Shown: positions 1-64,000 of the stretch, piece by piece | How positions within the stretch are numbered: the first letter of the stretch is position 1 | Layout: each line of letters begins with the position of its first letter | Assembly: GCF_001423615.1 (NCBI RefSeq) | Contig: NZ_LMOU01000001.1 | Coordinates: 1,328,882 to 1,392,881 of the forward strand | Reading direction: 5' to 3' | Length of the DNA: 64,000 nucleotides | DNA from: Microbacterium sp. Leaf159 | GTDB lineage: Bacteria; Actinomycetota; Actinomycetes; Actinomycetales; Microbacteriaceae | Translations under genes and position numbers: made by a program | Notes under the pieces: model-generated | Told to the model about the DNA's origin: nothing | Database searches by the model: none | What the model saw: the letters and a program-made list of their open reading frames with translations, nothing else

Positions 1-1
1 G

Positions 2-1378
2 ACCTACACGACCGCCGCCGCCGGCAAGAAGGCCGACATCGAGCTCGCCGTCGCCGCAGCGAAGCGCGCGTTCGACGAGGGCCCGTGGCCGCGGATGCTC
101 CCCCGCGAGCGCTCGCGGGTGCTGCACAGGATCGCCGACATCGTCGAGTCGCGCGATGCCCGCCTCGCTGAGCTCGAGTCCTACGACTCCGGACTCCCGA
201 TCACGCAGGCCCTCGGCCAGGCCCGCCGCGCCGCCGAGAACTTCCGCTTCTTCGCCGACCTGATCGTCGCCCAGTCCGACGACGCCTTCAAGGTTCCGGG
301 CAAGCAGATGAACTACGTCAACCGCAAGCCGATCGGCGTCGCAGGCCTCATCACGCCGTGGAACACGCCGTTCATGCTCGAGTCGTGGAAGCTCGGCCCC
401 GCGCTCGCGACCGGCAACACCGTGGTCCTGAAGCCTGCCGAGTTCACGCCGCTGTCGGCCTCGCTCTGGGCAGGCATCTTCGAGGAGGCAGGTCTGCCTG
501 CGGGAGTCTTCAACCTCGTCAACGGCCTCGGCGAGGACGCCGGAGACGCGCTGGTGAAGCACCCGGACGTGCCGCTCATCTCGTTCACGGGCGAGAGCTC
601 GACCGGGCAGCTGATCTTCGGCAACGCCGCTCCGTTCCTCAAGGGCCTCTCGATGGAGCTCGGCGGCAAGTCGCCCGCCGTCGTGTTCGCCGACGCCGAT
701 CTCGAAGCGGCGGTCGACGCCACGATCTTCGGTGTCTTCTCGCTCAACGGCGAGCGCTGCACCGCAGGCTCCCGCATCCTCGTCGAGCGCTCGATCTACG
801 AGGAGTTCGTCGAGCGCTACGCCGCGCAGGCGAAGCGCGTCAAGGTCGGCTACCCGCACGACCCGGCGACCGAGGTCGGCGCGCTCGTGCACCCCGAGCA
901 CTACGACAAGGTGATGAGCTACGTCGAGATCGGCAAGACCGAGGGCCGCCTCGTCGCCGGCGGTGGACGCCCCGAGGGGTTCGATACGGGCAACTTCGTC
1001 GCACCGACCGTGTTCGCCGATGTATCCCCCGACGCCCGCATCTTCCAGGAGGAGATCTTCGGTCCGGTCGTCGCGATCACACCGTTCGACTCCGACGACG
1101 AGGCGCTCGCCCTCGCGAACAACACGAAGTACGGCCTCGCCGCCTACATCTGGACGAACGACCTGAAGCGCGCGCACAACTTCGCGCAGTCCGTCGAGGC
1201 CGGCATGGTGTGGCTGAACAGCAACAACGTGCGTGACCTGCGTACCCCGTTCGGCGGTGTCAAGGCCTCGGGCCTCGGCCACGAGGGCGGCTACCGCTCG
1301 ATCGACTTCTACACCGACCAGCAGAGCGTGCACATCACGCTCGGCGGCGCCCACAACCCGACCTTCGGCAAGAACTGA
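2..1378 (+). CDS. hpaE: 5-carboxymethyl-2-hydroxymuconate semialdehyde dehydrogenase, 5' truncated
   Basis: NAD-dependent aldehyde dehydrogenase that oxidises the ring-cleavage semialdehyde of homoprotocatechuate degradation. The reading frame is open to the window edge (first full codon at base 2), so the N-terminus and true start lie upstream. The ALDH core is visible: the TGES/GQ NAD-binding stretch, the general-base segment ELGGKSP, and the nucleophilic Cys in NGERCTAG (codon 758-760). The specific HpaE assignment rests on the next three genes, which encode the following pathway steps in order and direction. It ends 14 nt before hpaD. The ALDH family call is certain; substrate is by context. 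Confidence 0.88.
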   Translation, partial: TYTTAAAGKKADIELAVAAAKRAFDEGPWPRMLPRERSRVLHRIADIVESRDARLAELESYDSGLPITQALGQARRAAENFRFFADLIVAQSDDAFKVPGKQMNYVNRKPIGVAGLITPWNTPFMLESWKLGPALATGNTVVLKPAEFTPLSASLWAGIFEEAGLPAGVFNLVNGLGEDAGDALVKHPDVPLISFTGESSTGQLIFGNAAPFLKGLSMELGGKSPAVVFADADLEAAVDATIFGVFSLNGERCTAGSRILVERSIYEEFVERYAAQAKRVKVGYPHDPATEVGALVHPEHYDKVMSYVEIGKTEGRLVAGGGRPEGFDTGNFVAPTVFADVSPDARIFQEEIFGPVVAITPFDSDDEALALANNTKYGLAAYIWTNDLKRAHNFAQSVEAGMVWLNSNNVRDLRTPFGGVKASGLGHEGGYRSIDFYTDQQSVHITLGGAHNPTFGKN

Positions 1379-1392
1379 GCAAGGACCCTGCG

Positions 1393-2556
1393 ATGACCGA
1401 CAAGACTGCGAAGACGCTGACCTCATCGGGCTACTACGTGAGCCAGGAGGCTCCGATCCGGACCGACAACCCCGTCCCGACCCCCGAGAGCACGCCACCC
1501 GATGTGCTGCGCTGCGCCTACATGGAACTGGTCGTCACCGACCTCGCGGCGTCCAGGGTGTTCTACGTCGACGTACTCGGCCTGTATGTGACGGAAGAGG
1601 ACGACGAGGCGATCTACCTCCGCTCGACCGAGGAGTTCATCCACCACAACCTCGTTCTGCGCAAGGGACCGATCGCCGCGGTCGCCGCGTTCTCGTACCG
1701 CGTGCGCGACGCCTCGGATCTCGACCGGGCAGTGGAGTTCTACACCGAGCTCGGATGCGATGTGCGCCGCAACCCCGACGGGTTCGTCAAGGGCGTCGGC
1801 GACTCCGTGCGCGTGGTCGACCCGCTGGGCTTCCCGATCGAGTTCTTCCACCAGTCCGACCACGTCGAGCGGATGTCGTGGCGCTACGACCTGCACATCC
1901 CCGGCGAGCTCGTGCGTCTCGACCACTTCAACCAGGTCACCCCCGATGTCCCCCGCGCCGTCAAGTTCATGCAGGACCTCGGCTTCCGCGTGACGGAGGA
2001 CATCCAGGACGACGAGGGCACCGTGTACGCCGCCTGGATGCGCCGCAAGCCCACCGTGCACGACACCGCGATGACCGGCGGCGACGGTCCGCGCATGCAC
2101 CACGTCTGCTTCGCGACGCACGAGAAGCACAACATCCTCGCGATCTGCGACAAGCTCGGTGCCCTCCGCCGTTCCGACGCCATCGAGCGTGGCCCCGGCC
2201 GTCACGGCGTCTCGAACGCGTTCTACCTGTACCTGCGCGACCCCGACGGGCACCGCGTCGAGGTGTACACGCAGGACTACTACACGGGCGACCCCGACAA
2301 CCCCGTCATCACCTGGGACGTGCACGACAACCAGCGTCGTGACTGGTGGGGCAACCCGGTCGTGCCCTCCTGGTACACCGAGGCTTCGCTCGTGCTCGAT
2401 CTCGACGGCAACCCGCAGCCGGTCATCGATCGCACCGACAGCTCCGAGATGGCCGTGACGATCGGCGCCGACGGGTTCTCGTACACGCGCCCCGACGACG
2501 ACGAGGGCATGCCCGAGTACAAGCAGGGCGAGTACAAGCTCGGCCACCAGCTCTGA
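1393..2556 (+). CDS. hpaD: 3,4-dihydroxyphenylacetate (homoprotocatechuate) 2,3-dioxygenase
   Basis: Extradiol ring-cleavage dioxygenase of the type I vicinal-oxygen-chelate fold, opening homoprotocatechuate to the HpaE substrate. The 387-residue protein aligns with the Brevibacterium fuscum enzyme (ligands H155, H214, E267): here H178 (in LDHFNQ), H237 (MHHVCF) and E290 (GHRVEVY) keep the same spacings of 59 and 53 residues. Two glyoxalase-like domains run from about 40-155 and 170-300. The start is ATG with an AAGGA Shine-Dalgarno at 1382. It lies between hpaE and hpaH in one operon. No sign of damage. The metal (Fe or Mn) cannot be told from sequence. Confidence 0.95.
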   Translation: MTDKTAKTLTSSGYYVSQEAPIRTDNPVPTPESTPPDVLRCAYMELVVTDLAASRVFYVDVLGLYVTEEDDEAIYLRSTEEFIHHNLVLRKGPIAAVAAFSYRVRDASDLDRAVEFYTELGCDVRRNPDGFVKGVGDSVRVVDPLGFPIEFFHQSDHVERMSWRYDLHIPGELVRLDHFNQVTPDVPRAVKFMQDLGFRVTEDIQDDEGTVYAAWMRRKPTVHDTAMTGGDGPRMHHVCFATHEKHNILAICDKLGALRRSDAIERGPGRHGVSNAFYLYLRDPDGHRVEVYTQDYYTGDPDNPVITWDVHDNQRRDWWGNPVVPSWYTEASLVLDLDGNPQPVIDRTDSSEMAVTIGADGFSYTRPDDDEGMPEYKQGEYKLGHQL

Positions 2557-2594
2557 TCGATTCGCACGCAGGTTCAGACACAGAGGAGACACGG

Positions 2595-3380
2595 ATGCTG
2601 TCCGCAGACACCGTCGCGCAGATCGCCGCGGAACTCGCCGAGGCCGACCGGAACCACTCCGTGATCCCGCGCATCACTGCGCGGTATCCGGAGGCGACGG
2701 TCGAGGACTCGTACGCGATCCAGGGCGTGTGGCGCGACACTCAGATCGCCGCGGGGCGCCGCCTCATCGGCCGCAAGATCGGCCTGACGTCGAAGGCGAT
2801 GCAGCAGGCCACCGGCATCACCGAGCCCGATTACGGCGTGATGTTCGACGACACCGTGTACGAATCGGGCGCCGAGATCCCGGTCGATCACTTCTCGAAC
2901 GTGCGCATCGAGGTCGAGCTCGCGTTCGTGCTCAAGCATCCGCTCGAAGGCCCCGACTGCACTCTCGACGATGCCCTCGCCGCCATCGACTACGCGGTGC
3001 CGGCGCTCGAGGTGTTGAACTCGCACATCGAGCTCGAGGGGCGCACGATCGTCGACACGATCAGCGACAACGCGGCCTACGGCGCGATGGTGCTCGGCAC
3101 CGTGCACAAGCGTCCTGACGAGATCGATCTCCGCTGGGTGCCCGGTGTGCTCGCGCGCAACGGCGAGATCGAGGAGACCGGAGTCGCCGCCGGTGTGCTC
3201 GGCCACCCCGCCACCGGCGTCGCATGGCTCGCCAACAAGTTCCACCAGCACGGCGCGCGTCTGGAGGCCGGGGAGATCATCCTGGCAGGATCGTTCACAC
3301 GCCCGATGTGGGTGTCGCGCGGCGATCAGGTGCTGTGCGACTACGGACCGATGGGAACGATCGAATGCCGCTTCATCTGA
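2595..3380 (+). CDS. hpaH: 2-oxo-hept-3-ene-1,7-dioate hydratase
   Basis: Member of the HpaH/MhpD hydratase-decarboxylase family (FAH superfamily); adds water to 2-oxohept-3-ene-1,7-dioate to give 4-hydroxy-2-oxoheptanedioate, the substrate of HpaI. Family motifs seen: [12 protein letters not shown], the acidic metal site around [10 protein letters not shown], and the C-terminal GSFTRPMWV segment. The 261-residue length is normal. The frame is open further upstream, but ATG 2595 has a strong GAGGAG site 8 nt ahead and matches the family's usual N-terminus. The 3' end overlaps hpaI by 16 nt, implying coupled translation. The HpaG isomerase/decarboxylase step is not in the window and is probably encoded upstream. 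Confidence 0.9.
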
Positions 3381-4168
3381 GCCCCTCCTTCCGCGAGCAG
3401 CTCGCCGCCTCCGACCGCTCGCTGATCGGCATGTGGGGCTGCTCCGGCAGCCCGCTCGTGACCGAGGTGGCAGCGGGATCCGGCCTCGACTGGCTGCTGA
3501 TCGACATGGAGCACTCGGCGAACACGCTCGAGTCCACGCTGCTGCAGCTGCAGGTCGTCGCCGCATACCCGATCGCCCCCGTCGTGCGCGTGCCGTCGAA
3601 CGACACGGTGGCGATCAAGCAGGTCCTCGACCTCGGCGCACAGAACCTCATCGTGCCGATGGTCTCGTCGGCCGACGAGGCGCGTGCGGCCGTCGCCGCC
3701 ACCCGTTACCCGCCCGAGGGCGTGCGCGGTGTCGGCAGCGCGCTCGCGCGCAGCGCCCGCTGGAACAGGGTCGACGGGTACCTCCAGGACTCGGCTCGAC
3801 ACACGTCACTGACCGTGCAGATCGAGACGGCCGCGGGGGTCGCGGCCGCCGCCGAGATCGCCGCCGTCGACGGTGTGGATGCGGTGTTCGTGGGGCCCTC
3901 CGACCTCTCGGCGTCGATGGGACTGCTCGGACAGCAGACGCACCCCGAGGTCGTGTCGGCGGTCGAGCAGGTCTTCGCCGCGGTGAAGGCCGCGGGCAAG
4001 CCCGTCGGCGTCAATGCCTTCGACCCGTCAGCCGCCGATGCCTACATCGCCGCAGGGGCGGACTTCGTGGCGGTCGGCGCCGACGTGGCGATGCTCGCGC
4101 GGGCATCCGAGGCGCTCGCCGCCCGCTTCATCCCCGCCTCCGACGGCGCGACGCGCGCCAGCTACTGA
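3365..4168 (+). CDS. hpaI: 4-hydroxy-2-oxoheptanedioate aldolase
   Basis: Class II metal-dependent aldolase of the HpcH/HpaI family, cleaving 4-hydroxy-2-oxoheptanedioate to pyruvate and succinate semialdehyde, the last step of the homoprotocatechuate meta pathway. The E. coli active-site set H45, R70, E149, D175 appears here as H50 (IDMEH), R75 (VVRVP), E154 (QIET) and D180 (GPSDL), a constant offset of five. The 267-residue length is standard. ATG 3365 lies inside the end of hpaH; this start gives the normal family N-terminus. Last gene of the hpa operon; a 59-nt gap separates it from the MFS gene. Confidence 0.93.
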   Translation: MPLHLSPSFREQLAASDRSLIGMWGCSGSPLVTEVAAGSGLDWLLIDMEHSANTLESTLLQLQVVAAYPIAPVVRVPSNDTVAIKQVLDLGAQNLIVPMVSSADEARAAVAATRYPPEGVRGVGSALARSARWNRVDGYLQDSARHTSLTVQIETAAGVAAAAEIAAVDGVDAVFVGPSDLSASMGLLGQQTHPEVVSAVEQVFAAVKAAGKPVGVNAFDPSAADAYIAAGADFVAVGADVAMLARASEALAARFIPASDGATRASY

Positions 4169-4204
4169 CGCCGGCGCCGCCCGGCGTGGTGGCAGGATTG
4201 ACGG

Positions 4205-4231
4205 ATGCAGAGAAGCGAGGCGCCGTCATGA
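4205..4231 (+). other. Possible 8-codon upstream ORF overlapping the MFS start
   Basis: A short frame (MQRSEAPS, stop TGA) whose stop overlaps the MFS start codon as ATGA. AGGATT lies about 6 nt before its ATG, like the leaderless promoters elsewhere in this window, so the mRNA could begin at this ATG and deliver ribosomes to the exporter by re-initiation. It is short enough to be chance. Confidence 0.25.
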
Positions 4232-5475
4232 TCCGCGCGCTCGCCGCGATGCAGGACAAGGGATTCCGCTGGTTCTTCCTCGCCCGCGCGATCACGCTGA
4301 TCGCCGGGTCGATGTCGTCGATCGCCCTGGCCTTCGCGGTGCTCGAGATCGACAACGACGCCCGTTCCCTGTCGCTCGTGCTCGCCGCCTTCACGGTCAG
4401 CAACATCGTCTTCCTGCTGTTCGGCGGAGTGATCGCCGACCGGCTGCCGCGCGCGCTCATCATCCAGTCCTGCTACGTGATCGACATCCTCACCGTCGGG
4501 GCGATGGCGGCGCTCCTGTTCAGTGGCACCGCCACGGTTCCCCTGCTCGCGCTGCTGTCGGTCGTGAACGGCGCATCCACCGCGTTCGTGCTGCCGGCGA
4601 TGCAGGGGATCATCCCTCAGCTCGCCTCTCCCGAGCACCTGCAGCAGGCGAACGCGATGCTGTCGTTCGTGCGCTCCGCGACCACCATCGGCGGCCCGAT
4701 CATCGCCGGCATCGTCGTCGCTGCCGCCGGCCCCGCCTGGGCGATGGTCGTGCAGGGGATCGGCTGGGTCGTCGCGATCCCGGTCCTGGCGATGGTCAGG
4801 CTCCCACCGCCTGATCATGCCGGCGGAACCACGATGTTCCATGACCTCCGCGTCGGATGGCAGGAATTCTGGGGTCGTACCTGGCTGTGGGTGGTCGTGC
4901 TGGCCTTCATGGTGATGAACGCGATCCACATAGGCGCCTGGGGCGTCGTCGGTCCGTACATCGCGAAGAACGACGAGCGCCTCGGGATCGCCGGGTGGGG
5001 GTGGGTGGTCAGCGCCGAAGGCGTCGGCATCCTGCTGATGACGCTCATCCTGATGTGGTTCCCGCTGAAGCGTCCGCTGCGTTACGGGATGATCGGCATG
5101 GCCGCGTTCGCGATACCGCTGACGGTGCTCGGCATCCACCCTGCCGTGATCCTGCTGGCCATCGCCGCGTTCCTCGCCGGCGCCGGTGCCGAGGTGTTCA
5201 GCACCGGGTGGAACCTCGCAATGATGGAGAACGTGCCCGGCGACAAGCTGTCGCGCGTCTCGAGCTACGACATGCTCGGGAGCTACGTCGTGATGCCCAT
5301 CGGCACTCTCGTGTACGGCTGGCTCATCACGCACAGTGACGTCGAGACGGTCCTGATCACCTCGGGGATCCTCTACGCATCGATCGCGGTGGTGACCCTG
5401 CTGGTGCCGAGCGTCTGGCGCATGGGCCGCCCTGCGGATGCGGTGCCCGCACACGAGGAGTTGGCGGATTCATAG
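4228..5475 (+). CDS. MFS transporter (EntS/MFS_3-like exporter)
   Basis: Major facilitator superfamily membrane protein of 415 residues with about 12 hydrophobic segments. The cytoplasmic loop after TM2 contains GGVIADRLPRALII, the MFS motif A region. The overall pattern resembles the transmembrane-secretion-effector group (EntS-like) rather than sugar or aromatic-acid permeases, which favours drug or metabolite export; the substrate is unknown. ATG 4228 was chosen because a GAGG sequence lies 8 nt upstream and an 8-codon frame ends on it as ATGA. It follows hpaI but has its own possible promoter, so membership in the hpa operon is doubtful. Confidence 0.85.
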   Translation: MIRALAAMQDKGFRWFFLARAITLIAGSMSSIALAFAVLEIDNDARSLSLVLAAFTVSNIVFLLFGGVIADRLPRALIIQSCYVIDILTVGAMAALLFSGTATVPLLALLSVVNGASTAFVLPAMQGIIPQLASPEHLQQANAMLSFVRSATTIGGPIIAGIVVAAAGPAWAMVVQGIGWVVAIPVLAMVRLPPPDHAGGTTMFHDLRVGWQEFWGRTWLWVVVLAFMVMNAIHIGAWGVVGPYIAKNDERLGIAGWGWVVSAEGVGILLMTLILMWFPLKRPLRYGMIGMAAFAIPLTVLGIHPAVILLAIAAFLAGAGAEVFSTGWNLAMMENVPGDKLSRVSSYDMLGSYVVMPIGTLVYGWLITHSDVETVLITSGILYASIAVVTLLVPSVWRMGRPADAVPAHEELADS

Positions 5476-5497
5476 CAATCCGGGTGAGACTGGGGGC

Positions 5498-6220
5498 ATG
5501 ACCTTCGCCGCGCTCCAGCCGCTCGCAGACCGTGCCGCACTGTTCACCGCTCTCCGCCAGGATTCGCTGGCCACCGCGCTCGAGAGCCTCGGCGACAACC
5601 GCTGGGATGCGGACATGTCCGCCGGAACCCTCACGTTCACGTCGAATGACGACGCCTCGCGTCAGCTCGTGACGCGCGCGCACCTCGTCGCGACGATCGC
5701 GCCCGGACCCCGTTCGCTGCTCTGGGCGTGGGCGCACCCGCAGGGAGACTCCGCCGGTGTCGCCGCGCAACTGCGCGACTACGGCACCGAGCACGGCATC
5801 GTCGAGCTGAGCCAGACCGAGCTCCCCTTCCCGGAAGACGCCTCTGGCGATGCCGAGTGGATCACGCGGGCGGCCCACACGGTCGGCGGCGTGGCCGTCG
5901 AGCTCACCGGACGGGCGCCGTATTACCTCGCTCCCGTCGGCGGCGGCACGTACGCGGTGTTCCTGCTCGACGCGCCACTCCCCCCGCTCACCGTCGCATC
6001 CGCGGCGATCGTCCTGCCCCGCATCCTGGCGGGCCTCGCGATGTCCGACGCGCGCACCGCGGTCTGGGATGCCGCTCGACTGGCCGGGTGGACCCTCACC
6101 TGGACCGATGAGTCCTTCACGGGAGCCACGATCGCCGACAGCACCGGCACGGCGACGTTCCGTTTCGACGAGCAGGCGCGCATCACGAACATCGAGAGCA
6201 GCCTGCACCCGCAGGGCTGA
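5498..6220 (+). CDS. Conserved protein of unknown function (resembles DUF6882)
   Basis: A 240-residue soluble protein with no signal peptide or membrane segment. The N-terminal third has the pattern W-D-A-D-M...G-T-L-x-F followed by LLWAWAHPQG, which I associate tentatively with the DUF6882 family. No catalytic residues are recognisable. The start is leaderless-like: GAGACT at 5486-5491 precedes the ATG by 6 nt and there is no Shine-Dalgarno. It sits alone between the exporter and a convergent DUF4188 gene. Function unknown. Confidence 0.75.
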   Translation: MTFAALQPLADRAALFTALRQDSLATALESLGDNRWDADMSAGTLTFTSNDDASRQLVTRAHLVATIAPGPRSLLWAWAHPQGDSAGVAAQLRDYGTEHGIVELSQTELPFPEDASGDAEWITRAAHTVGGVAVELTGRAPYYLAPVGGGTYAVFLLDAPLPPLTVASAAIVLPRILAGLAMSDARTAVWDAARLAGWTLTWTDESFTGATIADSTGTATFRFDEQARITNIESSLHPQG

Positions 6221-6241
6221 TCTCCCACCGAGAACAGCGCG

Positions 6242-6718
6242 TCAGCGGCCCAGCCGCTGGCGCGCTGTCTTCGTTCCGGGGCCGACCGGTGCATGCGCGG
6301 TGGCCGCCGCGAGTCCGAACATCGGCATGTCGACGTACACCGCCTCGAGGTCGGTCACCGGCACCTGATAGGTCTCGTGCCAGACGCCCACGCTGCCGCT
6401 CCCCTGCAGCGTGCGCATGAAGTCGCGCCACGGCTGCAGGTGCGGCGCATCGCGGTCGGCGGCGAAGCGCTGCAGATGCTCCGGGCTCTCCCAGTACGAC
6501 AGCAGGATCGTCGTGCGACCGAACCAGCTGTGAGCGCCGAGCATCCCCGCATCCTCATGCGTCGCGAGATGCCGCAGCATCGGCGGCATCTTGCTGGCCG
6601 TGCGCATGACGCGCCCCAGCTGCCACCACCGATTCGCCCGCATCCCGATCAGGAAGACCGTGACGTCCGCGCGTTCCGGTGATGCGATGAATCGACCGGG
6701 GAAGACCTGCTGAGCCAT
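6242..6718 (-). CDS. DUF4188 family protein
   Basis: A 158-residue protein matching the DUF4188 family: FLIGMRANRWWQLGRV near the N-terminus, then LGAHSWFGRTTILLSYWESPEHL, typical of this ferredoxin-like-fold group that is sometimes described as monooxygenase-like. Biochemical function is not established. It has a good AAGGAG site 6 nt before the start and is transcribed divergently from the adjacent TetR gene, with an operator-like palindrome between them, so it is the likely target of that regulator. Confidence 0.82.
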   Translation of the reverse strand: MAQQVFPGRFIASPERADVTVFLIGMRANRWWQLGRVMRTASKMPPMLRHLATHEDAGMLGAHSWFGRTTILLSYWESPEHLQRFAADRDAPHLQPWRDFMRTLQGSGSVGVWHETYQVPVTDLEAVYVDMPMFGLAAATAHAPVGPGTKTARQRLGR

Positions 6719-6736
6719 GAGCCACTCCTTGCAACA

Positions 6737-6763
6737 TTGTTATGTAACTTCGTTATACAACAA
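6737..6763. promoter_or_regulatory. Imperfect palindrome, probable TetR operator
   Basis: A 27-bp imperfect inverted repeat with arms TTGTTATGTAAC and GTTATACAACAA (10 of 12 positions pair) around TTC. It lies in the 66-nt AT-rich gap between the divergent DUF4188 and TetR genes, next to the likely regulator promoter (TACGAT at 6767-6772). A TetR dimer here could repress both genes. Confidence 0.65.
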
Positions 6764-6784
6764 CGTTACGATAAGCTCGACTCC

Positions 6785-7345
6785 ATGGCAAGACCTCCTC
6801 TGTACGACGACGCGCTGCGCGGCCGCCTCCTCGATGCGACCGCCGAGATGGTCGACCACAAGGGCCCCGAGCGGATCAGCCTGCGCGACATCGCGCAGAA
6901 CGCCGGCACCTCGACCTCAGCGGTCTACGCCCTCTTCGGGGGAAAGACCGAGCTGCTCGTGGCCGTCATCGAGCACGGGTTCGCGTCGTTCGGCGACGCA
7001 CAGGCGGCATCCGAACCACAGGGGCTGCGCGCCCTCGGGCTCGCGTACCGGTCGTGGGCCATGGCGAACCCGGCACTCTATCGTCTGATGTTCGGCGGCG
7101 GGGTGGCCACTGAAGACTGTCGCCCCGACGATGCGACCATGAGCACGGCGATGGCACCCCTCGTGCGCGCACTCGCGGCACGCGTCGACGAGCCTGCGGT
7201 GATGACCGCAGCCCTCACCGTCTGGGCGCAGGTGCACGGCGCCGTGAGCCTCGAGCTCGCCGGCGTCACTCCCCCGCTCGTCCCGTGGGACTCCGTCTAC
7301 GACGCGGTGGTGGATGCGGTCGAACGGGCTTTCCCCGCCCGCTGA
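6785..7345 (+). CDS. TetR/AcrR family transcriptional regulator
   Basis: A 186-residue one-domain repressor. The N-terminal helix-turn-helix is clear: ISLRDIAQNAGTSTSAVYALFGGKTELL at about residues 28-55, followed by a TetR C-terminal ligand domain of the WHG type (LRALGLAYRSWAMANPALYRLMFGG). ATG 6785 was preferred to an upstream in-frame start at 6737 because that one lies inside the palindrome and the residues MARPPLYDD are the normal beginning. Probably autoregulates and controls the divergent DUF4188 gene. Ligand unknown. Confidence 0.9.
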   Translation: MARPPLYDDALRGRLLDATAEMVDHKGPERISLRDIAQNAGTSTSAVYALFGGKTELLVAVIEHGFASFGDAQAASEPQGLRALGLAYRSWAMANPALYRLMFGGGVATEDCRPDDATMSTAMAPLVRALAARVDEPAVMTAALTVWAQVHGAVSLELAGVTPPLVPWDSVYDAVVDAVERAFPAR

Positions 7346-7403
7346 GCACTCCAGGGTCGCCCGAAAGGTGCCACGGCATCCGGGAGTGTGGAATTCTGGT
7401 CGC

Positions 7404-7961
7404 ATGAAGAACGGAATCGTCCGGTTCGCCGCCCTCTACGTGTTCAACGTCGCGGTGCTGCTGCTCATCGGCCTGCTGTCCGCTGGCGTCTCCGTCGGGT
7501 TCCACGCACTCTGGGCCGCGGTCATCCTGACTCTCGCGGCACTGTTCGTGAAGCCGCTGCTCACCGGCGCGTTCCGCAAGGCTGCGGCCAAGTCCGCGGC
7601 CGACCGCACGAAGACGGGCGAGAAGGTCGTGCAGTACGTCCTCGTCTACCTCGTCGAGCTCCTCATCTGGGTGGCCGTCGTATGGCTGAGCGGCGTCCGC
7701 GCCTCCGGGTTCTGGAGCTACGCGCTTCCTCCGCTGTTCCTGCTCTTCGGCTGGATGATCTACGACCAGGTCGACGACAAGCTGCGGGCGAAGGCGGGCG
7801 AGCTCTACGACGCGGTTCAGGGCAGGGTGTCGGGCAAGAAGTCCGCACCTGCCGCCGCAGCGCCCGGCTCCCCCGCCGCACCGGCCACCGCCGAGGCGCG
7901 CGCGGAGCTCGACGACGGACTGACTCCCGAGCAGCGCCGGATGCTCGACGAACTCGGCTGA
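7404..7961 (+). CDS. Small membrane protein of unknown function
   Basis: A 185-residue protein with four predicted hydrophobic segments at about 7-25, 29-48, 78-96 and 100-120. After these come a charged linker, an Ala/Pro-rich stretch (about 145-165) and an acidic C-terminus ending EQRRMLDELG, probably cytoplasmic. I do not recognise the family. The start is leaderless-like (GAATTC 7 nt before the ATG). It converges with folD across a repeat-rich 103-nt gap. Confidence 0.75.
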   Translation: MKNGIVRFAALYVFNVAVLLLIGLLSAGVSVGFHALWAAVILTLAALFVKPLLTGAFRKAAAKSAADRTKTGEKVVQYVLVYLVELLIWVAVVWLSGVRASGFWSYALPPLFLLFGWMIYDQVDDKLRAKAGELYDAVQGRVSGKKSAPAAAAPGSPAAPATAEARAELDDGLTPEQRRMLDELG

Positions 7962-7969
7962 ACGCAGAG

Positions 7970-8056
7970 GGTCCCGACCTGCAGACCTCGCCCCGGTTCG
8001 CGGACGAACCAGCGGGAGAAATCAGCAGATCGGGACCGGATGCGCAGATCGGGACC
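7970..8056. repeat. Inverted and direct repeats in the convergent gap before folD
   Basis: GGTCCCGACCTGC (7970-7982) is the reverse complement, with one mismatch, of GCAGATCGGGACC, which occurs twice as a direct repeat at 8025-8037 and 8044-8056. Between the arms sits a smaller hairpin GGTTCG/CGAACC. The array lies between two converging genes, so it may act as a bidirectional terminator with two alternative 3' arms. Confidence 0.6.
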
Positions 8057-8064
8057 GATGAGGG

Positions 8065-8943
8065 TCAGACGAGGCGTTCCGCCGCCTCGACGACGTTGGT
8101 CATGAGCAGCGCGACGGTCATCGGACCCACGCCGCCGGGGTTGGGCGAGACCCATCCCGCGACCTCGGCGACGCCGGGGTGCACGTCTCCGAAGACCAGG
8201 TTCTTGCCGGTCTCGGGGTCGGTCTCGCGTGTCACGCCCACATCGAGCACGGCAGCACCGGGCTTGACGTCCTCGGCACGGATCAGGTGCCTTACGCCCG
8301 CTGCAGCCACGATCACGTCGGCCTCACGCAGGTAGCGCGGCATGTCGACCGTGCCGGTGTGCGTGAGCGTGACCGTGGCGTTCAGGTCGCGGCGGGTCAG
8401 CAGCAGGCCGATGGAGCGACCGATGGTCACGCCTCGCCCGACGACCACGACGTGCTTGCCCGCGAAGTCGTAGCCGTTGCGCAGCAGCAGCTCGATCACA
8501 CCGCGCGGCGTGCACGGCAGCGGAGTGTGGATCGGGTTGTTGACGTTGAGCACGAGCCGGCCGAGGTTGGTCGGGTGCAGGCCGTCGGCATCCTTCGCCG
8601 GGTCGATCCGCTCGAGGATCGCGTCGGTGTCGATGTGCTTCGGCAGCGGCAGCTGCACGATGTAGCCGTGGCAGTCCGGATCGGCGTTGAGCTCATCGAT
8701 CAGCGCCTCGACATCGGCCTGCGTGGCGTCGGCCGGCAGCTCGCGCTGGATCGAGTTCATCCCGATCGCCTCGGACTGACGGTGCTTCATGCCGACGTAG
8801 AGCTGGGATGCCGGGTCGGCGCCCACGAGCACGGTCGCGATGCCCGGGACGATGCCCTTCGCCTTCAGCGCGGAGACCCGCTCGGTCAGCTCGGCCTTGA
8901 TCGCGGCCGATGCCGCCTTGCCGTCGAGGATCTTCGCGGTCAC
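8065..8943 (-). CDS. folD: Bifunctional methylenetetrahydrofolate dehydrogenase/methenyltetrahydrofolate cyclohydrolase
   Basis: Interconverts 5,10-methylene-, 5,10-methenyl- and 10-formyl-tetrahydrofolate in one-carbon metabolism, supplying formyl groups for purine synthesis. The 292-residue protein has the FolD substrate motif [13 protein letters not shown] with the catalytic Tyr/Lys pair, the QLPLPKHID motif, and the NADP-binding [14 protein letters not shown] segment. It overlaps glyA by ATGA and so is co-transcribed and coupled with it, downstream of the ZTP riboswitch. Normal length and composition. Confidence 0.97.
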
Positions 8944-10214
8944 TGCTGCAGTTCCGGGTAGAGCGGGAAGCCTGCGGCGAGCGCGTCGACGCGAGCACGG
9001 AGGGCCTCGACATCGGCACCGGGGAGCAGCGCGAGCGCGATCACGTCGGCGACCTCGGTGAACTCGGCATCACCGAAACCGCGGGTCGCGAGCGCGGGGG
9101 TTCCGATGCGCAGGCCCGAGGTCACCATGGGCGGACGCGGGTCGTTCGGCACCGCGTTGCGGTTGACGGTGATGTGGATGTCGTGCAGGAGGTCTTCCGC
9201 CTGCTTGCCGTCGATGTCGGCGTCACGAAGGTCGACCAGCACGAGGTGCACGTCGGTGCCACCCGAGCGCACTCCGATGCCCGCGTCCTTCACGTCCTGC
9301 TGCGAGAGGCGCTCGGCGAGGATCGATGCGCCGCGCAGGGTGCGCTCCTGGCGCTCCTTGAACTCGGGGGTGCCCGCGAGCTTGAACGCGGTTGCCTTGG
9401 CGGCGATCACGTGCATGAGGGGGCCGCCCTGCTGCCCCGGGAAGACGGCCGTGTTGATCTTCTTCGCGAGGTCGGCGTCGTTCGTCAGGATGAATCCCGA
9501 GCGGGGGCCGCCGATGGTCTTGTGCACGGTCGACGAGACGACGTGTGCGTGCGGCACCGGGTTCGGGTGCAGGCCCGCGGCGACGAGGCCTGCGAAGTGC
9601 GCCATGTCGACCCAGAGCAGCGCGCCGACCTCGTCGGCGATCGCGCGGAAGGCGGCGAAGTCGAGCGTGCGGGGGTATGCCGACCAGCCGGCGATGATGA
9701 CCTTGGGCTTGTGCTCGATGGCGAGGCGACGCACCTCGTCCATGTCGATCGTCGAGGTCTCGGGGTCGACGCCGTAGGCGACGATGTCGTAGAGACGGCC
9801 CGAGAAGTTGATCTTCATGCCGTGGGTCAGGTGACCGCCCTGGTCGAGGGCGAGGCCGAGCAGCGTGTCGCCGGGGCGGGCGATCGCGTGCAGGACTGCG
9901 GCGTTGGCCGATGCGCCCGAGTGCGGCTGGACGTTGGCGAACTCCGAGCCGAAGAGGTCCTTCGCGCGCTGGATCGCGAGCTCTTCAGCGACGTCGACCT
10001 CTTCGCAGCCACCGTAGTAGCGGCGGCCGGGGTAGCCCTCTGCGTACTTGTTCGTGAGCACGGAGCCCTGTGCCTGCAGCACCGAGACGGGGACGAAGTT
10101 CTCGGATGCGATCATCTCGAGGAACGTCTGCTGGCGAGCGAGCTCGCGGTCGAGGACCTGTGCGATCTCGGGATCGACCTCGGCGAGCGGGGCGTTGAAG
10201 TAACGATCGGTCAT
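8940..10214 (-). CDS. glyA: Serine hydroxymethyltransferase
   Basis: PLP enzyme converting serine and tetrahydrofolate to glycine and methylene-tetrahydrofolate, the substrate of the FolD encoded next to it. The PLP-binding lysine is in [13 protein letters not shown], with the upstream [12 protein letters not shown] segment binding the cofactor. Length is 424 residues. ATG 10214 was chosen over an in-frame ATG six codons upstream because AGAGGAG lies 6 nt before it and the family starts MTDRYFN. Its 5' leader carries a ZTP riboswitch. Confidence 0.97.
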
Positions 10215-10255
10215 GACATGCTCCTCTGACAACGGATTCGAAAGGGGTATACCTA

Positions 10256-10332
10256 TCGGCCCAGGCGCGCGGTCGAATTCCGTGGTCAGTCGCTCCCCGG
10301 TGGTAGTCCACCCAGACGCCAGTCGCGACGGT
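10256..10332 (-). promoter_or_regulatory. ZTP (pfl) riboswitch upstream of glyA-folD
   Basis: The minus-strand leader contains the conserved pfl-motif blocks in order: GACTGGCG (near 10317-10324), a GGTGG/CCACC stem closing into CCACCGGGGAGCG (10303-10291), then after a variable linker GCGCGCCTGGGCC (10270-10258). This class senses ZTP/ZMP, which accumulate when 10-formyl-tetrahydrofolate is short, and is known to control glyA, folD and purH. That is exactly the operon here. About 41 nt separate it from the glyA start, including the AGAGGAG ribosome site, so control may be translational or by termination; no clear terminator is visible. Confidence 0.9.
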
Positions 10333-10336
10333 TACG

Positions 10337-10342
10337 AGCATA
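10337..10342 (-). promoter_or_regulatory. -10 box for the glyA-folD transcript
   Basis: TATGCT on the minus strand, placed so that transcription would begin just before the riboswitch. No convincing -35 is seen. Confidence 0.5.
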
Positions 10343-10376
10343 GCCGATTTCCCTGTGCTCCCGGCGCGGCGCAGGG

Positions 10377-10382
10377 TAGGTT
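10377..10382 (+). promoter_or_regulatory. -10 box for the leaderless GH20-nagA transcript
   Basis: TAGGTT lies 6 nt before the ATG at 10389, so the mRNA would start at or next to the initiation codon. There is no Shine-Dalgarno. Confidence 0.5.
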
Positions 10383-10388
10383 TTGTTC

Positions 10389-11900
10389 ATGGTCCTTCCC
10401 CATTCCATGCCTCTGGTCCCCCTGCCCGTTTCCGTCATCGTCGGCGATGGCCGGATGCCCCTCTCCCAGACAGATCGAGTCGTCGGCGACTCCCCTGTCG
10501 CAACTCACCTGATCGATGCGGTCGCTCGCCGCAGCGGCATCCGCCTCACCCGTTCCTCCGACGCGACGGGAGAGATCCTCCTCCGCATCGATGCAGAGGC
10601 AGCTGCCCCCGAGGGTTACACCCTCACGGTCGCGGACTCGGTCGAGGTCGTCGGAGGCGACGAGGCCGGCCTGTTCTACGGCGTGCAGACACTGCTGCAG
10701 CTGCTCCGCGAGGACGACGACGGCTGGGGGCTGCTCGGCGCGGCGATCACGGACGCCCCCCGATTCGCACGCCGCGGCGTGATGCTCGATGTCACCCGTC
10801 ACTTCTTCTCCGTCGACGAGGTCAAGAAGTTCATCGACAGCACGAGCGCCCTCAAGTTCAATCACCTGCACCTGCACCTCACCGATGACCAGGGCTGGCG
10901 CATCCACATCGACTCCTGGCCCAAGCTCACGGAGCTCGCCTCCTCGACCGCGTCGCTGGGCGACCCCGGCGGCTTCTACTCGAAGGACGACTACCGCGAG
11001 ATCGTCGCGTACGCCGCGGAACACCACATGCTCGTGATCCCCGAGGTCGATCTGCCAGGGCACACGCACGCGATCGGCGTCGCCTACCCCGAGCTCGTCG
11101 AGGCCCCGGTCATGAACGACAGTCTGCTCGCGGAGTCCGAGCGTCTCGGGCAGCCGCTGCCCGTCGCCGGTGAGCCCTACCTCGGGTGGGGAGTCGGACA
11201 TTCGAGCGTCCGGATCCACGAGGAGCGCACCTACGAGTTCGTGAGGGATGTCGTGCGCGAACTGGCCGAGCTGACCCCTGGTCCGTACATCCACATCGGC
11301 GGAGACGAGTCGTTGGGCACCCCACAGGCGGATTTCGATCTGTTCGTGGAGCGCGCGACGGCGATCGTCGTGGAGGAGGGCAAGATCCCCCTCGCCTGGC
11401 ACGAGGTCGGCGCCGCCGGGGAGATCGCCGAGGGCACCGTCGGTCAGTACTGGGGCAAGACCACCCCGGAAGGCACGCATGCCGCAGAGGCCACGCACTT
11501 CGTCGAGCGCGGCGGCGCGCTCATCATGTCGGCCGCCGACGTCGCCTACCTCGACATGAAGTACTCGGCCGACTACCCGCTCGGACTCACGTGGGCTGCG
11601 ATCATCGACGTCCGCTCCGCATACGAGTGGGAGCCCACCGAGGTGCTGGACGTTCCCGACACCGCGATCCTCGGCATCGAGGCTCCGCTGTGGAGCGAGA
11701 CCACACGCACGTTCGGCGAGGTCGAGCAGCTGGTGTTCCCGCGCGCGGCCGCACAGGCCGAGGTCGCGTGGTCCCCGCGCGACGCCCCCGAGCGCGACTG
11801 GGAGTCGTTCCGGGTGCGTCTCGGGTCGATGGCTCCGCTGTGGAAGGCTGAGGCCGTCGACTTCCACCGCGCAGAAGAGATCCCCTGGAGCACACGATGA
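10389..11900 (+). CDS. GH20 beta-N-acetylhexosaminidase
   Basis: Removes terminal N-acetylglucosamine (or GalNAc) from chito-oligosaccharides, muropeptides or glycans by substrate-assisted catalysis. 503 residues: N-terminal GH20b domain (about 15-125), then the TIM barrel beginning RFARRGVMLDVTRHFF, with HLHLTDDQGWR at 161-171 and the catalytic pair D306-E307 in HIGGDE. No signal peptide is seen, so it is probably cytoplasmic and acts on imported sugars. The stop overlaps nagA (ATGA), so GlcNAc release and use are coupled. A second GH20 domain is encoded at 20.8 kb. Confidence 0.93.
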   Translation: MVLPHSMPLVPLPVSVIVGDGRMPLSQTDRVVGDSPVATHLIDAVARRSGIRLTRSSDATGEILLRIDAEAAAPEGYTLTVADSVEVVGGDEAGLFYGVQTLLQLLREDDDGWGLLGAAITDAPRFARRGVMLDVTRHFFSVDEVKKFIDSTSALKFNHLHLHLTDDQGWRIHIDSWPKLTELASSTASLGDPGGFYSKDDYREIVAYAAEHHMLVIPEVDLPGHTHAIGVAYPELVEAPVMNDSLLAESERLGQPLPVAGEPYLGWGVGHSSVRIHEERTYEFVRDVVRELAELTPGPYIHIGGDESLGTPQADFDLFVERATAIVVEEGKIPLAWHEVGAAGEIAEGTVGQYWGKTTPEGTHAAEATHFVERGGALIMSAADVAYLDMKYSADYPLGLTWAAIIDVRSAYEWEPTEVLDVPDTAILGIEAPLWSETTRTFGEVEQLVFPRAAAQAEVAWSPRDAPERDWESFRVRLGSMAPLWKAEAVDFHRAEEIPWSTR

Positions 11901-13063
11901 CACCCGATTCCTCCGCGACCGGCTCGCTCGTCATCCATTCGGCCCGACTGGTCGACGACGGCGCGATCGTCGACGACGCCTGGGTGCGGATCGAGCGCGG
12001 TCGAATCGCGGCCCGCGGCGTCGGCGGCACCTGGACTCCGGCCGAACAGGTCATCGATGCGACGGCGGTCGCCGGTCCTGCAGCCGTGCTCACCCCCGGA
12101 TTCATCGACATCCACGGTCACGGAGGCGCCGGCGCGTCGTTCGACGACGGCGTCGAGGCGATCCGCACGGCTCGAGCCCTGCATCGCCAGCACGGCACCA
12201 CGCGTGCCGTCGTCTCGCTCGTGACGGCACCGCTCGACGACCTCGCGCTGCGAGTCGGAGAGATCGCCGACCTCATGCAGACGGATGCCGACATCCTCGG
12301 GTCGCACCTCGAGGGCCCGTTCCTCGATCCCGCTCACCATGGCGCCCACGAGCCGACGTTGCTCCGGGATCCCGTCGGCTCCGATGTCGCCCGACTGCTC
12401 ACGGCAGGCCGGGGCACGATCCGGCAGGTCACGATCGCTCCCGAGCTCCCTGGGGGCCTCGATGCGATCCGACTGATCGTCGACTCGGGCGCTGCAGCCG
12501 CCGTCGGCCACACGAGCGCGGATGCAGCGACCGCGGTCGCCGCATTCGAGGCCGGCGCGTCCGTACTCACCCACGCGTTCAACGCGATGCCCGGCATCCA
12601 CCATCGTGCCCCTGGGCCTGTGCTCGCCGCGGCTGCCGACCACCGTGTCGTGCTCGAGGCGATCGCCGACGACGTGCACCTCGACCCGCACGTGATCAAG
12701 CTCGTCTTCGACTCCGCGCCGGGGCGCGTCGCGCTCATCACCGACGCGATGGCAGCGGCCGGAAGTGCCGACGGCCACTACGACCTGGGTGCCGTCAGCG
12801 TGACGGTGAAGGACGGCGTGGCCCGCGCCGACGACACCGGCTCGATCGCGGGTTCGACACTCACGCAGGACGTCGCTCTGCGCAGGGCGATCGCCGCGGG
12901 CGTCGCGCTGCCCGAGGCTGTGCAGGCGCTGACCGCGACTCCTGCCCGCGCGATCGGATACGGCGACAGGCTCGGACGTCTCGTCGACGGCTTCGTGGGA
13001 GACGCGGTGCTGCTGGATGCGCAGCTGCGCGTCGTGCGCGTGTGGGTGGGCGACCGACCGTAG
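11897..13063 (+). CDS. nagA: N-acetylglucosamine-6-phosphate deacetylase
   Basis: Amidohydrolase converting GlcNAc-6-P to glucosamine-6-P and acetate, feeding NagB (encoded at 17.8 kb). 388 residues; the E. coli metal and catalytic set E131, H195, H216, D273 is found as E139 (SHLEGPF), H205 (VGHTSAD), H226 (THAFNAM) and D283 (LITDAM). The barrel motif GFIDIHGHGG is at 68-77. Translationally coupled to the GH20 gene upstream; followed by a strong hairpin terminator. Confidence 0.96.
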   Translation: MTPDSSATGSLVIHSARLVDDGAIVDDAWVRIERGRIAARGVGGTWTPAEQVIDATAVAGPAAVLTPGFIDIHGHGGAGASFDDGVEAIRTARALHRQHGTTRAVVSLVTAPLDDLALRVGEIADLMQTDADILGSHLEGPFLDPAHHGAHEPTLLRDPVGSDVARLLTAGRGTIRQVTIAPELPGGLDAIRLIVDSGAAAAVGHTSADAATAVAAFEAGASVLTHAFNAMPGIHHRAPGPVLAAAADHRVVLEAIADDVHLDPHVIKLVFDSAPGRVALITDAMAAAGSADGHYDLGAVSVTVKDGVARADDTGSIAGSTLTQDVALRRAIAAGVALPEAVQALTATPARAIGYGDRLGRLVDGFVGDAVLLDAQLRVVRVWVGDRP

Positions 13064-13126
13064 GCGGACGCCGCGCGCGCATCGACGCGCAGCTCTGCGT
13101 TCTCCGGTCGCGCCCCTCGTGGGTGA

Positions 13127-13156
13127 GGGGCCGCCGTTCCCCAGAGCGGCGGCCCC
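13127..13156 (+). terminator. Hairpin terminator after nagA
   Basis: Perfect 10-bp GC stem GGGGCCGCCG / CGGCGGCCCC with a 10-nt loop, 63 nt after the nagA stop. The T tract is weak, as is common in actinobacteria. Confidence 0.75.
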
Positions 13157-13537
13157 GTCACATTCCCCCACGTCGAGAGCTGGCGGGCCGAGCGCTCCTC
13201 CCCCGAGGTGCCCGACCCGCCATGCCGGTGCACTTACCCCTTGCACCAGCGCCTGAGCTCCGCCCCCCGGTGGAGCTCCATGGCTGTCTCTATGTGATGA
13301 GACGAAGGCGACCCGGATTCATTACGCGACTTCTCAGATATTTTTTCGAGATTCTTCTCAATGCCGTCCCGTTTTCCATCTGAACTGGGATTTCTCCGGG
13401 AAGACTCGATCAGGCGAAGTTTCCTTCAAGGGGTGGCGACCCTGGGAGATTGGAGAGAGAATGGAGAAGACGCGTGATGAAAATGGGGTTCACGCGTCTC
13501 TTCATGTGGAGGCGCACTCGCGCTCCACGACAGATGG
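13157..13537 (+). other. Gene-free leader region before the sigma-factor fusion
   Basis: About 380 nt without a credible gene. An AT-rich patch with a T6 run (around 13316-13380) stands out against the GC-rich surroundings and probably contains the promoter and regulatory sites of the sigma gene. Near the 3' end is a perfect 9-bp hairpin, AGACGCGTG/CACGCGTCT (13468-13499), and just before the start codon a smaller imperfect one (TGGAGGCGC/CGCGCTCCA). No Shine-Dalgarno is obvious before ATG 13538. Confidence 0.5.
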
Positions 13538-15547
13538 ATGACAGTGGACCAGGACAGCACTTCGCACGAGGAATCGATCGCAGACGCCGATCTCGTCCTG
13601 CGCACCCGTTCGGGTGACGCGGCGGCGTTCGGAGAACTCTGGAGGCGGCACTACCCGTCGGGGATGTCCGTCGCGCGGTCGATCACGTCGTCGATCGATC
13701 CAGACGACCTCGTGCAGGAGTCGTACACCCGCATCTATCAGGCGATCATCAAGGGCGGCGGCCCGAACGGCTCGTTCCGCGCGTACCTGTTCACGAGCAT
13801 CCGCAACACCGCCGCCGCATGGGGACGCTCCCGCCGCGAGTCGGCGATCGACGAGCTCGACACCGTCGCCGACCCCGACAGCACCGAGCAGGCAGCCAAC
13901 GAGGCCCTCGACCGCAGCCTGACCGCCCAGGCGTTCCGCAGTCTCCCCTCCCGCTGGCAGGAGGTGCTCTGGTACACCGAGATCGAGCAGATGAAGCCGC
14001 AAGAGGCGGGCCCGCTGCTCGGGATGAAGGCCGGCGCCGTCTCTCAGCTCGCGTTCCGCGCCCGCGAGGGACTCCGCGAAGCGTGGATCCAGGCGCACCT
14101 GCGCAGTGCCGCACCGGGCTCCGACTGCCAGTGGACCATCGAGCACCTCGGCGCATACTCGCGTGGCAACCTCAGCACCCGCGACCACAAGCGACTCGAA
14201 CTGCACCTCGATGAGTGCGCGCGATGCATGATCGTCGCCGCTGAGGCCAAGGACGTGTCGAAGCGACTCGCCCTCGTGCTGCTCCCGCTCGTTCTCGGTG
14301 TGGCCGGCTCCGCCGGCTACCTCGCCACCCTCCAGGGCGGCGGCACCCCGATCGTCGCCCTCGCGGCGATGCCGTCGGGCATCACCCAGGGCGCAGCAGT
14401 CGTCGCAGGCGGAGGAACCGCATCCGGAGGCGTCGCCGCCGGTGCGGGTGGGTCGGCAGGTGGCTCCGCCGGCGGAGGCGCCGGAGGCACCGGAGGCGCG
14501 ACCAGCGGGGGAATCTTCAGCGGAGTCGGCGCGCTCGTCGGAGCCGGATCCGCCGCACTCGTCGTGGCAGGCGTCGTCGCCGCGGCCACGATCATCCCGG
14601 GGCTCGCCGGAGCGAACCCTGCTGCGTCTCTGCCGAGCGCCGGCGACAGCGACTCCTCCTCGATCAGCTCCGATGTCGGTCCTGACGAGGCGATGGCCGA
14701 GGACAAGCCGGTGATCGTCGACGACACCGAGCCCGAGAAGCAGCCGGAGGCACCACCCGTCGAAGCGCCGGTGACTCCGGAGCCCGCCGAGGACACGGCT
14801 CCTGCGCTCGTGGCTCCTGCCGCTCCGGTCGAGATCGTCAAGCCCGCGCCGCCCGTGGAGCCGGGCGCTCCGGAAGAGCCGACGGATCCCACGGATCCCG
14901 TCGACCCGACCGATCCGACGGATCCCACGGATCCGGCCGTTCCGACCACGCCGATCGAGACGCAGGGCGCGAGCATCTGCGTGGACGATGACGGCGACGG
15001 GGCCACGCACGTCTCCGTGCCGGTCCTCGGGCAGCCGGGCGCCGAGATCGAGGCGTTCCTGGGCCGCGGAGGCGGCGGAGACAACCTGTCGTTGAGCGAC
15101 GCAGGCACCGGCACGGTCGATCTTCGACCGAATCTCGGTCAGATCATCCTCGGCACGACAGTCGAGATCCGCTATGTGACAGATGCAGGGCCCGTGCTTC
15201 CGCACAACACGACCCTCGCCGGACTCGGCGTGACCATCGACACCGTGCTGACCGCGCCCTCGTGCGACGGTCAGGTCGACGAGGTCCTCGACGAGACGCC
15301 CGCCGACGACCCGGCGCCCGTCGACCAGACGCTCGTCGCCCCCGTGCAGACCGAAGACCCCGCACCGGCCGAGACGGCCCCTGTCGAGGCGCAGGCTCCT
15401 GCTGAGGTGGCAGCCGAGTCTCCGGCTCCTGTCGACGCCCCCGCAACGGCGCCCGCCCCCGCGCCGGTCGAGGCGGTCACACCCGAAGACGAGGCCCGCG
15501 TCGACGAGCCCGTCGCCGTCGCGGATGAGGCCGTACCCGCGCTCTGA
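13538..15547 (+). CDS. ECF sigma factor fused to zinc anti-sigma, membrane and Pro/Asp-rich domains
   Basis: A 669-residue multidomain protein. Residues about 15-100 are sigma-70 region 2 (DPDDLVQESYTRIYQ) and about 125-185 region 4 (LPSRWQEVLWYTEIEQMKPQEAG...). Residues 197-235 form a ZAS-type anti-sigma zinc finger with C197/H203 and the H223-x3-C227-x2-C230 motif. A hydrophobic helix follows at 243-265, then a Gly/Ala-rich linker, a second helix at about 328-353, and a long Pro/Glu/Ala tail with DPTDPTDP repeats (448-466) and a small Cys-bounded domain (C481 onward, to about 590). Fused sigma-anti-sigma proteins are known in actinobacterial ECF groups such as ECF52/53. The signal and regulon are unknown. 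No neighbour encodes a separate anti-sigma. Confidence 0.88.
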   Translation: MTVDQDSTSHEESIADADLVLRTRSGDAAAFGELWRRHYPSGMSVARSITSSIDPDDLVQESYTRIYQAIIKGGGPNGSFRAYLFTSIRNTAAAWGRSRRESAIDELDTVADPDSTEQAANEALDRSLTAQAFRSLPSRWQEVLWYTEIEQMKPQEAGPLLGMKAGAVSQLAFRAREGLREAWIQAHLRSAAPGSDCQWTIEHLGAYSRGNLSTRDHKRLELHLDECARCMIVAAEAKDVSKRLALVLLPLVLGVAGSAGYLATLQGGGTPIVALAAMPSGITQGAAVVAGGGTASGGVAAGAGGSAGGSAGGGAGGTGGATSGGIFSGVGALVGAGSAALVVAGVVAAATIIPGLAGANPAASLPSAGDSDSSSISSDVGPDEAMAEDKPVIVDDTEPEKQPEAPPVEAPVTPEPAEDTAPALVAPAAPVEIVKPAPPVEPGAPEEPTDPTDPVDPTDPTDPTDPAVPTTPIETQGASICVDDDGDGATHVSVPVLGQPGAEIEAFLGRGGGGDNLSLSDAGTGTVDLRPNLGQIILGTTVEIRYVTDAGPVLPHNTTLAGLGVTIDTVLTAPSCDGQVDEVLDETPADDPAPVDQTLVAPVQTEDPAPAETAPVEAQAPAEVAAESPAPVDAPATAPAPAPVEAVTPEDEARVDEPVAVADEAVPAL

Positions 15548-15610
15548 CCCTGCGTCTGCGGCGAACAGCCCTGCGTCGGCGGCGAATAGCCCTGCGTCTG
15601 CGGCGAATAG
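15548..15610 (+). repeat. Three tandem 21-bp repeats
   Basis: Three head-to-tail copies of a 21-bp unit (CCCTGCGTCTGCGGCGAATAG; copy 1 has AACAG, copy 2 has TCGG in place of TCTG) starting one base after the sigma-gene stop codon. The last copy ends in the TAG of the next gene's -10 box. Confidence 0.9.
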
Positions 15611-15613
15611 ACT
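15608..15613 (+). promoter_or_regulatory. -10 box at the end of the tandem repeat
   Basis: TAGACT, made from the last three bases of repeat copy 3 plus ACT, 6 nt before ATG 15620. This suggests a leaderless transcript for the YrdB-GlcD-Nudix operon. Confidence 0.55.
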
Positions 15614-15619
15614 GGGTCC

Positions 15620-15991
15620 ATGCCCCAGGATCCCGCCTCAGTACCCGGCGTCGACCGCCCGAACTTCACCGCCCTCGACATCGTCCGCTCGATCATCCTG
15701 GTCGTCGCCGTCGGCACTCTCGCGCTGTGGGGCTTCGCCCTGTGGTCGTTCCCGTGGAACATCATCATCGGCATCGGAGCTCCCGTCGTCGTGATCCTGA
15801 TCTGGGCTCTCTTCCTCTCCCCTCGTCCGGTGCTGCGACTGCACCCGTTCCTCCGCGCGGCCGTCGAGCTGCTGATCTACGTAGGTGTGACGATCGCCTG
15901 GTGGCTGATGGAGCAGCCGATCATCGGCATCGCCTTCGCCGTCGTCGCCGTCGGCGCCGGGGTGGTCAGCGGACGGCGCCGCATCGCATGA
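15620..15991 (+). CDS. YrdB-like membrane protein (DUF2568)
   Basis: A 123-residue integral membrane protein with four hydrophobic helices (about 20-40, 46-64, 80-95, 98-115) and the YrdB/DUF2568 signature around FLRAAVELLIYVGVTIAWW. Function not known for the family. First gene of a tightly overlapped three-gene unit, sharing ATGA with the FAD oxidase gene. Confidence 0.82.
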   Translation: MPQDPASVPGVDRPNFTALDIVRSIILVVAVGTLALWGFALWSFPWNIIIGIGAPVVVILIWALFLSPRPVLRLHPFLRAAVELLIYVGVTIAWWLMEQPIIGIAFAVVAVGAGVVSGRRRIA

Positions 15992-17352
15992 GCGTGCTCG
16001 CACAGCTCACGGCGGCTCTCGGCGAACTCGTCGACACGACCCCGATCGCCCTCGACGACGCTCGCGCCGACAAGTCTGGACACGCGGCCCCCGGCCGTCC
16101 GCTGGCGGTCGTGCACGCCGAGACGGTCGAACACGTCCAAAGCGTGATGCGCATCGCCACCCAGACGCGCACTCCCGTCGTCGTGCGCGGCGCAGGCACC
16201 GGCCTCGCGGGTGCTGCGAACGGCGGCGAGGGCGAGATCGTGCTCTCCACCCGGCGCATGACCGCGATCCACGAGATCCGCGCCGACGACCTGCTCGCCG
16301 TCGTCGAACCGGGCATCCTCAACGCCGACCTCAACGATCTGCTCGCCGAGCACGGCCTGTGGTGGGCGCCCGACCCCGCGAGCCGCGCGATCTCGACCGT
16401 GGGCGGCAACATCGCCACCGGCGCAGGCGGTCTCCTCTGCGCGAAGTACGGAGTGGTGCGCGATGCGGTGCTCGGCCTCGATCTGGTGCTCGCCGACGGG
16501 CGCCTGCTGCGCCTCGGCCACCGCAGCGTCAAGGGCGTGACCGGGCTCGATCTCACCTCCCTCGTGATCGGCTCGGAGGGCACGCTCGGCGTCGTCGTCG
16601 GCGCCACCCTGAAGCTCCGCCGACTCGTCGAGGGAACGACCTGCACCGTCACCGCGACCTTCCCCGATGTCCGCTCCGCCGCAGCCGCCTCTGCCGCCGT
16701 GACCGCTTCGGGCGTCCAGCCCGCGATCATGGAGCTCATGGATGCAGCGAGCCTGGCTGCCGTGGCCGCCCTGCTCGATCTCCCCTCCCCTGCTGCCGGC
16801 AGCGCCCAGCTGACCATCCAGACCGACGGGCCCGCGGCCGTCGCCGAGGCCACGACGATCGAGGCGATCCTCTCGGCACACCACGGTGTGACGCAGGTCT
16901 CCCACGACCGTGAAGAGGGCGAGCGTCTGCTGGCCATCCGCCGTGCCATGCATCCGGCCATGTCCGCTCTCGGCACGACCCTCATCGAGGACGTATCGGT
17001 GCCCCGCAGCGCCATGCCGGCGATGTTCGACGAGATCGCCCGGATCGAGAAGGCCTACTCGATGAGCATCCCGACCGTGGCGCACGCCGGTGACGGCAAC
17101 CTGCATCCCAACTTCATCTTCGAAGGTGCGGAGCCGCCGGCCGAGGTGTGGGCGGCGGCAGACGAGCTGTTCCGTGCGGCGATCGCCCTCGGCGGCACAC
17201 TCACCGGCGAGCACGGGATCGGGACGCTGAAGAGCCGCTGGCTGGCCGACGAGCTCGGCGACGACCAGTGGGAACTGCAGCGGCAGATCACCCGCGTGTT
17301 CGACCCGCTCGGCATCCTGAACCCCGGCAAGGTCTTCGCGGTCGATGCCTGA
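15988..17352 (+). CDS. FAD-binding oxidase, GlcD/D-lactate dehydrogenase family
   Basis: 454-residue flavoprotein of the FAD_binding_4 / FAD-oxidase_C type that oxidises 2-hydroxyacids such as glycolate or D-lactate. The FAD-binding PVVVRGAGTGLAGAAN and VGGNIATGAGGLLCAKYG segments lie in the N-terminal half. The C-terminal half has the family's HAGDGNLHPNF and TGEHGIGTLK motifs, including catalytic His residues. Substrate cannot be assigned. It overlaps YrdB by 4 nt and the Nudix gene by 8 nt. Confidence 0.9.
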   Translation: MSVLAQLTAALGELVDTTPIALDDARADKSGHAAPGRPLAVVHAETVEHVQSVMRIATQTRTPVVVRGAGTGLAGAANGGEGEIVLSTRRMTAIHEIRADDLLAVVEPGILNADLNDLLAEHGLWWAPDPASRAISTVGGNIATGAGGLLCAKYGVVRDAVLGLDLVLADGRLLRLGHRSVKGVTGLDLTSLVIGSEGTLGVVVGATLKLRRLVEGTTCTVTATFPDVRSAAAASAAVTASGVQPAIMELMDAASLAAVAALLDLPSPAAGSAQLTIQTDGPAAVAEATTIEAILSAHHGVTQVSHDREEGERLLAIRRAMHPAMSALGTTLIEDVSVPRSAMPAMFDEIARIEKAYSMSIPTVAHAGDGNLHPNFIFEGAEPPAEVWAAADELFRAAIALGGTLTGEHGIGTLKSRWLADELGDDQWELQRQITRVFDPLGILNPGKVFAVDA

Positions 17353-17752
17353 CATCCACGTCAGCGCGGCGGTGATCATCGACGACGAGGGCCGGGTGCT
17401 GGTGGTGCGCAAACAGGGCACCACGCGCTTCATGCAACCGGGAGGCAAACCCGAACCGGGTGAGACCCCATCGCAGACCTTGATCCGCGAGCTGCACGAG
17501 GAGCTCGGGCTGCGACTCGACGAGGGCGACCTCGAGCCGTTGGGCACGTTCGTCTCCGAGGCGGCGAACGAACCGGGTCACCGCGTCGTCGCGGAGGCGT
17601 TCTCCGTGTCGATCGCGGCAGCGGAGGTCACGGTGCAGGCGGAACTCGCCGAGCTCCGCTGGATCACTCCGGCTGACGTCGAGACTCTGCCTCTCGCCCC
17701 GCTCAGCCTGGAGCACCTGCTGCCCCTCGCATGGCCCTCGTCGGGGCGCTGA
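17345..17752 (+). CDS. Nudix hydrolase
   Basis: 135-residue pyrophosphohydrolase with a complete Nudix box: G34-x5-E40-x7-R48-E49-L-x-E52-E53-L-G-L. A housecleaning enzyme of the MutT type; the substrate (oxidised nucleotide or other NDP-X) is not predictable. It overlaps the preceding oxidase gene by 8 nt and converges with nagB over a small hairpin. Confidence 0.9.
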   Translation: MPDIHVSAAVIIDDEGRVLVVRKQGTTRFMQPGGKPEPGETPSQTLIRELHEELGLRLDEGDLEPLGTFVSEAANEPGHRVVAEAFSVSIAAAEVTVQAELAELRWITPADVETLPLAPLSLEHLLPLAWPSSGR

Positions 17753-17766
17753 GGCAGAGCCCTCAG
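17749..17766. terminator. Small convergent hairpin between Nudix gene and nagB
   Basis: CTGAGG/CCTCAG 6-bp stem with a 6-nt loop, overlapping the stop codons of both converging genes. Weak, but well placed. Confidence 0.45.
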
Positions 17767-18542
17767 ATGCCCTGCCAGGCGGGCTTGTTCGCGTACGTGT
17801 AGCGGTAGTAGTCGGCGAGCTTCAGACGCGATGCCGCAGCCTCGTCGACCACGACCGTCGCGTGCGGGTGCAGCTGGATCGCGGAGCCGGGCAGGATGGC
17901 CGAGAGCGGCCCCTCGACGGCATTCGCGACGGCCTGCGCCTTGCCCTCTCCGAAGGCGAGCAGCACGAGGTGACGCGCGCGCAGGATCGTGCCCAGCCCC
18001 TGCGTGATGCAGTGCATCGGCACGTCGTCGATCGAATCGAAGAAGCGTGCGTTGTCCTCACGGGTCTGCTCGGTGAGGGTCTTCACGCGCGTGCGCGAGG
18101 CGAACGACGAGCCCGGCTCGTTGAAGCCGATGTGACCGTCGGTGCCGATGCCGAGAATCTGCAGGTCGACGCCGCCGGCCGCATCGATGGCGGTCTCGTA
18201 ATCCTCGCCGGCGTGCTGGATGGTGGCCTGAGCTCCGTTCGGCACGTGGATGCGTCGAGGGTCGAGTCCGAGCGGCTCGACGACCTCCCGCGTGATCACC
18301 GAACGGTAGCTCTCGGGGTGCGCCGGGTCGAGGCCGACGTACTCGTCGAGGGCGAATCCGCGGACCTGCGACACGTCGCGACCCGCGAGCCTGGCACGCA
18401 GCGCCTGGTACACGGGAAGCGGGGTCGAGCCCGTCGCGAGTCCGAGCACGGCATCAGGACGACCGTCGATCAGCTCGACGATCTCGGCGGCGACCAGCGC
18501 GCCCGCCGCTTCGGCGTTCTCGACGATGACGACTTCAGCCAT
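17763..18542 (-). CDS. nagB: Glucosamine-6-phosphate deaminase
   Basis: Converts glucosamine-6-P to fructose-6-P and ammonia, completing GlcNAc catabolism begun by NagA. 259 residues with FALDEYVGL (catalytic D66), GIGTDGHIGFNEP (D135, H137 relay) and the LATGSTP phosphate loop. The frame is open upstream but ATG 18542 gives the normal family N-terminus (MAEVVIVENA) and has AAGGAG about 10 nt ahead. It overlaps the ROK kinase gene by 8 nt. Confidence 0.96.
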   Translation of the reverse strand: MAEVVIVENAEAAGALVAAEIVELIDGRPDAVLGLATGSTPLPVYQALRARLAGRDVSQVRGFALDEYVGLDPAHPESYRSVITREVVEPLGLDPRRIHVPNGAQATIQHAGEDYETAIDAAGGVDLQILGIGTDGHIGFNEPGSSFASRTRVKTLTEQTREDNARFFDSIDDVPMHCITQGLGTILRARHLVLLAFGEGKAQAVANAVEGPLSAILPGSAIQLHPHATVVVDEAAASRLKLADYYRYTYANKPAWQGI

Positions 18543-19500
18543 GGGAAACAGTCTCCTTGGTGGGGGTGGATGATCCGACGAGAGCGGCGCCGAGGGCCGC
18601 AGCGGGAGAACCCGCCGGGAGCAGTTCGATCCGCTCGTCGAGGTGCAGCGAACGCATGAACGCCGAAGCCTCGGCTCCTGCCTGGAGGGCACTGCGCACG
18701 CCCGCGTACAGACGATCGCCGAGGGAGGTGAGGCCGCCGCCGATGATCACACGTTCGACGTCGGCCGAGAGCACGAGAGCGCGCACCGCGGCCGCAGCGC
18801 CGTGGAAGAGATCGGCGCGAAGTTCCAGCGCGCGCTCGTCTCCGGCCTCCGCGGCGTCCAGGATGTCGCGCACCGGAAGTGCACCAGGACGATCCCAGGC
18901 GCGTGCCAGCGCACCTCCGCCGCAGAAGGTCTCGATGCACCCGCGCTGGCCGCAGCCGCACAGGCGTCCGTGCGGATCGACCGAGAGATGGCCGACCTCG
19001 CCCGCGGTCCCTCGCGCTCCGCGCCAGATGGTGCCGTCGACGACGATCCCTGCGGCGACTCCCGTGCCGAGATTGAGGTAGGCCATGGAGCCGTCGATGC
19101 CGCGGAGCACGGCGGCGCCGAGTGCGGCCGCCTTCACGTCGTTCTCGACCCTGACCGGGATGCCGAGCCGGCGGCCGGCGAGACCGGAGAGGTCGAGCGA
19201 TTCGACGCCGAGGTTCACGGCGTGCAGCACGCGCCCCGTGTCGGCGTCGACGAGTCCGGGGATGCCGACACCCACCGATTCGACGGCGGAGCGTGCGAAG
19301 CCGCCTTCCGCGGCCAGCGCGTCGACGGCGTCGACGATGCTGACGACGACCGCGTCCTCGCCCCATCCCGTCGCACGGCGGAGGCGCGCGAGGATGTCCC
19401 CTTCGGGAGACACCGCCACCGCGTCGATCTTGGTTCCGCCGACATCCAGGCCCACTCGAATCCGCCGACCGGAGAGGTCGACGGCGATCGCATCCGTCAT
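18535..19500 (-). CDS. ROK family sugar kinase, probable N-acetylglucosamine kinase
   Basis: 321-residue ROK-fold kinase without a DNA-binding domain. Visible: phosphate-1 motif LDVGGTKIDAVAV, catalytic Asp in VENDVKAAALG, GEVGH, and the ROK zinc motif CGCGQRGC. Lying in one operon with nagB and next to a ROK repressor, it most likely phosphorylates GlcNAc (or ManNAc/glucosamine) released in the cytoplasm by the GH20 enzymes. Glucokinase activity is an alternative that sequence alone does not exclude. Confidence 0.88.
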   Translation of the reverse strand: MTDAIAVDLSGRRIRVGLDVGGTKIDAVAVSPEGDILARLRRATGWGEDAVVVSIVDAVDALAAEGGFARSAVESVGVGIPGLVDADTGRVLHAVNLGVESLDLSGLAGRRLGIPVRVENDVKAAALGAAVLRGIDGSMAYLNLGTGVAAGIVVDGTIWRGARGTAGEVGHLSVDPHGRLCGCGQRGCIETFCGGGALARAWDRPGALPVRDILDAAEAGDERALELRADLFHGAAAAVRALVLSADVERVIIGGGLTSLGDRLYAGVRSALQAGAEASAFMRSLHLDERIELLPAGSPAAALGAALVGSSTPTKETVSHG

Positions 19501-19540
19501 CGGATGTCGCTCCTGCTCGTCTTCGAGTCGCCCACGCGCA

Positions 19541-20728
19541 TCACGAGACGCCCAGCTGACTGGACAGCACCATCACGGCCGCACCTCGCAGAACGATGTC
19601 GTCCTGCTGCGTGCGGCGGATGAGAGCGTCTTCGAAGACACCCTCGAGCGTGCGGGCGTGGAGGGTCTCGACGGCGGCATCGATCAGCACGCCGTCGAGC
19701 AGATCGCCGGGCCCCGAGAGCACGACCTCCGACAGGTCGAGAGCCGCGACGATCGGTGCGATCGCGATGCCCATGCGGGTGCCGGCGTCGCGGAGGATCT
19801 CGTCGCGTGATCCGGGAGAGGCGTCGATGGCCGGGCGGAGTCGTGTCTCACTGAGCCAGGCTTCGAGGCAGCCGTCCTTGCCGCAGGCGCAGCGAGGACC
19901 GCCGTCGGTGCCGACCACCACGTGACCGATCTCACCCGCGGCGAACCGGCTGCCGAGAAGCGGCTGGCTGCCCGTGATGACACCGGCGCCCACGCCTCGA
20001 CCGATCTTGATGAGCATGAAGTCCGCCTTGGCCTCGCCGAACGTGTACTCGGCGAGAACGGCGGCGTTGGCGTCGTTGCGGACGAGCACCGGAAGGTCGA
20101 GGTCGATCCCGAGCTTGGCCTCGAGCGGGAGGTTGCTCCACCCGAGGTTCGGGGAGCTGAGCACGACGCCGTCGGGGCGGACGACCCCCGGCGAGCCGAT
20201 GCCGACGCCGAGGATCGGCTGGGTCGCGGTCGCGGCCAGGGCGCGCGCGAGCTCGAGCGTGGCGGCGTAGGCGGCATCGCCGTCTGCGGTCTCCGGACGA
20301 GGAACCTCTCGGCGTTCGAGCACATCGCCGTCGAGGCTGAGCAGCGCGCCCACGAAGGCGTTCGGACCCGACAGATCGAGGCCGATGATCTGGTGCCCCA
20401 CGCGATCGATGTCGATCAGGATCGGAGGCTTGCCCGGACCGACGGTCTCGCGCACTCCCATCTCGATCACGATGCCGTCGGCGATGAACTCCGCGACGAG
20501 GTCGGAGATGGTGACTCTCGTCAGCCCCGTCTCGCGCGAGAGGTCCGCCCGGCTCATGGCACCGGAGTGGTAGAGCGTCTGCAGGACGAGCGCGCGATTG
20601 TGGCCGCGCGCGTGCTCCGGGAGCACCTTTGAGCGCGAGCGCAGGTGGCGCCCGGGGCCGAAGGCGTGTGCGCTCGCAGCGACGTAGTCTGACGACGTCG
20701 ATGGACGAGGATCATCCGATACGGACAT
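19541..20728 (-). CDS. NagC-like ROK family transcriptional repressor
   Basis: 395 residues: winged helix-turn-helix at about 44-88 (NRALVLQTLYHSGAMSRADL...TISDLV), then a ROK sugar-binding domain with VRNDANAAVLAEY, GEIGHVVVG and the zinc motif CACGKDGC. Upstream of the kinase-nagB genes on the same strand, and preceded by a 25-bp palindrome covering its own promoter, so probably an autoregulated sensor of amino sugars controlling the surrounding nag genes. Confidence 0.9.
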   Translation of the reverse strand: MSVSDDPRPSTSSDYVAASAHAFGPGRHLRSRSKVLPEHARGHNRALVLQTLYHSGAMSRADLSRETGLTRVTISDLVAEFIADGIVIEMGVRETVGPGKPPILIDIDRVGHQIIGLDLSGPNAFVGALLSLDGDVLERREVPRPETADGDAAYAATLELARALAATATQPILGVGIGSPGVVRPDGVVLSSPNLGWSNLPLEAKLGIDLDLPVLVRNDANAAVLAEYTFGEAKADFMLIKIGRGVGAGVITGSQPLLGSRFAAGEIGHVVVGTDGGPRCACGKDGCLEAWLSETRLRPAIDASPGSRDEILRDAGTRMGIAIAPIVAALDLSEVVLSGPGDLLDGVLIDAAVETLHARTLEGVFEDALIRRTQQDDIVLRGAAVMVLSSQLGVS

Positions 20729-20729
20729 G

Positions 20730-20754
20730 TTTGTTAGTAGACCTTACGAACAAA
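20730..20754. promoter_or_regulatory. Palindrome at the NagC-like gene start, probable operator
   Basis: TTTGTTnGTA-n5-TACnAACAAA, an AT-rich 25-bp inverted repeat beginning one base outside the ATG of the ROK repressor and covering its likely -10 region. It has the shape expected of a NagC/Mlc-type ROK operator. Confidence 0.7.
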
Positions 20755-20807
20755 AATTGCGCAACCCCTGCCTCGTGTAGCACAGGGAGGGTTACGGAAA
20801 CGTTACA

Positions 20808-23800
20808 TTATGCCGAGAGTGGCTCGTCGGCACTTGTGGACGGGACATTCAGACGAGCCACGAGACCCGCCACGATCTCCTCCCGTGCCTCCCGCGTGAG
20901 TGGCTTCCCCGGCACTCCGGGACGCCGTTGCACAGGCGTCGGCCCGTCGAGAGGACGATACCGCACCCCTGCATCGGCGAGCCGCCGGAGGTGGGTGGGA
21001 AGCCGACGGGCGAAGCCCTCGAAAGGAGGAGGATCGCCACCGTCCCAGAGCCGCTCGGCGATCGCCGCGAGCCTGGGGAACATCGCGAAGTCGACACGGT
21101 CCCTGGTCGGCAGATGCTCGGTCCAGACGTTCGCCTGGCCACCGGACGCCCCGTCCTCGATGCGGAGCGTGTACGCACGCTCGATCGGAAGAGGCGGCCC
21201 GACGCGGATCGGCTCCTCGGCCGAATCGGATTGGGGGTAGTCGAGGTACACCTCGAGGTCGGGACACGCGATGACCGGGATTCCGCGCCGCAGCGCCGCG
21301 CGCATCGCGATCGGACCGCGCCAGGCGAGGATCTCGACGCCGTCGGGAACGTCACCCTCCAGCACTTCGTCCCACGCCAGCGCCGTGCGGCCACGAGCTC
21401 GCACGTGTGCGACGAAGTGCGACGTGAACCACGGTTGGACGTCGTGCGGTGTCGCAAGACCCAGCTCGCGCATCCGCTCCCCCGCAGCCGCGCTCTGCGC
21501 CCACTCGGTCACCGGCACCTCGTCACCGCCGATCCCGATCCACGGCGAGGCGAACAGGTCGCACAGTGCGTCGATCGCGGCTCGTCCGAACGCGAGAGCA
21601 TCCTCTGTCGGCGCGAGGGTCCGAGGATTCACGCCGAACCGCTCCCAGGGCGCCGTCACCCGTTCGCCCACGTCGGTGTTGCCGAGCTCCGGGTAGGCGG
21701 CCAGCCCCGCCTGGATGTGCCCCGGCAGTTCGACCTCCGGCACGATCGTGACGAAGCGCTCGGCGGCGTACGCGACCAGCTCGCGCAGCTCTGCATCCGT
21801 GTAATGCCCCTCGTGCACGCCGGGTTCGACGGTGGCGAGCGGGCCGTGGCCCCGTTGCGTCGACTCGCGGCGAGCGCCGATCTCGGTGAGCCTCGGGAAT
21901 CCGGGCACCTCGAAGCGCCAGCCCTGATCATCGGTCAGATGCAGGTGAAGCACGGTGAGGTGGTGGTCGGCGAGCAGGTCCACGAGCCGGCGCACATCGT
22001 CGACGGGGCGGAAGTGCCTGGCGACGTCGAGCATCACGCCGCGCCATCCGTGGGCGGGCGCGCCCTGCCACGTGCCTGCGGGGATGCGCGACCGTTCCGC
22101 ACCGGGTTCGCGCAGTTGCCGCAGCACCGTGACGCCCCGGAAGACGCCGACCGGGCTCGCGCCGCTGACCTCGATCCCAGACGCCGAGACCTCCACTCGG
22201 AAGGCCTCCTCGCCGATGCGTCCACTCGCGAACGGCTCCCCTGCCAGGGACTCATCCACGCGGAGCGTGATCGCGGGATCAGATCCCTCTTCCTCCTGCG
22301 GATCGCTCAGGCGAGCGGCGGTCGAGGCGAGCGAGGCCGGCGCGACGACCGGGGTGCGCGCCGTCCAGTGGAACGGTGCTGCGGTCGCGTCGATCTCGAA
22401 CGACGCGAGGGGAACGGTGGCGCGGTGCGCGGGCGGGATCATGCGCAGAGCACGACCCGGCGTCGATCCTGTGACCGAATCGTCGGTGACCACCGGCACT
22501 CCGTCGACGAGCACTTCGACTATCCCGAGCGGGGCGCCGTGCGGCGATTCGAACGTCGCCCCGGCGGCGATGGTGTCCGGGTCGAACAGCACCAGATCTG
22601 CAGTCGCCCCTTCGCGGATGATCCCCCGCGGCGCATCGCCCCGGTCGAGCCCCAGACGCGAAGCCGGCGTGCCGGACAGGTGGCGGACCGCCTCTTCGAG
22701 GGTGAGCACTCCGAGCTCTCTCACGTAGTGCCCGAGGTAGCGGGGGAAGGTGCCTCGACCTCGAGGATGAGGCCGCGCGCCGATCAGGATCCCGTCGCTG
22801 CCCCCGCTGTGGCGGGGGTGTCGCATGATGGCACGGACGTTGTCCTCGTCGCCGATGTGCATCAGGATGCCCGTCGCCCCGGCATCCGAGAGGATCGTGT
22901 CGAGCACCACGTCCACGGCACGCTTCCCCGACGACGAGGCGATCTCGGAGACGGTGCGTCCCACCAGGTCCGAGAGCCGCGGATCGGCGGTCCCGGAGAT
23001 CTGGATGGCATCCCAGTCGGCACGCTCGCCGTGGAACCCGTCGCACCCGATCTCTTCCAGCTCGACACGCACGCCTTCTCGCCCGGCGTCGTCGAGCGCG
23101 GCGATCGTGCCCAGCAGATCGCCGCTCTCCGCGAGCCTGCTCGGCAGCAGCGCCGCGAGGGTCGTGGCACCGGGGAGATACGGATAGGTGTCGAGAGTGA
23201 CGTCCACCCCGTCGTCGACGGCCGCGTCGACGAGAGCCAGCAGCTCTGCCGCGCGGCCGCGGTTCGGCGCGAAGTTCATCGTGGCGTGAGTGAGGTGGAT
23301 GGGGCATCCGGTCCGTCGGCCGATGTCGAGCGCCTCGCGGTAGGCGTCGAGCGCCGCCCCGCCGTAGCTGCGGGTGTGGGGTGCCCAGTAGCCTCCCCGC
23401 TCCGCGACGATCCGGCAGAGCGCTTCGAGTTCAGCGGTATCGGCGTACATCCCCGGCGTGTAGGTCAGTCCGCTCGACATCCCGAAGGCGCCGGCATCCA
23501 TCGCCGCGCCCAGGATCTCGGACATCTCGCCGACCTCCGCCGCGGTCGCCGCACGGTTCTCGTGTCCGACCACCATCATCCGGAGATTGCCCTGGGGCAC
23601 GAGCACCGCGGCATTGGCGACGGAGACGGCGTCGATCGCGGCGAGCAGATCATCCATCGACCGCCACGGCACGTCATCGGGAAGGCCGTTCCAGCCGGCG
23701 ATCTGCGCGGGGATGATCGCCGCGGTGGCGTCGTCGAGGGGCGCATAGCCCAGGCCGTCCTGCCCGAGCACCTCGGTCGTCACGCCCTGACGGATCTTCG

Positions 23801-24062
23801 CCTCGTGGCTCGCACCCCGGAGGACCGCCAGCTCGCTGTGCGCATGCATGTCGATGAAACCGGGGGCGAGCACCAGCCCCGTGGCAGGGATCTCGACCGC
23901 GTCGGCCGGGAGCTCGAGCTCCTGCTCTTCTCCCTCTCGGAGGACTGCGACCACGCGCGCGCCCTCGACGGCGACATCGGCGACGAAACGAGAGGCTCCC
24001 GTCCCGTCGACCACCGTGACGCTCCGGTAGATCCTGACGGGCTTCTCGCCGCTCAGAAGCAT
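20808..24062 (-). CDS. Fusion: N-acyl-D-amino-acid deacylase + GH20 beta-hexosaminidase
   Basis: One uninterrupted 1084-residue frame carrying two enzymes. Residues about 1-540 are a D-aminoacylase-type amidohydrolase: GFIDMHAHSEL, HTRSYGG, HLTHATMN, HIGDED, and the SDG...PHPRGRGTFPR catalytic stretch; the Cys of the classical GNCG metal site is replaced (VLGQDG). Residues about 541-1084 are a GH20 enzyme with a GH20b domain, HLHLTDDQGWRFE and the catalytic GIGGDE. ATG 24062 has GGAGCGG about 10 nt ahead and overlaps the DSD1-type gene by 10 nt. An internal ATG at 22442 sits exactly at the junction but lacks a ribosome site. The pairing suits peptidoglycan fragments (GlcNAc plus acylated D-amino acid). 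Confidence 0.85.
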   Translation of the reverse strand: MLLSGEKPVRIYRSVTVVDGTGASRFVADVAVEGARVVAVLREGEEQELELPADAVEIPATGLVLAPGFIDMHAHSELAVLRGASHEAKIRQGVTTEVLGQDGLGYAPLDDATAAIIPAQIAGWNGLPDDVPWRSMDDLLAAIDAVSVANAAVLVPQGNLRMMVVGHENRAATAAEVGEMSEILGAAMDAGAFGMSSGLTYTPGMYADTAELEALCRIVAERGGYWAPHTRSYGGAALDAYREALDIGRRTGCPIHLTHATMNFAPNRGRAAELLALVDAAVDDGVDVTLDTYPYLPGATTLAALLPSRLAESGDLLGTIAALDDAGREGVRVELEEIGCDGFHGERADWDAIQISGTADPRLSDLVGRTVSEIASSSGKRAVDVVLDTILSDAGATGILMHIGDEDNVRAIMRHPRHSGGSDGILIGARPHPRGRGTFPRYLGHYVRELGVLTLEEAVRHLSGTPASRLGLDRGDAPRGIIREGATADLVLFDPDTIAAGATFESPHGAPLGIVEVLVDGVPVVTDDSVTGSTPGRALRMIPPAHRATVPLASFEIDATAAPFHWTARTPVVAPASLASTAARLSDPQEEEGSDPAITLRVDESLAGEPFASGRIGEEAFRVEVSASGIEVSGASPVGVFRGVTVLRQLREPGAERSRIPAGTWQGAPAHGWRGVMLDVARHFRPVDDVRRLVDLLADHHLTVLHLHLTDDQGWRFEVPGFPRLTEIGARRESTQRGHGPLATVEPGVHEGHYTDAELRELVAYAAERFVTIVPEVELPGHIQAGLAAYPELGNTDVGERVTAPWERFGVNPRTLAPTEDALAFGRAAIDALCDLFASPWIGIGGDEVPVTEWAQSAAAGERMRELGLATPHDVQPWFTSHFVAHVRARGRTALAWDEVLEGDVPDGVEILAWRGPIAMRAALRRGIPVIACPDLEVYLDYPQSDSAEEPIRVGPPLPIERAYTLRIEDGASGGQANVWTEHLPTRDRVDFAMFPRLAAIAERLWDGGDPPPFEGFARRLPTHLRRLADAGVRYRPLDGPTPVQRRPGVPGKPLTREAREEIVAGLVARLNVPSTSADEPLSA

Positions 24063-25270
24063 GTCGCCACCGCTCCGATGACACGCGGATCCGCGGCATC
24101 CGGGTCGTCGATGACCGCGACGACCCGCCACTTGTCGAAAGCGGTGCACGGGTGCGAGAGCCCGAGACGCACCACATCGCCCTGCGAGACGGATGCCCCG
24201 GGCGCGAGGCTCAGGAAGGCGTGCTGGTCGTTGAGCGCCGTGATCTCGCCCTCGACGCTCTGGGGCACCGGCAGGTCGAGATCGAACGGCACATCGCGGC
24301 GCCCGGCGTCGAGCAGGGCGAGTCCGTCCTCGGGCTGAGACACGACCCTCGTCCACGCGTGCATCGCAGACCGGAGCGGGGCCGTCGACGTCAGCGCGCC
24401 GAACGGAGACATCCGCGAGTAGAAGCCGTCGTCGTGGATCTGGAACGCCCCCGACCGCAGCACGATGTCGGCGTCGCCGCGGTGCGGGGCCAGGATCGCG
24501 GCCGCACGATCGGGGAACGAGCTTCCGCCGGCGCTGAGCACGGGGCGGATGCCGCTCGGGTAGGTGAGTCGCTCGTGCAGTTGCACGAGCGTCGACAGAT
24601 ACGCGTCGACGGATGCGACGGACGCATCACTGCGATCCGGACCGAACGGCCCCTCATAGCCCGTGACTCCGGCGAGACGGAGGCCCGGCGATGCGGTGAT
24701 CGCCCGGGCGATGCACTCCCCCTCCTCCAGGGTGCGCGCTCCCGTGCGACCTCCGGCCCCACCGAGCTCGACGAGGACATCGAGGGGACGCGATGCGTCA
24801 GCGAGCGCGGCGGCGAGGATGTCGACGGTCACCACGGAGTCCGCCCAGCAGAGGATGCGGAGGCCGTCGTCTGCGGCGAGGAGGTCGCCGAGGTGGCGCA
24901 CCGCCGCGGCATCGGTGACGGCGTTCGCGATCAGGACGGTTCTGACCCCGGCGTCGACGGCGACCTCGGCCTGCCACGGCGTGGCGACCGAGATGCCCCA
25001 CGCCCCCGCATCGAGCAGTCGCTGCCAGAGCGCCGGCGCCATGGTGGTCTTGCCGTGCGGGGCCAGCAGCACCCCCCGCGCCGCCGCCCAGCCGAACACG
25101 GTCGACTCGTTGTGGGCGAGCGCCGCCTCATGCACGGTGAGTACGGGGGTCACGAGGTCCGACAGGTGCAGATCCGCGCCCGGCACCTCCGAGAGACGCA
25201 GGCCCGAGGCATGCGCGGGAAAACCTTTGGTCCAGGGGCCGAGAACAGGATCCGGGATTTGTAGAGGCAT
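24053..25270 (-). CDS. DSD1/D-threonine-aldolase-like PLP enzyme (amino acid deaminase)
   Basis: 405-residue fold-type III PLP enzyme with an alanine-racemase-like N-terminal barrel (PLP lysine K74 in APHGKTTMAPA) and a C-terminal D-serine-dehydratase-like domain. The zinc-binding motif reads HPC (LSHPCTAFDKW), as in eukaryotic-type D-serine dehydratase, rather than the H-x-D of D-threonine aldolase. Likely deaminates a D-amino acid, matching the N-acyl-D-amino-acid deacylase encoded immediately downstream. Leaderless promoter shared back to back with ridA. Confidence 0.85.
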   Translation of the reverse strand: MPLQIPDPVLGPWTKGFPAHASGLRLSEVPGADLHLSDLVTPVLTVHEAALAHNESTVFGWAAARGVLLAPHGKTTMAPALWQRLLDAGAWGISVATPWQAEVAVDAGVRTVLIANAVTDAAAVRHLGDLLAADDGLRILCWADSVVTVDILAAALADASRPLDVLVELGGAGGRTGARTLEEGECIARAITASPGLRLAGVTGYEGPFGPDRSDASVASVDAYLSTLVQLHERLTYPSGIRPVLSAGGSSFPDRAAAILAPHRGDADIVLRSGAFQIHDDGFYSRMSPFGALTSTAPLRSAMHAWTRVVSQPEDGLALLDAGRRDVPFDLDLPVPQSVEGEITALNDQHAFLSLAPGASVSQGDVVRLGLSHPCTAFDKWRVVAVIDDPDAADPRVIGAVATCF

Positions 25271-25276
25271 CTAACA

Positions 25277-25289
25277 AGGCTACTAGGCT
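25277..25289. promoter_or_regulatory. Back-to-back leaderless promoters
   Basis: Minus-strand -10 TAGCCT (25282-25277) is 6 nt from ATG 25270; plus-strand -10 TAGGCT (25284-25289) is 6 nt from ATG 25296. The two hexamers are one base apart, so RNA polymerase cannot occupy both at once. TTGTAG at 25259-25264 could be the plus-strand -35. Confidence 0.65.
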
Positions 25290-25295
25290 GGTCAC

Positions 25296-25706
25296 ATGAC
25301 TGCGAAGATCCGCGTTTCGACCGACGCCGCCCCCGCTCCCGCCCACACGTTCTCCCAGGGCATCCGCAAGGGTCCGATCGTGCAGGTCTCCGGTCAGGGG
25401 CCCGTCGACCCCCGGACCAACGAGTACCTCTTCCCCGGCGACGTCGCAGCGCAGACCACCCGCACCCTCGAGAACGTCAAGGCGATCGTCGAGGCCTCCG
25501 GCGCCACGTTCGACGACGTCGTGATGCTGCGCGTGTACCTCACCAAGCGCGAGGACTTCTCGATCATGAACGATGCGTACGGCGAGTTCGTCACGGCCCA
25601 CACCACCAGCGGCGTGCCGCTGCCCTCACGGACCACGGTCTTCACCGGTCTGCCCCGCGAAGAGATGCTGGTCGAGATCGACGGGCTCGCTGTCGTCACG
25701 GACTGA
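25296..25706 (+). CDS. RidA family enamine/imine deaminase
   Basis: 136-residue YjgF/YER057c/UK114 protein. RidA hydrolyses reactive 2-aminoacrylate and related enamines made by PLP dehydratases. The key Arg is in PLPSRTTVF, followed by VEIDGLAV. Its position back to back with a D-amino-acid dehydratase-like gene fits a role in clearing the enamine that such an enzyme releases. Leaderless start. Confidence 0.92.
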   Translation: MTAKIRVSTDAAPAPAHTFSQGIRKGPIVQVSGQGPVDPRTNEYLFPGDVAAQTTRTLENVKAIVEASGATFDDVVMLRVYLTKREDFSIMNDAYGEFVTAHTTSGVPLPSRTTVFTGLPREEMLVEIDGLAVVTD

Positions 25707-25809
25707 TCGACGCGGGGATTCGCCCCGACCTGTGGACCGTTGCCTCCCCGTTACCTGCGATCGCGTAGCATATCGCTAAGGACACGTGAGAAACCGGGGG
25801 GTGAAGTTC

Positions 25810-27327
25810 GTGACCGATCTGATCTCAGCGCAGGATGCGAAGACCGAGAAGCTGACCGAGGCGACCGCCTCCGGCGACCGGCCCCCCGTTGACGCGCCCA
25901 CGCACTCCGGCGACGATACGCCCACCGACTCGATGCCGCCGAACGGCGGTGACCCTGAGCTCGCCTGGGCACCCATCGAACCCGCTCCCAAGAAGAAGCG
26001 CCTCGGCCTGTGGATCGGTCTCGGGGTCGGCGTCCTCGCGCTCGGCGCGGGTGCTGCGTCGATGATCCTGATCGCACCGGGAACGACGGTCGCGGGGATC
26101 CCCGTGGGCTGGCTGACCCCCGGCGCCGCGGCGGACACCATCCAGGCGCACGTCTCGCAGACCGAGATCACGCTGACCGGAGCAGGCGACGACGCCGTGC
26201 TCACCGGGGCAGACCTGGGCGCCACGATCGATGCGACCGCTCTCGCCGACCAGGCTTTCGCCGAACGACCGCTCTGGAATGTGAGCATGTGGATGGGCGA
26301 CCCCGTCCCCGCCGAGATCACCCTCGACCCGGCGAAGGCGGACTCCGCACTGCGTGAGGCTGTGCCGTCGAGCTTCGAAGACCCCCTGGACGCCGGCGTC
26401 GTGTTCGACGCGGCGACAGGCGCCTACGTCATCACGCCGTCCGCCACCGGCACCGCCGTCGACGTCGACGCACTCGCTGCGGCGATGGTCGACACCATCG
26501 CCGACGGCGGCAGCAGCCTCGAGTTCCCGGGCGACCCCGCCGAGGCGGCACCGGCTGTCACCGATGAGGACGCGACGACCGTCGCGACATCGCTGAACAC
26601 GATGCTCGGCACCATCGGCTTCTACATCGGCGAAGAGCGCACCGTCCCGGTGGATGCCGCGACCGCCTCGACCTGGTTCTCGGTCGTCGACGAAGACGGC
26701 GAGCTTCGCATCGTCGCCGACGAGACGGCGATCCAGGCCACGATCGCCGGGCTCCCCGCCGCGGTCGACCGCGCTCCCGTCAACGCCACGAACATCGTCG
26801 ACTCCGCGGGCAAGATCCTCCGCACCGAGTCCGAGGGCATCAACGGACGTGCGATCGGCGACACGTCGAACCTCGCCTCCGAGGCCGCATCGAAGCTGGA
26901 GGCCGGAGACGGCGTCATCCCGATCACGGTCTCCGAGACCCCGTTCGAGTCCGTCAACCTGGTTCGAAAGATCGATGTCGATCTGGGTTCTCAGACGGCG
27001 ACTCTCATCGAGAACGGCGCCGTCGTGCGCTCCTGGAAGATCTCGTCGGGCAAGAGTGCGACGCCCACGGACACCGGGAACTTCAAGGTGTACGCGCACG
27101 TGCGGATGCAGACGATGAAGAGCCGTGAACCGGACGGCTCGATCACCGAGACGCCGAACGTCCCGTGGGTCACGTACTTCAACGGCGACGAAGGCTTCCA
27201 CGGCACGTACTGGCACAACGCCTTCGGATCCCCGCGCAGCCACGGCTGTGTGAACATGCCGATCGACGTCGCGAAGTTCGTGTACGAGTGGTCGCCGGTC
27301 GGCCTCGAGGTCTCGGTCCACAACTGA
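25810..27327 (+). CDS. L,D-transpeptidase (YkuD) with N-terminal membrane anchor
   Basis: Cell-wall enzyme forming 3-3 peptidoglycan cross-links or anchoring proteins. About 505 residues: cytoplasmic N-terminus rich in Asp/Pro, one transmembrane helix after PAPKKKR (LGLWIGLGVGVLALGAGAASMIL), two extracellular peptidoglycan-binding-like domains of the YoaR/VanW-associated type, then the YkuD domain with SPRSHGCVNM (nucleophile C480) near the end. GTG 25810 was chosen because GGGGGTGA lies 5 nt upstream; GTG 25786 and 25801 are alternatives. A -10-like TAGCAT is at 25766. Confidence 0.88.
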   Translation: MTDLISAQDAKTEKLTEATASGDRPPVDAPTHSGDDTPTDSMPPNGGDPELAWAPIEPAPKKKRLGLWIGLGVGVLALGAGAASMILIAPGTTVAGIPVGWLTPGAAADTIQAHVSQTEITLTGAGDDAVLTGADLGATIDATALADQAFAERPLWNVSMWMGDPVPAEITLDPAKADSALREAVPSSFEDPLDAGVVFDAATGAYVITPSATGTAVDVDALAAAMVDTIADGGSSLEFPGDPAEAAPAVTDEDATTVATSLNTMLGTIGFYIGEERTVPVDAATASTWFSVVDEDGELRIVADETAIQATIAGLPAAVDRAPVNATNIVDSAGKILRTESEGINGRAIGDTSNLASEAASKLEAGDGVIPITVSETPFESVNLVRKIDVDLGSQTATLIENGAVVRSWKISSGKSATPTDTGNFKVYAHVRMQTMKSREPDGSITETPNVPWVTYFNGDEGFHGTYWHNAFGSPRSHGCVNMPIDVAKFVYEWSPVGLEVSVHN

Positions 27328-27463
27328 TCGCCGTGCTCCGCTGAGCCGGAGAATCGGGTCTTCTCACCGTCGATGCGCGGTCGATGCTTCGTCGTGCGCG
27401 CTTCCCGGTGACCCGTCCAGCGCGTCTTCTGACACGGGTTCGCGTCTTCCCCGAGCAAGCGCA

Positions 27464-27499
27464 AGAAAGGGCCGGATGCTCGCGCATCCGGCCCTTTCT
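27464..27499. terminator. Bidirectional intrinsic terminator
   Basis: Perfect 16-bp stem AGAAAGGGCCGGATGC / GCATCCGGCCCTTTCT with a 4-nt loop. It serves the converging L,D-transpeptidase (+) and icd (-) genes. Confidence 0.95.
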
Positions 27500-27506
27500 G
27501 CTGTCG

Positions 27507-29753
<2,247 letters not shown>

Positions 29754-29907
29754 ATTTGTCTCGATACCAAGATACCTGAGGCGCTCCCGACGTATGTCCG
29801 CCGACCTGTCGGGGCGCGCATCGACTTCCGGCATCGCACACTCGCCCACCCCTGACGAAAGTCGACGTTTCCGCACAGGTGACCACCGAAGGGGTTAGCC
29901 TGTGACT

Positions 29908-30366
29908 ATGTCCGAACTGCGCATGGTCGAACTCTCCGCTGCGACGATCGTCGCCGTGAACAACCTGTCGCTCAAGCCCGGACAGGAGCAGTTCCTCGCT
30001 CCGGTGTCCTACGGCATCGCTGCGACCGTCATCAATCCGCAGACCTCCTGGCAGCGGGTCGTCCTCGACGGCGATCACGTCGTCGGGTTCGTCAGCGCCA
30101 ACTTCGATGCGGAGGCTCCCGAGGAGCACTTCCGCTCGGTTCTCTGGCGTATCAACGTCGACGCCGAGGGCCAGGGCAAGGGTGTCGGGCGCTTCGCGGT
30201 CGAGAGCCTTCTCGAAGAGGCGCGTGCCCGCGACTTCGATCACGTCAACGTCATCTATGAGGCCGGAGAAGACGGCCCTGAGGCGTTCTTCCTCCGCGTC
30301 GGGTTCACCCCGGTCGGCGAGACCGAGTACTCGGAAGTCATCGCTCAGATCCGCATCACTTCGTAG
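29908..30366 (+). CDS. GNAT family N-acetyltransferase
   Basis: 152-residue acetyl-CoA-dependent acyltransferase of the GNAT fold. The acetyl-CoA-binding motif A is RINVDAEGQGKGVGRFAVESLL at about residues 85-106. The N-terminus resembles diamine/spermidine acetyltransferase-like proteins (LSLKPGQEQFLAPVSYGIA), but the substrate is unproven. Leaderless: TAGCCT at 29896-29901 is 6 nt from ATG 29908. Divergent from icd. Confidence 0.88.
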   Translation: MSELRMVELSAATIVAVNNLSLKPGQEQFLAPVSYGIAATVINPQTSWQRVVLDGDHVVGFVSANFDAEAPEEHFRSVLWRINVDAEGQGKGVGRFAVESLLEEARARDFDHVNVIYEAGEDGPEAFFLRVGFTPVGETEYSEVIAQIRITS

Positions 30367-30484
30367 ACCGGCGGCGGGGTCTCGAATCCCCTCCCCCATC
30401 GAGGCTCCGTCGCCCTGTCCGGTCTATCCGTGGGAACGCTCCGCGCTGTCCGTCGTCAATTTGTTGCGAGCAACCACAAAAGTC

Positions 30485-30543
30485 TTGCTTTCGGTGGATG
30501 AGGGTGTCTATCATCGCTCCAGAGGCGTTAGCGAAACGCTTCG
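30485..30543 (+). promoter_or_regulatory. Promoter and LacI operator of the xyloglucan regulator gene
   Basis: TTGCTT (30485-30490), 18-nt spacer, TATCAT (30509-30514). The operator CGAA-ACGC-TTCG (30532-30543) sits just past the predicted start of transcription, so its occupancy would block initiation. The same core recurs at 31621 before the ABC operon. Confidence 0.75.
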
Positions 30544-30573
30544 ATGATTCACACACACGACGATGGAGTCCTG

Positions 30574-31587
30574 ATGACGACGATCCACCAGGTGGCCGAG
30601 GCCGCCGGCGTATCGATCAGCACCGTCTCCTATGCGCTGAGCGGCAAGCGCCCGGTATCGGAGAAGACCCGACGCCGCATCGAAGACGCCGTGCAGACAC
30701 TGGGCTACGAGCCTGATGCAGGTGCACGGATGCTCGCCGGACGGCGCACGAACATCTTCGGCCTGACCGAGCCGCTGCGCGCCGACACCCACGCACCGAC
30801 ACACATGGCCTTCGTGCTCGCGACCGCGGTCGCCGCCCGTCGCCGCGGGTACGACATCCTCCTGCTCACGGACGAGCAGGCGTCGGAGGGCATGAATCGC
30901 GTGGCCGCGAGCAACCTCGTCGATGCCATCCTCGTGCTCGACGTCGCGCCGGACGACGAGCGGGCCGACATCGCACGTTCGCTGCGCTCCCCCACGGTCT
31001 TCATCGGAATCCCTGACGAGGCAGACGGTCTCACGTGCGTCGACCTCGACTTCGAGGCCGCAGGGCACCTCGCCGTGGATCGACTCGCGGATGCCGGCCA
31101 CACCGCTGTCACCCTGCTCGGGCAGACAGAGGTCTCCTACCGCAAATCGAACTTCCCCCGTCGCCTGCTGCGCGGAGTGCAGAGCCGCACGCGGGATCGG
31201 GGGCTGTCCCTCGAGTGGGCGACGACCGGAGTGACGACCACGGACGCGTCGGCCGTGCGCGCCACTGTCGGACACGCACTCGATCGAGGCGAGAGAGCCT
31301 TCATCGTCCACGCCGTCGGCGACGTGCACGAGGCGCTTCTCGAGACGCTCTCCGCCCGCGGATTGAGCGTCGGCGACGACGTCTCGGTGATCTCGGCGGC
31401 GGCGTCCTTCGACACCTCGGGTCTTCCTGTGCCGATCGACACAATCCCGCTCGTGCCGCAGCAGTCGTGCGAGCTCGCCGTCGATCTCGCCGTCCAGCAC
31501 CTCGAAGCGCCGGGCATGCCCGCGCAGATCCACCTCATCCCTCCCGAATATCACTCCGCCGGTTCCGTGGCTCGCTCACGCGAGTGA
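30574..31587 (+). CDS. LacI family transcriptional regulator
   Basis: 337-residue repressor: LacI helix-turn-helix TTIHQVAEAAGVSISTVSYALSGKRPVS at residues 2-29, hinge helix ending AGARMLAGRRT, then a periplasmic-binding-protein-like sugar sensor. ATG 30574 (GGAG 7 nt ahead) is preferred to ATG 30544, which touches the operator and lacks a ribosome site. Matching palindromes stand before this gene and before the ABC operon, so it likely represses both until an oligosaccharide binds. Confidence 0.93.
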   Translation: MTTIHQVAEAAGVSISTVSYALSGKRPVSEKTRRRIEDAVQTLGYEPDAGARMLAGRRTNIFGLTEPLRADTHAPTHMAFVLATAVAARRRGYDILLLTDEQASEGMNRVAASNLVDAILVLDVAPDDERADIARSLRSPTVFIGIPDEADGLTCVDLDFEAAGHLAVDRLADAGHTAVTLLGQTEVSYRKSNFPRRLLRGVQSRTRDRGLSLEWATTGVTTTDASAVRATVGHALDRGERAFIVHAVGDVHEALLETLSARGLSVGDDVSVISAAASFDTSGLPVPIDTIPLVPQQSCELAVDLAVQHLEAPGMPAQIHLIPPEYHSAGSVARSRE

Positions 31588-31620
31588 CCGCGGACGGAAC
31601 AGACTTCCGCATCGCCGTCA

Positions 31621-31634
31621 TCGAAACGCTTCGA
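31621..31634. promoter_or_regulatory. LacI operator before the oligosaccharide ABC operon
   Basis: TCGAAACGCTTCGA, identical in core to the site upstream of the LacI gene and 78 nt before the solute-binding-protein start. Arms TCGAA/TTCGA are perfect. Confidence 0.8.
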
Positions 31635-31711
31635 CGATGGCTTCCTCACAACTGAAAACCCGACCCACCGATGTGTCCGGCCTCAGGGCCACCGAGAAAG
31701 GAGTGCCGACG

Positions 31712-33019
31712 ATGGCACGCAATATCCGCAGGACAAAGACGTTGGCGGCTCTCGCCGCCCTCACCGTGACCGGTATCGCGCTGAGCGGCTGCACCGCCGG
31801 ATCGTCCGACGAGGGCGGCGACGGGCAGACCCTCAAGCTCTGGCACTACGAGGGCGCCGACAGCGCTATGGGCAAGGCATGGGCCGAAGCGATCACCATC
31901 TTCGAGGAGGAGACCGGCGCGACGGTCGAGTTCGAGGAGAAGTCGTTCGAGCAGATCCAGAAGACCGCCAGCCAGGTGCTCGACACCGACGCCGCACCCG
32001 ACCTCATGGAGTTCAACAAGGGCAACGCGACAGCCGGCTTCCTCGCCTCCACAGGCCTGATCGCCGACATCTCGGATGCCGTCGACGAGTACGGCTGGGA
32101 CGAGAAGCTCGCGCCGTCGCTGCAGACCACCGCGAAGTACTCGGAAGACGGAGTCATGGGCGGCGACACCTGGTTCGGCGTCCCGAACTACGGCGAGTTC
32201 GTCGGCGTCTACTACAACCAGGACGCCTTCGCGGCGGCGGGGCTCGAGATCCCCACCACGTACGAGGAGTTCGTCGACGTGCTCGACGCGTTCGTGGCGC
32301 AGGGCATCACGCCGCTGGCCGAGGCCGGAGCCGAGTACCCTCTCGGCCAGCTCTGGTATCAGCTCGCGCTGCTCGAGGGCGACCGCAGCTTCGTGGATTC
32401 GTACCAGCTCTACGACGGAGAGGTCGACTGGCAGGGCCCCGAGGTCACCGCGGCGACCGAGACTCTTCAGGAGTACATGGACAAGGGCTACATCGCCTCG
32501 GATGTGTCCTCCGTCAAGGCAGAAGACGCCGGCGTCTCGTTCATCAACGGCACCTCGCCGATCTTCGTGTCCGGTTCCTGGTGGTTCGGTCGCTTCGTCT
32601 CGGAGGCCACCGGCTTCGACTGGACCATGACGGCCTTCCCCGGGGCAGACCTGTCGCTCGGGTCGTCCGGCAACCTCTGGGTCGTCCCCGAGAATGCCGC
32701 GAACAAGGAACTCGCCTACGAGTTCATCGACATCACGATGCGCCCCGAGATCCAGGCGATCATCGGCAACAACGGCGGCCTGCCCGTTGCCGCTGACACC
32801 GCCGACATCACCGACGAGAAGAGCGCAGCCCTGATCGAGACGTTCAACGGCGTGCTCGATGCCGACGGGCTCTCGTTCTACCCGGACTGGCCCGCCCCGG
32901 GCTTCTACGACGTGATCGTGCAGCAGCTGCAGGGTCTGATCACCGGCTCGCAGGACGCCGAGACCACCAACAAGAACCTCGGCGAGCAGTACGACGAGGG
33001 CACCTCGGAATTCCGTTGA
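31712..33019 (+). CDS. Sugar ABC transporter solute-binding lipoprotein
   Basis: 435-residue family 1 extracellular sugar-binding protein. Signal peptide with Arg-rich n-region (MARNIRRTKT) and lipobox ALSGC with the lipidated Cys at 27. Mature domain begins near QTLKLWHYEGADS. ATG 31712 has AAAGGAG about 9 nt ahead; an in-frame upstream ATG would spoil the signal peptide. With the two permeases and the glycosidases downstream it probably binds xyloglucan-type oligosaccharides. The ATPase component is not encoded here and is likely a shared MsiK-type protein. Confidence 0.93.
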   Translation: MARNIRRTKTLAALAALTVTGIALSGCTAGSSDEGGDGQTLKLWHYEGADSAMGKAWAEAITIFEEETGATVEFEEKSFEQIQKTASQVLDTDAAPDLMEFNKGNATAGFLASTGLIADISDAVDEYGWDEKLAPSLQTTAKYSEDGVMGGDTWFGVPNYGEFVGVYYNQDAFAAAGLEIPTTYEEFVDVLDAFVAQGITPLAEAGAEYPLGQLWYQLALLEGDRSFVDSYQLYDGEVDWQGPEVTAATETLQEYMDKGYIASDVSSVKAEDAGVSFINGTSPIFVSGSWWFGRFVSEATGFDWTMTAFPGADLSLGSSGNLWVVPENAANKELAYEFIDITMRPEIQAIIGNNGGLPVAADTADITDEKSAALIETFNGVLDADGLSFYPDWPAPGFYDVIVQQLQGLITGSQDAETTNKNLGEQYDEGTSEFR

Positions 33020-33026
33020 TCCACTC

Positions 33027-33059
33027 GCGGGGGTGGCAGCCGCACGGCTCCGCCCCCGC
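33027..33059 (+). terminator. Intercistronic hairpin after the binding-protein gene
   Basis: GCGGGGG/CCCCCGC outer stem with an inner AGCC/GGCT stem, 8 nt after the binding-protein stop and before the permease ribosome site. Likely a partial terminator or RNA stabiliser giving excess binding protein over permease. Confidence 0.6.
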
Positions 33060-33077
33060 ATCCTCCTGGAGATGAAG

Positions 33078-34043
33078 ATGTCACTCGTCACACGCCGCGA
33101 GGGCCGCACCAAGCTGCCGCCCGAAGAGCCGTCGATCCCGCAGCGCAGCGGCGGGACCGGGGCCTACTGGATGTACCTGCTTCCCGGCTTCGTGCTTCTG
33201 CTCGTCGTCGTGATCGTCCCGCTGATCTGGAACGTGTACCTGACCTTCACCAAGTGGAAGGGCGTGCGCACCCCGGAGTTCATCGGGCTCGAGAACTGGC
33301 AGAAGATCCTCACCGACAGCGACTTCTGGACGTCGTTCACGAACTCGGTGTGGATGATCCTCGCGATGGTCGTCGTCCCGACCATCGTGGGACTGATCGT
33401 CGCCGCTCTCCTCTTCGACGTCGTCGGGCGCAAGTTCGGCGGCAAGGTCGGCAGCTTCCTCCGTGCCACGTACTACCTCCCGCAGATCCTCCCCATCGCG
33501 GTCGCCGGCATCGTGATCGGCTGGATCGTCCGACCGGGCGGAGACGGAGCGCTCAACCAGATCCTCGCGTGGTTCGGCCTGCCCGCCTACGACTGGCTCG
33601 GCCAGATGCCCTCGGCCCTCATCGTGCTGATGGTCGTCATGGTGTGGGTGCAACTCGGCTACCCCGTCGTCGTCTTCATGGCGGCGTTGCAGCGGGTGGA
33701 CCCCGAGCTCTACGAGGCCGCCGAGCTCGACGGGGCGAACTGGTTCCAGCGGTTCTCGTCGATCACGATGAGCATCATCCGCCCCGAGATCTTCGTCGTG
33801 ACCCTCACCTGCACGATCGCCGCACTGAAGGTCTTCGGCCCCGTGTACATCATCACTCGCGGCGGCCCCGCCGGTGCGACGCTCGTCCCGGCCTATTACG
33901 CGTACCAGGAGTTCTTCACCAAGCGGAACGTGGGCTACGGCGCGACCATCGCGACGGTGCTGACCATCGTCGTGGTGATCGTGTCGATCATCTTCATCCG
34001 CGTCCAGAACTCCCTCGAGCGCAAGGAAAGGGCGGGTCTGTGA
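33078..34043 (+). CDS. Sugar ABC transporter permease (MalF-like)
   Basis: 321-residue inner-membrane permease with six or more helices, the first about YWMYLLPGFVLLLVVVIVPLIW. The EAA loop that contacts the ATPase is EAAELDGANWFQRFSSITMSIIRP. ATG 33078 (MSLVTRREGR) was chosen with TGGAG 6 nt ahead; ATG 33072 is too close to that site. The stop overlaps the next permease by one base (TGATG). Confidence 0.94.
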   Translation: MSLVTRREGRTKLPPEEPSIPQRSGGTGAYWMYLLPGFVLLLVVVIVPLIWNVYLTFTKWKGVRTPEFIGLENWQKILTDSDFWTSFTNSVWMILAMVVVPTIVGLIVAALLFDVVGRKFGGKVGSFLRATYYLPQILPIAVAGIVIGWIVRPGGDGALNQILAWFGLPAYDWLGQMPSALIVLMVVMVWVQLGYPVVVFMAALQRVDPELYEAAELDGANWFQRFSSITMSIIRPEIFVVTLTCTIAALKVFGPVYIITRGGPAGATLVPAYYAYQEFFTKRNVGYGATIATVLTIVVVIVSIIFIRVQNSLERKERAGL

Positions 34044-34930
34044 TGCACGCCACCACCGCCATCGTCACCGGAAAGCCGTCCAAGACCCGCCCCCGCGGTG
34101 GGATGACGAAGAAGCGTCCGATCGACTGGCTGATGCTCGCGCTCGTCGTGATCGGCGCGCTCCTGGTCATCGCGCCCTTCTACCTCGTTCTCGTCAACTC
34201 GTTCAAATCGCCCGTCGACTATGCGACGTCCGGTCCCCTCGCCTTCCCGGAGACCCTGGACTTCGGGGGGATCGTCAAGTTCTGGGAGCGGGTGAACTTC
34301 CCCGAGAAGGTCTGGAACTCGCTCTTCATCGCGGGTGTCGTCTCGGTTCTCGCCGTCGTCATCTCGATGCTGAACGCCTTCGCCATCGGGATCGGCCGTG
34401 TCCGCGGGCGCAGCTGGATCGTGCTGCTGTTCCTGCTCGCGAACCTGCTGCCGCAGGAGGCGCTGCTCTACCCGCTGTACTACATGTTCAAATCCGTCGG
34501 CCTGTACGACAATGTGTGGTCGGTCATCATCGTCTTCACCGTGATCCAGGCGGCCTTCGGCACCTATCTGCTGTCGTCGGTGTACGGCACGTTCCCGAAG
34601 GAGATCCTCGAGGCCGCCTCGCTCGACGGCGCGAGCCGCTGGCAGATCCTCTGGCGCGTGGTCTTCCCCATCAGCCGCCCCACGCTGTCGGTGCTGCTCA
34701 TCTTCTTCTTCATCTGGACGTGGAACGAGTTCCTGATCCCGCTGACGTTCCTCGCCTCGAACGCGAACCAGACGGTCCCCGTCGCGATCAGCGTGCTGCA
34801 GGGCGATCGACTGATGGACGTCACGACGACGAGTGCCTCGGCGCTCCTCGGCATCATTCCCACGCTCATCTTCTTCCTCATCTTCCAGCGCACCCTCACA
34901 CGCGGCATCACGGCAGGAGCAGTCAAGTAA
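34043..34930 (+). CDS. Sugar ABC transporter permease (MalG-like)
   Basis: 295-residue second permease with six helices and the EAA loop EAASLDGASRWQILWRVVFPISRP. Pairs with the preceding MalF-like protein. Its TAA stop overlaps the GH31 start by one base (TAATG), so transport and hydrolysis are made from one message. Confidence 0.94.
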   Translation: MHATTAIVTGKPSKTRPRGGMTKKRPIDWLMLALVVIGALLVIAPFYLVLVNSFKSPVDYATSGPLAFPETLDFGGIVKFWERVNFPEKVWNSLFIAGVVSVLAVVISMLNAFAIGIGRVRGRSWIVLLFLLANLLPQEALLYPLYYMFKSVGLYDNVWSVIIVFTVIQAAFGTYLLSSVYGTFPKEILEAASLDGASRWQILWRVVFPISRPTLSVLLIFFFIWTWNEFLIPLTFLASNANQTVPVAISVLQGDRLMDVTTTSASALLGIIPTLIFFLIFQRTLTRGITAGAVK

Positions 34931-37164
34931 TGAAGTTCACCGACGGGTTCTGGCAACTGCGTCCTGGCGTCACCGCGCTCTACGCGCAGGAGGCCTACGA
35001 CATCGCCGAGACCGACGACACCCCCGACGGAGTCGGCATCGTCATCACGGCACCCACCATGGTCATCACGAAACGCGGTGACACCCTGAACCGACCGGTG
35101 CTGACGACGACGCTCTCCTCCCCCGCCGAAGGCGTCATCCGCGTGCGGGTCGCCCATCATGAGGGCGGCCGCTGGCACGGAGGCTTCGATCTTCCCGGTT
35201 CTGGTTCTGGGGCACCGACCGTGTCGATCACGGAATCCGGCGGCGTCATCGACGCCGGATCTCTCGTGGCACGGATCATCCCTGGGGCACCCTGGGATCT
35301 CGCCTTCGAGGTCGACGGGCGACGCGTCACCGGAAGCGGCCACAAGGCGCAGGGGTATGTACGTCTCGCACCCGGCGCGCAGGTGGACGCGGGGATCGTC
35401 GACAACGCACGACAGGGCGGAAGCACGCTGACCGGGTCGACGTTCATGCACGAGCAGCTCGATCTCGGGGTCGGCGAACTCGTGTACGGCCTCGGCGAGC
35501 GCTTCGGTCCGCTCGTGAAGAACGGCCAGTCGGTCGACATCTGGAACGCCGACGGCGGAACCTCCAGCGAGCAGGCGTACAAGAGCATCCCCTTCCATCT
35601 GTCGAACCGCGGCTTCGGCGTGCTGGTCAACGACCCCGGTCACGTCTCGTACGAGATCGGCTCGGAGTCCGTCGAGCGCGTGCAGTTCTCGGTCGCCGGC
35701 GAGGTTCTCGAGTACTTCGTCATCGCCGGCCCCACACCCAAGGACGTGCTCGGGCGCTACACGGCGCTCACGGGACGCCCTCCGGTCGTTCCTGCCTGGT
35801 CGTATGGGCTGTGGCTCTCGACGAGTTTCACGACCGATTACGACGAGCAGACCGTGACCTCGTTCATCGACGAGATGGCCGCGCGTGAGCTGCCCGTGTC
35901 GGTGTTCCACTTCGACTGCTTCTGGATGCGCGAGTTCCAGTGGTGCGACTTCGAATGGGACCCCCGGGTGTTCCCCGACCCGGAGGGCATGCTGTCTCGG
36001 CTGCACGACAAGGACCTGCGGGTCTGCGTGTGGATCAACCCGTACATCGCGCAGCGCTCACCCCTGTTCCGTGAGGCGGCTGATCAGGGATTCCTGGTCG
36101 AGCGGCCCGACGGCACCATCTGGCAGTGGGACCTCTGGCAGGCGGGCATGGGACTCGTCGACTTCACGAACCCGGCGGCGACGGCCTGGTACCAGGGGCA
36201 CCTTCGTCGGCTGCTCGACCAGGGCGTCGACTGCTTCAAGACCGACTTCGGCGAGCGCATCCCCACGGAGGTCGTCTGGGCGGACGGCTCGGATCCCGAG
36301 CGGATGCACAACCTGTACACCGACCTGTACAACCGCGCGGTGCACGACGTGCTGACCGACGCACGCGGGGCGGACGATGCGGTGCTCTTCGCCCGCTCGG
36401 CGACGGCCGGCGGACAGAGCATGCCGGTGCACTGGGGCGGTGATTCGACCTCGACGTACACCTCGATGGCGGAGACGCTGCGAGGCGGACTCTCGCTCGC
36501 GTTGAGCGGCTTCGCGTTCTGGAGTCACGACATCGGCGGATTCGAGGGCACACCGGATGCCGGTGTGTTCAAGCGCTGGACGGCCTTCGGCCTGCTCGGC
36601 TCGCACTCGCGGTTCCACGGGTCGAGCTCGTACCGGGTTCCGTGGGCCTTCGATGAGGAGGCGGTCGACGTCACTCGGAGATTCACCCACCTCAAGATGC
36701 AGCTGATGCCCTACCTGTATCAGCAGGGCATCGATGCCTCACACACGGGCACCCCGTTGATGCGACCGATGCAGCTGGAGTTCCCGGATGATCCGGCGGT
36801 CGGCTACCTCGATCGGCAGTACATGCTCGGGTCGAGTCTGCTCGTCGCGCCGGTGTTCTCCGAAGACGGCGGTGTCGAGTTCTACCTGCCGGAGGGCGAA
36901 TGGACATCGCTCCTCACGGGCGAGACCGTGACGGGCGGCGGATGGCGCCGTGAGACCCACGGCTTCGAATCGCTGCCGCTGTACGTGCGCCCGGGCACCG
37001 TCCTCCCGTGGGGTTCGCGCACCGACAAGCCCGATTACGACTATCACGAGGGTCTGACGCTGCGCGTCTTCCCCGGCGGAGAAGGCACAGCGACCGTGAC
37101 CGTGACCGCGCCGGACGGAGAGTCGAAGACGTATTCTACCGACCTGTCGGAGGTGACCCGATGA
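34930..37164 (+). CDS. GH31 alpha-xylosidase (YicI/XylS type)
   Basis: 744-residue family 31 glycosidase closely patterned on E. coli YicI, which removes alpha-xylose from isoprimeverose and xyloglucan oligosaccharides. N-terminus [14 protein letters not shown] parallels YicI. The catalytic nucleophile is D439 in [11 protein letters not shown] and the acid/base D505 in [10 protein letters not shown], as in YicI. No signal peptide, so it acts on imported oligosaccharide. Overlaps GH1 by ATGA. Alpha-glucosidase activity is a less likely alternative. Confidence 0.92.
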
Positions 37165-38594
37165 CGCTCCCCCACGCCGACGACTACCGCGGCACCGGTC
37201 TCCTGCTCCCTGAGGGATTCCTCTTGGGCTCGGCGACAGCGTCGTATCAGATCGAAGGAGCAGCAGGCGAGGACGGCCGGACGCCGTCGATCTGGGACAC
37301 CTTCAGCCGAACACCCGGAAAGGTGTGGAACGGCGACACGGGTGACGTCGCGTGCGACCACTACCACCGCGTCGATCAGGACCTCGACCTCATGGCGAAC
37401 CTGGGCCTCGAGGCCTACCGGTTCTCGATCGCCTGGCCGCGGATCGTGCCGGCGGCCGATGGGGCGGTGAACCAGGCGGGGATCGACTTCTACTCACGGC
37501 TCGTCGACGGGCTGCTCGAACGCGGAATCCGCCCGGTGGCCACCCTCTACCACTGGGATCTCCCGCAGTACCTCGAGGATGCCGGCGGGTGGACCTCGAG
37601 AGCCACGACCGACGCGTTCGAGCAGTACGCCTCGATCATGGGGACGGCGCTCGGCGACCGCGTGCAGACCTGGACGACGCTCAACGAGCCGTGGTGCTCG
37701 GCCTACCTGGGCTACGGTCAGGGAGGTCACGCGCCGGGGCGCAACGAACCGGCATCCGCTCTCGCCGCGGTCCATCATCTCAACCTCGCTCACGGGCGCG
37801 CGCTGCAGGCGCTGCGCGCCACGTCGACCGGCGACCCCGACTATTCGGTGACGCTCAACTTCCACGTGCTCCGCGGTCAGGGCGACGGGGCGGATGAGGC
37901 TGTGAGGCGCATCGACGCCCTGGCGAACCGGGCGTTCACACACCCGATGCTTCGCGGCGAGTACCCCGCGGACCTCCTCGATGACACGGCGTCGGTCACC
38001 GACTGGTCTTTCGTGCGCGACGGAGATCTCGCCGCGATCGATCAGCCGATCGACGTGCTGGGCGTGAACTACTACTCCACCGCGACAGTGCGGCTGTGGG
38101 ACGGGATCACGGAGAAGCAGCAGAACGACGGCCACAAGGGCGCGGCAGGCGGAACGGCGTGGCCGGGAAGCGATCGGCTCGTGGAGTTCGTCGAGCAGCC
38201 GGGGCCGTACACGGCGATGGGCTGGAACATCGCACCCGAGGGGCTCGAGGAGCTGTTGGTCTCGCTGTCGGAGCAGTTCCCCGGGCAACCGCTGATGGTC
38301 ACCGAGAACGGGGCCGCGTTCGAGGATGCGGTCGCCGACGACGGTTCGGTCCACGATCCCGAACGCACCGACTACCTGCGGCGGCACTTCACCGCCGCGC
38401 ACCGTGCGCTCGAACGCGGTGTGGACCTGCGCGGCTACTTCGTGTGGTCGCTGCTTGACAACTTCGAGTGGGGGTACGGCTACGCCAAGAGGTTCGGCAT
38501 CGTGAGGGTGGACTTCGACACGCTCGAGCGCACCGTGAAGGACTCCGGCCGCTGGTACCGAGAGCTGATCGCCTCACGCACGATCGGGGCCTGA
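37161..38594 (+). CDS. GH1 beta-glucosidase
   Basis: 477-residue family 1 glycosidase. Acid/base E176 in TTLNEPW and nucleophile E382 in VTENGAAF; N-terminal signature [16 protein letters not shown] near-perfect GGAGGTGA ribosome site precedes the start inside the GH31 gene. With the alpha-xylosidase it would strip and cut the beta-1,4-glucan backbone of xyloglucan oligosaccharides to glucose and xylose. Last gene of the operon. Confidence 0.95.
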
Positions 38595-38612
38595 CCGCAG
38601 ATCGGCAGAACG

Positions 38613-38641
38613 ACCGCCGTCTCCCCGAAGGAGGCGGCGGT
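38613..38641. terminator. Convergent hairpin terminator
   Basis: 12-bp stem ACCGCCGTCTCC / GGAGGCGGCGGT (one G-U pair on the plus-strand RNA) with a 5-nt loop, between GH1 (+) and the coiled-coil gene (-). It touches the latter's stop codon. Confidence 0.85.
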
Positions 38642-39444
38642 CAGTGCTTGTCAGGGCGCTTGCGGGCGTTCCAGGCGGCGAGCGCGGATGCCGCGGCACC
38701 CGCTGCACGATCGATGGCGTCGGTGGAGCGGCTGATCATGTCCTGCGCGGCATCCTGCCAGGCCGATGACGGCTGCGGCGCCTCACCCGCCTGGACCCTC
38801 GCCGAATGCTCCGCGGCTTCGAAGGCGCGCTCGAGGTCGGCCACCGCATCGCGATACGCGGCGTAGTCCGTGGGGCTGACCCGACCGGTTGCCGCTCTCC
38901 GAGCCTCGACCGCGTTCCCGGCAGCGCGGAGGTACTCGGCCGTGGCCGGCTGCTTGACGTCGGTCATGGCCGGGTAGGCGATCTGGAGCCCCGCGTCGGT
39001 CTCGTACCGCATCCAGCGCACCACGATCGCGTCATGCTGCGCCTGCAGCCGCTCGAGTGGACGCGGCGCGGATGCCGCGGGGATCGCCGCGCGAGCGGCG
39101 CTGAGCCGCACCTGCTTGGCACGGACATCGGCGTTCGCGGCCTTCGCGTCGTTCTCCTTGGCGCGGAGCATCCGCTTGGCTCCGGCTACCTGGTCGGGCG
39201 TCGCGCGGCGCGCACTGCGCTCGGCAGAGATGCGAGCGACGTCGGCTCTGGCCAGCTTCACAGCCATCCGTCGTTCGACGACCGCCTGCTGCGCGGCCTT
39301 GAGATCGTGGCGGGCGGCGTCGTACTCGAGTCGGCGCCCGCTCTTCGTGCTGCGGCGACGGAGTCCGACCGCGCCGGCGACAGCTCCACCCGCGGCGACA
39401 GGCGCGATCCACCACAACTCGACGGCGAGCAGCAGCGGGTCCAT
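38641..39444 (-). CDS. Membrane-anchored coiled-coil protein, function unknown
   Basis: 267 residues: one N-terminal hydrophobic helix (about 5-29), an Arg-rich stop-transfer segment (LRRRSTKSGRR), a long Ala/Arg/Lys-rich coiled coil (about 38-125), then a helical C-terminal half with another Ala-rich helix before the basic end. No recognised domain. Leaderless: minus-strand TAGCAT is 6 nt before the ATG. A structural or membrane-scaffold role is possible; nothing nearby helps. Confidence 0.72.
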   Translation of the reverse strand: MDPLLLAVELWWIAPVAAGGAVAGAVGLRRRSTKSGRRLEYDAARHDLKAAQQAVVERRMAVKLARADVARISAERSARRATPDQVAGAKRMLRAKENDAKAANADVRAKQVRLSAARAAIPAASAPRPLERLQAQHDAIVVRWMRYETDAGLQIAYPAMTDVKQPATAEYLRAAGNAVEARRAATGRVSPTDYAAYRDAVADLERAFEAAEHSARVQAGEAPQPSSAWQDAAQDMISRSTDAIDRAAGAAASALAAWNARKRPDKH

Positions 39445-39514
39445 ACTCCGATGCTACCCAGACCGGCGCATCACCGCTCCGGCGGCCCGACGGGAGAGCC
39501 GCCGAAGAATGACC

Positions 39515-39545
39515 GAGGCCGCGACCGGTGAACGGTCGCGGCCTC
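39515..39545 (-). terminator. Terminator after the ABC exporter operon
   Basis: Perfect 13-bp stem GAGGCCGCGACCG / CGGTCGCGGCCTC with a 5-nt loop, 34 nt beyond the stop of the second exporter gene. Confidence 0.85.
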
Positions 39546-39578
39546 GATATCAGGCACGAGCTCGCAGGCCCGTCCCGT

Positions 39579-41393
39579 TCACACCAGCGTCTGCTGCCAG
39601 GCGGCGTGCAGCTGGGCGAACTTGCCCGTGCCGCTGATCAGCGTCTCGGGGGTGTCGTCCTCGATGATCTCCCCGTGCTCCATCACCAGCACCCGATCGG
39701 CGATCGCGACCGTCGACAGGCGGTGCGCGATGATGATCGCCGTGCGGTCTTTCAGCAGTGTCTGCAGAGCATCCTGGATCAGGCGCTCCGACGGGATGTC
39801 GAGCGACGCCGTGGCCTCGTCGAGGATCAGCACCGCGGGGTCGGCGAGGAAGGCGCGGGCGAACGAGATCAGCTGACGCTGACCCGCCGAGACGCGACCG
39901 CCGCGCTTGTTCACGTCGGTGCCGTAGCCGTCGGGCAGCGACGAGATGAACTCGTCGGCACCCACCGCGCGGGCCGCCGCCCTGATCTCGTCGAGCGAGG
40001 CGTCGGGCTTTCCGAGGGCGATGTTGTCGGCGACCGTGCCGCTGAACAGGTAGGCCTCCTGCGTCACCATGACGATCGCGCGGCGGAGATCCTTCGGATG
40101 CAGGTTGCGCAGGTCGACGCCGTCGAGCGTCACCTTTCCGATCGAGGGGTCGTAGAAACGCGAGATCAGCTTCGCCAGCGTCGACTTGCCCGCGCCGGTG
40201 GTGCCGACGAGGGCGATCGTCTGCCCCGCGGGGATGTCGAGCGAGAAGTTCGGCAGGATCGTCTTCTCGCCGTTGTATCCGAACGTCACCTCGTTGAACT
40301 CGATGTGCCCGCGAGACTCCCAGAGGTCGACCGGCTTCTCGGGGTCCGGAACCGTCGGCACCTCCTCGAGCACACCCGACACCTTCTCCAAGGCCGCGGT
40401 GGCCGACTGGTAGGAGTTCAGGAACATCGCGATCTCCTGCATCGGTGCGAAGAAGTTGCGCACGTACAGCACCGCCGACAGCAGCACACCGACCGTGAGG
40501 GCACCCTCGGACACCCGGATGCCTCCCCACAGCACGACGATGCCGAGGACGAGGGCTGCGACACCCATCAGCCCGGGCTCGAACGTGCCGAACAGCAGCA
40601 TCGAGCGACGGTTGACATCGCGGTACTCCCCCGCGATCTTCTGGAACGCGACGTCGTTGCGCGGCTCCTTGCGGAACGCCTTGACCGCACGGATGCCCGT
40701 CATGGTCTCGACGAACTGCACGATCACCTTCGCGCTGATCACGCGGGACTCGCGGTAGACCAGCTGCGAACGCGAGTAGAACCAGCGCATCAGGAAGAAC
40801 AGCGGAACGCCGCCGATCGCGAGGATGAGTCCCGACTGCCAATCCCACACGCACAGGGCGATGAAGGTGAAGAGCCCGAACAGCACGCCGGAGACGAGCT
40901 CGTTGAGACCGCCGTCGAGGAGCTCCCTGATCGAGTCGAGGTCGCTCGTCTGTCGCGAGATGATGCGCCCCGAGGTGTACGACTCGTGGAACTCCAGGCT
41001 CAGGCGCTGGGTGTGCAGGAAGATCCTCTTGCGCAGGTCCAGCAGCACGGCCTGCGTGAGCTTGGCCGCGATGATCACGTACCAGGCGATCATCGCCGCT
41101 GCGACGGCACCCGCGAGCAGGTAGACGCCGCCGATCATGAAGGTCGGCATCCAGTCGGCGCGCTCGAGCACGGCGGGCAGCGCACGGTCGAGGCCGATGC
41201 TGATCAGGATCGGCCCGGCCACCTGCAGTGCGGTCGAGATCACCAGCACGACCGCGGCGAGCGCGATCCTCGGCTTCAGCGGCTGGACGAGCGAGCCCAG
41301 CAGGTGCAGCGACCGGCGACGGATCGCCCTGCTCTCCTCCTTGGTGTAGCGGGAGCGGTCTTCGTCCTGCGTTCCGGTGATGGCGGAGCTCAT
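39579..41393 (-). CDS. ABC exporter half-transporter, consensus-ATPase subunit
   Basis: 604 residues: six-helix transmembrane domain (about 45-330) and a nucleotide-binding domain with Walker [10 protein letters not shown], Walker [13 protein letters not shown] with the catalytic Glu present, and a signature reading VSAGQ instead of LSGGQ. It pairs with the upstream gene (4-nt overlap) as a heterodimer of the BmrCD/TM287-288 kind, with one good and one degenerate ATP site. Drug or lipid export is the usual role; substrate unknown. Confidence 0.93.
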
Positions 41394-43330
41394 CGCTGCA
41401 CCTCCTTCTCGGTGATGATGTCTTCGTCGGCGGATTCCTCGCGGATCCCGTCGCGGACTACGGCCTCGACCTCGTCGATCTCGTCGTCCTCCTCGCGGAT
41501 GATCGGGATCGCTCCGGTACGCGCGGCTTCCTCCGCCTCGAGGCTCGAGATGACGTGGCGGTAGTGGCGGCTCGTCTTGAGCAGCTCGGAGTGGGTGCCG
41601 ACGGCCGTGACGCGGCCCGCTTCGAGCAGCGCCACGCGGTCGGCGAGGGCCACGGTCGACGGGCGGTGGGCCACGATCATGGCCGTGGTGTCGGCCAGCA
41701 CGTGACGCAGCGCCTCTTCGACGAGCGCCTCGGTGTCGACGTCGAGCGCAGACAGCGGGTCGTCGAGGACGAGGACCTTGGGGTTGGCCGCGACGGCGCG
41801 AGCGAGCGCCAGACGCTGACGCTGACCGCCGGAGAGGCTGAGTCCCTCTTCGCCGATGATCGTCTCGACGCCGTCGGGGAGCGAGTCCACGAATGCCGCC
41901 TGGGCGACGTCGAGAGCTTCGCGCAGCACCCGCTCGGCCTCGTCGCTGTGCACGTCGAGGTCAGCTCGTCCGAGCAGCACGTTCTCACGCACGGTCGCCG
42001 AGAACAGCGTCGCGTCCTCGAAGGCCATGGCGATGTGCTGACGCAGCTCGGCGAGCGGCAGGTCGCGCACGTCGACGCCGTCGAGCGTGACACGGCCGCC
42101 GGTGACGTCGTACAGACGCGTGGGCAGGGTGGTCAGCGTGGTCTTGCCGCTGCCGGTGAGGCCGACGAGCGCCATGGTCTCGCCGGGGCGCAGCACCAGG
42201 TCGATGCCGTCGAGCAGATCGCGCTCGTGCGCTCCCGCATCCTGGTAGCGGAAGTGCGCTCCCTCGAACGCGAGCTCACCACGGGGCTCCGCGATGTGCA
42301 CGGGGTTCTCGGGGTCGGTGATCGAGTTCGTCTCCGAGTAGATGTCGAACACACGGTCGGTCGCCGTGCGCGCGTCGAGCATGAACGAGAACAGGAATCC
42401 GATCGACTCGATCGGCCACCGCAGCACGACCGCCATCGCGAAGAACGCGAACAGCTGCGCCTGGTCGATCTCGCCCTGCGAGATCAGCCAGATGCCCGAC
42501 ATCAGACTCAGACCGAAGGCGATCTGCGGCATCAGGTCGAGCCAGAACCAGATCGACGCGATCGCGCCGGCCTTGCTCATCTCGGTCTCTCGCAGCGTCT
42601 CGGCCTGGCGGCTGAAGCGGCTGAGCGCGTGCTTGCCGCGACCGAACGCCTTGAGCACGCGGATGCCGTGCACGCTCTCCTCGACGCTGGTCGCGAGGTC
42701 GCCGGCCTGGTCCTGGCTGCGACGCGTGAGCGCCCCGTAGCGCTTCTCGAACAGGTAGCCGCGGATCCACAGCGGGATCGCGGTCACGATGAAGATGACG
42801 CCCAGCAGCCAGTGCCAGCGGAACAGCAGCACCGAGCCGATCACGATCGTGAGGATGTTGACCACGAGCAGCACGAGGCCGAACGCGAGCCACCGGCGGA
42901 TGAGGCCGATGTCCTGCATCATTCGGCTCAGCAGCTGACCCGACTGCCAGCGGTCGTGGAACGAGACCGGGAGCGTCTGCAGGCGCGAGTACAGCTCGGT
43001 GCGCATCTTGTACTCGACCTGCGTCGCCGGGTTGAGCACGAACTGACGACGCAACCACACCATCAGAGCCTCACCGAGGGCGAGGCCGAAGACGGCGAGC
43101 GCACCCCAGGCGATGCCTTCGAGCGCACCCGCCTGAACGGGTCCGCGGATGATCTGCTCGAGCACGATCGGGATCATCAGGGCGATGATCGCGGCGACGA
43201 GAGCGCTGGCGGCGCCTCCGGCGAGCCGCCAGATGACCGGCTTGACGAAGGGCTTGAGGCGCCACAGTGCCGCGGGAGTGGAGAGCGTGGAGGACGGTGA
43301 GGCGTTCTGCGATGAAGGCGAGGAAGACAT
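41390..43330 (-). CDS. ABC exporter half-transporter, degenerate-ATPase subunit
   Basis: 646 residues: transmembrane domain (about 35-345), Walker [10 protein letters not shown], canonical signature [14 protein letters not shown], and Walker [13 protein letters not shown], where Asp replaces the catalytic Glu. The complementary defects in the two subunits are the mark of a heterodimeric type IV exporter. An acidic C-terminal tail ([14 protein letters not shown]) is present. No good ribosome site; a leader ORF and attenuator-like hairpins lie upstream. Confidence 0.93.
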
Positions 43331-43375
43331 GTCTCTCAGACGAGTTTCGTATGGGGAAGCGGTTGCTGAAGGGGG

Positions 43376-43411
43376 CGGACGCGCGAACGGACTCTCGGAG
43401 TCCGGCGTCCG
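43376..43411 (-). promoter_or_regulatory. Attenuator-like nested hairpin before the ABC exporter
   Basis: Reading the minus strand, four 7-nt blocks occur in order: CGGACGC (43411-43405), CGGACTC (43404-43398), GAGTCCG (43394-43388), GCGTCCG (43382-43376). Blocks 1-4 and 2-3 pair perfectly; because all share CGGAC/GTCCG, 1-3 and 2-4 can also pair. This allows alternative structures, as in attenuators. It starts 26 nt after the leader ORF stop. No T tract follows. Confidence 0.6.
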
Positions 43412-43437
43412 GTGCAGTCGTGCGTGCGGAAAGGGCT

Positions 43438-43503
43438 CTAGCGGAGCGGGCGCACCGGGGTCGAGCCGAGAGCGGCGATCTGCGCAGCGGCGATCGATGT
43501 CAT
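43438..43503 (-). CDS. Possible 21-residue leader peptide upstream of the ABC exporter
   Basis: A short ORF beginning MTSIAAAQ and ending PVRPLR, TAG stop, with a near-ideal GAGGAGG ribosome site ahead of its ATG and a full promoter (TTGCGG-18-TAGGCT) about 50-80 nt upstream. The exporter gene itself starts 108 nt further on with a poor ribosome site, and the gap holds competing hairpins. This is the layout of ribosome-mediated attenuation, as known for the heterodimeric exporter BmrCD of Bacillus subtilis with its leader BmrB. Expression is unproven. Confidence 0.55.
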
Positions 43504-43556
43504 GGTGTCCTCCTCAGGGGCTCGGCTATGTCGTCCGGTCGGTGCGACAGCCCACC

Positions 43557-43586
43557 AGCCTATTCCTGTGAACCAGCTGACCGCAA
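43557..43586 (-). promoter_or_regulatory. Promoter of the leader-ABC exporter transcript
   Basis: Minus strand -35 TTGCGG (43586-43581), 18-nt spacer, -10 TAGGCT (43562-43557). Transcription would start near 43550, about 47 nt before the leader ATG. Confidence 0.6.
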
Positions 43587-43600
43587 GAGAGATTCCCGAT

Positions 43601-44098
43601 TCAGCGAACTCCTGCTTCGCGCGCCAGCAGACTCGCCTTCACGCCGAGGCCCCAGGCAAACCCGCCGAGCGTGCCGTCGGAGCGCAGCACGCGATGGCAT
43701 GGCACGAAGAGAGCCGGGGCGTTGCGCGCGCAGATCGAGGCCGCGGCCCGCACCGCACGAGGATTTCCGAGGCGTGCCGCGAACGACGTGTAGGTCAGCG
43801 GCTCCCCCGGCTCGATCTCCCGCAACGCCGACCATCCGGCCAGCTGCAGAGGCGTACCGGTCTGCGTCACCCCGACCGCGTCGATCGCCGACAGGTCTCC
43901 CTCGTAGAAGGCGCGGACCGCAGCAGCCGCCTCGGTCTCGCTCTCGCTGACCTCCGCCGGGCGCGCGGCTACCGAGAGACGCCCGACGATGGCTGCCTGG
44001 TCGCTCGTCCACCCGGAGGCGAGCACGCGCTGGCGATCGTCGGCGAGGATCGTGAAGGGGCCGTCGGGGGTGTCGAGGGTCTGGATGAGGGCGATCAT
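43601..44098 (-). CDS. ogt: Methylated-DNA--[protein]-cysteine S-methyltransferase
   Basis: Suicide repair protein that takes the alkyl group from O6-alkylguanine onto a cysteine. 165 residues with the active site FVPCHRVL (C134) and the helix-turn-helix/Arg-finger region [13 protein letters not shown] 44098 with AAGGAG upstream was chosen; the frame is open further back. It overlaps the Ada/AlkA gene by 4 nt. Confidence 0.96.
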
Positions 44099-45606
44099 GG
44101 CTTCTCCTTCGAAACGGCAGTCGCGACGGCGGTCGCGCTCTTGATGGTGGATGCTCGCGTCGGTCGCGGCGGCGCTGCGCGCCAGAGGTGTGCACTGAGG
44201 TAGCTGCGCCACGGAGCGACGCGCTCGGCCCAGGCCACCAACGGCATCGGATCGCCGGGGAGGCCCGACGCCGCAGCCCCCGCGCGCAGCGCGACATCAC
44301 CGGGGAGCAGGATGTCGGGGTTGCCGAGCACGCGCATCCGTACGTAATCGGCCGTCCACGGGCCGATGCCGGGCATCGCGAGGAGCGCCGCCCGCTGCTC
44401 GACCCCATCGTCTCCGACCGTGAGCGGGAGCGACCCCTCGGCGAGGGCGGATGCTGCCCCGACGATCGCGCGGATGCGCGCACCAGGGCCTCGGAGCACC
44501 TCGGCGCCGTGCTCGGCGATCGCGGACATCGTGGGGAACAGCAGCCCGTGCTCGGTCCGCTCCCCCAACGCGTCGGTGAGAGCCGTGAGCGCAGTCCGTG
44601 CGGCGACGACGGTGATCTGCTGGCCGATCATGGCGCGGATCAGCATCTCGTGCGGATCCGCAGCCCCGGGCACACGGATGCCTGGCGTGCGGGCGACGAG
44701 AGGAGCGATCTCGGGATGCGAGCTCAGCGCCTCATCGACAGCGAGCGGGTCGGCGTCGAGATCGAAGATGCGTCGCGCGGTGGAGACGAGCGGGGCGAGG
44801 TCTCCGAGCTGCGTCACACGTGCGCGCAGATGCAGGCGTGCGGAGGGCTCCTGCCGCACCTCGAACCAGGCGGGACCGCCGGCCATCCGCAGATGCCGCG
44901 AGAACGACGTCACCGTCGCCTCTTCGACCCCCGACACCGCTCGCGCGGCCATCCACTGGAACACCCCGGATGCGTCGAGCGGCCCCCGGTACGGCAGGAC
45001 GAGGTCGATCGACCCAGGGGCGGCGGATGCCGGCATCCGCCGCCGAGCCCTGAGCTCACCCGGGGTCAGCCCGAAGACCTCGCGGATCGTGTCGTTGCAC
45101 TGCCGGATGCTCGCGAATCCGGCCGAGAAGGCGACGTCGGAGACGGGCATCTCGGTGCCGACGAGCAGCATCCGCGCGGTGTGAGCACGGTGTGCGCGGG
45201 CGAGAGCGAGCGGACCCGCGCCGAGCTCGGTCGACAGCAGCCGAGTGAGGTGCCGTGTCGAGTATCCGAGGCGCATGGCGAGGCCGGACACCCCCTCGCG
45301 CTCGACGACGCCCGAGGAGATCAGGCGCATCGCCCGAGCAGCGACGTCGCTGCGCAGATCCCACGCGGGTGACCCGGGGGCCGCCTCAGGGAGGCAGCGC
45401 TTGCAGGCGCGGAAGCCCGCTTCGTGGGCGGCAGCGCTGGTCGGGTAGAAGGTGACGTTCTGCGGCTTGGGCGTGCGCGCGGGGCAGCTCGGACGGCAGT
45501 AGATGCCGGTCGAGCGCACCGCGGTCACGAACTGGCCGTCGAAGCGGGTGTCGCGCGCGCTGATGGCGCGATACCGCTCGTCGAAGTCGGTCACGGGGAA
45601 GCTCAT
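44095..45606 (-). CDS. Ada-type regulator fused to AlkA DNA-3-methyladenine glycosylase II
   Basis: 503 residues in three parts. First, an Ada N-terminal zinc domain (residues 1-75) with methyl-accepting site and ligands C37, C41, C68, C71. Then an AraC-type DNA-binding domain (about 85-190). Last, an AlkA domain (about 195-485) with helix-hairpin-helix [16 protein letters not shown] and catalytic D437 (LLPGDVAL). It combines sensing of methyl phosphotriesters, activation of its own operon, and excision of alkylated bases. CAGAGT 6 nt before the ATG suggests a leaderless start. Translationally coupled to ogt. Confidence 0.94.
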
Positions 45607-45684
45607 GCCTCCACTCTGTCACGCGCCACCGACCCCGACTGGCGGAAATCGGACATCGCAGTGAGTGCCTCGGCGGCCGCCGGA

Positions 45685-47133
45685 TCAGCCCTTCAGATAG
45701 ACCGTGGCCGTCTCGGTGAAGAACTCCCGGGCCGCGGCCCCCTGCTCCTTCGGCCCGAGCGCACTCGCACCGCTGCCGCCGAACGGCACGTGCAGATCGG
45801 CACCGGCCGACGCCGAGTTGATGTGCACGACACCCGCCCTGATGTCCTCGATCGCGCTGAGCGCGTCCGCGAGACCGGTCGTGAAGACGGCGGTCGAGAG
45901 GCCGTATTCGCTGTCGTTGACGAGCGCGATCCCCGCTTCGGTGCTCGAGACCCTGCGCACTCCGATCACGGGGCCGAACAGCTCCTCCGTCCACAGCTCG
46001 CCAGGGTCGTCCTCGTTCAGCTCGAACACCGACGGCGCGATGAAGTAGCCGTCGTCGAGGGCCCCGGGCCCATACGGTTCCGGAGCGACCACCGCTGTCG
46101 CCGAGATTCGAGCGCGCGCGATGGCGGCCGCGACGCGGTCCCGCGCGGCGGCATCGACGACGGGCCCGACCTCGACCGCCTGATCCTGGGCGTCGCCCAC
46201 GACCATCCGCTCGGTGCGTGCCGCGAGCCGACGCAGGAACTCGTCGGCGACCGCGTCGTGCACGATCACCCGAGACGTGGCGGTGCACTTCTGTCCGGCG
46301 GCACGGAACGCTCCGATCGCCACCTGCTCGACGGCGACGTCGAGGTCGGCATCGGCGAGCACGAGCGACGCGTTCTTGCCGCCGAGCTCGCCCTGGAACG
46401 GCACGCCGCGGGCGGCCAGCTGCGCGGCGATGATCCTGCCGACCTTCGTGGAGCCCGTGAAGGTCACCGCGTCGACATCCGGATGCGAGACGATCGCCTC
46501 TCCTACGGCGGCCGTTCCGTTCACGAGGTTCAATACGCCCCGAGGCAGTCCCGCCTGCTCGAGCGCCTCCGCGAATCGCATCGCGAGCACGGGCACGAAC
46601 GTCGCGGGCTTCCAGACCACCGTGTTGCCCCAGACGAGGGCGGGAGCGAGCTTCCACGCCGGAATCGAGATCGGGAAGTTGAACGGCGTGATCGCCCCGA
46701 CGACCCCCACGGCCCGCCGGATCACGAGGATGCGCTCGCCCGGCGTCGGGGACTCGAAGACGCCGCCGCTCTGGCGGTCGACCTCCTGCGCGTGGAAGCG
46801 GAGGATGTTCGCGGAATGCCCGGTCTCGGCGATCGCCTCGACGAGCGTCTTGCCCTCTTCGCGGGCCAGCTCCCTCCCCCACTCCTCGCGATGCGCCTCG
46901 ATGATGTCGGCTGCGCGAAGCAGGATGCCGGCGCGTGCGCGTGCCGGTGTGCGACGCCAGCCGTCGAACGCCGCGCGGGCCGCCACATAGGCGCGGTCGA
47001 CATCGGCATCCGACGCTCCCGGCCCCTCGGCGACGACGTCGGACGGTCGGCTCGGATTGACGTCGACGAGGGGTTCTCCCCCGCCCTCGACCCAGGATCC
47101 GTCGATGAAGTGGCGCAGGGCGATGACGGTCAT
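45685..47133 (-). CDS. Aldehyde dehydrogenase, probable glutarate/succinate semialdehyde dehydrogenase
   Basis: 482-residue NAD(P)-dependent ALDH with N152 (TPFNFP), E249 (GELGGKN) and nucleophile C283 (GQKCTATSR). ATG 47133 has GAGGGAG ahead and overlaps the acyl-CoA dehydrogenase gene by 4 nt. With GabT and a glutaryl-CoA dehydrogenase in the same operon, its likely substrate is glutarate semialdehyde; it could also oxidise aminoaldehydes such as 5-aminopentanal made by the amine oxidase. 2-oxoglutarate semialdehyde is a sequence-level alternative. Confidence 0.85.
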   Translation of the reverse strand: MTVIALRHFIDGSWVEGGGEPLVDVNPSRPSDVVAEGPGASDADVDRAYVAARAAFDGWRRTPARARAGILLRAADIIEAHREEWGRELAREEGKTLVEAIAETGHSANILRFHAQEVDRQSGGVFESPTPGERILVIRRAVGVVGAITPFNFPISIPAWKLAPALVWGNTVVWKPATFVPVLAMRFAEALEQAGLPRGVLNLVNGTAAVGEAIVSHPDVDAVTFTGSTKVGRIIAAQLAARGVPFQGELGGKNASLVLADADLDVAVEQVAIGAFRAAGQKCTATSRVIVHDAVADEFLRRLAARTERMVVGDAQDQAVEVGPVVDAAARDRVAAAIARARISATAVVAPEPYGPGALDDGYFIAPSVFELNEDDPGELWTEELFGPVIGVRRVSSTEAGIALVNDSEYGLSTAVFTTGLADALSAIEDIRAGVVHINSASAGADLHVPFGGSGASALGPKEQGAAAREFFTETATVYLKG

Positions 47134-48314
47134 GATGCTCCCTCGGTGATGGTGCTGCGGAAGGCGGAGAAGCCGGTGATGTGGGCCCCCAGCACGAGCG
47201 TGTGCACCTCGTCGGTGCCCTCGTACGTGCGGACGGACTCGAGGTTGGCGGCGTGACGCAGTGGTGAGTAGTCGCCGGACACCCCGTTGCCCCCGAGGAC
47301 GGTCCGCGCCTCGCGGGCGATCGCGATGGCCGCTCTGGTGTTGCTGAGCTTGGCGACCGAGATCTGATGCGGCGCGAGCTTTCCCGCATCCTTCAGCCTG
47401 CCCAGGCGCAGAGCGAGCAGCTGGGCCTTCTCGATCTCGACGGCCATGTCGACGAGCTTCTGCTGGGTGAGCTGGAACGCGGCGATCGGCTGGTTGAACT
47501 GGATGCGGGTGCGGGAGTACGACAGTGCCGTGGCGTAGCTGTCGCGAGCAGCGCCGATGACACCCCAGCCGATGCCGTACCGTGCCTCGTTCAGACATGA
47601 GAACGGGGCCCTGAGGCCGCGTGCCTCCGGCAACTGCGCGGTCGCAGGCAGGCGCACGTCGGTGAGCGTGATGTCGCACTGGATCGATGCGCGCATCGAG
47701 AGCTTCGGCGCGATCGGCGTCGCGACGAACCCGTCGGAATCGGTGGGCACGATGAAGCCGCGAACGCCGTCATCCGTCTGCGCCCAGATGATCGCGACCT
47801 GCGCGATCGAGGCGAGACCGATCCACCGCTTCGCTCCGTTGATCACCCACCCGTCGCCGTCGCGACGCGCGAACGTGGTCATGCTCGACGGATCGGATCC
47901 GGAGTTGGGCTCGGTGAGCCCGAAGCATCCGATGACCTCGCCGCGTGCCATGCGCGGCAGCCACTCCTGCTTCTGCTCCTCGCTGCCGTGCTTGTGGATC
48001 GCGCTCATCGCCAGCGATCCCTGTACCGACACGAACGTGCGCAGACCCGAGTCGCCCGCTTCGAGCTCCATCGCGGCGAGTCCGTACTCGACGGCGCTTC
48101 GACCGGCGCAGCCGTATCCCGAGAGATGCATGCCGAGCAGTCCGAGCTCCGCCATCTCCGGCACGAGCTCGGTCGGGAAGATCGCGCGGTCGTACCAGTC
48201 GGCGATGTGGGGACGGATGCGGGCGTCGACGAAGGCACGCACACGGTCGCGCGTCGCCCGTTCGTCGTCGCTGAGCATCTCGTCGAAGTCGAGCAGGTCG
48301 GGAACTTCGGTCAT
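47130..48314 (-). CDS. Acyl-CoA dehydrogenase, probable glutaryl-CoA dehydrogenase
   Basis: 394-residue FAD enzyme matching the glutaryl-CoA dehydrogenase group, which oxidatively decarboxylates glutaryl-CoA to crotonyl-CoA. Points of match: R92 and FVSVQGSLAM (R94 region of the human enzyme), GCFGLTEPNSGSDPSSM, RIQFNQPIAAFQLTQQKL, and catalytic E365 in TYEGTDEVH. GAGGAGG ribosome site. Coupled by 4-nt overlaps to both the transaminase and aldehyde dehydrogenase genes. Confidence 0.88.
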   Translation of the reverse strand: MTEVPDLLDFDEMLSDDERATRDRVRAFVDARIRPHIADWYDRAIFPTELVPEMAELGLLGMHLSGYGCAGRSAVEYGLAAMELEAGDSGLRTFVSVQGSLAMSAIHKHGSEEQKQEWLPRMARGEVIGCFGLTEPNSGSDPSSMTTFARRDGDGWVINGAKRWIGLASIAQVAIIWAQTDDGVRGFIVPTDSDGFVATPIAPKLSMRASIQCDITLTDVRLPATAQLPEARGLRAPFSCLNEARYGIGWGVIGAARDSYATALSYSRTRIQFNQPIAAFQLTQQKLVDMAVEIEKAQLLALRLGRLKDAGKLAPHQISVAKLSNTRAAIAIAREARTVLGGNGVSGDYSPLRHAANLESVRTYEGTDEVHTLVLGAHITGFSAFRSTITEGAS

Positions 48315-49636
48315 GCTGCGGCCTCCTCGGCGGCGATGGAGCGGATGGAACGGCTGAGGATCTCGAGCCCGGTCTCGAGCACGGCCGGCTCGATAACGAG
48401 CGGTGGGAGCAGGCGGATGACGTTACCGTGCGTGCCGCAGGTCAGCGTGAGCACGCCCGCGGCGTGGCAGGCGGCGGTGACGCGCTGAGCGAGGTCGGCG
48501 CGCGGCGCGAGCGTGTCGGGGTCGGCGAACTCGAGGGCCATCATCGCTCCTCGCCCTCGCACCTCGGCGATCACCGGGAACTCGGCGAGAAGCGGCTCGA
48601 GGTGGGCCCGGATGCTCTGTTCGATGCGCGCCACGCCCGGCAGCAGTTCGGGGTCATCCAGCACGTCGAAGACGGCGAGCGCCGCGGCGCAGGCGAGGGG
48701 GTTTCCCGCGTACGTGCCGCCGAGGCCGCCCGTGTGCGCGGCGTCCATGATCTCGGCGCGGCCCGTGACAGCGCTCAGCGGCAGCCCGCCACCGAGGGCT
48801 TTGGCCGTGAGCGTGATGTCGCCCGCGACCCCCTCGTGCTCGCTCGCGAAGAGGCGACCTGTGCGACCGAGGCCGCTCTGGATCTCGTCGATGACGAGCA
48901 CGATCCCGTGCGCGTCCGCGATCCGGCGAAGCCCCGGAAGGAACCCTTCGGCGGGGACGATGAATCCGCCCTCGCCCTGGATGGGCTCGACGACGAGCGC
49001 GGCGAAATGGTCGGCGCCGTGCTCGATGATGATCCGCTCGATCTCGGCGAGTGCGGCATCGGCGCCCTCGCCACGCAGCGGGTTGGCGTTCGGCCCCCGC
49101 ACGACATCGTTCGGGAAGGGGCCGAACGTGGTCTTGTACGGGTGCTCCTTGGCGGTCATCGCCATGGTCAGCAGGGAACGGCCGTGGTAGGCCTCGTCGA
49201 TCACGAGCACCCCCGGTCGGCCGGTGTGCGCCCGGGCGATCTTCACCGCGTTCTCGACGGCTTCGGCACCCGTGCTGAACAGGGCGGTGCGCTTGTCGAA
49301 GTCGCCGGGCACGTGGGCGTTGAGCCATTCGGCCACCCGCACGAACCCTTCGTACTCGGTCACCATGAAGCAGGTGTGGGTGAAGAGGTCGAGCTGGGCG
49401 GCGACGTTCTCGCGCACTCGAGGATTCGCCGCACCGACGCTGGTGACGGCGATGCCAGAGGCGAGATCGATGAGCGTGTTGCCGTCGACGTCCTCGAGCG
49501 TCGAGGTGCCGGCGCGCGCGATGAAGACGGGAAGGGTGATTCCGAAACCGGAGGCGACGGCGGCGGTGCGCTGAGCGTGGAGCTCGCGCGATCGCGGCCC
49601 GGGGATCTCGGTGATCAGATGCGGAGCGGAGGTCAT
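48311..49636 (-). CDS. gabT: 4-aminobutyrate/5-aminovalerate aminotransferase
   Basis: 441-residue class III PLP transaminase. PLP lysine K279 in LTAKALGGGLPLS, D250 in LVIDEIQSG, and FSTGAEAVENAVKIAR. GabT enzymes convert GABA to succinate semialdehyde and usually also 5-aminovalerate to glutarate semialdehyde; the glutaryl-CoA dehydrogenase downstream favours the C5 substrate. The start ATG 49636 follows TAGCGT by 7 nt without a Shine-Dalgarno. Divergent from a PucR regulator. Confidence 0.92.
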   Translation of the reverse strand: MTSAPHLITEIPGPRSRELHAQRTAAVASGFGITLPVFIARAGTSTLEDVDGNTLIDLASGIAVTSVGAANPRVRENVAAQLDLFTHTCFMVTEYEGFVRVAEWLNAHVPGDFDKRTALFSTGAEAVENAVKIARAHTGRPGVLVIDEAYHGRSLLTMAMTAKEHPYKTTFGPFPNDVVRGPNANPLRGEGADAALAEIERIIIEHGADHFAALVVEPIQGEGGFIVPAEGFLPGLRRIADAHGIVLVIDEIQSGLGRTGRLFASEHEGVAGDITLTAKALGGGLPLSAVTGRAEIMDAAHTGGLGGTYAGNPLACAAALAVFDVLDDPELLPGVARIEQSIRAHLEPLLAEFPVIAEVRGRGAMMALEFADPDTLAPRADLAQRVTAACHAAGVLTLTCGTHGNVIRLLPPLVIEPAVLETGLEILSRSIRSIAAEEAAA

Positions 49637-49689
49637 GAGGACGACGCTAGATCGCGCCGGAGGCGACAGAGGCAACACTTCGCCCAGTC

Positions 49690-49719
49690 TTGATACCCAC
49701 CCTGTGCGTACTGCACAAT
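49690..49719 (+). promoter_or_regulatory. Promoter of the PucR-type gene
   Basis: TTGATA (49690-49695), 18-nt spacer, CACAAT (49714-49719), then 6 nt to ATG 49726: a leaderless promoter with a recognisable -35. The opposing gabT -10 (minus strand TAGCGT, 49649-49644) lies 40 bp away, so one bound regulator could affect both. Confidence 0.65.
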
Positions 49720-49725
49720 GGCGGC

Positions 49726-51075
49726 ATGGTCTCGCTGGGTGAACTCGCTCTCGCATCGGGGCCTTCGCTGCGCCCGCTCGCACCGTTCGACGCCGCACGC
49801 AGCATCACCGGGGTGCATGTCTCGGAGCTCGACGACCCCGGTCGCTATCTCGACGGCGGCGAACTGCTGCTCACCACCGGCATCCCGTTGCACTCCCACT
49901 CGGCCGAGGCCTACGTCGACAGACTCGCCGATCAGGGCATCGGCGCGATCGGGATCGGTCTCGGCGAGGGGTGGGAGCACGCGCCGCACGCGCTGGTGGA
50001 GCGCTGCCGCGCGACCGGCATACCGATCTTCGAAGTGCCGGACGGCGTCCCGTTCCTCGACGTCTCCCGAGCGTTCTGGTCGCTCGCGGGCCGCGGCGGC
50101 CAGGAGGAGGCGATGCGCACCGCGCATGCCCACACCCGTCTCGTGCAGGCCGCGGCCGGGCCTGATCCGATCACCGCGGTCGTGCGGGTGATGGCGCAGG
50201 CCATCGGCGGATGGGTCGCGTGGCTGCCGATCGGCCCTGGCGGCTCGACGGACATCCTGCACCCCCCGTCGCTCGAGGGGATGCTGCCCTCCGTGCGCGC
50301 AGACGTGGAGAGGTCGCTGCTGCGCTCCGGCGTCGAGGCGGCCTCGTTCGTCTCGCACGGTTCGACGGTCGTCGCCCATGCGGTGACAGACGGCGAACGC
50401 ACCCGCGGTGCGCTCGCGCTCGGCGCGGGCAGACCTTTCGGCAGCTCGGATCGCCAACTCGCCCTCACCGCCACCGCATTGCTGCGGCTGCTGAGCGCGC
50501 ACGAGCGAGGAGGCCCGACGCCCGAGGAATGGATCGCTGAGCTCGCGATTCGCGGCGAACCCGCAGCGGCCCGCGCCCTCGCCGGCGCCTCCGGCATCGA
50601 GATGCCGATGCTCTTCCGCGTCCTGGCCGGGGTCCGTGCGACCGTCGACGGAGGATTCGGCGCCGGGGCCCCGCATGCGGGCGTGCACCTCACCCTGCTC
50701 TCCGCCGAGGCAGACGCGACGCCCGATTCCGGAGTCCTCAGCGCGCCCGTCGGACTGGAAGACGTCGCTGCCGCGGCAGCCCGAGTCGTCGCCCTCCACC
50801 GCGCCGATCCCGGCGCAGGAGCCCGCACCGATCCGGATTCGCGCTCACGCCGCTGGGCCGACCTGCTGGCGCACACCGAGCCGGAACTGCGGCGCACGGT
50901 CATCGCGTACCTGCGCAACCGTCATCAGGCCGAGCGGACGGCACGGGAACTCGGCGTGCACCGGAACACCATCCGGCCGAGGATCACCACAGCCGAGAGG
51001 ATGCTCGACGCCTCGCTCGATGACCCGGATGTCGCGGCCGAACTGTGGCTCGCACTCCGCGATGGCGGACTCTAG
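49726..51075 (+). CDS. PucR family transcriptional regulator
   Basis: 449 residues: N-terminal PucR-like ligand domain (GVHVSELDDPGRYLDGGELLLTTG), a GGDEF-like middle region, and a C-terminal helix-turn-helix (VIAYLRNRHQAERTARELGVHRNTIRPRI) typical of PucR/CdaR regulators, which often activate nitrogen-compound catabolism. Divergent from gabT-gcdH-ALDH, the probable target operon. Its 3' end overlaps the CoA-transferase gene tail to tail by 4 nt. Confidence 0.9.
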   Translation: MVSLGELALASGPSLRPLAPFDAARSITGVHVSELDDPGRYLDGGELLLTTGIPLHSHSAEAYVDRLADQGIGAIGIGLGEGWEHAPHALVERCRATGIPIFEVPDGVPFLDVSRAFWSLAGRGGQEEAMRTAHAHTRLVQAAAGPDPITAVVRVMAQAIGGWVAWLPIGPGGSTDILHPPSLEGMLPSVRADVERSLLRSGVEAASFVSHGSTVVAHAVTDGERTRGALALGAGRPFGSSDRQLALTATALLRLLSAHERGGPTPEEWIAELAIRGEPAAARALAGASGIEMPMLFRVLAGVRATVDGGFGAGAPHAGVHLTLLSAEADATPDSGVLSAPVGLEDVAAAAARVVALHRADPGAGARTDPDSRSRRWADLLAHTEPELRRTVIAYLRNRHQAERTARELGVHRNTIRPRITTAERMLDASLDDPDVAAELWLALRDGGL

Positions 51076-52223
51076 CGATCGGCGTCCAACCAGGCCCGCA
51101 CGGACTCGTCATGCTCGCCGAGCCGTGGGGGTGCCGACGCCGTCACCGGGATCGCCGGAGACCAGGTGAGCGGTGAGCGGATCTGCCTCGACCGACGCCC
51201 GTCCTCGCCGACGGCGTCCCACACGGGCTCGAGCCCGAGCTCCTCGGCGAGCGCGATCCCGTCGCCGATCGAGTTGACGACGCCGGCGGCCACGCCGATG
51301 CGATTCAGCCTCGCAGCCCACGCCGCCGCCGTGTCCGCAGCCAGCGCGGACTCGAGCGCGACGACGAGTTCCTCGCGATGCGCGACGCGGTCGGGGTTTC
51401 GCAGGAACCGCGGATCGGCGGCGAGCTGCGGGCATCCGAGTTCCGCGGTCATCCGGGCGAACTGTGCGTCGTTGCCGCAGGCGACAGCGATCGGCGCATC
51501 GGCGCATCGCAGCGATTCGTAGGGAGCGATCGACGGATGCCGGTTGCCCAGCCTTCCGGGCTCGGTACCCGCTCCGAGGTGCGCCGACATCTGGTTGACC
51601 AGCGCCGCCTGCAGGCTCGACAGCAGGTTGACGTCGATCCTCGAGCCGCGCCCCGTCAGCTCGCGCCTGCGGAGGGCCGCGAGGATGCCGATCACCGCGT
51701 CCTTGCCGGTCAGCACGTCGACCAGGGCGACGCCGGCCTTCATGGCATCGCCGCCGGTCTCGCCGGTGATGTGCATGAGGCCGCCGACCGCCTGGGCGAC
51801 GAAGTCGTATCCGGGGAGCGCAGCGCCGTCCCCCAGCCCGAAGCCGCTGACCGAGACGTAGACGAGACCGGGATGCTCGGCGGCGAGAGAGTCCCAGTCG
51901 AACCCGAGTTTCGCGAAGAGCCCCGGTCGGAAGTTCTCGATGACCACATCGCTTCTCGCGATCAATTCGCGAGCGCGCGCCACATCGTCCGGATCGGTGA
52001 GGTCGAGAGCCACGGACTCCTTGCCGCGGTTGGCGGATTCGAAATACGTCGTGATCCCGGATTCGGCATAGGGCGGGCCCCACGCCCTCGTGTCGTCGCC
52101 CGTGCCGGGCCTCTCGACCTTGACGACCCGCGCCCCGAGATCGGCGAGGGTCATGGTCGCCAGCGGCCCCGCGAGCACGCGGGAGAAGTCCGCGACGACG
52201 ATCCCGTCGAGCGGCGCGCTCAC
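51072..52223 (-). CDS. Family III (CaiB/BaiF) CoA-transferase, possible glutarate CoA-transferase
   Basis: 383 residues with the family fold: DFSRVLAGPLATMTLADLGARVVKVE at the N-terminus, YFESANRGKESVALDL, and GYDFVAQAVGGLMHITGE containing the catalytic Asp region. GTG 52223 overlaps the LacI stop as GTGA, so it is co-translated with that regulator. Human SUGCT of this family activates glutarate using succinyl-CoA; next to glutaryl-CoA dehydrogenase that is an attractive role, but family III substrates are hard to predict. Confidence 0.85.
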   Translation of the reverse strand: MSAPLDGIVVADFSRVLAGPLATMTLADLGARVVKVERPGTGDDTRAWGPPYAESGITTYFESANRGKESVALDLTDPDDVARARELIARSDVVIENFRPGLFAKLGFDWDSLAAEHPGLVYVSVSGFGLGDGAALPGYDFVAQAVGGLMHITGETGGDAMKAGVALVDVLTGKDAVIGILAALRRRELTGRGSRIDVNLLSSLQAALVNQMSAHLGAGTEPGRLGNRHPSIAPYESLRCADAPIAVACGNDAQFARMTAELGCPQLAADPRFLRNPDRVAHREELVVALESALAADTAAAWAARLNRIGVAAGVVNSIGDGIALAEELGLEPVWDAVGEDGRRSRQIRSPLTWSPAIPVTASAPPRLGEHDESVRAWLDADR

Positions 52224-53239
52224 CGGCGCACCCGCAGCGCCTGCGAGGTGGACTCGCGAGCGACGACCGTGATCGGGAACTCCACATCGGTGCCGGATGC
52301 CACCCGGCCGTCGAGCAGGTCGATGAGCAGCTCGGCGCAGGCCACCCCCGAGTCGCGGGGGCGCAGATCGATCGAGGTGATCGACGGAGTCAGGAACGGC
52401 AGCGACGGATGATCGACGCACGAGACGACCGTGATGTCCTCGCCGACCGTGCGACCCAGGCGCCCGAGCACGGCGACGACCTCGATCGCACTCGAGTCCG
52501 GACCGCAGATGATCACGTCGGTGTCGGGATTCGTCTGCAGCAGCCGTTCGGTCGACTCGCGCACCGCGTGCCACGGCGCCTCGAACGAGATCGGCGCGAT
52601 GACCGGATCGAGGCCGCGCGCCGCGCATCCCCTCCGATAGCCCGAGACCAGCTGGCGCGACCAGTCCGTCGCATCCGGGGCGACCAGCAACGCGGGATGC
52701 TGCGCCCGAGTGACGTCGATCTCGTCGAGGAGCCGGAGCATCGCCGCCTCGTGCGATGACCAGATGACGCCGTCGGGAACCCCCTCGATGTCGTCGGGCA
52801 GGTGCTCCTGGGTGACGATCGGGATGCCGGAGGCCATGAGCGACGGGAGCCCGGGGTCTCCCGACACCGGGTCGCCGATGATCAACCCGTCCGCCCGGAT
52901 GGGCCGGGAACGGCCGGACGACGCCGACGGGCTCACGATGGTCACGTCGATGTCGTGGGCCGCCGCGCTCGTGACGATTCCGAAGGTGAACGCCGTGTAG
53001 TACGACGACCGGGACACGACCTCGGGGAGCACGATCCCGATGGTGCCGATCGCGCCGCCGCGGAGGTGTCGCGCCGCCGTGTTGACCGAGTACCCGAGCT
53101 CGGCTGCCGCCGTCAGCACGGCCTCCCGAGTGGCCGACGACACGCGACCGCCGCCGCTGAGCGCGTCGGACGCCGTGGTCTTTCCGACCCCCGCGCGCCG
53201 AGCGACATCGATCAATCTGGCGCGTCGTGGCTCTTGCAT
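52220..53239 (-). CDS. LacI family transcriptional regulator of the amine operon
   Basis: 339 residues: HTH ARLIDVARRAGVGKTTASDALSGGGRVS at about 7-34 and a periplasmic-binding-protein-like effector domain. ATG 53239 follows a minus-strand TAGACT by 7 nt (leaderless). It is divergent from the copper amine oxidase operon, whose promoter carries a perfect CG-centred palindrome of LacI type. It heads a two-gene unit with the CoA-transferase. Effector unknown; an amine or amide is expected from context, unusual for this sugar-oriented family. Confidence 0.9.
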   Translation of the reverse strand: MQEPRRARLIDVARRAGVGKTTASDALSGGGRVSSATREAVLTAAAELGYSVNTAARHLRGGAIGTIGIVLPEVVSRSSYYTAFTFGIVTSAAAHDIDVTIVSPSASSGRSRPIRADGLIIGDPVSGDPGLPSLMASGIPIVTQEHLPDDIEGVPDGVIWSSHEAAMLRLLDEIDVTRAQHPALLVAPDATDWSRQLVSGYRRGCAARGLDPVIAPISFEAPWHAVRESTERLLQTNPDTDVIICGPDSSAIEVVAVLGRLGRTVGEDITVVSCVDHPSLPFLTPSITSIDLRPRDSGVACAELLIDLLDGRVASGTDVEFPITVVARESTSQALRVRR

Positions 53240-53295
53240 GCGGCCGAGTCTAGCCACACGGAGCAAGCCGTAATCCACTCGAAACACATCGGGTC

Positions 53296-53343
53296 TTGCG
53301 CCGTAACACGCTTTTCGCATACTTTTGCCGGAACGTTCCGGCA
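53296..53343 (+). promoter_or_regulatory. Promoter and operator of the amine oxidase-ABC operon
   Basis: TTGCGC (53296-53301), 18-nt spacer, TACTTT (53320-53325), immediately followed by the perfect 18-bp palindrome TGCCGGAACGTTCCGGCA (53326-53343) over the transcription start. A further half-site ACGTTCCGGCA (53350-53360) follows. This fits direct repression by the divergent LacI protein. Confidence 0.8.
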
Positions 53344-53380
53344 CGCAGACGTTCCGGCACCGACTTCCGATGGAGACTCC

Positions 53381-55408
53381 ATGAACTGCAGCTGTTCCTC
53401 GTCCGACCACGTCCAGCGCTCGCGCCGCCTCGGCGATGAGTCCGGTGCGCCGTACGCGACGCTCTCGGCGGACGAGCTGCAGCGCGCCGCAGAGATCCTC
53501 CGCACTGAAGGCGCACTCGGCGACGAGCACCGCATCGCCTACATCGGACTCGACGAGCCCGACCGTGCAGAGGTCACCGCCGGCCGATCCGTCCCCCGCC
53601 GCGCTCGCGTGCAGCTCCTCGACGTCGACAGCGGACGGGCTCGGGCGCTCTCGGTGGATCTCGGCTCCGGCACGCTCGTGAAGGACGTCGACATCGACCC
53701 CGAGATCGACGGCCAGGTGCCGCTGCTCCAGGAGGAGCACGCGATCATCCGCGAGCTCATCGGCGCCGACCCGCGCTGGGCCACCGCGCTCTCGGCTCGA
53801 GGAATCGACGACCCGAGCACCGTGGCGCTCGCCGGCCTGTCGGCGGGCCGCTACCCGATCGAGGGCGAGAGCGGTCGCCGGCTCGCACGCGTGCTCGGGC
53901 ACCACCAGCCGACCCCGCAGACCATGCCCTGGGCGCACCCGATCGACGGTCTCGTCGCGTACGTCGATCTCGCGAGCCGAACCGTCGTCGACGTCATCGA
54001 CACGGGGGTGATGCCGATCCCACAGGAGACCGCCGATTACCACGTGCCAGGAACCTTCGGCCCCGAGCGCACGACGCAGAAGCCGATCGTCATCACGCAG
54101 CCGGAAGGACCGAGCTTCTCGTTCGACGGCGACGTGATCTCGTGGGAGAAGTGGTCGCTGCGCATCGGCTACGACATGCGCGAGGGTCTCATCCTGCACG
54201 GCATCGGCTTCGAGGACGACGGGCGAGTGCGTCCGATCGTGCACCGCGCCTCGATCGCCGAGATGCTCGTGCCCTACGGAGACCCGGGCCCGGTGCGCTT
54301 CTGGCAGAACTACTTCGACACCGGCGAATACCAGCTCGGACGACTGGTGAACTCGCTCGAGCTCGGCTGCGACTGCGTCGGCGACATCACCTACCTCGAC
54401 GTGCCGATCTCCGATGCACGCGGAGAGGTCAAGGTCCTGCCCAACGCGATCTGCATCCACGAGGAGGACGCCGGGGTGCTCTGGAAGCACACCGAGCAGT
54501 TCACCGGTTCGAGCGACGTTCGACGGCAGCGCCGCCTGGTCATCTCGTTCTTCGTCACCGTCGGCAACTACGACTACGGCTTCTACTGGTACCTCTATCT
54601 CGACGGCAAGATCGAGTTCGAGGCCAAGGCCACGGGCCTCGTCTTCACCGCCGCCTACGACGAGCGCACCAGCCGGTTCGCGAGCGAGCTGGCGCCGGGC
54701 CTTGCCGCCCCCTATCACCAGCACCTGTTCTGCGCCCGCCTCGACATGGCGGTCGACGACGGCCCTGCCGTGATCGACGAGATCGATGTCGGAGCCCTGC
54801 CGATCGACGACGACAACGTGCACGGCAGCGCGATCGGCTTCACGACCACCCGCCTGCACAGCGAGCAGGAAGGACGCCGTCGTGCCAACTCGACGGTCGA
54901 TCGCACCTGGCGCGTGAGCAGCGCGACCGCGAAGAACCGTCTCGGCCGACCGACCTCCTATGTGCTGGCCCCTGAAGGCAAGCCCGTGCTGCTGGCGCAG
55001 CCCGAATCGGTGATCGCGTCGCGTGCACGGTTCGCGACGTCAGACCTGTGGGTCACCGCCTACGACCCTGACGAGCGCTACCCCGCCGGCGACGTCGTCA
55101 ATCAGAGCGCGCCCGAGCAGGGACTTCCCGCGTTCGTCGCCGACGACGCCCCGCTCGACGGCGCCGACCTGGTGCTCTGGCATACGTTCGGCCTCACGCA
55201 TTTCCCCCGCACCGAGGACTGGCCGATCATGCCCGTCGACACGTGCGGGTTCACCCTCAGACCCCACGACTTCTTCGACCGGAACCCGACCCTCGACGTC
55301 CCGGCCTCCCCCACCGCATGCGCCTGCGCTCACGAGGACACAGGCACTGCGCACTCCGAGCACCACCTGCATCACCTCTCTGTCCGCCCGTCGTCGCACC
55401 ACGGCTGA
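53381..55408 (+). CDS. Copper-containing primary amine oxidase
   Basis: 675-residue quinoprotein oxidising primary amines to aldehydes with release of ammonia and hydrogen peroxide. The tyrosine that self-converts to topaquinone is Y397 in VGNYDYGFYW; copper ligands H446, H448 (YHQHLF) and H607 (LTHFPRTEDWP) are present. No signal peptide, so probably cytoplasmic. The N-terminus has Cys-rich MNCSCSSS and the C-terminus is His-rich. TGGAG ribosome site. First gene of the ABC-hydrolase operon. Substrate could be a diamine, tyramine or phenylethylamine. Confidence 0.94.
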   Translation: MNCSCSSSDHVQRSRRLGDESGAPYATLSADELQRAAEILRTEGALGDEHRIAYIGLDEPDRAEVTAGRSVPRRARVQLLDVDSGRARALSVDLGSGTLVKDVDIDPEIDGQVPLLQEEHAIIRELIGADPRWATALSARGIDDPSTVALAGLSAGRYPIEGESGRRLARVLGHHQPTPQTMPWAHPIDGLVAYVDLASRTVVDVIDTGVMPIPQETADYHVPGTFGPERTTQKPIVITQPEGPSFSFDGDVISWEKWSLRIGYDMREGLILHGIGFEDDGRVRPIVHRASIAEMLVPYGDPGPVRFWQNYFDTGEYQLGRLVNSLELGCDCVGDITYLDVPISDARGEVKVLPNAICIHEEDAGVLWKHTEQFTGSSDVRRQRRLVISFFVTVGNYDYGFYWYLYLDGKIEFEAKATGLVFTAAYDERTSRFASELAPGLAAPYHQHLFCARLDMAVDDGPAVIDEIDVGALPIDDDNVHGSAIGFTTTRLHSEQEGRRRANSTVDRTWRVSSATAKNRLGRPTSYVLAPEGKPVLLAQPESVIASRARFATSDLWVTAYDPDERYPAGDVVNQSAPEQGLPAFVADDAPLDGADLVLWHTFGLTHFPRTEDWPIMPVDTCGFTLRPHDFFDRNPTLDVPASPTACACAHEDTGTAHSEHHLHHLSVRPSSHHG

Positions 55409-55445
55409 TCAGCCGTCGTCCGGCATCCCGAAGGGAAACACCGAC

Positions 55446-57056
55446 ATGCACACAGCAGCTCGCGCGGGGGTGGCGATGTCCGCCATCGCCGTCCTCGCAC
55501 TCACCGGATGCGCCGCCGGCGCCTCACCAGACACAGAACCGACACAGGACGAAGCGGCACCCGGCTTCCTCGCCGTCGCCGACGACGCATTCGACGGCGG
55601 TGGCGACCTCGTCGTCCAGGTCGACTACGACACCGCAGAGGCCGGCGGTCTCGACCCGCAGGGTGCGGCGACCGCACGCTCGTGGATGCTGGAGGGGCTG
55701 TCGTACGAGACCCTCACCACGATCGATGAGAACCTCGACGTCGCACCGTCTCTCGCCACATCGTGGGAGACGCCGAGCGACACCGAGTACGTCTTCACAC
55801 TCGCCGATGACGCGGTGTTCTCGAACGGCCGTGCCATGACGGCTGCCGATGTCGCGGGCAGTCTGCAGCGTCTCATCGACACCCCGACCACGTGGACGGG
55901 TCAGCTCGGCCCGATCGCCTCGATCGAGGAGACCGGCGATCTCGAGGTCACGGTCACCCTGTCTGAGCCCTACGCACCGTTCCTCGCCGCGCTGGCGAAC
56001 ACCCCCGCCGCCGTCCTGCCGATGGCCGAGATCGAGGCGGGCGAGATCGACATCACGACCGAGATGGTCGGCACCGGCCCCCTGGTCGCGACCGCGCACC
56101 GACAGGATGAGGAGTGGACGTTCGAGCCGAACGAACACCACCCCGACGCCGCGTCGCTGGGCTTCTCGACGCTGACGATCGACATCGTCGGCGATGAGGC
56201 CACCAGGGCCGCAGCCCTCCGCGACGGATCGGCCGACTTCGCGGTGCTCAACTCCATCGACTCGGCGGAGCTCCTCGCGAACGCGCAGGAGGTCAGCGTC
56301 GTCGGACAGAAGAACACCGACTTCCACTACCTGATGATCAACTCCCTCACGGGCGATGAGGCGCTGCAGGATGAGGACGTGCGCTTCGCCATCAACAGCG
56401 CGATCGATCGTGATGCGATCAACGAGCTCGCATTCGGCGGCTCGACCGCGGCCACCGGCGTCACCCCCGCCGGTCTTCCCGACTCGTGCCTCGCCGCCGA
56501 CCTCCCCTCGGCCGCACACGACGTCGCCGCGGCGAAAGCCGTGATCGACGAGGTCGGCGGCCTCGAACTCGACCTCGTCGTGTACACCGACGAGCCGGTG
56601 CTCGCCCAGATCGCGCAGGTCATGCAACAGAACCTCGCCGAGATCGGCGTGACCGTCGACATCCAGCAGGTCGACTACGCCACCTACTCCGATCAGGTGT
56701 ACGGCGACCCCGCGACCTTCGACCTCGCGCTGAGCTGGTTCGCCGGCTACGCAGACCCTGCGATGGTCACGACCTGGTGGAACCCCGAGGTCGCCGGCTT
56801 CTCGGCCGTCTTCATGAAGGGTTCCGACGAACTCGACGGGCTGATCGCCGACGGATACTCGACCGAGCCGGGGGCCGACCGGGCCGCCGTGTTCGAGAAC
56901 CTCTGCGCCGTCGCCGACGAGCAGAGCGAGATGGTGCCGCTGGTGCTGCGTCCGTCCACGATCGGATGGAACACCGAGTCGCTGTCGCCGACGCTCAGCA
57001 GCGACGAGGGCTACGGCAACTTCCTGCGGTACATCACCCAGTTCCGCGCCAGCTGA
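55446..57056 (+). CDS. Peptide-type ABC transporter solute-binding lipoprotein
   Basis: 536-residue family 5 (DppA/OppA-type) binding protein. Signal peptide with lipobox ALTGC, lipidated Cys at 22; mature part contains TLADDAVFSNGRAMTAADV typical of SBP_bac_5. The family binds peptides, nickel chelates, opines and other amides. Given the neighbours it probably delivers an amide or amine conjugate. First of five transporter genes, all close or overlapping. Confidence 0.93.
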   Translation: MHTAARAGVAMSAIAVLALTGCAAGASPDTEPTQDEAAPGFLAVADDAFDGGGDLVVQVDYDTAEAGGLDPQGAATARSWMLEGLSYETLTTIDENLDVAPSLATSWETPSDTEYVFTLADDAVFSNGRAMTAADVAGSLQRLIDTPTTWTGQLGPIASIEETGDLEVTVTLSEPYAPFLAALANTPAAVLPMAEIEAGEIDITTEMVGTGPLVATAHRQDEEWTFEPNEHHPDAASLGFSTLTIDIVGDEATRAAALRDGSADFAVLNSIDSAELLANAQEVSVVGQKNTDFHYLMINSLTGDEALQDEDVRFAINSAIDRDAINELAFGGSTAATGVTPAGLPDSCLAADLPSAAHDVAAAKAVIDEVGGLELDLVVYTDEPVLAQIAQVMQQNLAEIGVTVDIQQVDYATYSDQVYGDPATFDLALSWFAGYADPAMVTTWWNPEVAGFSAVFMKGSDELDGLIADGYSTEPGADRAAVFENLCAVADEQSEMVPLVLRPSTIGWNTESLSPTLSSDEGYGNFLRYITQFRAS

Positions 57057-57057
57057 C

Positions 57058-58023
57058 ATGGCCGTCGCTCTGTGGTCGCTCCGGCGCATCGGCGCCGCAC
57101 TGGTGACGCTCGTCGTCGTCTCGGTGCTGATCTTCGCGTCCGTCCGTCTCATGCCGGGCGACTACATCGACCTCGTCCTGGGTCCGCTCGCCACCGAGGC
57201 GCAGCGGGCCCAGGCGGTGGCCGAGTCCGGGCTCGACGACCCGGTGGTCGCGCAGTACTTCCACTGGCTGTTCGGCGTTCTCACCGGTGACCTCGGCTAC
57301 TCGTTCGTCTCGAACGTGTCGGTCACCGACGAGTTCGCCGCACGCCTTCCCGTCACCGCGACGATCGCACTGCTGACGATCGTCGTCACCCTGCTCGTCG
57401 GCATCCCGCTCGGCTTCTTCGCCGCCCTGCGATCGGAGGGTTCGGCCGGTGCCGTCGGCCGGATCGTCAGTGCGCTCGGCATCAGCATCCCCGAGTTCCT
57501 GCTCGCGGGCGTCGTGGTCTTCGCCGTCTCGACCCTCGGGCTCGGCGTCTCGGTCGGCCGGTTCGCGCCGTTCGCCGTCGACCCTGCGCGCTTCTTCGGG
57601 GCGCTCGTGCTGCCGGTCACGGTCCTCGCCGTCGGTTGTGTCGCCGTCGTCGCGAGGAACACCAGGGATGCCGTCATGAACGTCCTCGTCGAACCGCATG
57701 TGCAGGCTGCCGTGGCACGAGGCGAGACCCCCTGGTTCATCATCCGTCACCACGTGCTCCGCAACGCGGCAGCCCCCATCCTGACGATCGTCGGCGCCCT
57801 GATCGCCGTCCTCCTCGGCGGCACCGTGATCGTCGAGTTCGTGTTCAACATCCCGGGCATGGGCTCGTACCTGCAGACGGCTCTCGGGCGGCGCGACTAC
57901 GCGATCGTCCAGAGCGCGGTGCTGCTCGCCGCCATCGTGTTCATCGTCGCGAGCCTGCTCGTCGACCTCATCGCCAACGCGCTGGACCCCCGTCTGCGCC
58001 TGACCGGAGGGAGCCGCCGATGA
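57058..58023 (+). CDS. ABC transporter permease (DppB-like)
   Basis: 321-residue permease with the DppB/OppB layout: N-terminal helix, then five more, and the EAA-type loop near ARGETPWFIIRHHVLRNAAAPI. One base separates it from the binding-protein stop; it overlaps the next permease by ATGA. Confidence 0.94.
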   Translation: MAVALWSLRRIGAALVTLVVVSVLIFASVRLMPGDYIDLVLGPLATEAQRAQAVAESGLDDPVVAQYFHWLFGVLTGDLGYSFVSNVSVTDEFAARLPVTATIALLTIVVTLLVGIPLGFFAALRSEGSAGAVGRIVSALGISIPEFLLAGVVVFAVSTLGLGVSVGRFAPFAVDPARFFGALVLPVTVLAVGCVAVVARNTRDAVMNVLVEPHVQAAVARGETPWFIIRHHVLRNAAAPILTIVGALIAVLLGGTVIVEFVFNIPGMGSYLQTALGRRDYAIVQSAVLLAAIVFIVASLLVDLIANALDPRLRLTGGSRR

Positions 58024-58904
58024 CCATCGCCCCCACAGCCACGCACCGCGTCCGCGCGGCGGGCGACGCGACGCGCGGCGCCTGGCGTCGCAGCGATGCC
58101 GTGCTGCGCACCGCGATCGTCGTGCTCGGTCTCGTCGTCGTGATCACCGTGATCGCCGTGCTCACCGGCCTCGCCGGGTCGACGACCGCGACGGTCGGCG
58201 GCAGGCTCGAGGGCCCGTCGGCGCTCGCGCCGTTCGGCACCGACAACCTCGGACGCTCGCTCCTCCCCCGCCTCTTCCAGGGCACGGCGACCACCCTCGT
58301 CGTGTCGATCGTCGCCGTGGTCTGCTCTGCGGTGGTCAGCACCGTGCTCGGAATGCTCGCCGGCTACTACGGCGGGGCGGTGAACGAGGCGGTTATGCGC
58401 GTCGCCGACGTGCTCTACGCGTTCCCCGCTCTCGTGCTCGCCATCCTCGTCTCCGCCCTCCTCGGGCCCGGCCGGCCGGCGGCGATCATCAGCATCGTCG
58501 TCATCACCATCCCTCTCATGACCCGCGTGGTGCGCATCGCGACCCGGGCCGTGGCCGAGCGGGACTTCATCGTGTCCGCTCGCATCAGCGGAGTCCGGAC
58601 CCCGGTGATCTTCGTCCGCCGGCTGCTGCCGAACATCGCAGGGACCATCGCGGTACAGGCGAGCTACGCGCTCTCCGTCGCGATCCTCGTCGAGGGAGGA
58701 CTGAGCTTCCTCGGCTTCGGCGTGCAGGCTCCTGAGGCATCCCTCGGCCTTCTCATCCAACAGGGGATGCTGTACATGACCCAGGCCCCCCAGCTCGTGA
58801 TCGTCCCCGGTGCCGTGCTGGTGGTCTCGATCCTGTGCATCAACATCATCGGCGACGGCCTCCGTGACCGATTCGAACCGCGAGAGACGAGGTCCCTCCG
58901 ATGA
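58020..58904 (+). CDS. ABC transporter permease (DppC-like)
   Basis: 294-residue partner permease with the OppC-type signature FGTDNLGRSLLPRLFQGT after the first helix, and EAA loop region ARISGVRTPVIFVRRLLPNI. GAGGGAG ribosome site in the end of the preceding gene. ATGA overlap with the ATPase gene. Confidence 0.94.
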   Translation: MTIAPTATHRVRAAGDATRGAWRRSDAVLRTAIVVLGLVVVITVIAVLTGLAGSTTATVGGRLEGPSALAPFGTDNLGRSLLPRLFQGTATTLVVSIVAVVCSAVVSTVLGMLAGYYGGAVNEAVMRVADVLYAFPALVLAILVSALLGPGRPAAIISIVVITIPLMTRVVRIATRAVAERDFIVSARISGVRTPVIFVRRLLPNIAGTIAVQASYALSVAILVEGGLSFLGFGVQAPEASLGLLIQQGMLYMTQAPQLVIVPGAVLVVSILCINIIGDGLRDRFEPRETRSLR

Positions 58905-59896
58905 CCGCCGTACGCATCAGCGATCTGGCACTGGAGTTCACGGGCACCACCACTGTCAGGGCCCTCGACGGGGTCGACCTCGACGTCGCCGACGGCAGTT
59001 CGGTCGCGATCGTGGGTGAGTCGGGATCCGGCAAGTCGACGCTCGCCTCCGTCATCGGCCGCCTGCAGCCGCGATCGGCGAAGATCGTCAGCGGCCTGAT
59101 CGAGGTCGACGGGATCGACGTGCTCGGTCTCGACGACGACGCGCTGCGCGGCTACCGACGCGACACCCTCGCCTACATCGCGCAGGATCCGATCGGCTCG
59201 CTCGATCCGACGATGCGCATCGGCGCCCAACTGAAGCTCGTGCTCAGCGCGGTCGGCGACGACGGATCTCCCCGCCGCCAGGTCGAGCTGCTGGAGGGCA
59301 TGCAGATCGCCGATCCCGCGCGCGTCATCCGGCTCTTCCCCCATCAGATCTCGGGCGGGATGGCCCAGCGTGTGGCCATCGCGATGGCGATGTGCCGCCG
59401 CCCCCGGCTGCTGATCGCCGATGAGCCGACCGCGGCGCTCGACAGCCAGGTGCGCGAAGAGGTCATCCGGCTGCTGTTCGCCCAGGCGAAGGAGCAGGGC
59501 ACGACCATCCTCTGGCTCAGCCATGACCTGCCGGCAGTCGCGCGCTGGTGCGACGAGGTCGCCGTCATGTATGCGGGCAGGGTCGTCGAACGCGGTCCGG
59601 CATCCGCGGTGCTCGGCACTCCGGTTCACCCGTACGCCCGAGCGCTCGCGGCGACGGATCCCTCGCGTGCGAAGCGCGGAGAGCGACTCTCGAGCATCCC
59701 CGGCTCCCCGCCGGTGCTGCACGGCGAGGCGGAGGGCTGCGCCTTCGCCGCACGCTGCGCTCACCGGATCGATGCGTGCGAGATCGTCAGGCCCGAGCCC
59801 GTGTCGCCTCGGCACAGCCTCTGCATCCGCACCGAAGATCTCGTGCTGGCGGATCGGCGCGCAGGACTCAGCCCCGAAGAGGAGGTGTCGGCATGA
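58901..59896 (+). CDS. ABC transporter ATP-binding protein (DppD-like)
   Basis: 331-residue ATPase: Walker A GESGSGKST, signature ISGGMAQR, Walker B LLIADEPTAALD, and the C-terminal oligopeptide-transporter extension with Cys residues (GCAFAARCAHRIDACE) seen in DppD/OppD proteins. Works with the following DppF-like ATPase. Confidence 0.95.
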   Translation: MTAVRISDLALEFTGTTTVRALDGVDLDVADGSSVAIVGESGSGKSTLASVIGRLQPRSAKIVSGLIEVDGIDVLGLDDDALRGYRRDTLAYIAQDPIGSLDPTMRIGAQLKLVLSAVGDDGSPRRQVELLEGMQIADPARVIRLFPHQISGGMAQRVAIAMAMCRRPRLLIADEPTAALDSQVREEVIRLLFAQAKEQGTTILWLSHDLPAVARWCDEVAVMYAGRVVERGPASAVLGTPVHPYARALAATDPSRAKRGERLSSIPGSPPVLHGEAEGCAFAARCAHRIDACEIVRPEPVSPRHSLCIRTEDLVLADRRAGLSPEEEVSA

Positions 59897-60666
59897 GTGC
59901 GTCCTCCGCGACCCCCACCGTAGAACTCGACGACGTCAGCGTCGCCTTCACATCGGGCTTCGGCGCGAGCAGGCGAGAGGTCAGAGCGATGTCCGGTGTC
60001 TCGTTCTCGGTGGCGCCGGGTGAGACGCTGGGCCTTGTCGGCGAGTCAGGCTCGGGCAAGACGACGACAGGGACCGTGGTGCTCGGACTGCAGCACCCCG
60101 ACTCCGGGGCTGTGCGTTTCCAAGGAGCGCCGCTCGCCCGGAGCCTGCGATCCCGCGCCGGGCGGATGCAGGCGGTCCTGCAGCATCCTCGATGGGCGCT
60201 CGACCCGCGCTCGACCGTGCTGTCATCGGTGCTCGAGCCCGTGCTGGTGCACGAGCGTCGCACCCAGGCGACTGAGGAGCGCGCCCTGGCGATGCTCGAG
60301 AGCGTCGGCCTTCCGGCCTCGTTCGCCGCTCGCCGGCCCCACCAGCTCTCGGGAGGACAGCTGCAGCGCGTGAGCGTGGCGCGTGCGCTCGTGACCCACC
60401 CCGCCTTCATCGTCTTCGACGAGGCCGTCAGCGCGCTCGACGTCTCGGTGCAGGCGCAGATCCTCAACCTCATCCAGGATCTGCAGGCGGAGCACGGCTT
60501 CGCCGCCCTGTTCATCTCGCACGATCTGGCGGCCGTCCGCTACATCTCCCATCACGTGGCGGTGATGCGCGCCGGCGAGATCGTCGAGCACGCCCCGACC
60601 GAGGTCTTCTACGACCTGCCCAGCCATCCCTATTCGCGTCAACTGTTCCAGGAGCTCTCATCGTGA
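59893..60666 (+). CDS. ABC transporter ATP-binding protein (DppF-like)
   Basis: 257-residue second ATPase with GESGSGKTT, LSGGQLQRVSVARAL, and Walker B FIVFDEAVSALD. It lacks the Cys-containing C-terminal extension of the DppD partner. ATGA overlap with dppD-like and GTGA overlap with the S58 hydrolase gene. Confidence 0.95.
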   Translation: MSASSATPTVELDDVSVAFTSGFGASRREVRAMSGVSFSVAPGETLGLVGESGSGKTTTGTVVLGLQHPDSGAVRFQGAPLARSLRSRAGRMQAVLQHPRWALDPRSTVLSSVLEPVLVHERRTQATEERALAMLESVGLPASFAARRPHQLSGGQLQRVSVARALVTHPAFIVFDEAVSALDVSVQAQILNLIQDLQAEHGFAALFISHDLAAVRYISHHVAVMRAGEIVEHAPTEVFYDLPSHPYSRQLFQELSS

Positions 60667-61682
60667 CCGACACCCACCGTCTCGCCCCCGTCCTCGCCGC
60701 AGGGCCGCGCCGATCCAACGGCGACTACGCTCTCTCTCCCGTGCACGGCACCGATCGCGGGCAGGTCGAGTACGACTTCCCCGGCGTGCTCCTCGGAACG
60801 GCCGAGTACGCGGAAGGACCGACCGGAGCGACGGTGCTGTCGATCCCGGCCGGTGCTCGGACGTTCACCGACCGCCGCGGAGGTGCCGTCGGCGCCAGCG
60901 GCCTGTACGGATACAACCACGCCATCTGCCTCGCCGGGGGCTCGGTGTACGGCCTCTCCGCCGTGGCGGGCGTGTCGGAGGCGCTGTTCGAGCGCGCCGA
61001 GCACCGCTCCGGTTTCGACCAGCTGCAGCTCGTGTCGGGCGCCATCATCTACGACTACTCGGTGCGCGAGAACTCCGTCTTCCCCGACACCGCGCTCGGC
61101 AAGGCCGCCCTGCAGGCCGCACGTCAGGGCGTCGTCGAAGTCGGCCGCGTCGGCGGCGGAGCCTCGGCATCATCCGGAAAGGTCGACCCCGCCCGAGTGG
61201 AGTTCACCGGCCAGGGAGTCGCGTTCCGCCAGGTGGGTGATGTGAAGGTCCTCGTCGTGACGGTGCTCAACCCCTACGGAGTGATCCTCGATCGCTCGGG
61301 CAGGATCATCCGCGGCAACTACGACGCGAGCACCGGTGAGCGCCGGCACCCGGCGCTGGACTACGAAGAGGCGATCGGGGAGTCCCGACTGGTCGACTCG
61401 ATGTCGGGCAACACGACGATCACCGCGGTCGTGACGAACGTGCAGCTCACCGACACCGAGCTCAAGCAGTTCGGCCTGCAGGTGCACAGCTCGATGCACC
61501 GCGGCATCCAGCCCTTCCACACCCCGCTCGACGGTGACACGCTCTTCGCGCTGACGACCGACGAGGTCGCGCTGCCCGAGAATCCCAGCACGTCCCGGGG
61601 CCGGCTCTCGCTGAACTCCACCGCCGTCGCCACCCTCGCGGGCGAGACGGCGTGGGACGCGATCCTCTGCGCGGCGGGCTGA
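60663..61682 (+). CDS. P1/S58 family self-cleaving aminopeptidase or amide hydrolase (NylC-like)
   Basis: 339-residue member of peptidase family S58 (DmpA fold). The predicted self-cleavage site is G249-N250|T251-T252 (MSGNTTIT), with Thr as nucleophile as in the 6-aminohexanoate-oligomer hydrolase NylC, rather than the Ser of DmpA/BapA. No signal peptide. GTG start coupled by GTGA to the transporter. Likely hydrolyses an imported peptide or omega-amino-acid amide. Exact substrate unknown. Confidence 0.87.
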   Translation: MTDTHRLAPVLAAGPRRSNGDYALSPVHGTDRGQVEYDFPGVLLGTAEYAEGPTGATVLSIPAGARTFTDRRGGAVGASGLYGYNHAICLAGGSVYGLSAVAGVSEALFERAEHRSGFDQLQLVSGAIIYDYSVRENSVFPDTALGKAALQAARQGVVEVGRVGGGASASSGKVDPARVEFTGQGVAFRQVGDVKVLVVTVLNPYGVILDRSGRIIRGNYDASTGERRHPALDYEEAIGESRLVDSMSGNTTITAVVTNVQLTDTELKQFGLQVHSSMHRGIQPFHTPLDGDTLFALTTDEVALPENPSTSRGRLSLNSTAVATLAGETAWDAILCAAG

Positions 61683-61684
61683 CC

Positions 61685-62329
61685 GTGTACGAGTTCGAGA
61701 AGTACCTCGCCCCCTCACAGCACGAGGTCAACGAGCTGGTCCGCCGGCACCCGTTCGCGCTCATCGTGACGAACGGCGGCGGCGCGGCCGGCGCACCCAC
61801 GGTCACGCACACCCCGGTGATCATCGAGCGGATGGCGACGGACGGCGGCTTCGTCGGCGGAGAGCTGCTCGGCCACATCGCACGCAAGAACCCGCAGTGG
61901 CAGCAGATCACCGACGGCGACTCGGTGCTGCTGGTGTTCTCCGGCCCCCACGACTACGTGTCGCCGACGACCTACGCCGACGACCCCAACGTGCCGACGT
62001 GGGACTACGCGGCCGTGCACCTGACGGCCAGGGTGACAGTGCTCGAGGAGGCGAGCGACGGCATGCATGTCGTCACGCGAACCGTCGAGGAGCTCGAGAG
62101 CCTCGAGCAGACGGCGTGGGACATGCAGAGCTCGCTGCCCACGTTCGAGCGCATCGTCGGGGGGATCGTGTCGTTCCGGTTCGAGATCATCGAGCAGCGC
62201 GCGGTCTTCAAGGTCAGTCAGGACAAGCCCCTCGAGGTGCGCGAGCGCGTCGCCGCCGCATCCCGTGCCCGCGGCTGCCCCTATGGTGACGTCGCCGAAC
62301 TCGTCGAGCGCATCGGAGGAGACCGGTGA
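61685..62329 (+). CDS. PaiB-like FMN-binding protein
   Basis: 214-residue protein of the FMN-binding 'negative transcriptional regulator' (PaiB) family, with the hallmark FSGPHDYVSPTTY and a split-barrel flavin fold. No DNA-binding motif is visible despite the historical name, so an oxidoreductase or accessory role is as likely. GTG start 2 nt after the S58 stop; GTGA overlap with the C45 gene. Confidence 0.85.
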   Translation: MYEFEKYLAPSQHEVNELVRRHPFALIVTNGGGAAGAPTVTHTPVIIERMATDGGFVGGELLGHIARKNPQWQQITDGDSVLLVFSGPHDYVSPTTYADDPNVPTWDYAAVHLTARVTVLEEASDGMHVVTRTVEELESLEQTAWDMQSSLPTFERIVGGIVSFRFEIIEQRAVFKVSQDKPLEVRERVAAASRARGCPYGDVAELVERIGGDR

Positions 62330-63426
62330 TCGTCCACGAGTGGTCTGCGGAGGCAGGCGAGCCGCAGGAGGAAGGACGCCGGTTCGGTGCCCGCTGGTCG
62401 CCTCAGCTGGCCGCTGCCCGCGACTCGTACCTGAGACTCTTCGCGCAATCCGGTGTTCCCGCCGAGCGCGCACGAGCGGTCGCCGACGAGTGCCGGGCGA
62501 TGACCGAGACCCACGCCGCCGAGATCGCCGACGAGTTCGTCGGGATCGCCGAGGGCAGCGGCCTGTCGCTGACCGACGTGCATCTGCTGACCGCTCGCAC
62601 CGAGATCCTGGCGCGCATGACGCCGTCGATGGAGTGCTCGACAGTCGTGTACGTGCCCGATGACGCGAGTGCACCCCGCACTCTGCAGACCTGGGACTGG
62701 CACGAGACGCTGTCGAACGAGACCGTGGTGCGGCGCCTGCGATCCGCATCCGGAGCCGGTGTCGTGACCTTCTGCGAGTTCGGGCAGCCGGCGAAGATCG
62801 GCGTGAACGACAGAGGCCTCGGACTCCACTTCAACATCCTCCATCACCGATCAGACGGATCGCAGGCCGGTGTGCCGGTGCACGTGCTCGCCCGCATGAT
62901 CCTCGACCGTGCGTCGACGGTCGCCGACGCGGTCGAGATCGCCCGGAGCGTCCCGCTCGCAGCGTCCAGCGTCCTGACCATCGCGGCCTTCGACGGCCAG
63001 GCGGCCGAGGCCGCAGCCGTCGAGGTCTCCCCCGCGGGGGTCGCGGTGCTGCCTGTTCCGCGCGGCCGCACCTTGGCCCACACGAATCACTTCCTCGACG
63101 AGACCCTCGCCGCCGGTGAGTACTCGCCGTACGAGACCACGAGCGTGCCTCGATACCGGTGTCTGACGGATGCCGCGGATCTCGCTCGGATCGTGGATGA
63201 TCGCGAACGGGCCCTCGCGTTCGGAGCCATCCCCGACGCACCGATCTCGGTGCGCGCGCGGCCCGATCAGCCGGAGCACCTCCGCTGGGAGACGAAGCTC
63301 ACGGTCGCTCTCGACGTCGCGACGGGGGCTCTGTCCTTCGCCGCTGCGGCGCCGGCCGATGTCGTCGAGGCCGAGTGGCGTCGTGTGGGCATCCTGAGCG
63401 ACGTGCGTCCCGCGTCCATCCGATGA
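62326..63426 (+). CDS. C45 family peptidase (acyl-CoA:6-APA acyltransferase-like Ntn hydrolase)
   Basis: 366-residue N-terminal-nucleophile hydrolase. The precursor would self-cleave before C104 (MECSTVVY); downstream are TLQTWDWHE, KIGVNDRGLGLHFN and THTNHF-type segments (LAHTNHFLD) of the IAT/C45 family. Relatives hydrolyse or transfer acyl groups on amides. In this operon it may deacylate the imported compound, freeing an amine for the copper oxidase. GTG start. Confidence 0.88.
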   Translation: MIVHEWSAEAGEPQEEGRRFGARWSPQLAAARDSYLRLFAQSGVPAERARAVADECRAMTETHAAEIADEFVGIAEGSGLSLTDVHLLTARTEILARMTPSMECSTVVYVPDDASAPRTLQTWDWHETLSNETVVRRLRSASGAGVVTFCEFGQPAKIGVNDRGLGLHFNILHHRSDGSQAGVPVHVLARMILDRASTVADAVEIARSVPLAASSVLTIAAFDGQAAEAAAVEVSPAGVAVLPVPRGRTLAHTNHFLDETLAAGEYSPYETTSVPRYRCLTDAADLARIVDDRERALAFGAIPDAPISVRARPDQPEHLRWETKLTVALDVATGALSFAAAAPADVVEAEWRRVGILSDVRPASIR

Positions 63427-63962
63427 ACGACCTCCTGCACCTCGGCGCCTTGGCACTGGCGACGATCGGTGCGGGGTCGTTGATCGGCATGCGGCGTGGA
63501 GTCGGCGCGCCCGAGATCGCGGCGGCCGTGCTCATGCTGGCGGGCATGGGCGATGCCATGACGGTCGCGCTGCTGCCACCCGTCGTGTGGTTCGCCGTGA
63601 TGCTCCCCGCCGCGATCGTTCTCGCGATCCGCTGCCGGGTGCCGGCTGTGCTCGGAGACCGGAGCGCGCGGGAAGGCGGCACGCTGTCGGCCCACCTGGC
63701 ACTCGGACTCGTCTCGACGGTCGCGCTGATTCTGCTGATGGCGGCGATTCCCGGGACCGACGTCTCCGACGCGGCCGTCTCTTCCACGCACTCGCACGGT
63801 GGGGGCGCAGGGATGCCGCAGGTGCTCGGCGTGGCTCTCGGACTCGGAGCGATCCTGCTCTCGACGATCGCACTGCGCTCGGAGCGGTCCTGGCTCCACC
63901 GAGTGCATCACACCACGATGGCGGCATCGACGGTAGCGATGTCCGCCATCGTGGTGTTCTGA
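63423..63962 (+). CDS. Small multi-pass membrane protein, unknown
   Basis: 179 residues with about six hydrophobic stretches (near 5-22, 30-50, 52-68, 88-108, 130-150, 160-178) and a His/Gly-rich loop (STHSHGGGAG). I do not recognise the family. It overlaps the C45 gene by ATGA, so it is the last member of the amine/amide operon. The His-rich loop could bind a metal, possibly copper for the amine oxidase, but this is speculation. Confidence 0.7.
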   Translation: MNDLLHLGALALATIGAGSLIGMRRGVGAPEIAAAVLMLAGMGDAMTVALLPPVVWFAVMLPAAIVLAIRCRVPAVLGDRSAREGGTLSAHLALGLVSTVALILLMAAIPGTDVSDAAVSSTHSHGGGAGMPQVLGVALGLGAILLSTIALRSERSWLHRVHHTTMAASTVAMSAIVVF

Positions 63963-63965
63963 GCG

Positions 63966-63986
63966 CCGGCCGTCATCGACGGCCGG
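63966..63986 (+). terminator. Terminator of the amine/amide operon
   Basis: Perfect 9-bp stem CCGGCCGTC / GACGGCCGG with a 3-nt ATC loop, 4 nt after the last stop codon. Confidence 0.8.
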
Positions 63987-64000
63987 ACGACTCAGTGGAA

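Follow-up and report, generated by a model that had tools for sequence, protein, structure and literature searches.

Exporter genes, promoter and transcript start

The window is a stretch of 64,000 nucleotides from the genome of Microbacterium sp. Leaf159. On its minus strand, two adjacent genes for an ABC exporter are preceded by a short leader reading frame and a promoter. Subunit A (41390..43330, 646 aa) has a Walker motif with Asp and the signature LSGGQRQ. The gene of subunit B (39579..41393, 604 aa; signature VSAGQRQ) overlaps that of A by four bases. Each subunit is a full half-transporter with the domain order ABC_membrane+ABC_tran, and both match the solved structures of P-glycoproteins, TM_0288, Sav1866 and BmrC or BmrD (YheI, YheH). 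Heterodimeric exporters consist of two half-transporters with one degenerate ATP site, and a corresponding asymmetry is expected of them. It is present here, as Asp replaces the catalytic Glu after Walker B in subunit A and subunit B has the VSAGQ signature. Judged by these sequence features, the pair is a heterodimeric ABCB-type exporter, the dimer itself being predicted.

A strong match to the exporter is present in 118 of 119 genomes of the genus, and genome G102 contains weak matches only. The exporter of Microbacterium sp. Leaf320 (locus L218) is 99% identical to that of the window. Directly upstream of the promoter (43601-45606, minus strand) are genes for an O6-methylguanine methyltransferase-like and an Ada/AlkA-type protein.

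The ribosome site of the exporter, GAGAG, is merely 2 nt away from the ATG (43330-43328, minus strand) and is thus poorly spaced, which confirms its preliminary description as a poor site. Many exporter starts of the genus outside the window's clade read AAGGAUC-AUG or GAGGAUC-AUG. These starts are very conserved and have two bases between ribosome site and AUG. At one locus (L104), tandem units like GCGAACCAATCCCACC lie just 5' of the exporter start in a partly masked stretch.

The promoter, as read from the sequence, covers 43557..43586 of the minus strand and comprises the -35 element TTGCGG (43586-43581), an 18-nt spacer and the -10 element TAGGCT (43562-43557). That this promoter is complete, as had been proposed from the window alone, is borne out by its conservation. 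The motif used for scanning, TTG-N19-23-T[AT]NNNT-N1-4-[AG]GCT, includes the promoter and the first transcribed bases. It is found in 108 of 112 usable loci of the genus, in 24 of 30 loci of other genera of the family and in none of 25 loci from the rest of the order; shuffled sequences contain it in 0.2–0.3% of cases (0.3% for comparison with the genus loci). In the genome of the window, the part of the motif formed by the -10 element and the first transcribed bases has one exact copy, located at the window locus. With up to two mismatches there are 22 matches, compared with 52 for a reversed control. The single genomic copy and the family-restricted counts indicate a family-specific element that is tied to one gene.

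In many genus loci the promoter spacer is conserved as TTGC-NN-TCAG...CTCAG or TTCACAG, which exceeds the needs of a plain promoter. A regulator may bind there. Two loci without a leader (L077 and L118) contain CAGCCCTCCAG...CTGGAGGGCTG, an 11-base inverted repeat spanning the -10 element and the first transcribed bases. An operator is one possible role for this repeat, termination of the upstream gene another.

Near the predicted 5' end of the transcript, the stem-loop SL1 (UGUCG...CGACA, 43529..43549, minus strand) has 95.9% of its cells paired in 29 relatives. It does not covary because changes occur on one side only. The GCUG of the first transcribed bases has a mean pairing probability of 0.89 in 93 loci. 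The fold of the segment 43560-43489 is no better than those of its shuffles (z +0.84).

The leader reading frame and its conservation

The leader (43438..43503, minus strand) has 21 codons followed by TAG, with the ribosome site GAGGAGGAC located 5' of its ATG. For the survey of relatives, a leader was defined as an ORF of 15–45 codons with a strong ribosome site within 450 nt before the exporter match. From the genus, 118 loci were fetched and 112 of these were usable. The other genera of the family are represented by the 29 best-matching loci from 79 other genomes and by L161, which is from the same genus as L140; the rest of the order is represented by the 25 best-matching loci. By this rule, a leader is present in 99 of the 112 genus loci, in 26 of the 30 family loci and in 1 of the 25 loci from the rest of the order. 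The corresponding dinucleotide shuffles contain one in 3.4%, 4.0% and 6.6% of cases.

One of the 26 family leaders (L145) is likely spurious, as it resembles the final part of the upstream gene. Of the 13 genus loci missed by the rule, L036 does possess a leader, whose ribosome site is weaker. After subtraction of the spurious and one repeated case, the leader is found in about 25 genera. The preliminary description of a 21-codon leader with a strong ribosome site is therefore upheld by the comparison with relatives.

The leader peptides belong to different-looking groups, for example MYQAAIAAKTAFVLR... and MDQIDAPVAPAAASS.... A simple count gives pN/pS values of 1.41, 1.17 and 1.35 for 16, 10 and 31 distinct aligned sequences, respectively. 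Values of 1.2–1.4 are as expected if the occupancy of the leader by ribosomes counts rather than the peptide, and the sequences give no sign that the peptide sequence is what matters. The leaders are rich in Ala, Pro and Thr (20.4, 8.6 and 9.1%, compared with 11.1, 3.2 and 3.8% in the exporter), and Gly is the last residue in 45 of 101. The amino acid make-up of the leader frame is clearly unlike that of the other two frames. Furthermore, indels in the leader alignment are mostly whole codons. Both observations support translation of the leader. Sequence and conservation thus agree with the earlier proposal that a translated leader, kept in relatives, precedes a heterodimeric ABC exporter.

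The third bases of leader codons 11–15 (GCUCUCGGCUCGACC, 43459..43473, minus strand) are unchanged in the 19 sequences of the window's clade, compared with 5 invariant codons among 90 comparable fourfold codons of the exporter in a codon alignment. An additional helix was considered between the bases preceding the Shine-Dalgarno sequence and codons ~12–14. Its mean energy is -15.2, that of codon shuffles is -14.0, and 83.9% of its cells are paired. The covariation score is above that of all 500 shuffles; two pairs change on both sides, a number also reached by most slid controls. With this modest support, the helix is only a possibility. The complete 236-nt leader does not fold better than its own shuffles (z -0.63).

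Comparison of window positions 41000-44500 with Rfam 15 gave no match at the gathering score and one sub-threshold match, which lies elsewhere. The same comparison for 20 loci gave 0 matches. No report of this leader is among the matches listed in the open-licence PMC literature.

Predicted pairing of the leader with the exporter start

In the window's clade, the Shine-Dalgarno strand of the leader, GAGGAGGACA (43506..43515, minus strand), is predicted to have a second partner. The RNAalifold consensus of 19 species pairs this strand (43515-43506) with UGUCUUCCUC (43329-43320), which extends from the exporter AUG into codon 4. The same consensus pairs CUCUC of leader codons 11–12 (43472-43468) with GAGAG before the exporter AUG (43337-43333). 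The exporter start region GAGAG-AC-AUG-UCUUCCUC (43320..43337, minus strand) would thereby be sequestered.

The helix of the Shine-Dalgarno strand and the exporter start has ten pairs, and 100% of its cells are paired in all 19 sequences. Nine pairs never vary and one is either G-U or G-C, and no two-sided covariation is observed in this helix among the 19 sequences. Both strands have other reasons for conservation, and the species are closely related. All five pairs of the CUCUC/GAGAG helix are kept in 18 of 19 sequences. Complementarity of the Shine-Dalgarno strand is stronger with the exporter start (mean -18.5 kcal/mol) than with segments from elsewhere in the exporter gene (-13.8 kcal/mol). 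With two variable sites, the first five codons of the exporter are not exceptional, as 17 of 193 five-codon windows have as few.

The calculated cost of opening the exporter ribosome site depends on the position of a leader ribosome, which was assigned a footprint of 15 nt on either side. The mean cost in the 19 clade sequences is 11.4 kcal/mol for free mRNA. It is 6.4–6.7 kcal/mol with a ribosome at leader codons 1–4, 10.3 at codon 5 and 10.8–12.3 at later codons. By this calculation, a ribosome at the leader start would free the exporter site in most of the clade; in 3 of the 19 sequences (L004, L011 and L018) the effect is small, with the opening cost lowered by no more than 1 kcal/mol. Random synonymous recoding of the first codons of the exporter reduces the mean occlusion to 8.3. 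For 12 of the 19 sequences, no more than 7% of the 40 recodings made of each reach the occlusion of the native start, and the native starts of the other 7 are not unusual. In 15 of 19 sequences the second exporter codon is UCU, which encodes 7 of 991 serines further into the gene. A/U-rich second codons are a general habit of start regions.

A further set of 80 loci comprised 19 that repeat earlier regions, 18 outside the rule and 43 new ones. For the 24 new loci of the clade type, the mean opening cost is 10.7 in the free state, 6.4 with a ribosome at the leader start and 11.8 with a ribosome at codon 9. The corresponding values for the 19 other new loci are 7.0, 6.0 and 7.2.

Outside the window's clade, irrespective of the position of the ribosome, the opening cost is about 7 for a set of 14 sister sequences and about 5.5 for 11 sampled other genus leaders. 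For the 67 remaining genus leaders, the complementarity of the Shine-Dalgarno strand is -10.9 with the exporter start versus -13.7 with other exporter sequence. Release is seen in some of the sisters with a complementary start (L220, L224 and L247) and hardly in others (L024–L026 and L232). Since the position of the ribosome has no effect in the sisters and other leaders as sets, the switch, if real, is limited to the window's clade and some near sisters. For the wider clade, RNAalifold gave no consensus from a MAFFT alignment of 43 of 44 sequences (one was dropped for masked bases), and the hairpins of this group are therefore described by eye only. Between leader stop and exporter, loci L042–L117 have conserved elements of their own, namely a first hairpin, with GGCAUA in the loop or next to it, and then a second one with the 5' arm GCGUUC(C/U). 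The stems change and pairing is seemingly kept.

In the mechanism proposed for the window's clade, the finished mRNA would zip the exporter start region to the Shine-Dalgarno strand of the leader and to leader codons 11–12, and exporter translation would therefore stay low while ribosomes pass the leader quickly. A ribosome held at the leader start, with one of codons 1–4 in the P-site, would cover the Shine-Dalgarno strand and the exporter start would be freed. The holding signal might be, for example, a drug that blocks the first elongation steps. As the blocking would be done mainly by the Shine-Dalgarno strand of the leader, an effect is predicted solely for a ribosome at codons 1–4. Exporter mRNA that is not translated, being C-rich and G-poor past the leader, may be ended by Rho.

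The architecture of the locus and its conservation are solid, and it is very likely that the leader is regulatory in some way. The chances of the specific start-site mechanism in the window's clade are about evenly balanced. Among the explanations considered for this clade, a translational attenuator that responds to occupancy of the leader start site is the best, with both occlusion and release computed, and its probability comes close to one half. A more comprehensive statement is put forward tentatively, with somewhat more doubt than confidence: the family would keep a frozen promoter and a translated leader while the peptide and the downstream RNA evolve fast, and in the window's clade the Shine-Dalgarno sequence of the leader would block the exporter start and act as a sensor of initiation-held ribosomes that is independent of the nascent peptide. 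By analogy with known leaders, a response to translation inhibitors is plausible.

If this is true, an actinobacterial family has a built-in switch of the drug-sensing type on a multidrug-type exporter, which is unlisted in Rfam 15. The attenuator would be testable and would read ribosome occupancy at a start codon, with one Shine-Dalgarno sequence both recruiting the sensor ribosome and blocking the target gene. The fast downstream change behind a fixed promoter and leader would provide a natural series on how attenuators swap mechanisms.

Alternative explanations and known systems

The spacer between leader and exporter (43331..43437, minus strand) is C-rich and G-poor. On average it has 46% C and 25% G, and C is above G in 100 of 100 genus loci; the control, upstream regions of the 25 loci from the rest of the order and thus drawn from other families, has 37% C and 31% G, with C above G in 16 of 25. 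As far as sequence tells, this composition is what the genus shares beyond promoter and leader. It would suit Rho and proves nothing. In an attenuation that depends on Rho, a ribosome on the leader or at its end would shield the C-rich stretch on which Rho loads, and Rho would otherwise terminate transcription before or within the exporter gene. The composition agrees with this explanation, as does the retention of the leader where the exporter ribosome site looks open. In high-GC DNA, however, C-richness says little, and the arms of a hairpin contribute to it. As a replacement for the start-site attenuator, Rho-dependent attenuation is unlikely, with perhaps a realistic chance. It could be a step common to the family.

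The hairpin in question, P (43376..43411, minus strand; -22.2 kcal/mol, z -2.5), is bulged and is formed by four blocks: CGGACGC (43411-43405), CGGACTC (43404-43398), GAGTCCG (43394-43388) and GCGTCCG (43382-43376). The preliminary description let these blocks pair either as 1-4 and 2-3 or as 1-3 and 2-4. The first arrangement stands as a single covarying hairpin, with two-sided changes at 4 of 14 pairs and in 9 cells (2.2 in shuffles). The second one was rejected: its helices cross to a pseudoknot, two-sided changes are lacking throughout, and 15 of 19 sequences cannot form the final pair of helix 2-4. That 89% of its cells can pair results from the repetition of CGGAC/GTCCG in the blocks.

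Hairpin P is central to the transcription attenuation of the BmrB/BmrCD type that had been suggested at first. P would be a terminator, and a ribosome stalled on the leader would allow an antiterminator to form. Leader, hairpin and heterodimeric exporter are indeed in the same order, P covaries, and terminators without a U-tract are said to exist in actinobacteria. The evidence on P itself points the other way. It is followed by CCCCCUUC and not by a U-tract, and a terminator scan found three terminator-like sites, none of them in the region from leader to exporter. In a search for an antiterminator, the last 36 nt of the leader (plus 3) pair with the 5' arm of P no better than shuffled sequences (mean -9.0 and -9.2 kcal/mol); this test is coarse, since in many rows the inner hairpin was picked automatically as the arm, and the pattern detected no P in 3 of 34 rows. 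Moreover, locus L038 has lost the leader ORF by deletion and has retained the promoter and P, which is directly behind the promoter. This locus is a natural leader deletion and useful for testing the hairpin alone. As P has no U-tract behind it, the scan gave no terminator-like site here and the coarse test gave no competitor for the 5' arm of P, the defining parts of a BmrB-type attenuator were not found. The suggestion is not supported and such a mechanism is improbable here.

Alternatively, the leader might be translated only for keeping the 5' end open or stable, without a regulated switch. The lack of conservation of the leader peptide fits this explanation. Inspection of the exporter tree by eye suggests that the 13 leaderless genus loci go back to about six independent losses, which points in the same direction, and the promoter motif is kept in 8 of the 12 usable ones. 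On the other hand, Shine-Dalgarno strand, codons 11–15 and hairpin are conserved in the window's clade and the leader extends over its many genera, which makes a role without regulation very unlikely. An ORF arising by chance in a GC-rich leader can be dismissed: short ORFs are common in GC-rich DNA and the rule finds one in 3–7% of shuffles, but the frequency observed in the genus is far above this background and above the single case among 25 loci in the rest of the order.

The start-site attenuator and the known systems have several features in common. As described in the part of PMC4191407 that deals with bmrB of B. subtilis, that leader ORF is directly before a heterodimeric ABC exporter, bmrCD, as is the leader of the window. 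According to the same part of the report, bmrB contains an intrinsic terminator and alternative antiterminator folds inside the coding region (PMC4191407). In the window, the likeness is the position of a conserved leader before the exporter; a terminator-like site or an antiterminator partner was not found at this leader. An attenuator is also present before the ABC exporter patAB of Streptococcus pneumoniae and is reportedly a transcriptional one, going by the title of the study.

In Bacillota, resistance proteins of the ABC-F type are under the control of the vmlR, cplR and vga(A) leaders. The title of the vmlR study is said to name RNA polymerase pausing and transcription and translation attenuation. 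In these leaders, as far as they are covered in the relevant part of PMC12121999, the stall is likely at the leader start, and the same is proposed for the window's leader. With a stall at the start site, the sequence of the leader peptide need not be conserved. The upstream ORF of whiB7 answers to several classes of translation inhibitors and controls a transcription factor, unlike the leader before the exporter. It is named in passing in PMC12121999 and resembles the window's leader in being an actinobacterial upstream ORF.

The closest similarity is to toiL-topAI of E. coli. In the portion of PMC12121999 concerned with this system, the proposal is that tetracycline or retapamulin holds ribosomes at the leader start codon, that the topAI ribosome site is thereby freed, and that Rho ends the untranslated transcripts. 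On this account, the release of a downstream ribosome site by stalling at a start codon has a tested precedent in toiL (PMC12121999). At both loci the gene is preceded by a short ORF, the mRNA of which can base-pair with the ribosome site of that gene, and in both a ribosome held at the upstream start is expected to free this site, possibly with a Rho step afterwards (toiL-topAI as outlined in PMC12121999). At the exporter locus, the pairing of a leader segment with the downstream ribosome site is a prediction for the window's clade only. Unlike this leader, toiL is paired over its full length and responds to stalls at several codons, at least in the summary given in PMC12121999. The window's leader is predicted to act only through a ribosome at codons 1–4, its own Shine-Dalgarno sequence being the main block. 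Furthermore, the downstream gene is an exporter and the host belongs to the Actinomycetota. By analogy, toiL-topAI is the nearest working model for the window's leader, as far as that portion of PMC12121999 describes it. The best reading is thus a family-wide leader, absent from Rfam, that would work like toiL-topAI in the window's clade.
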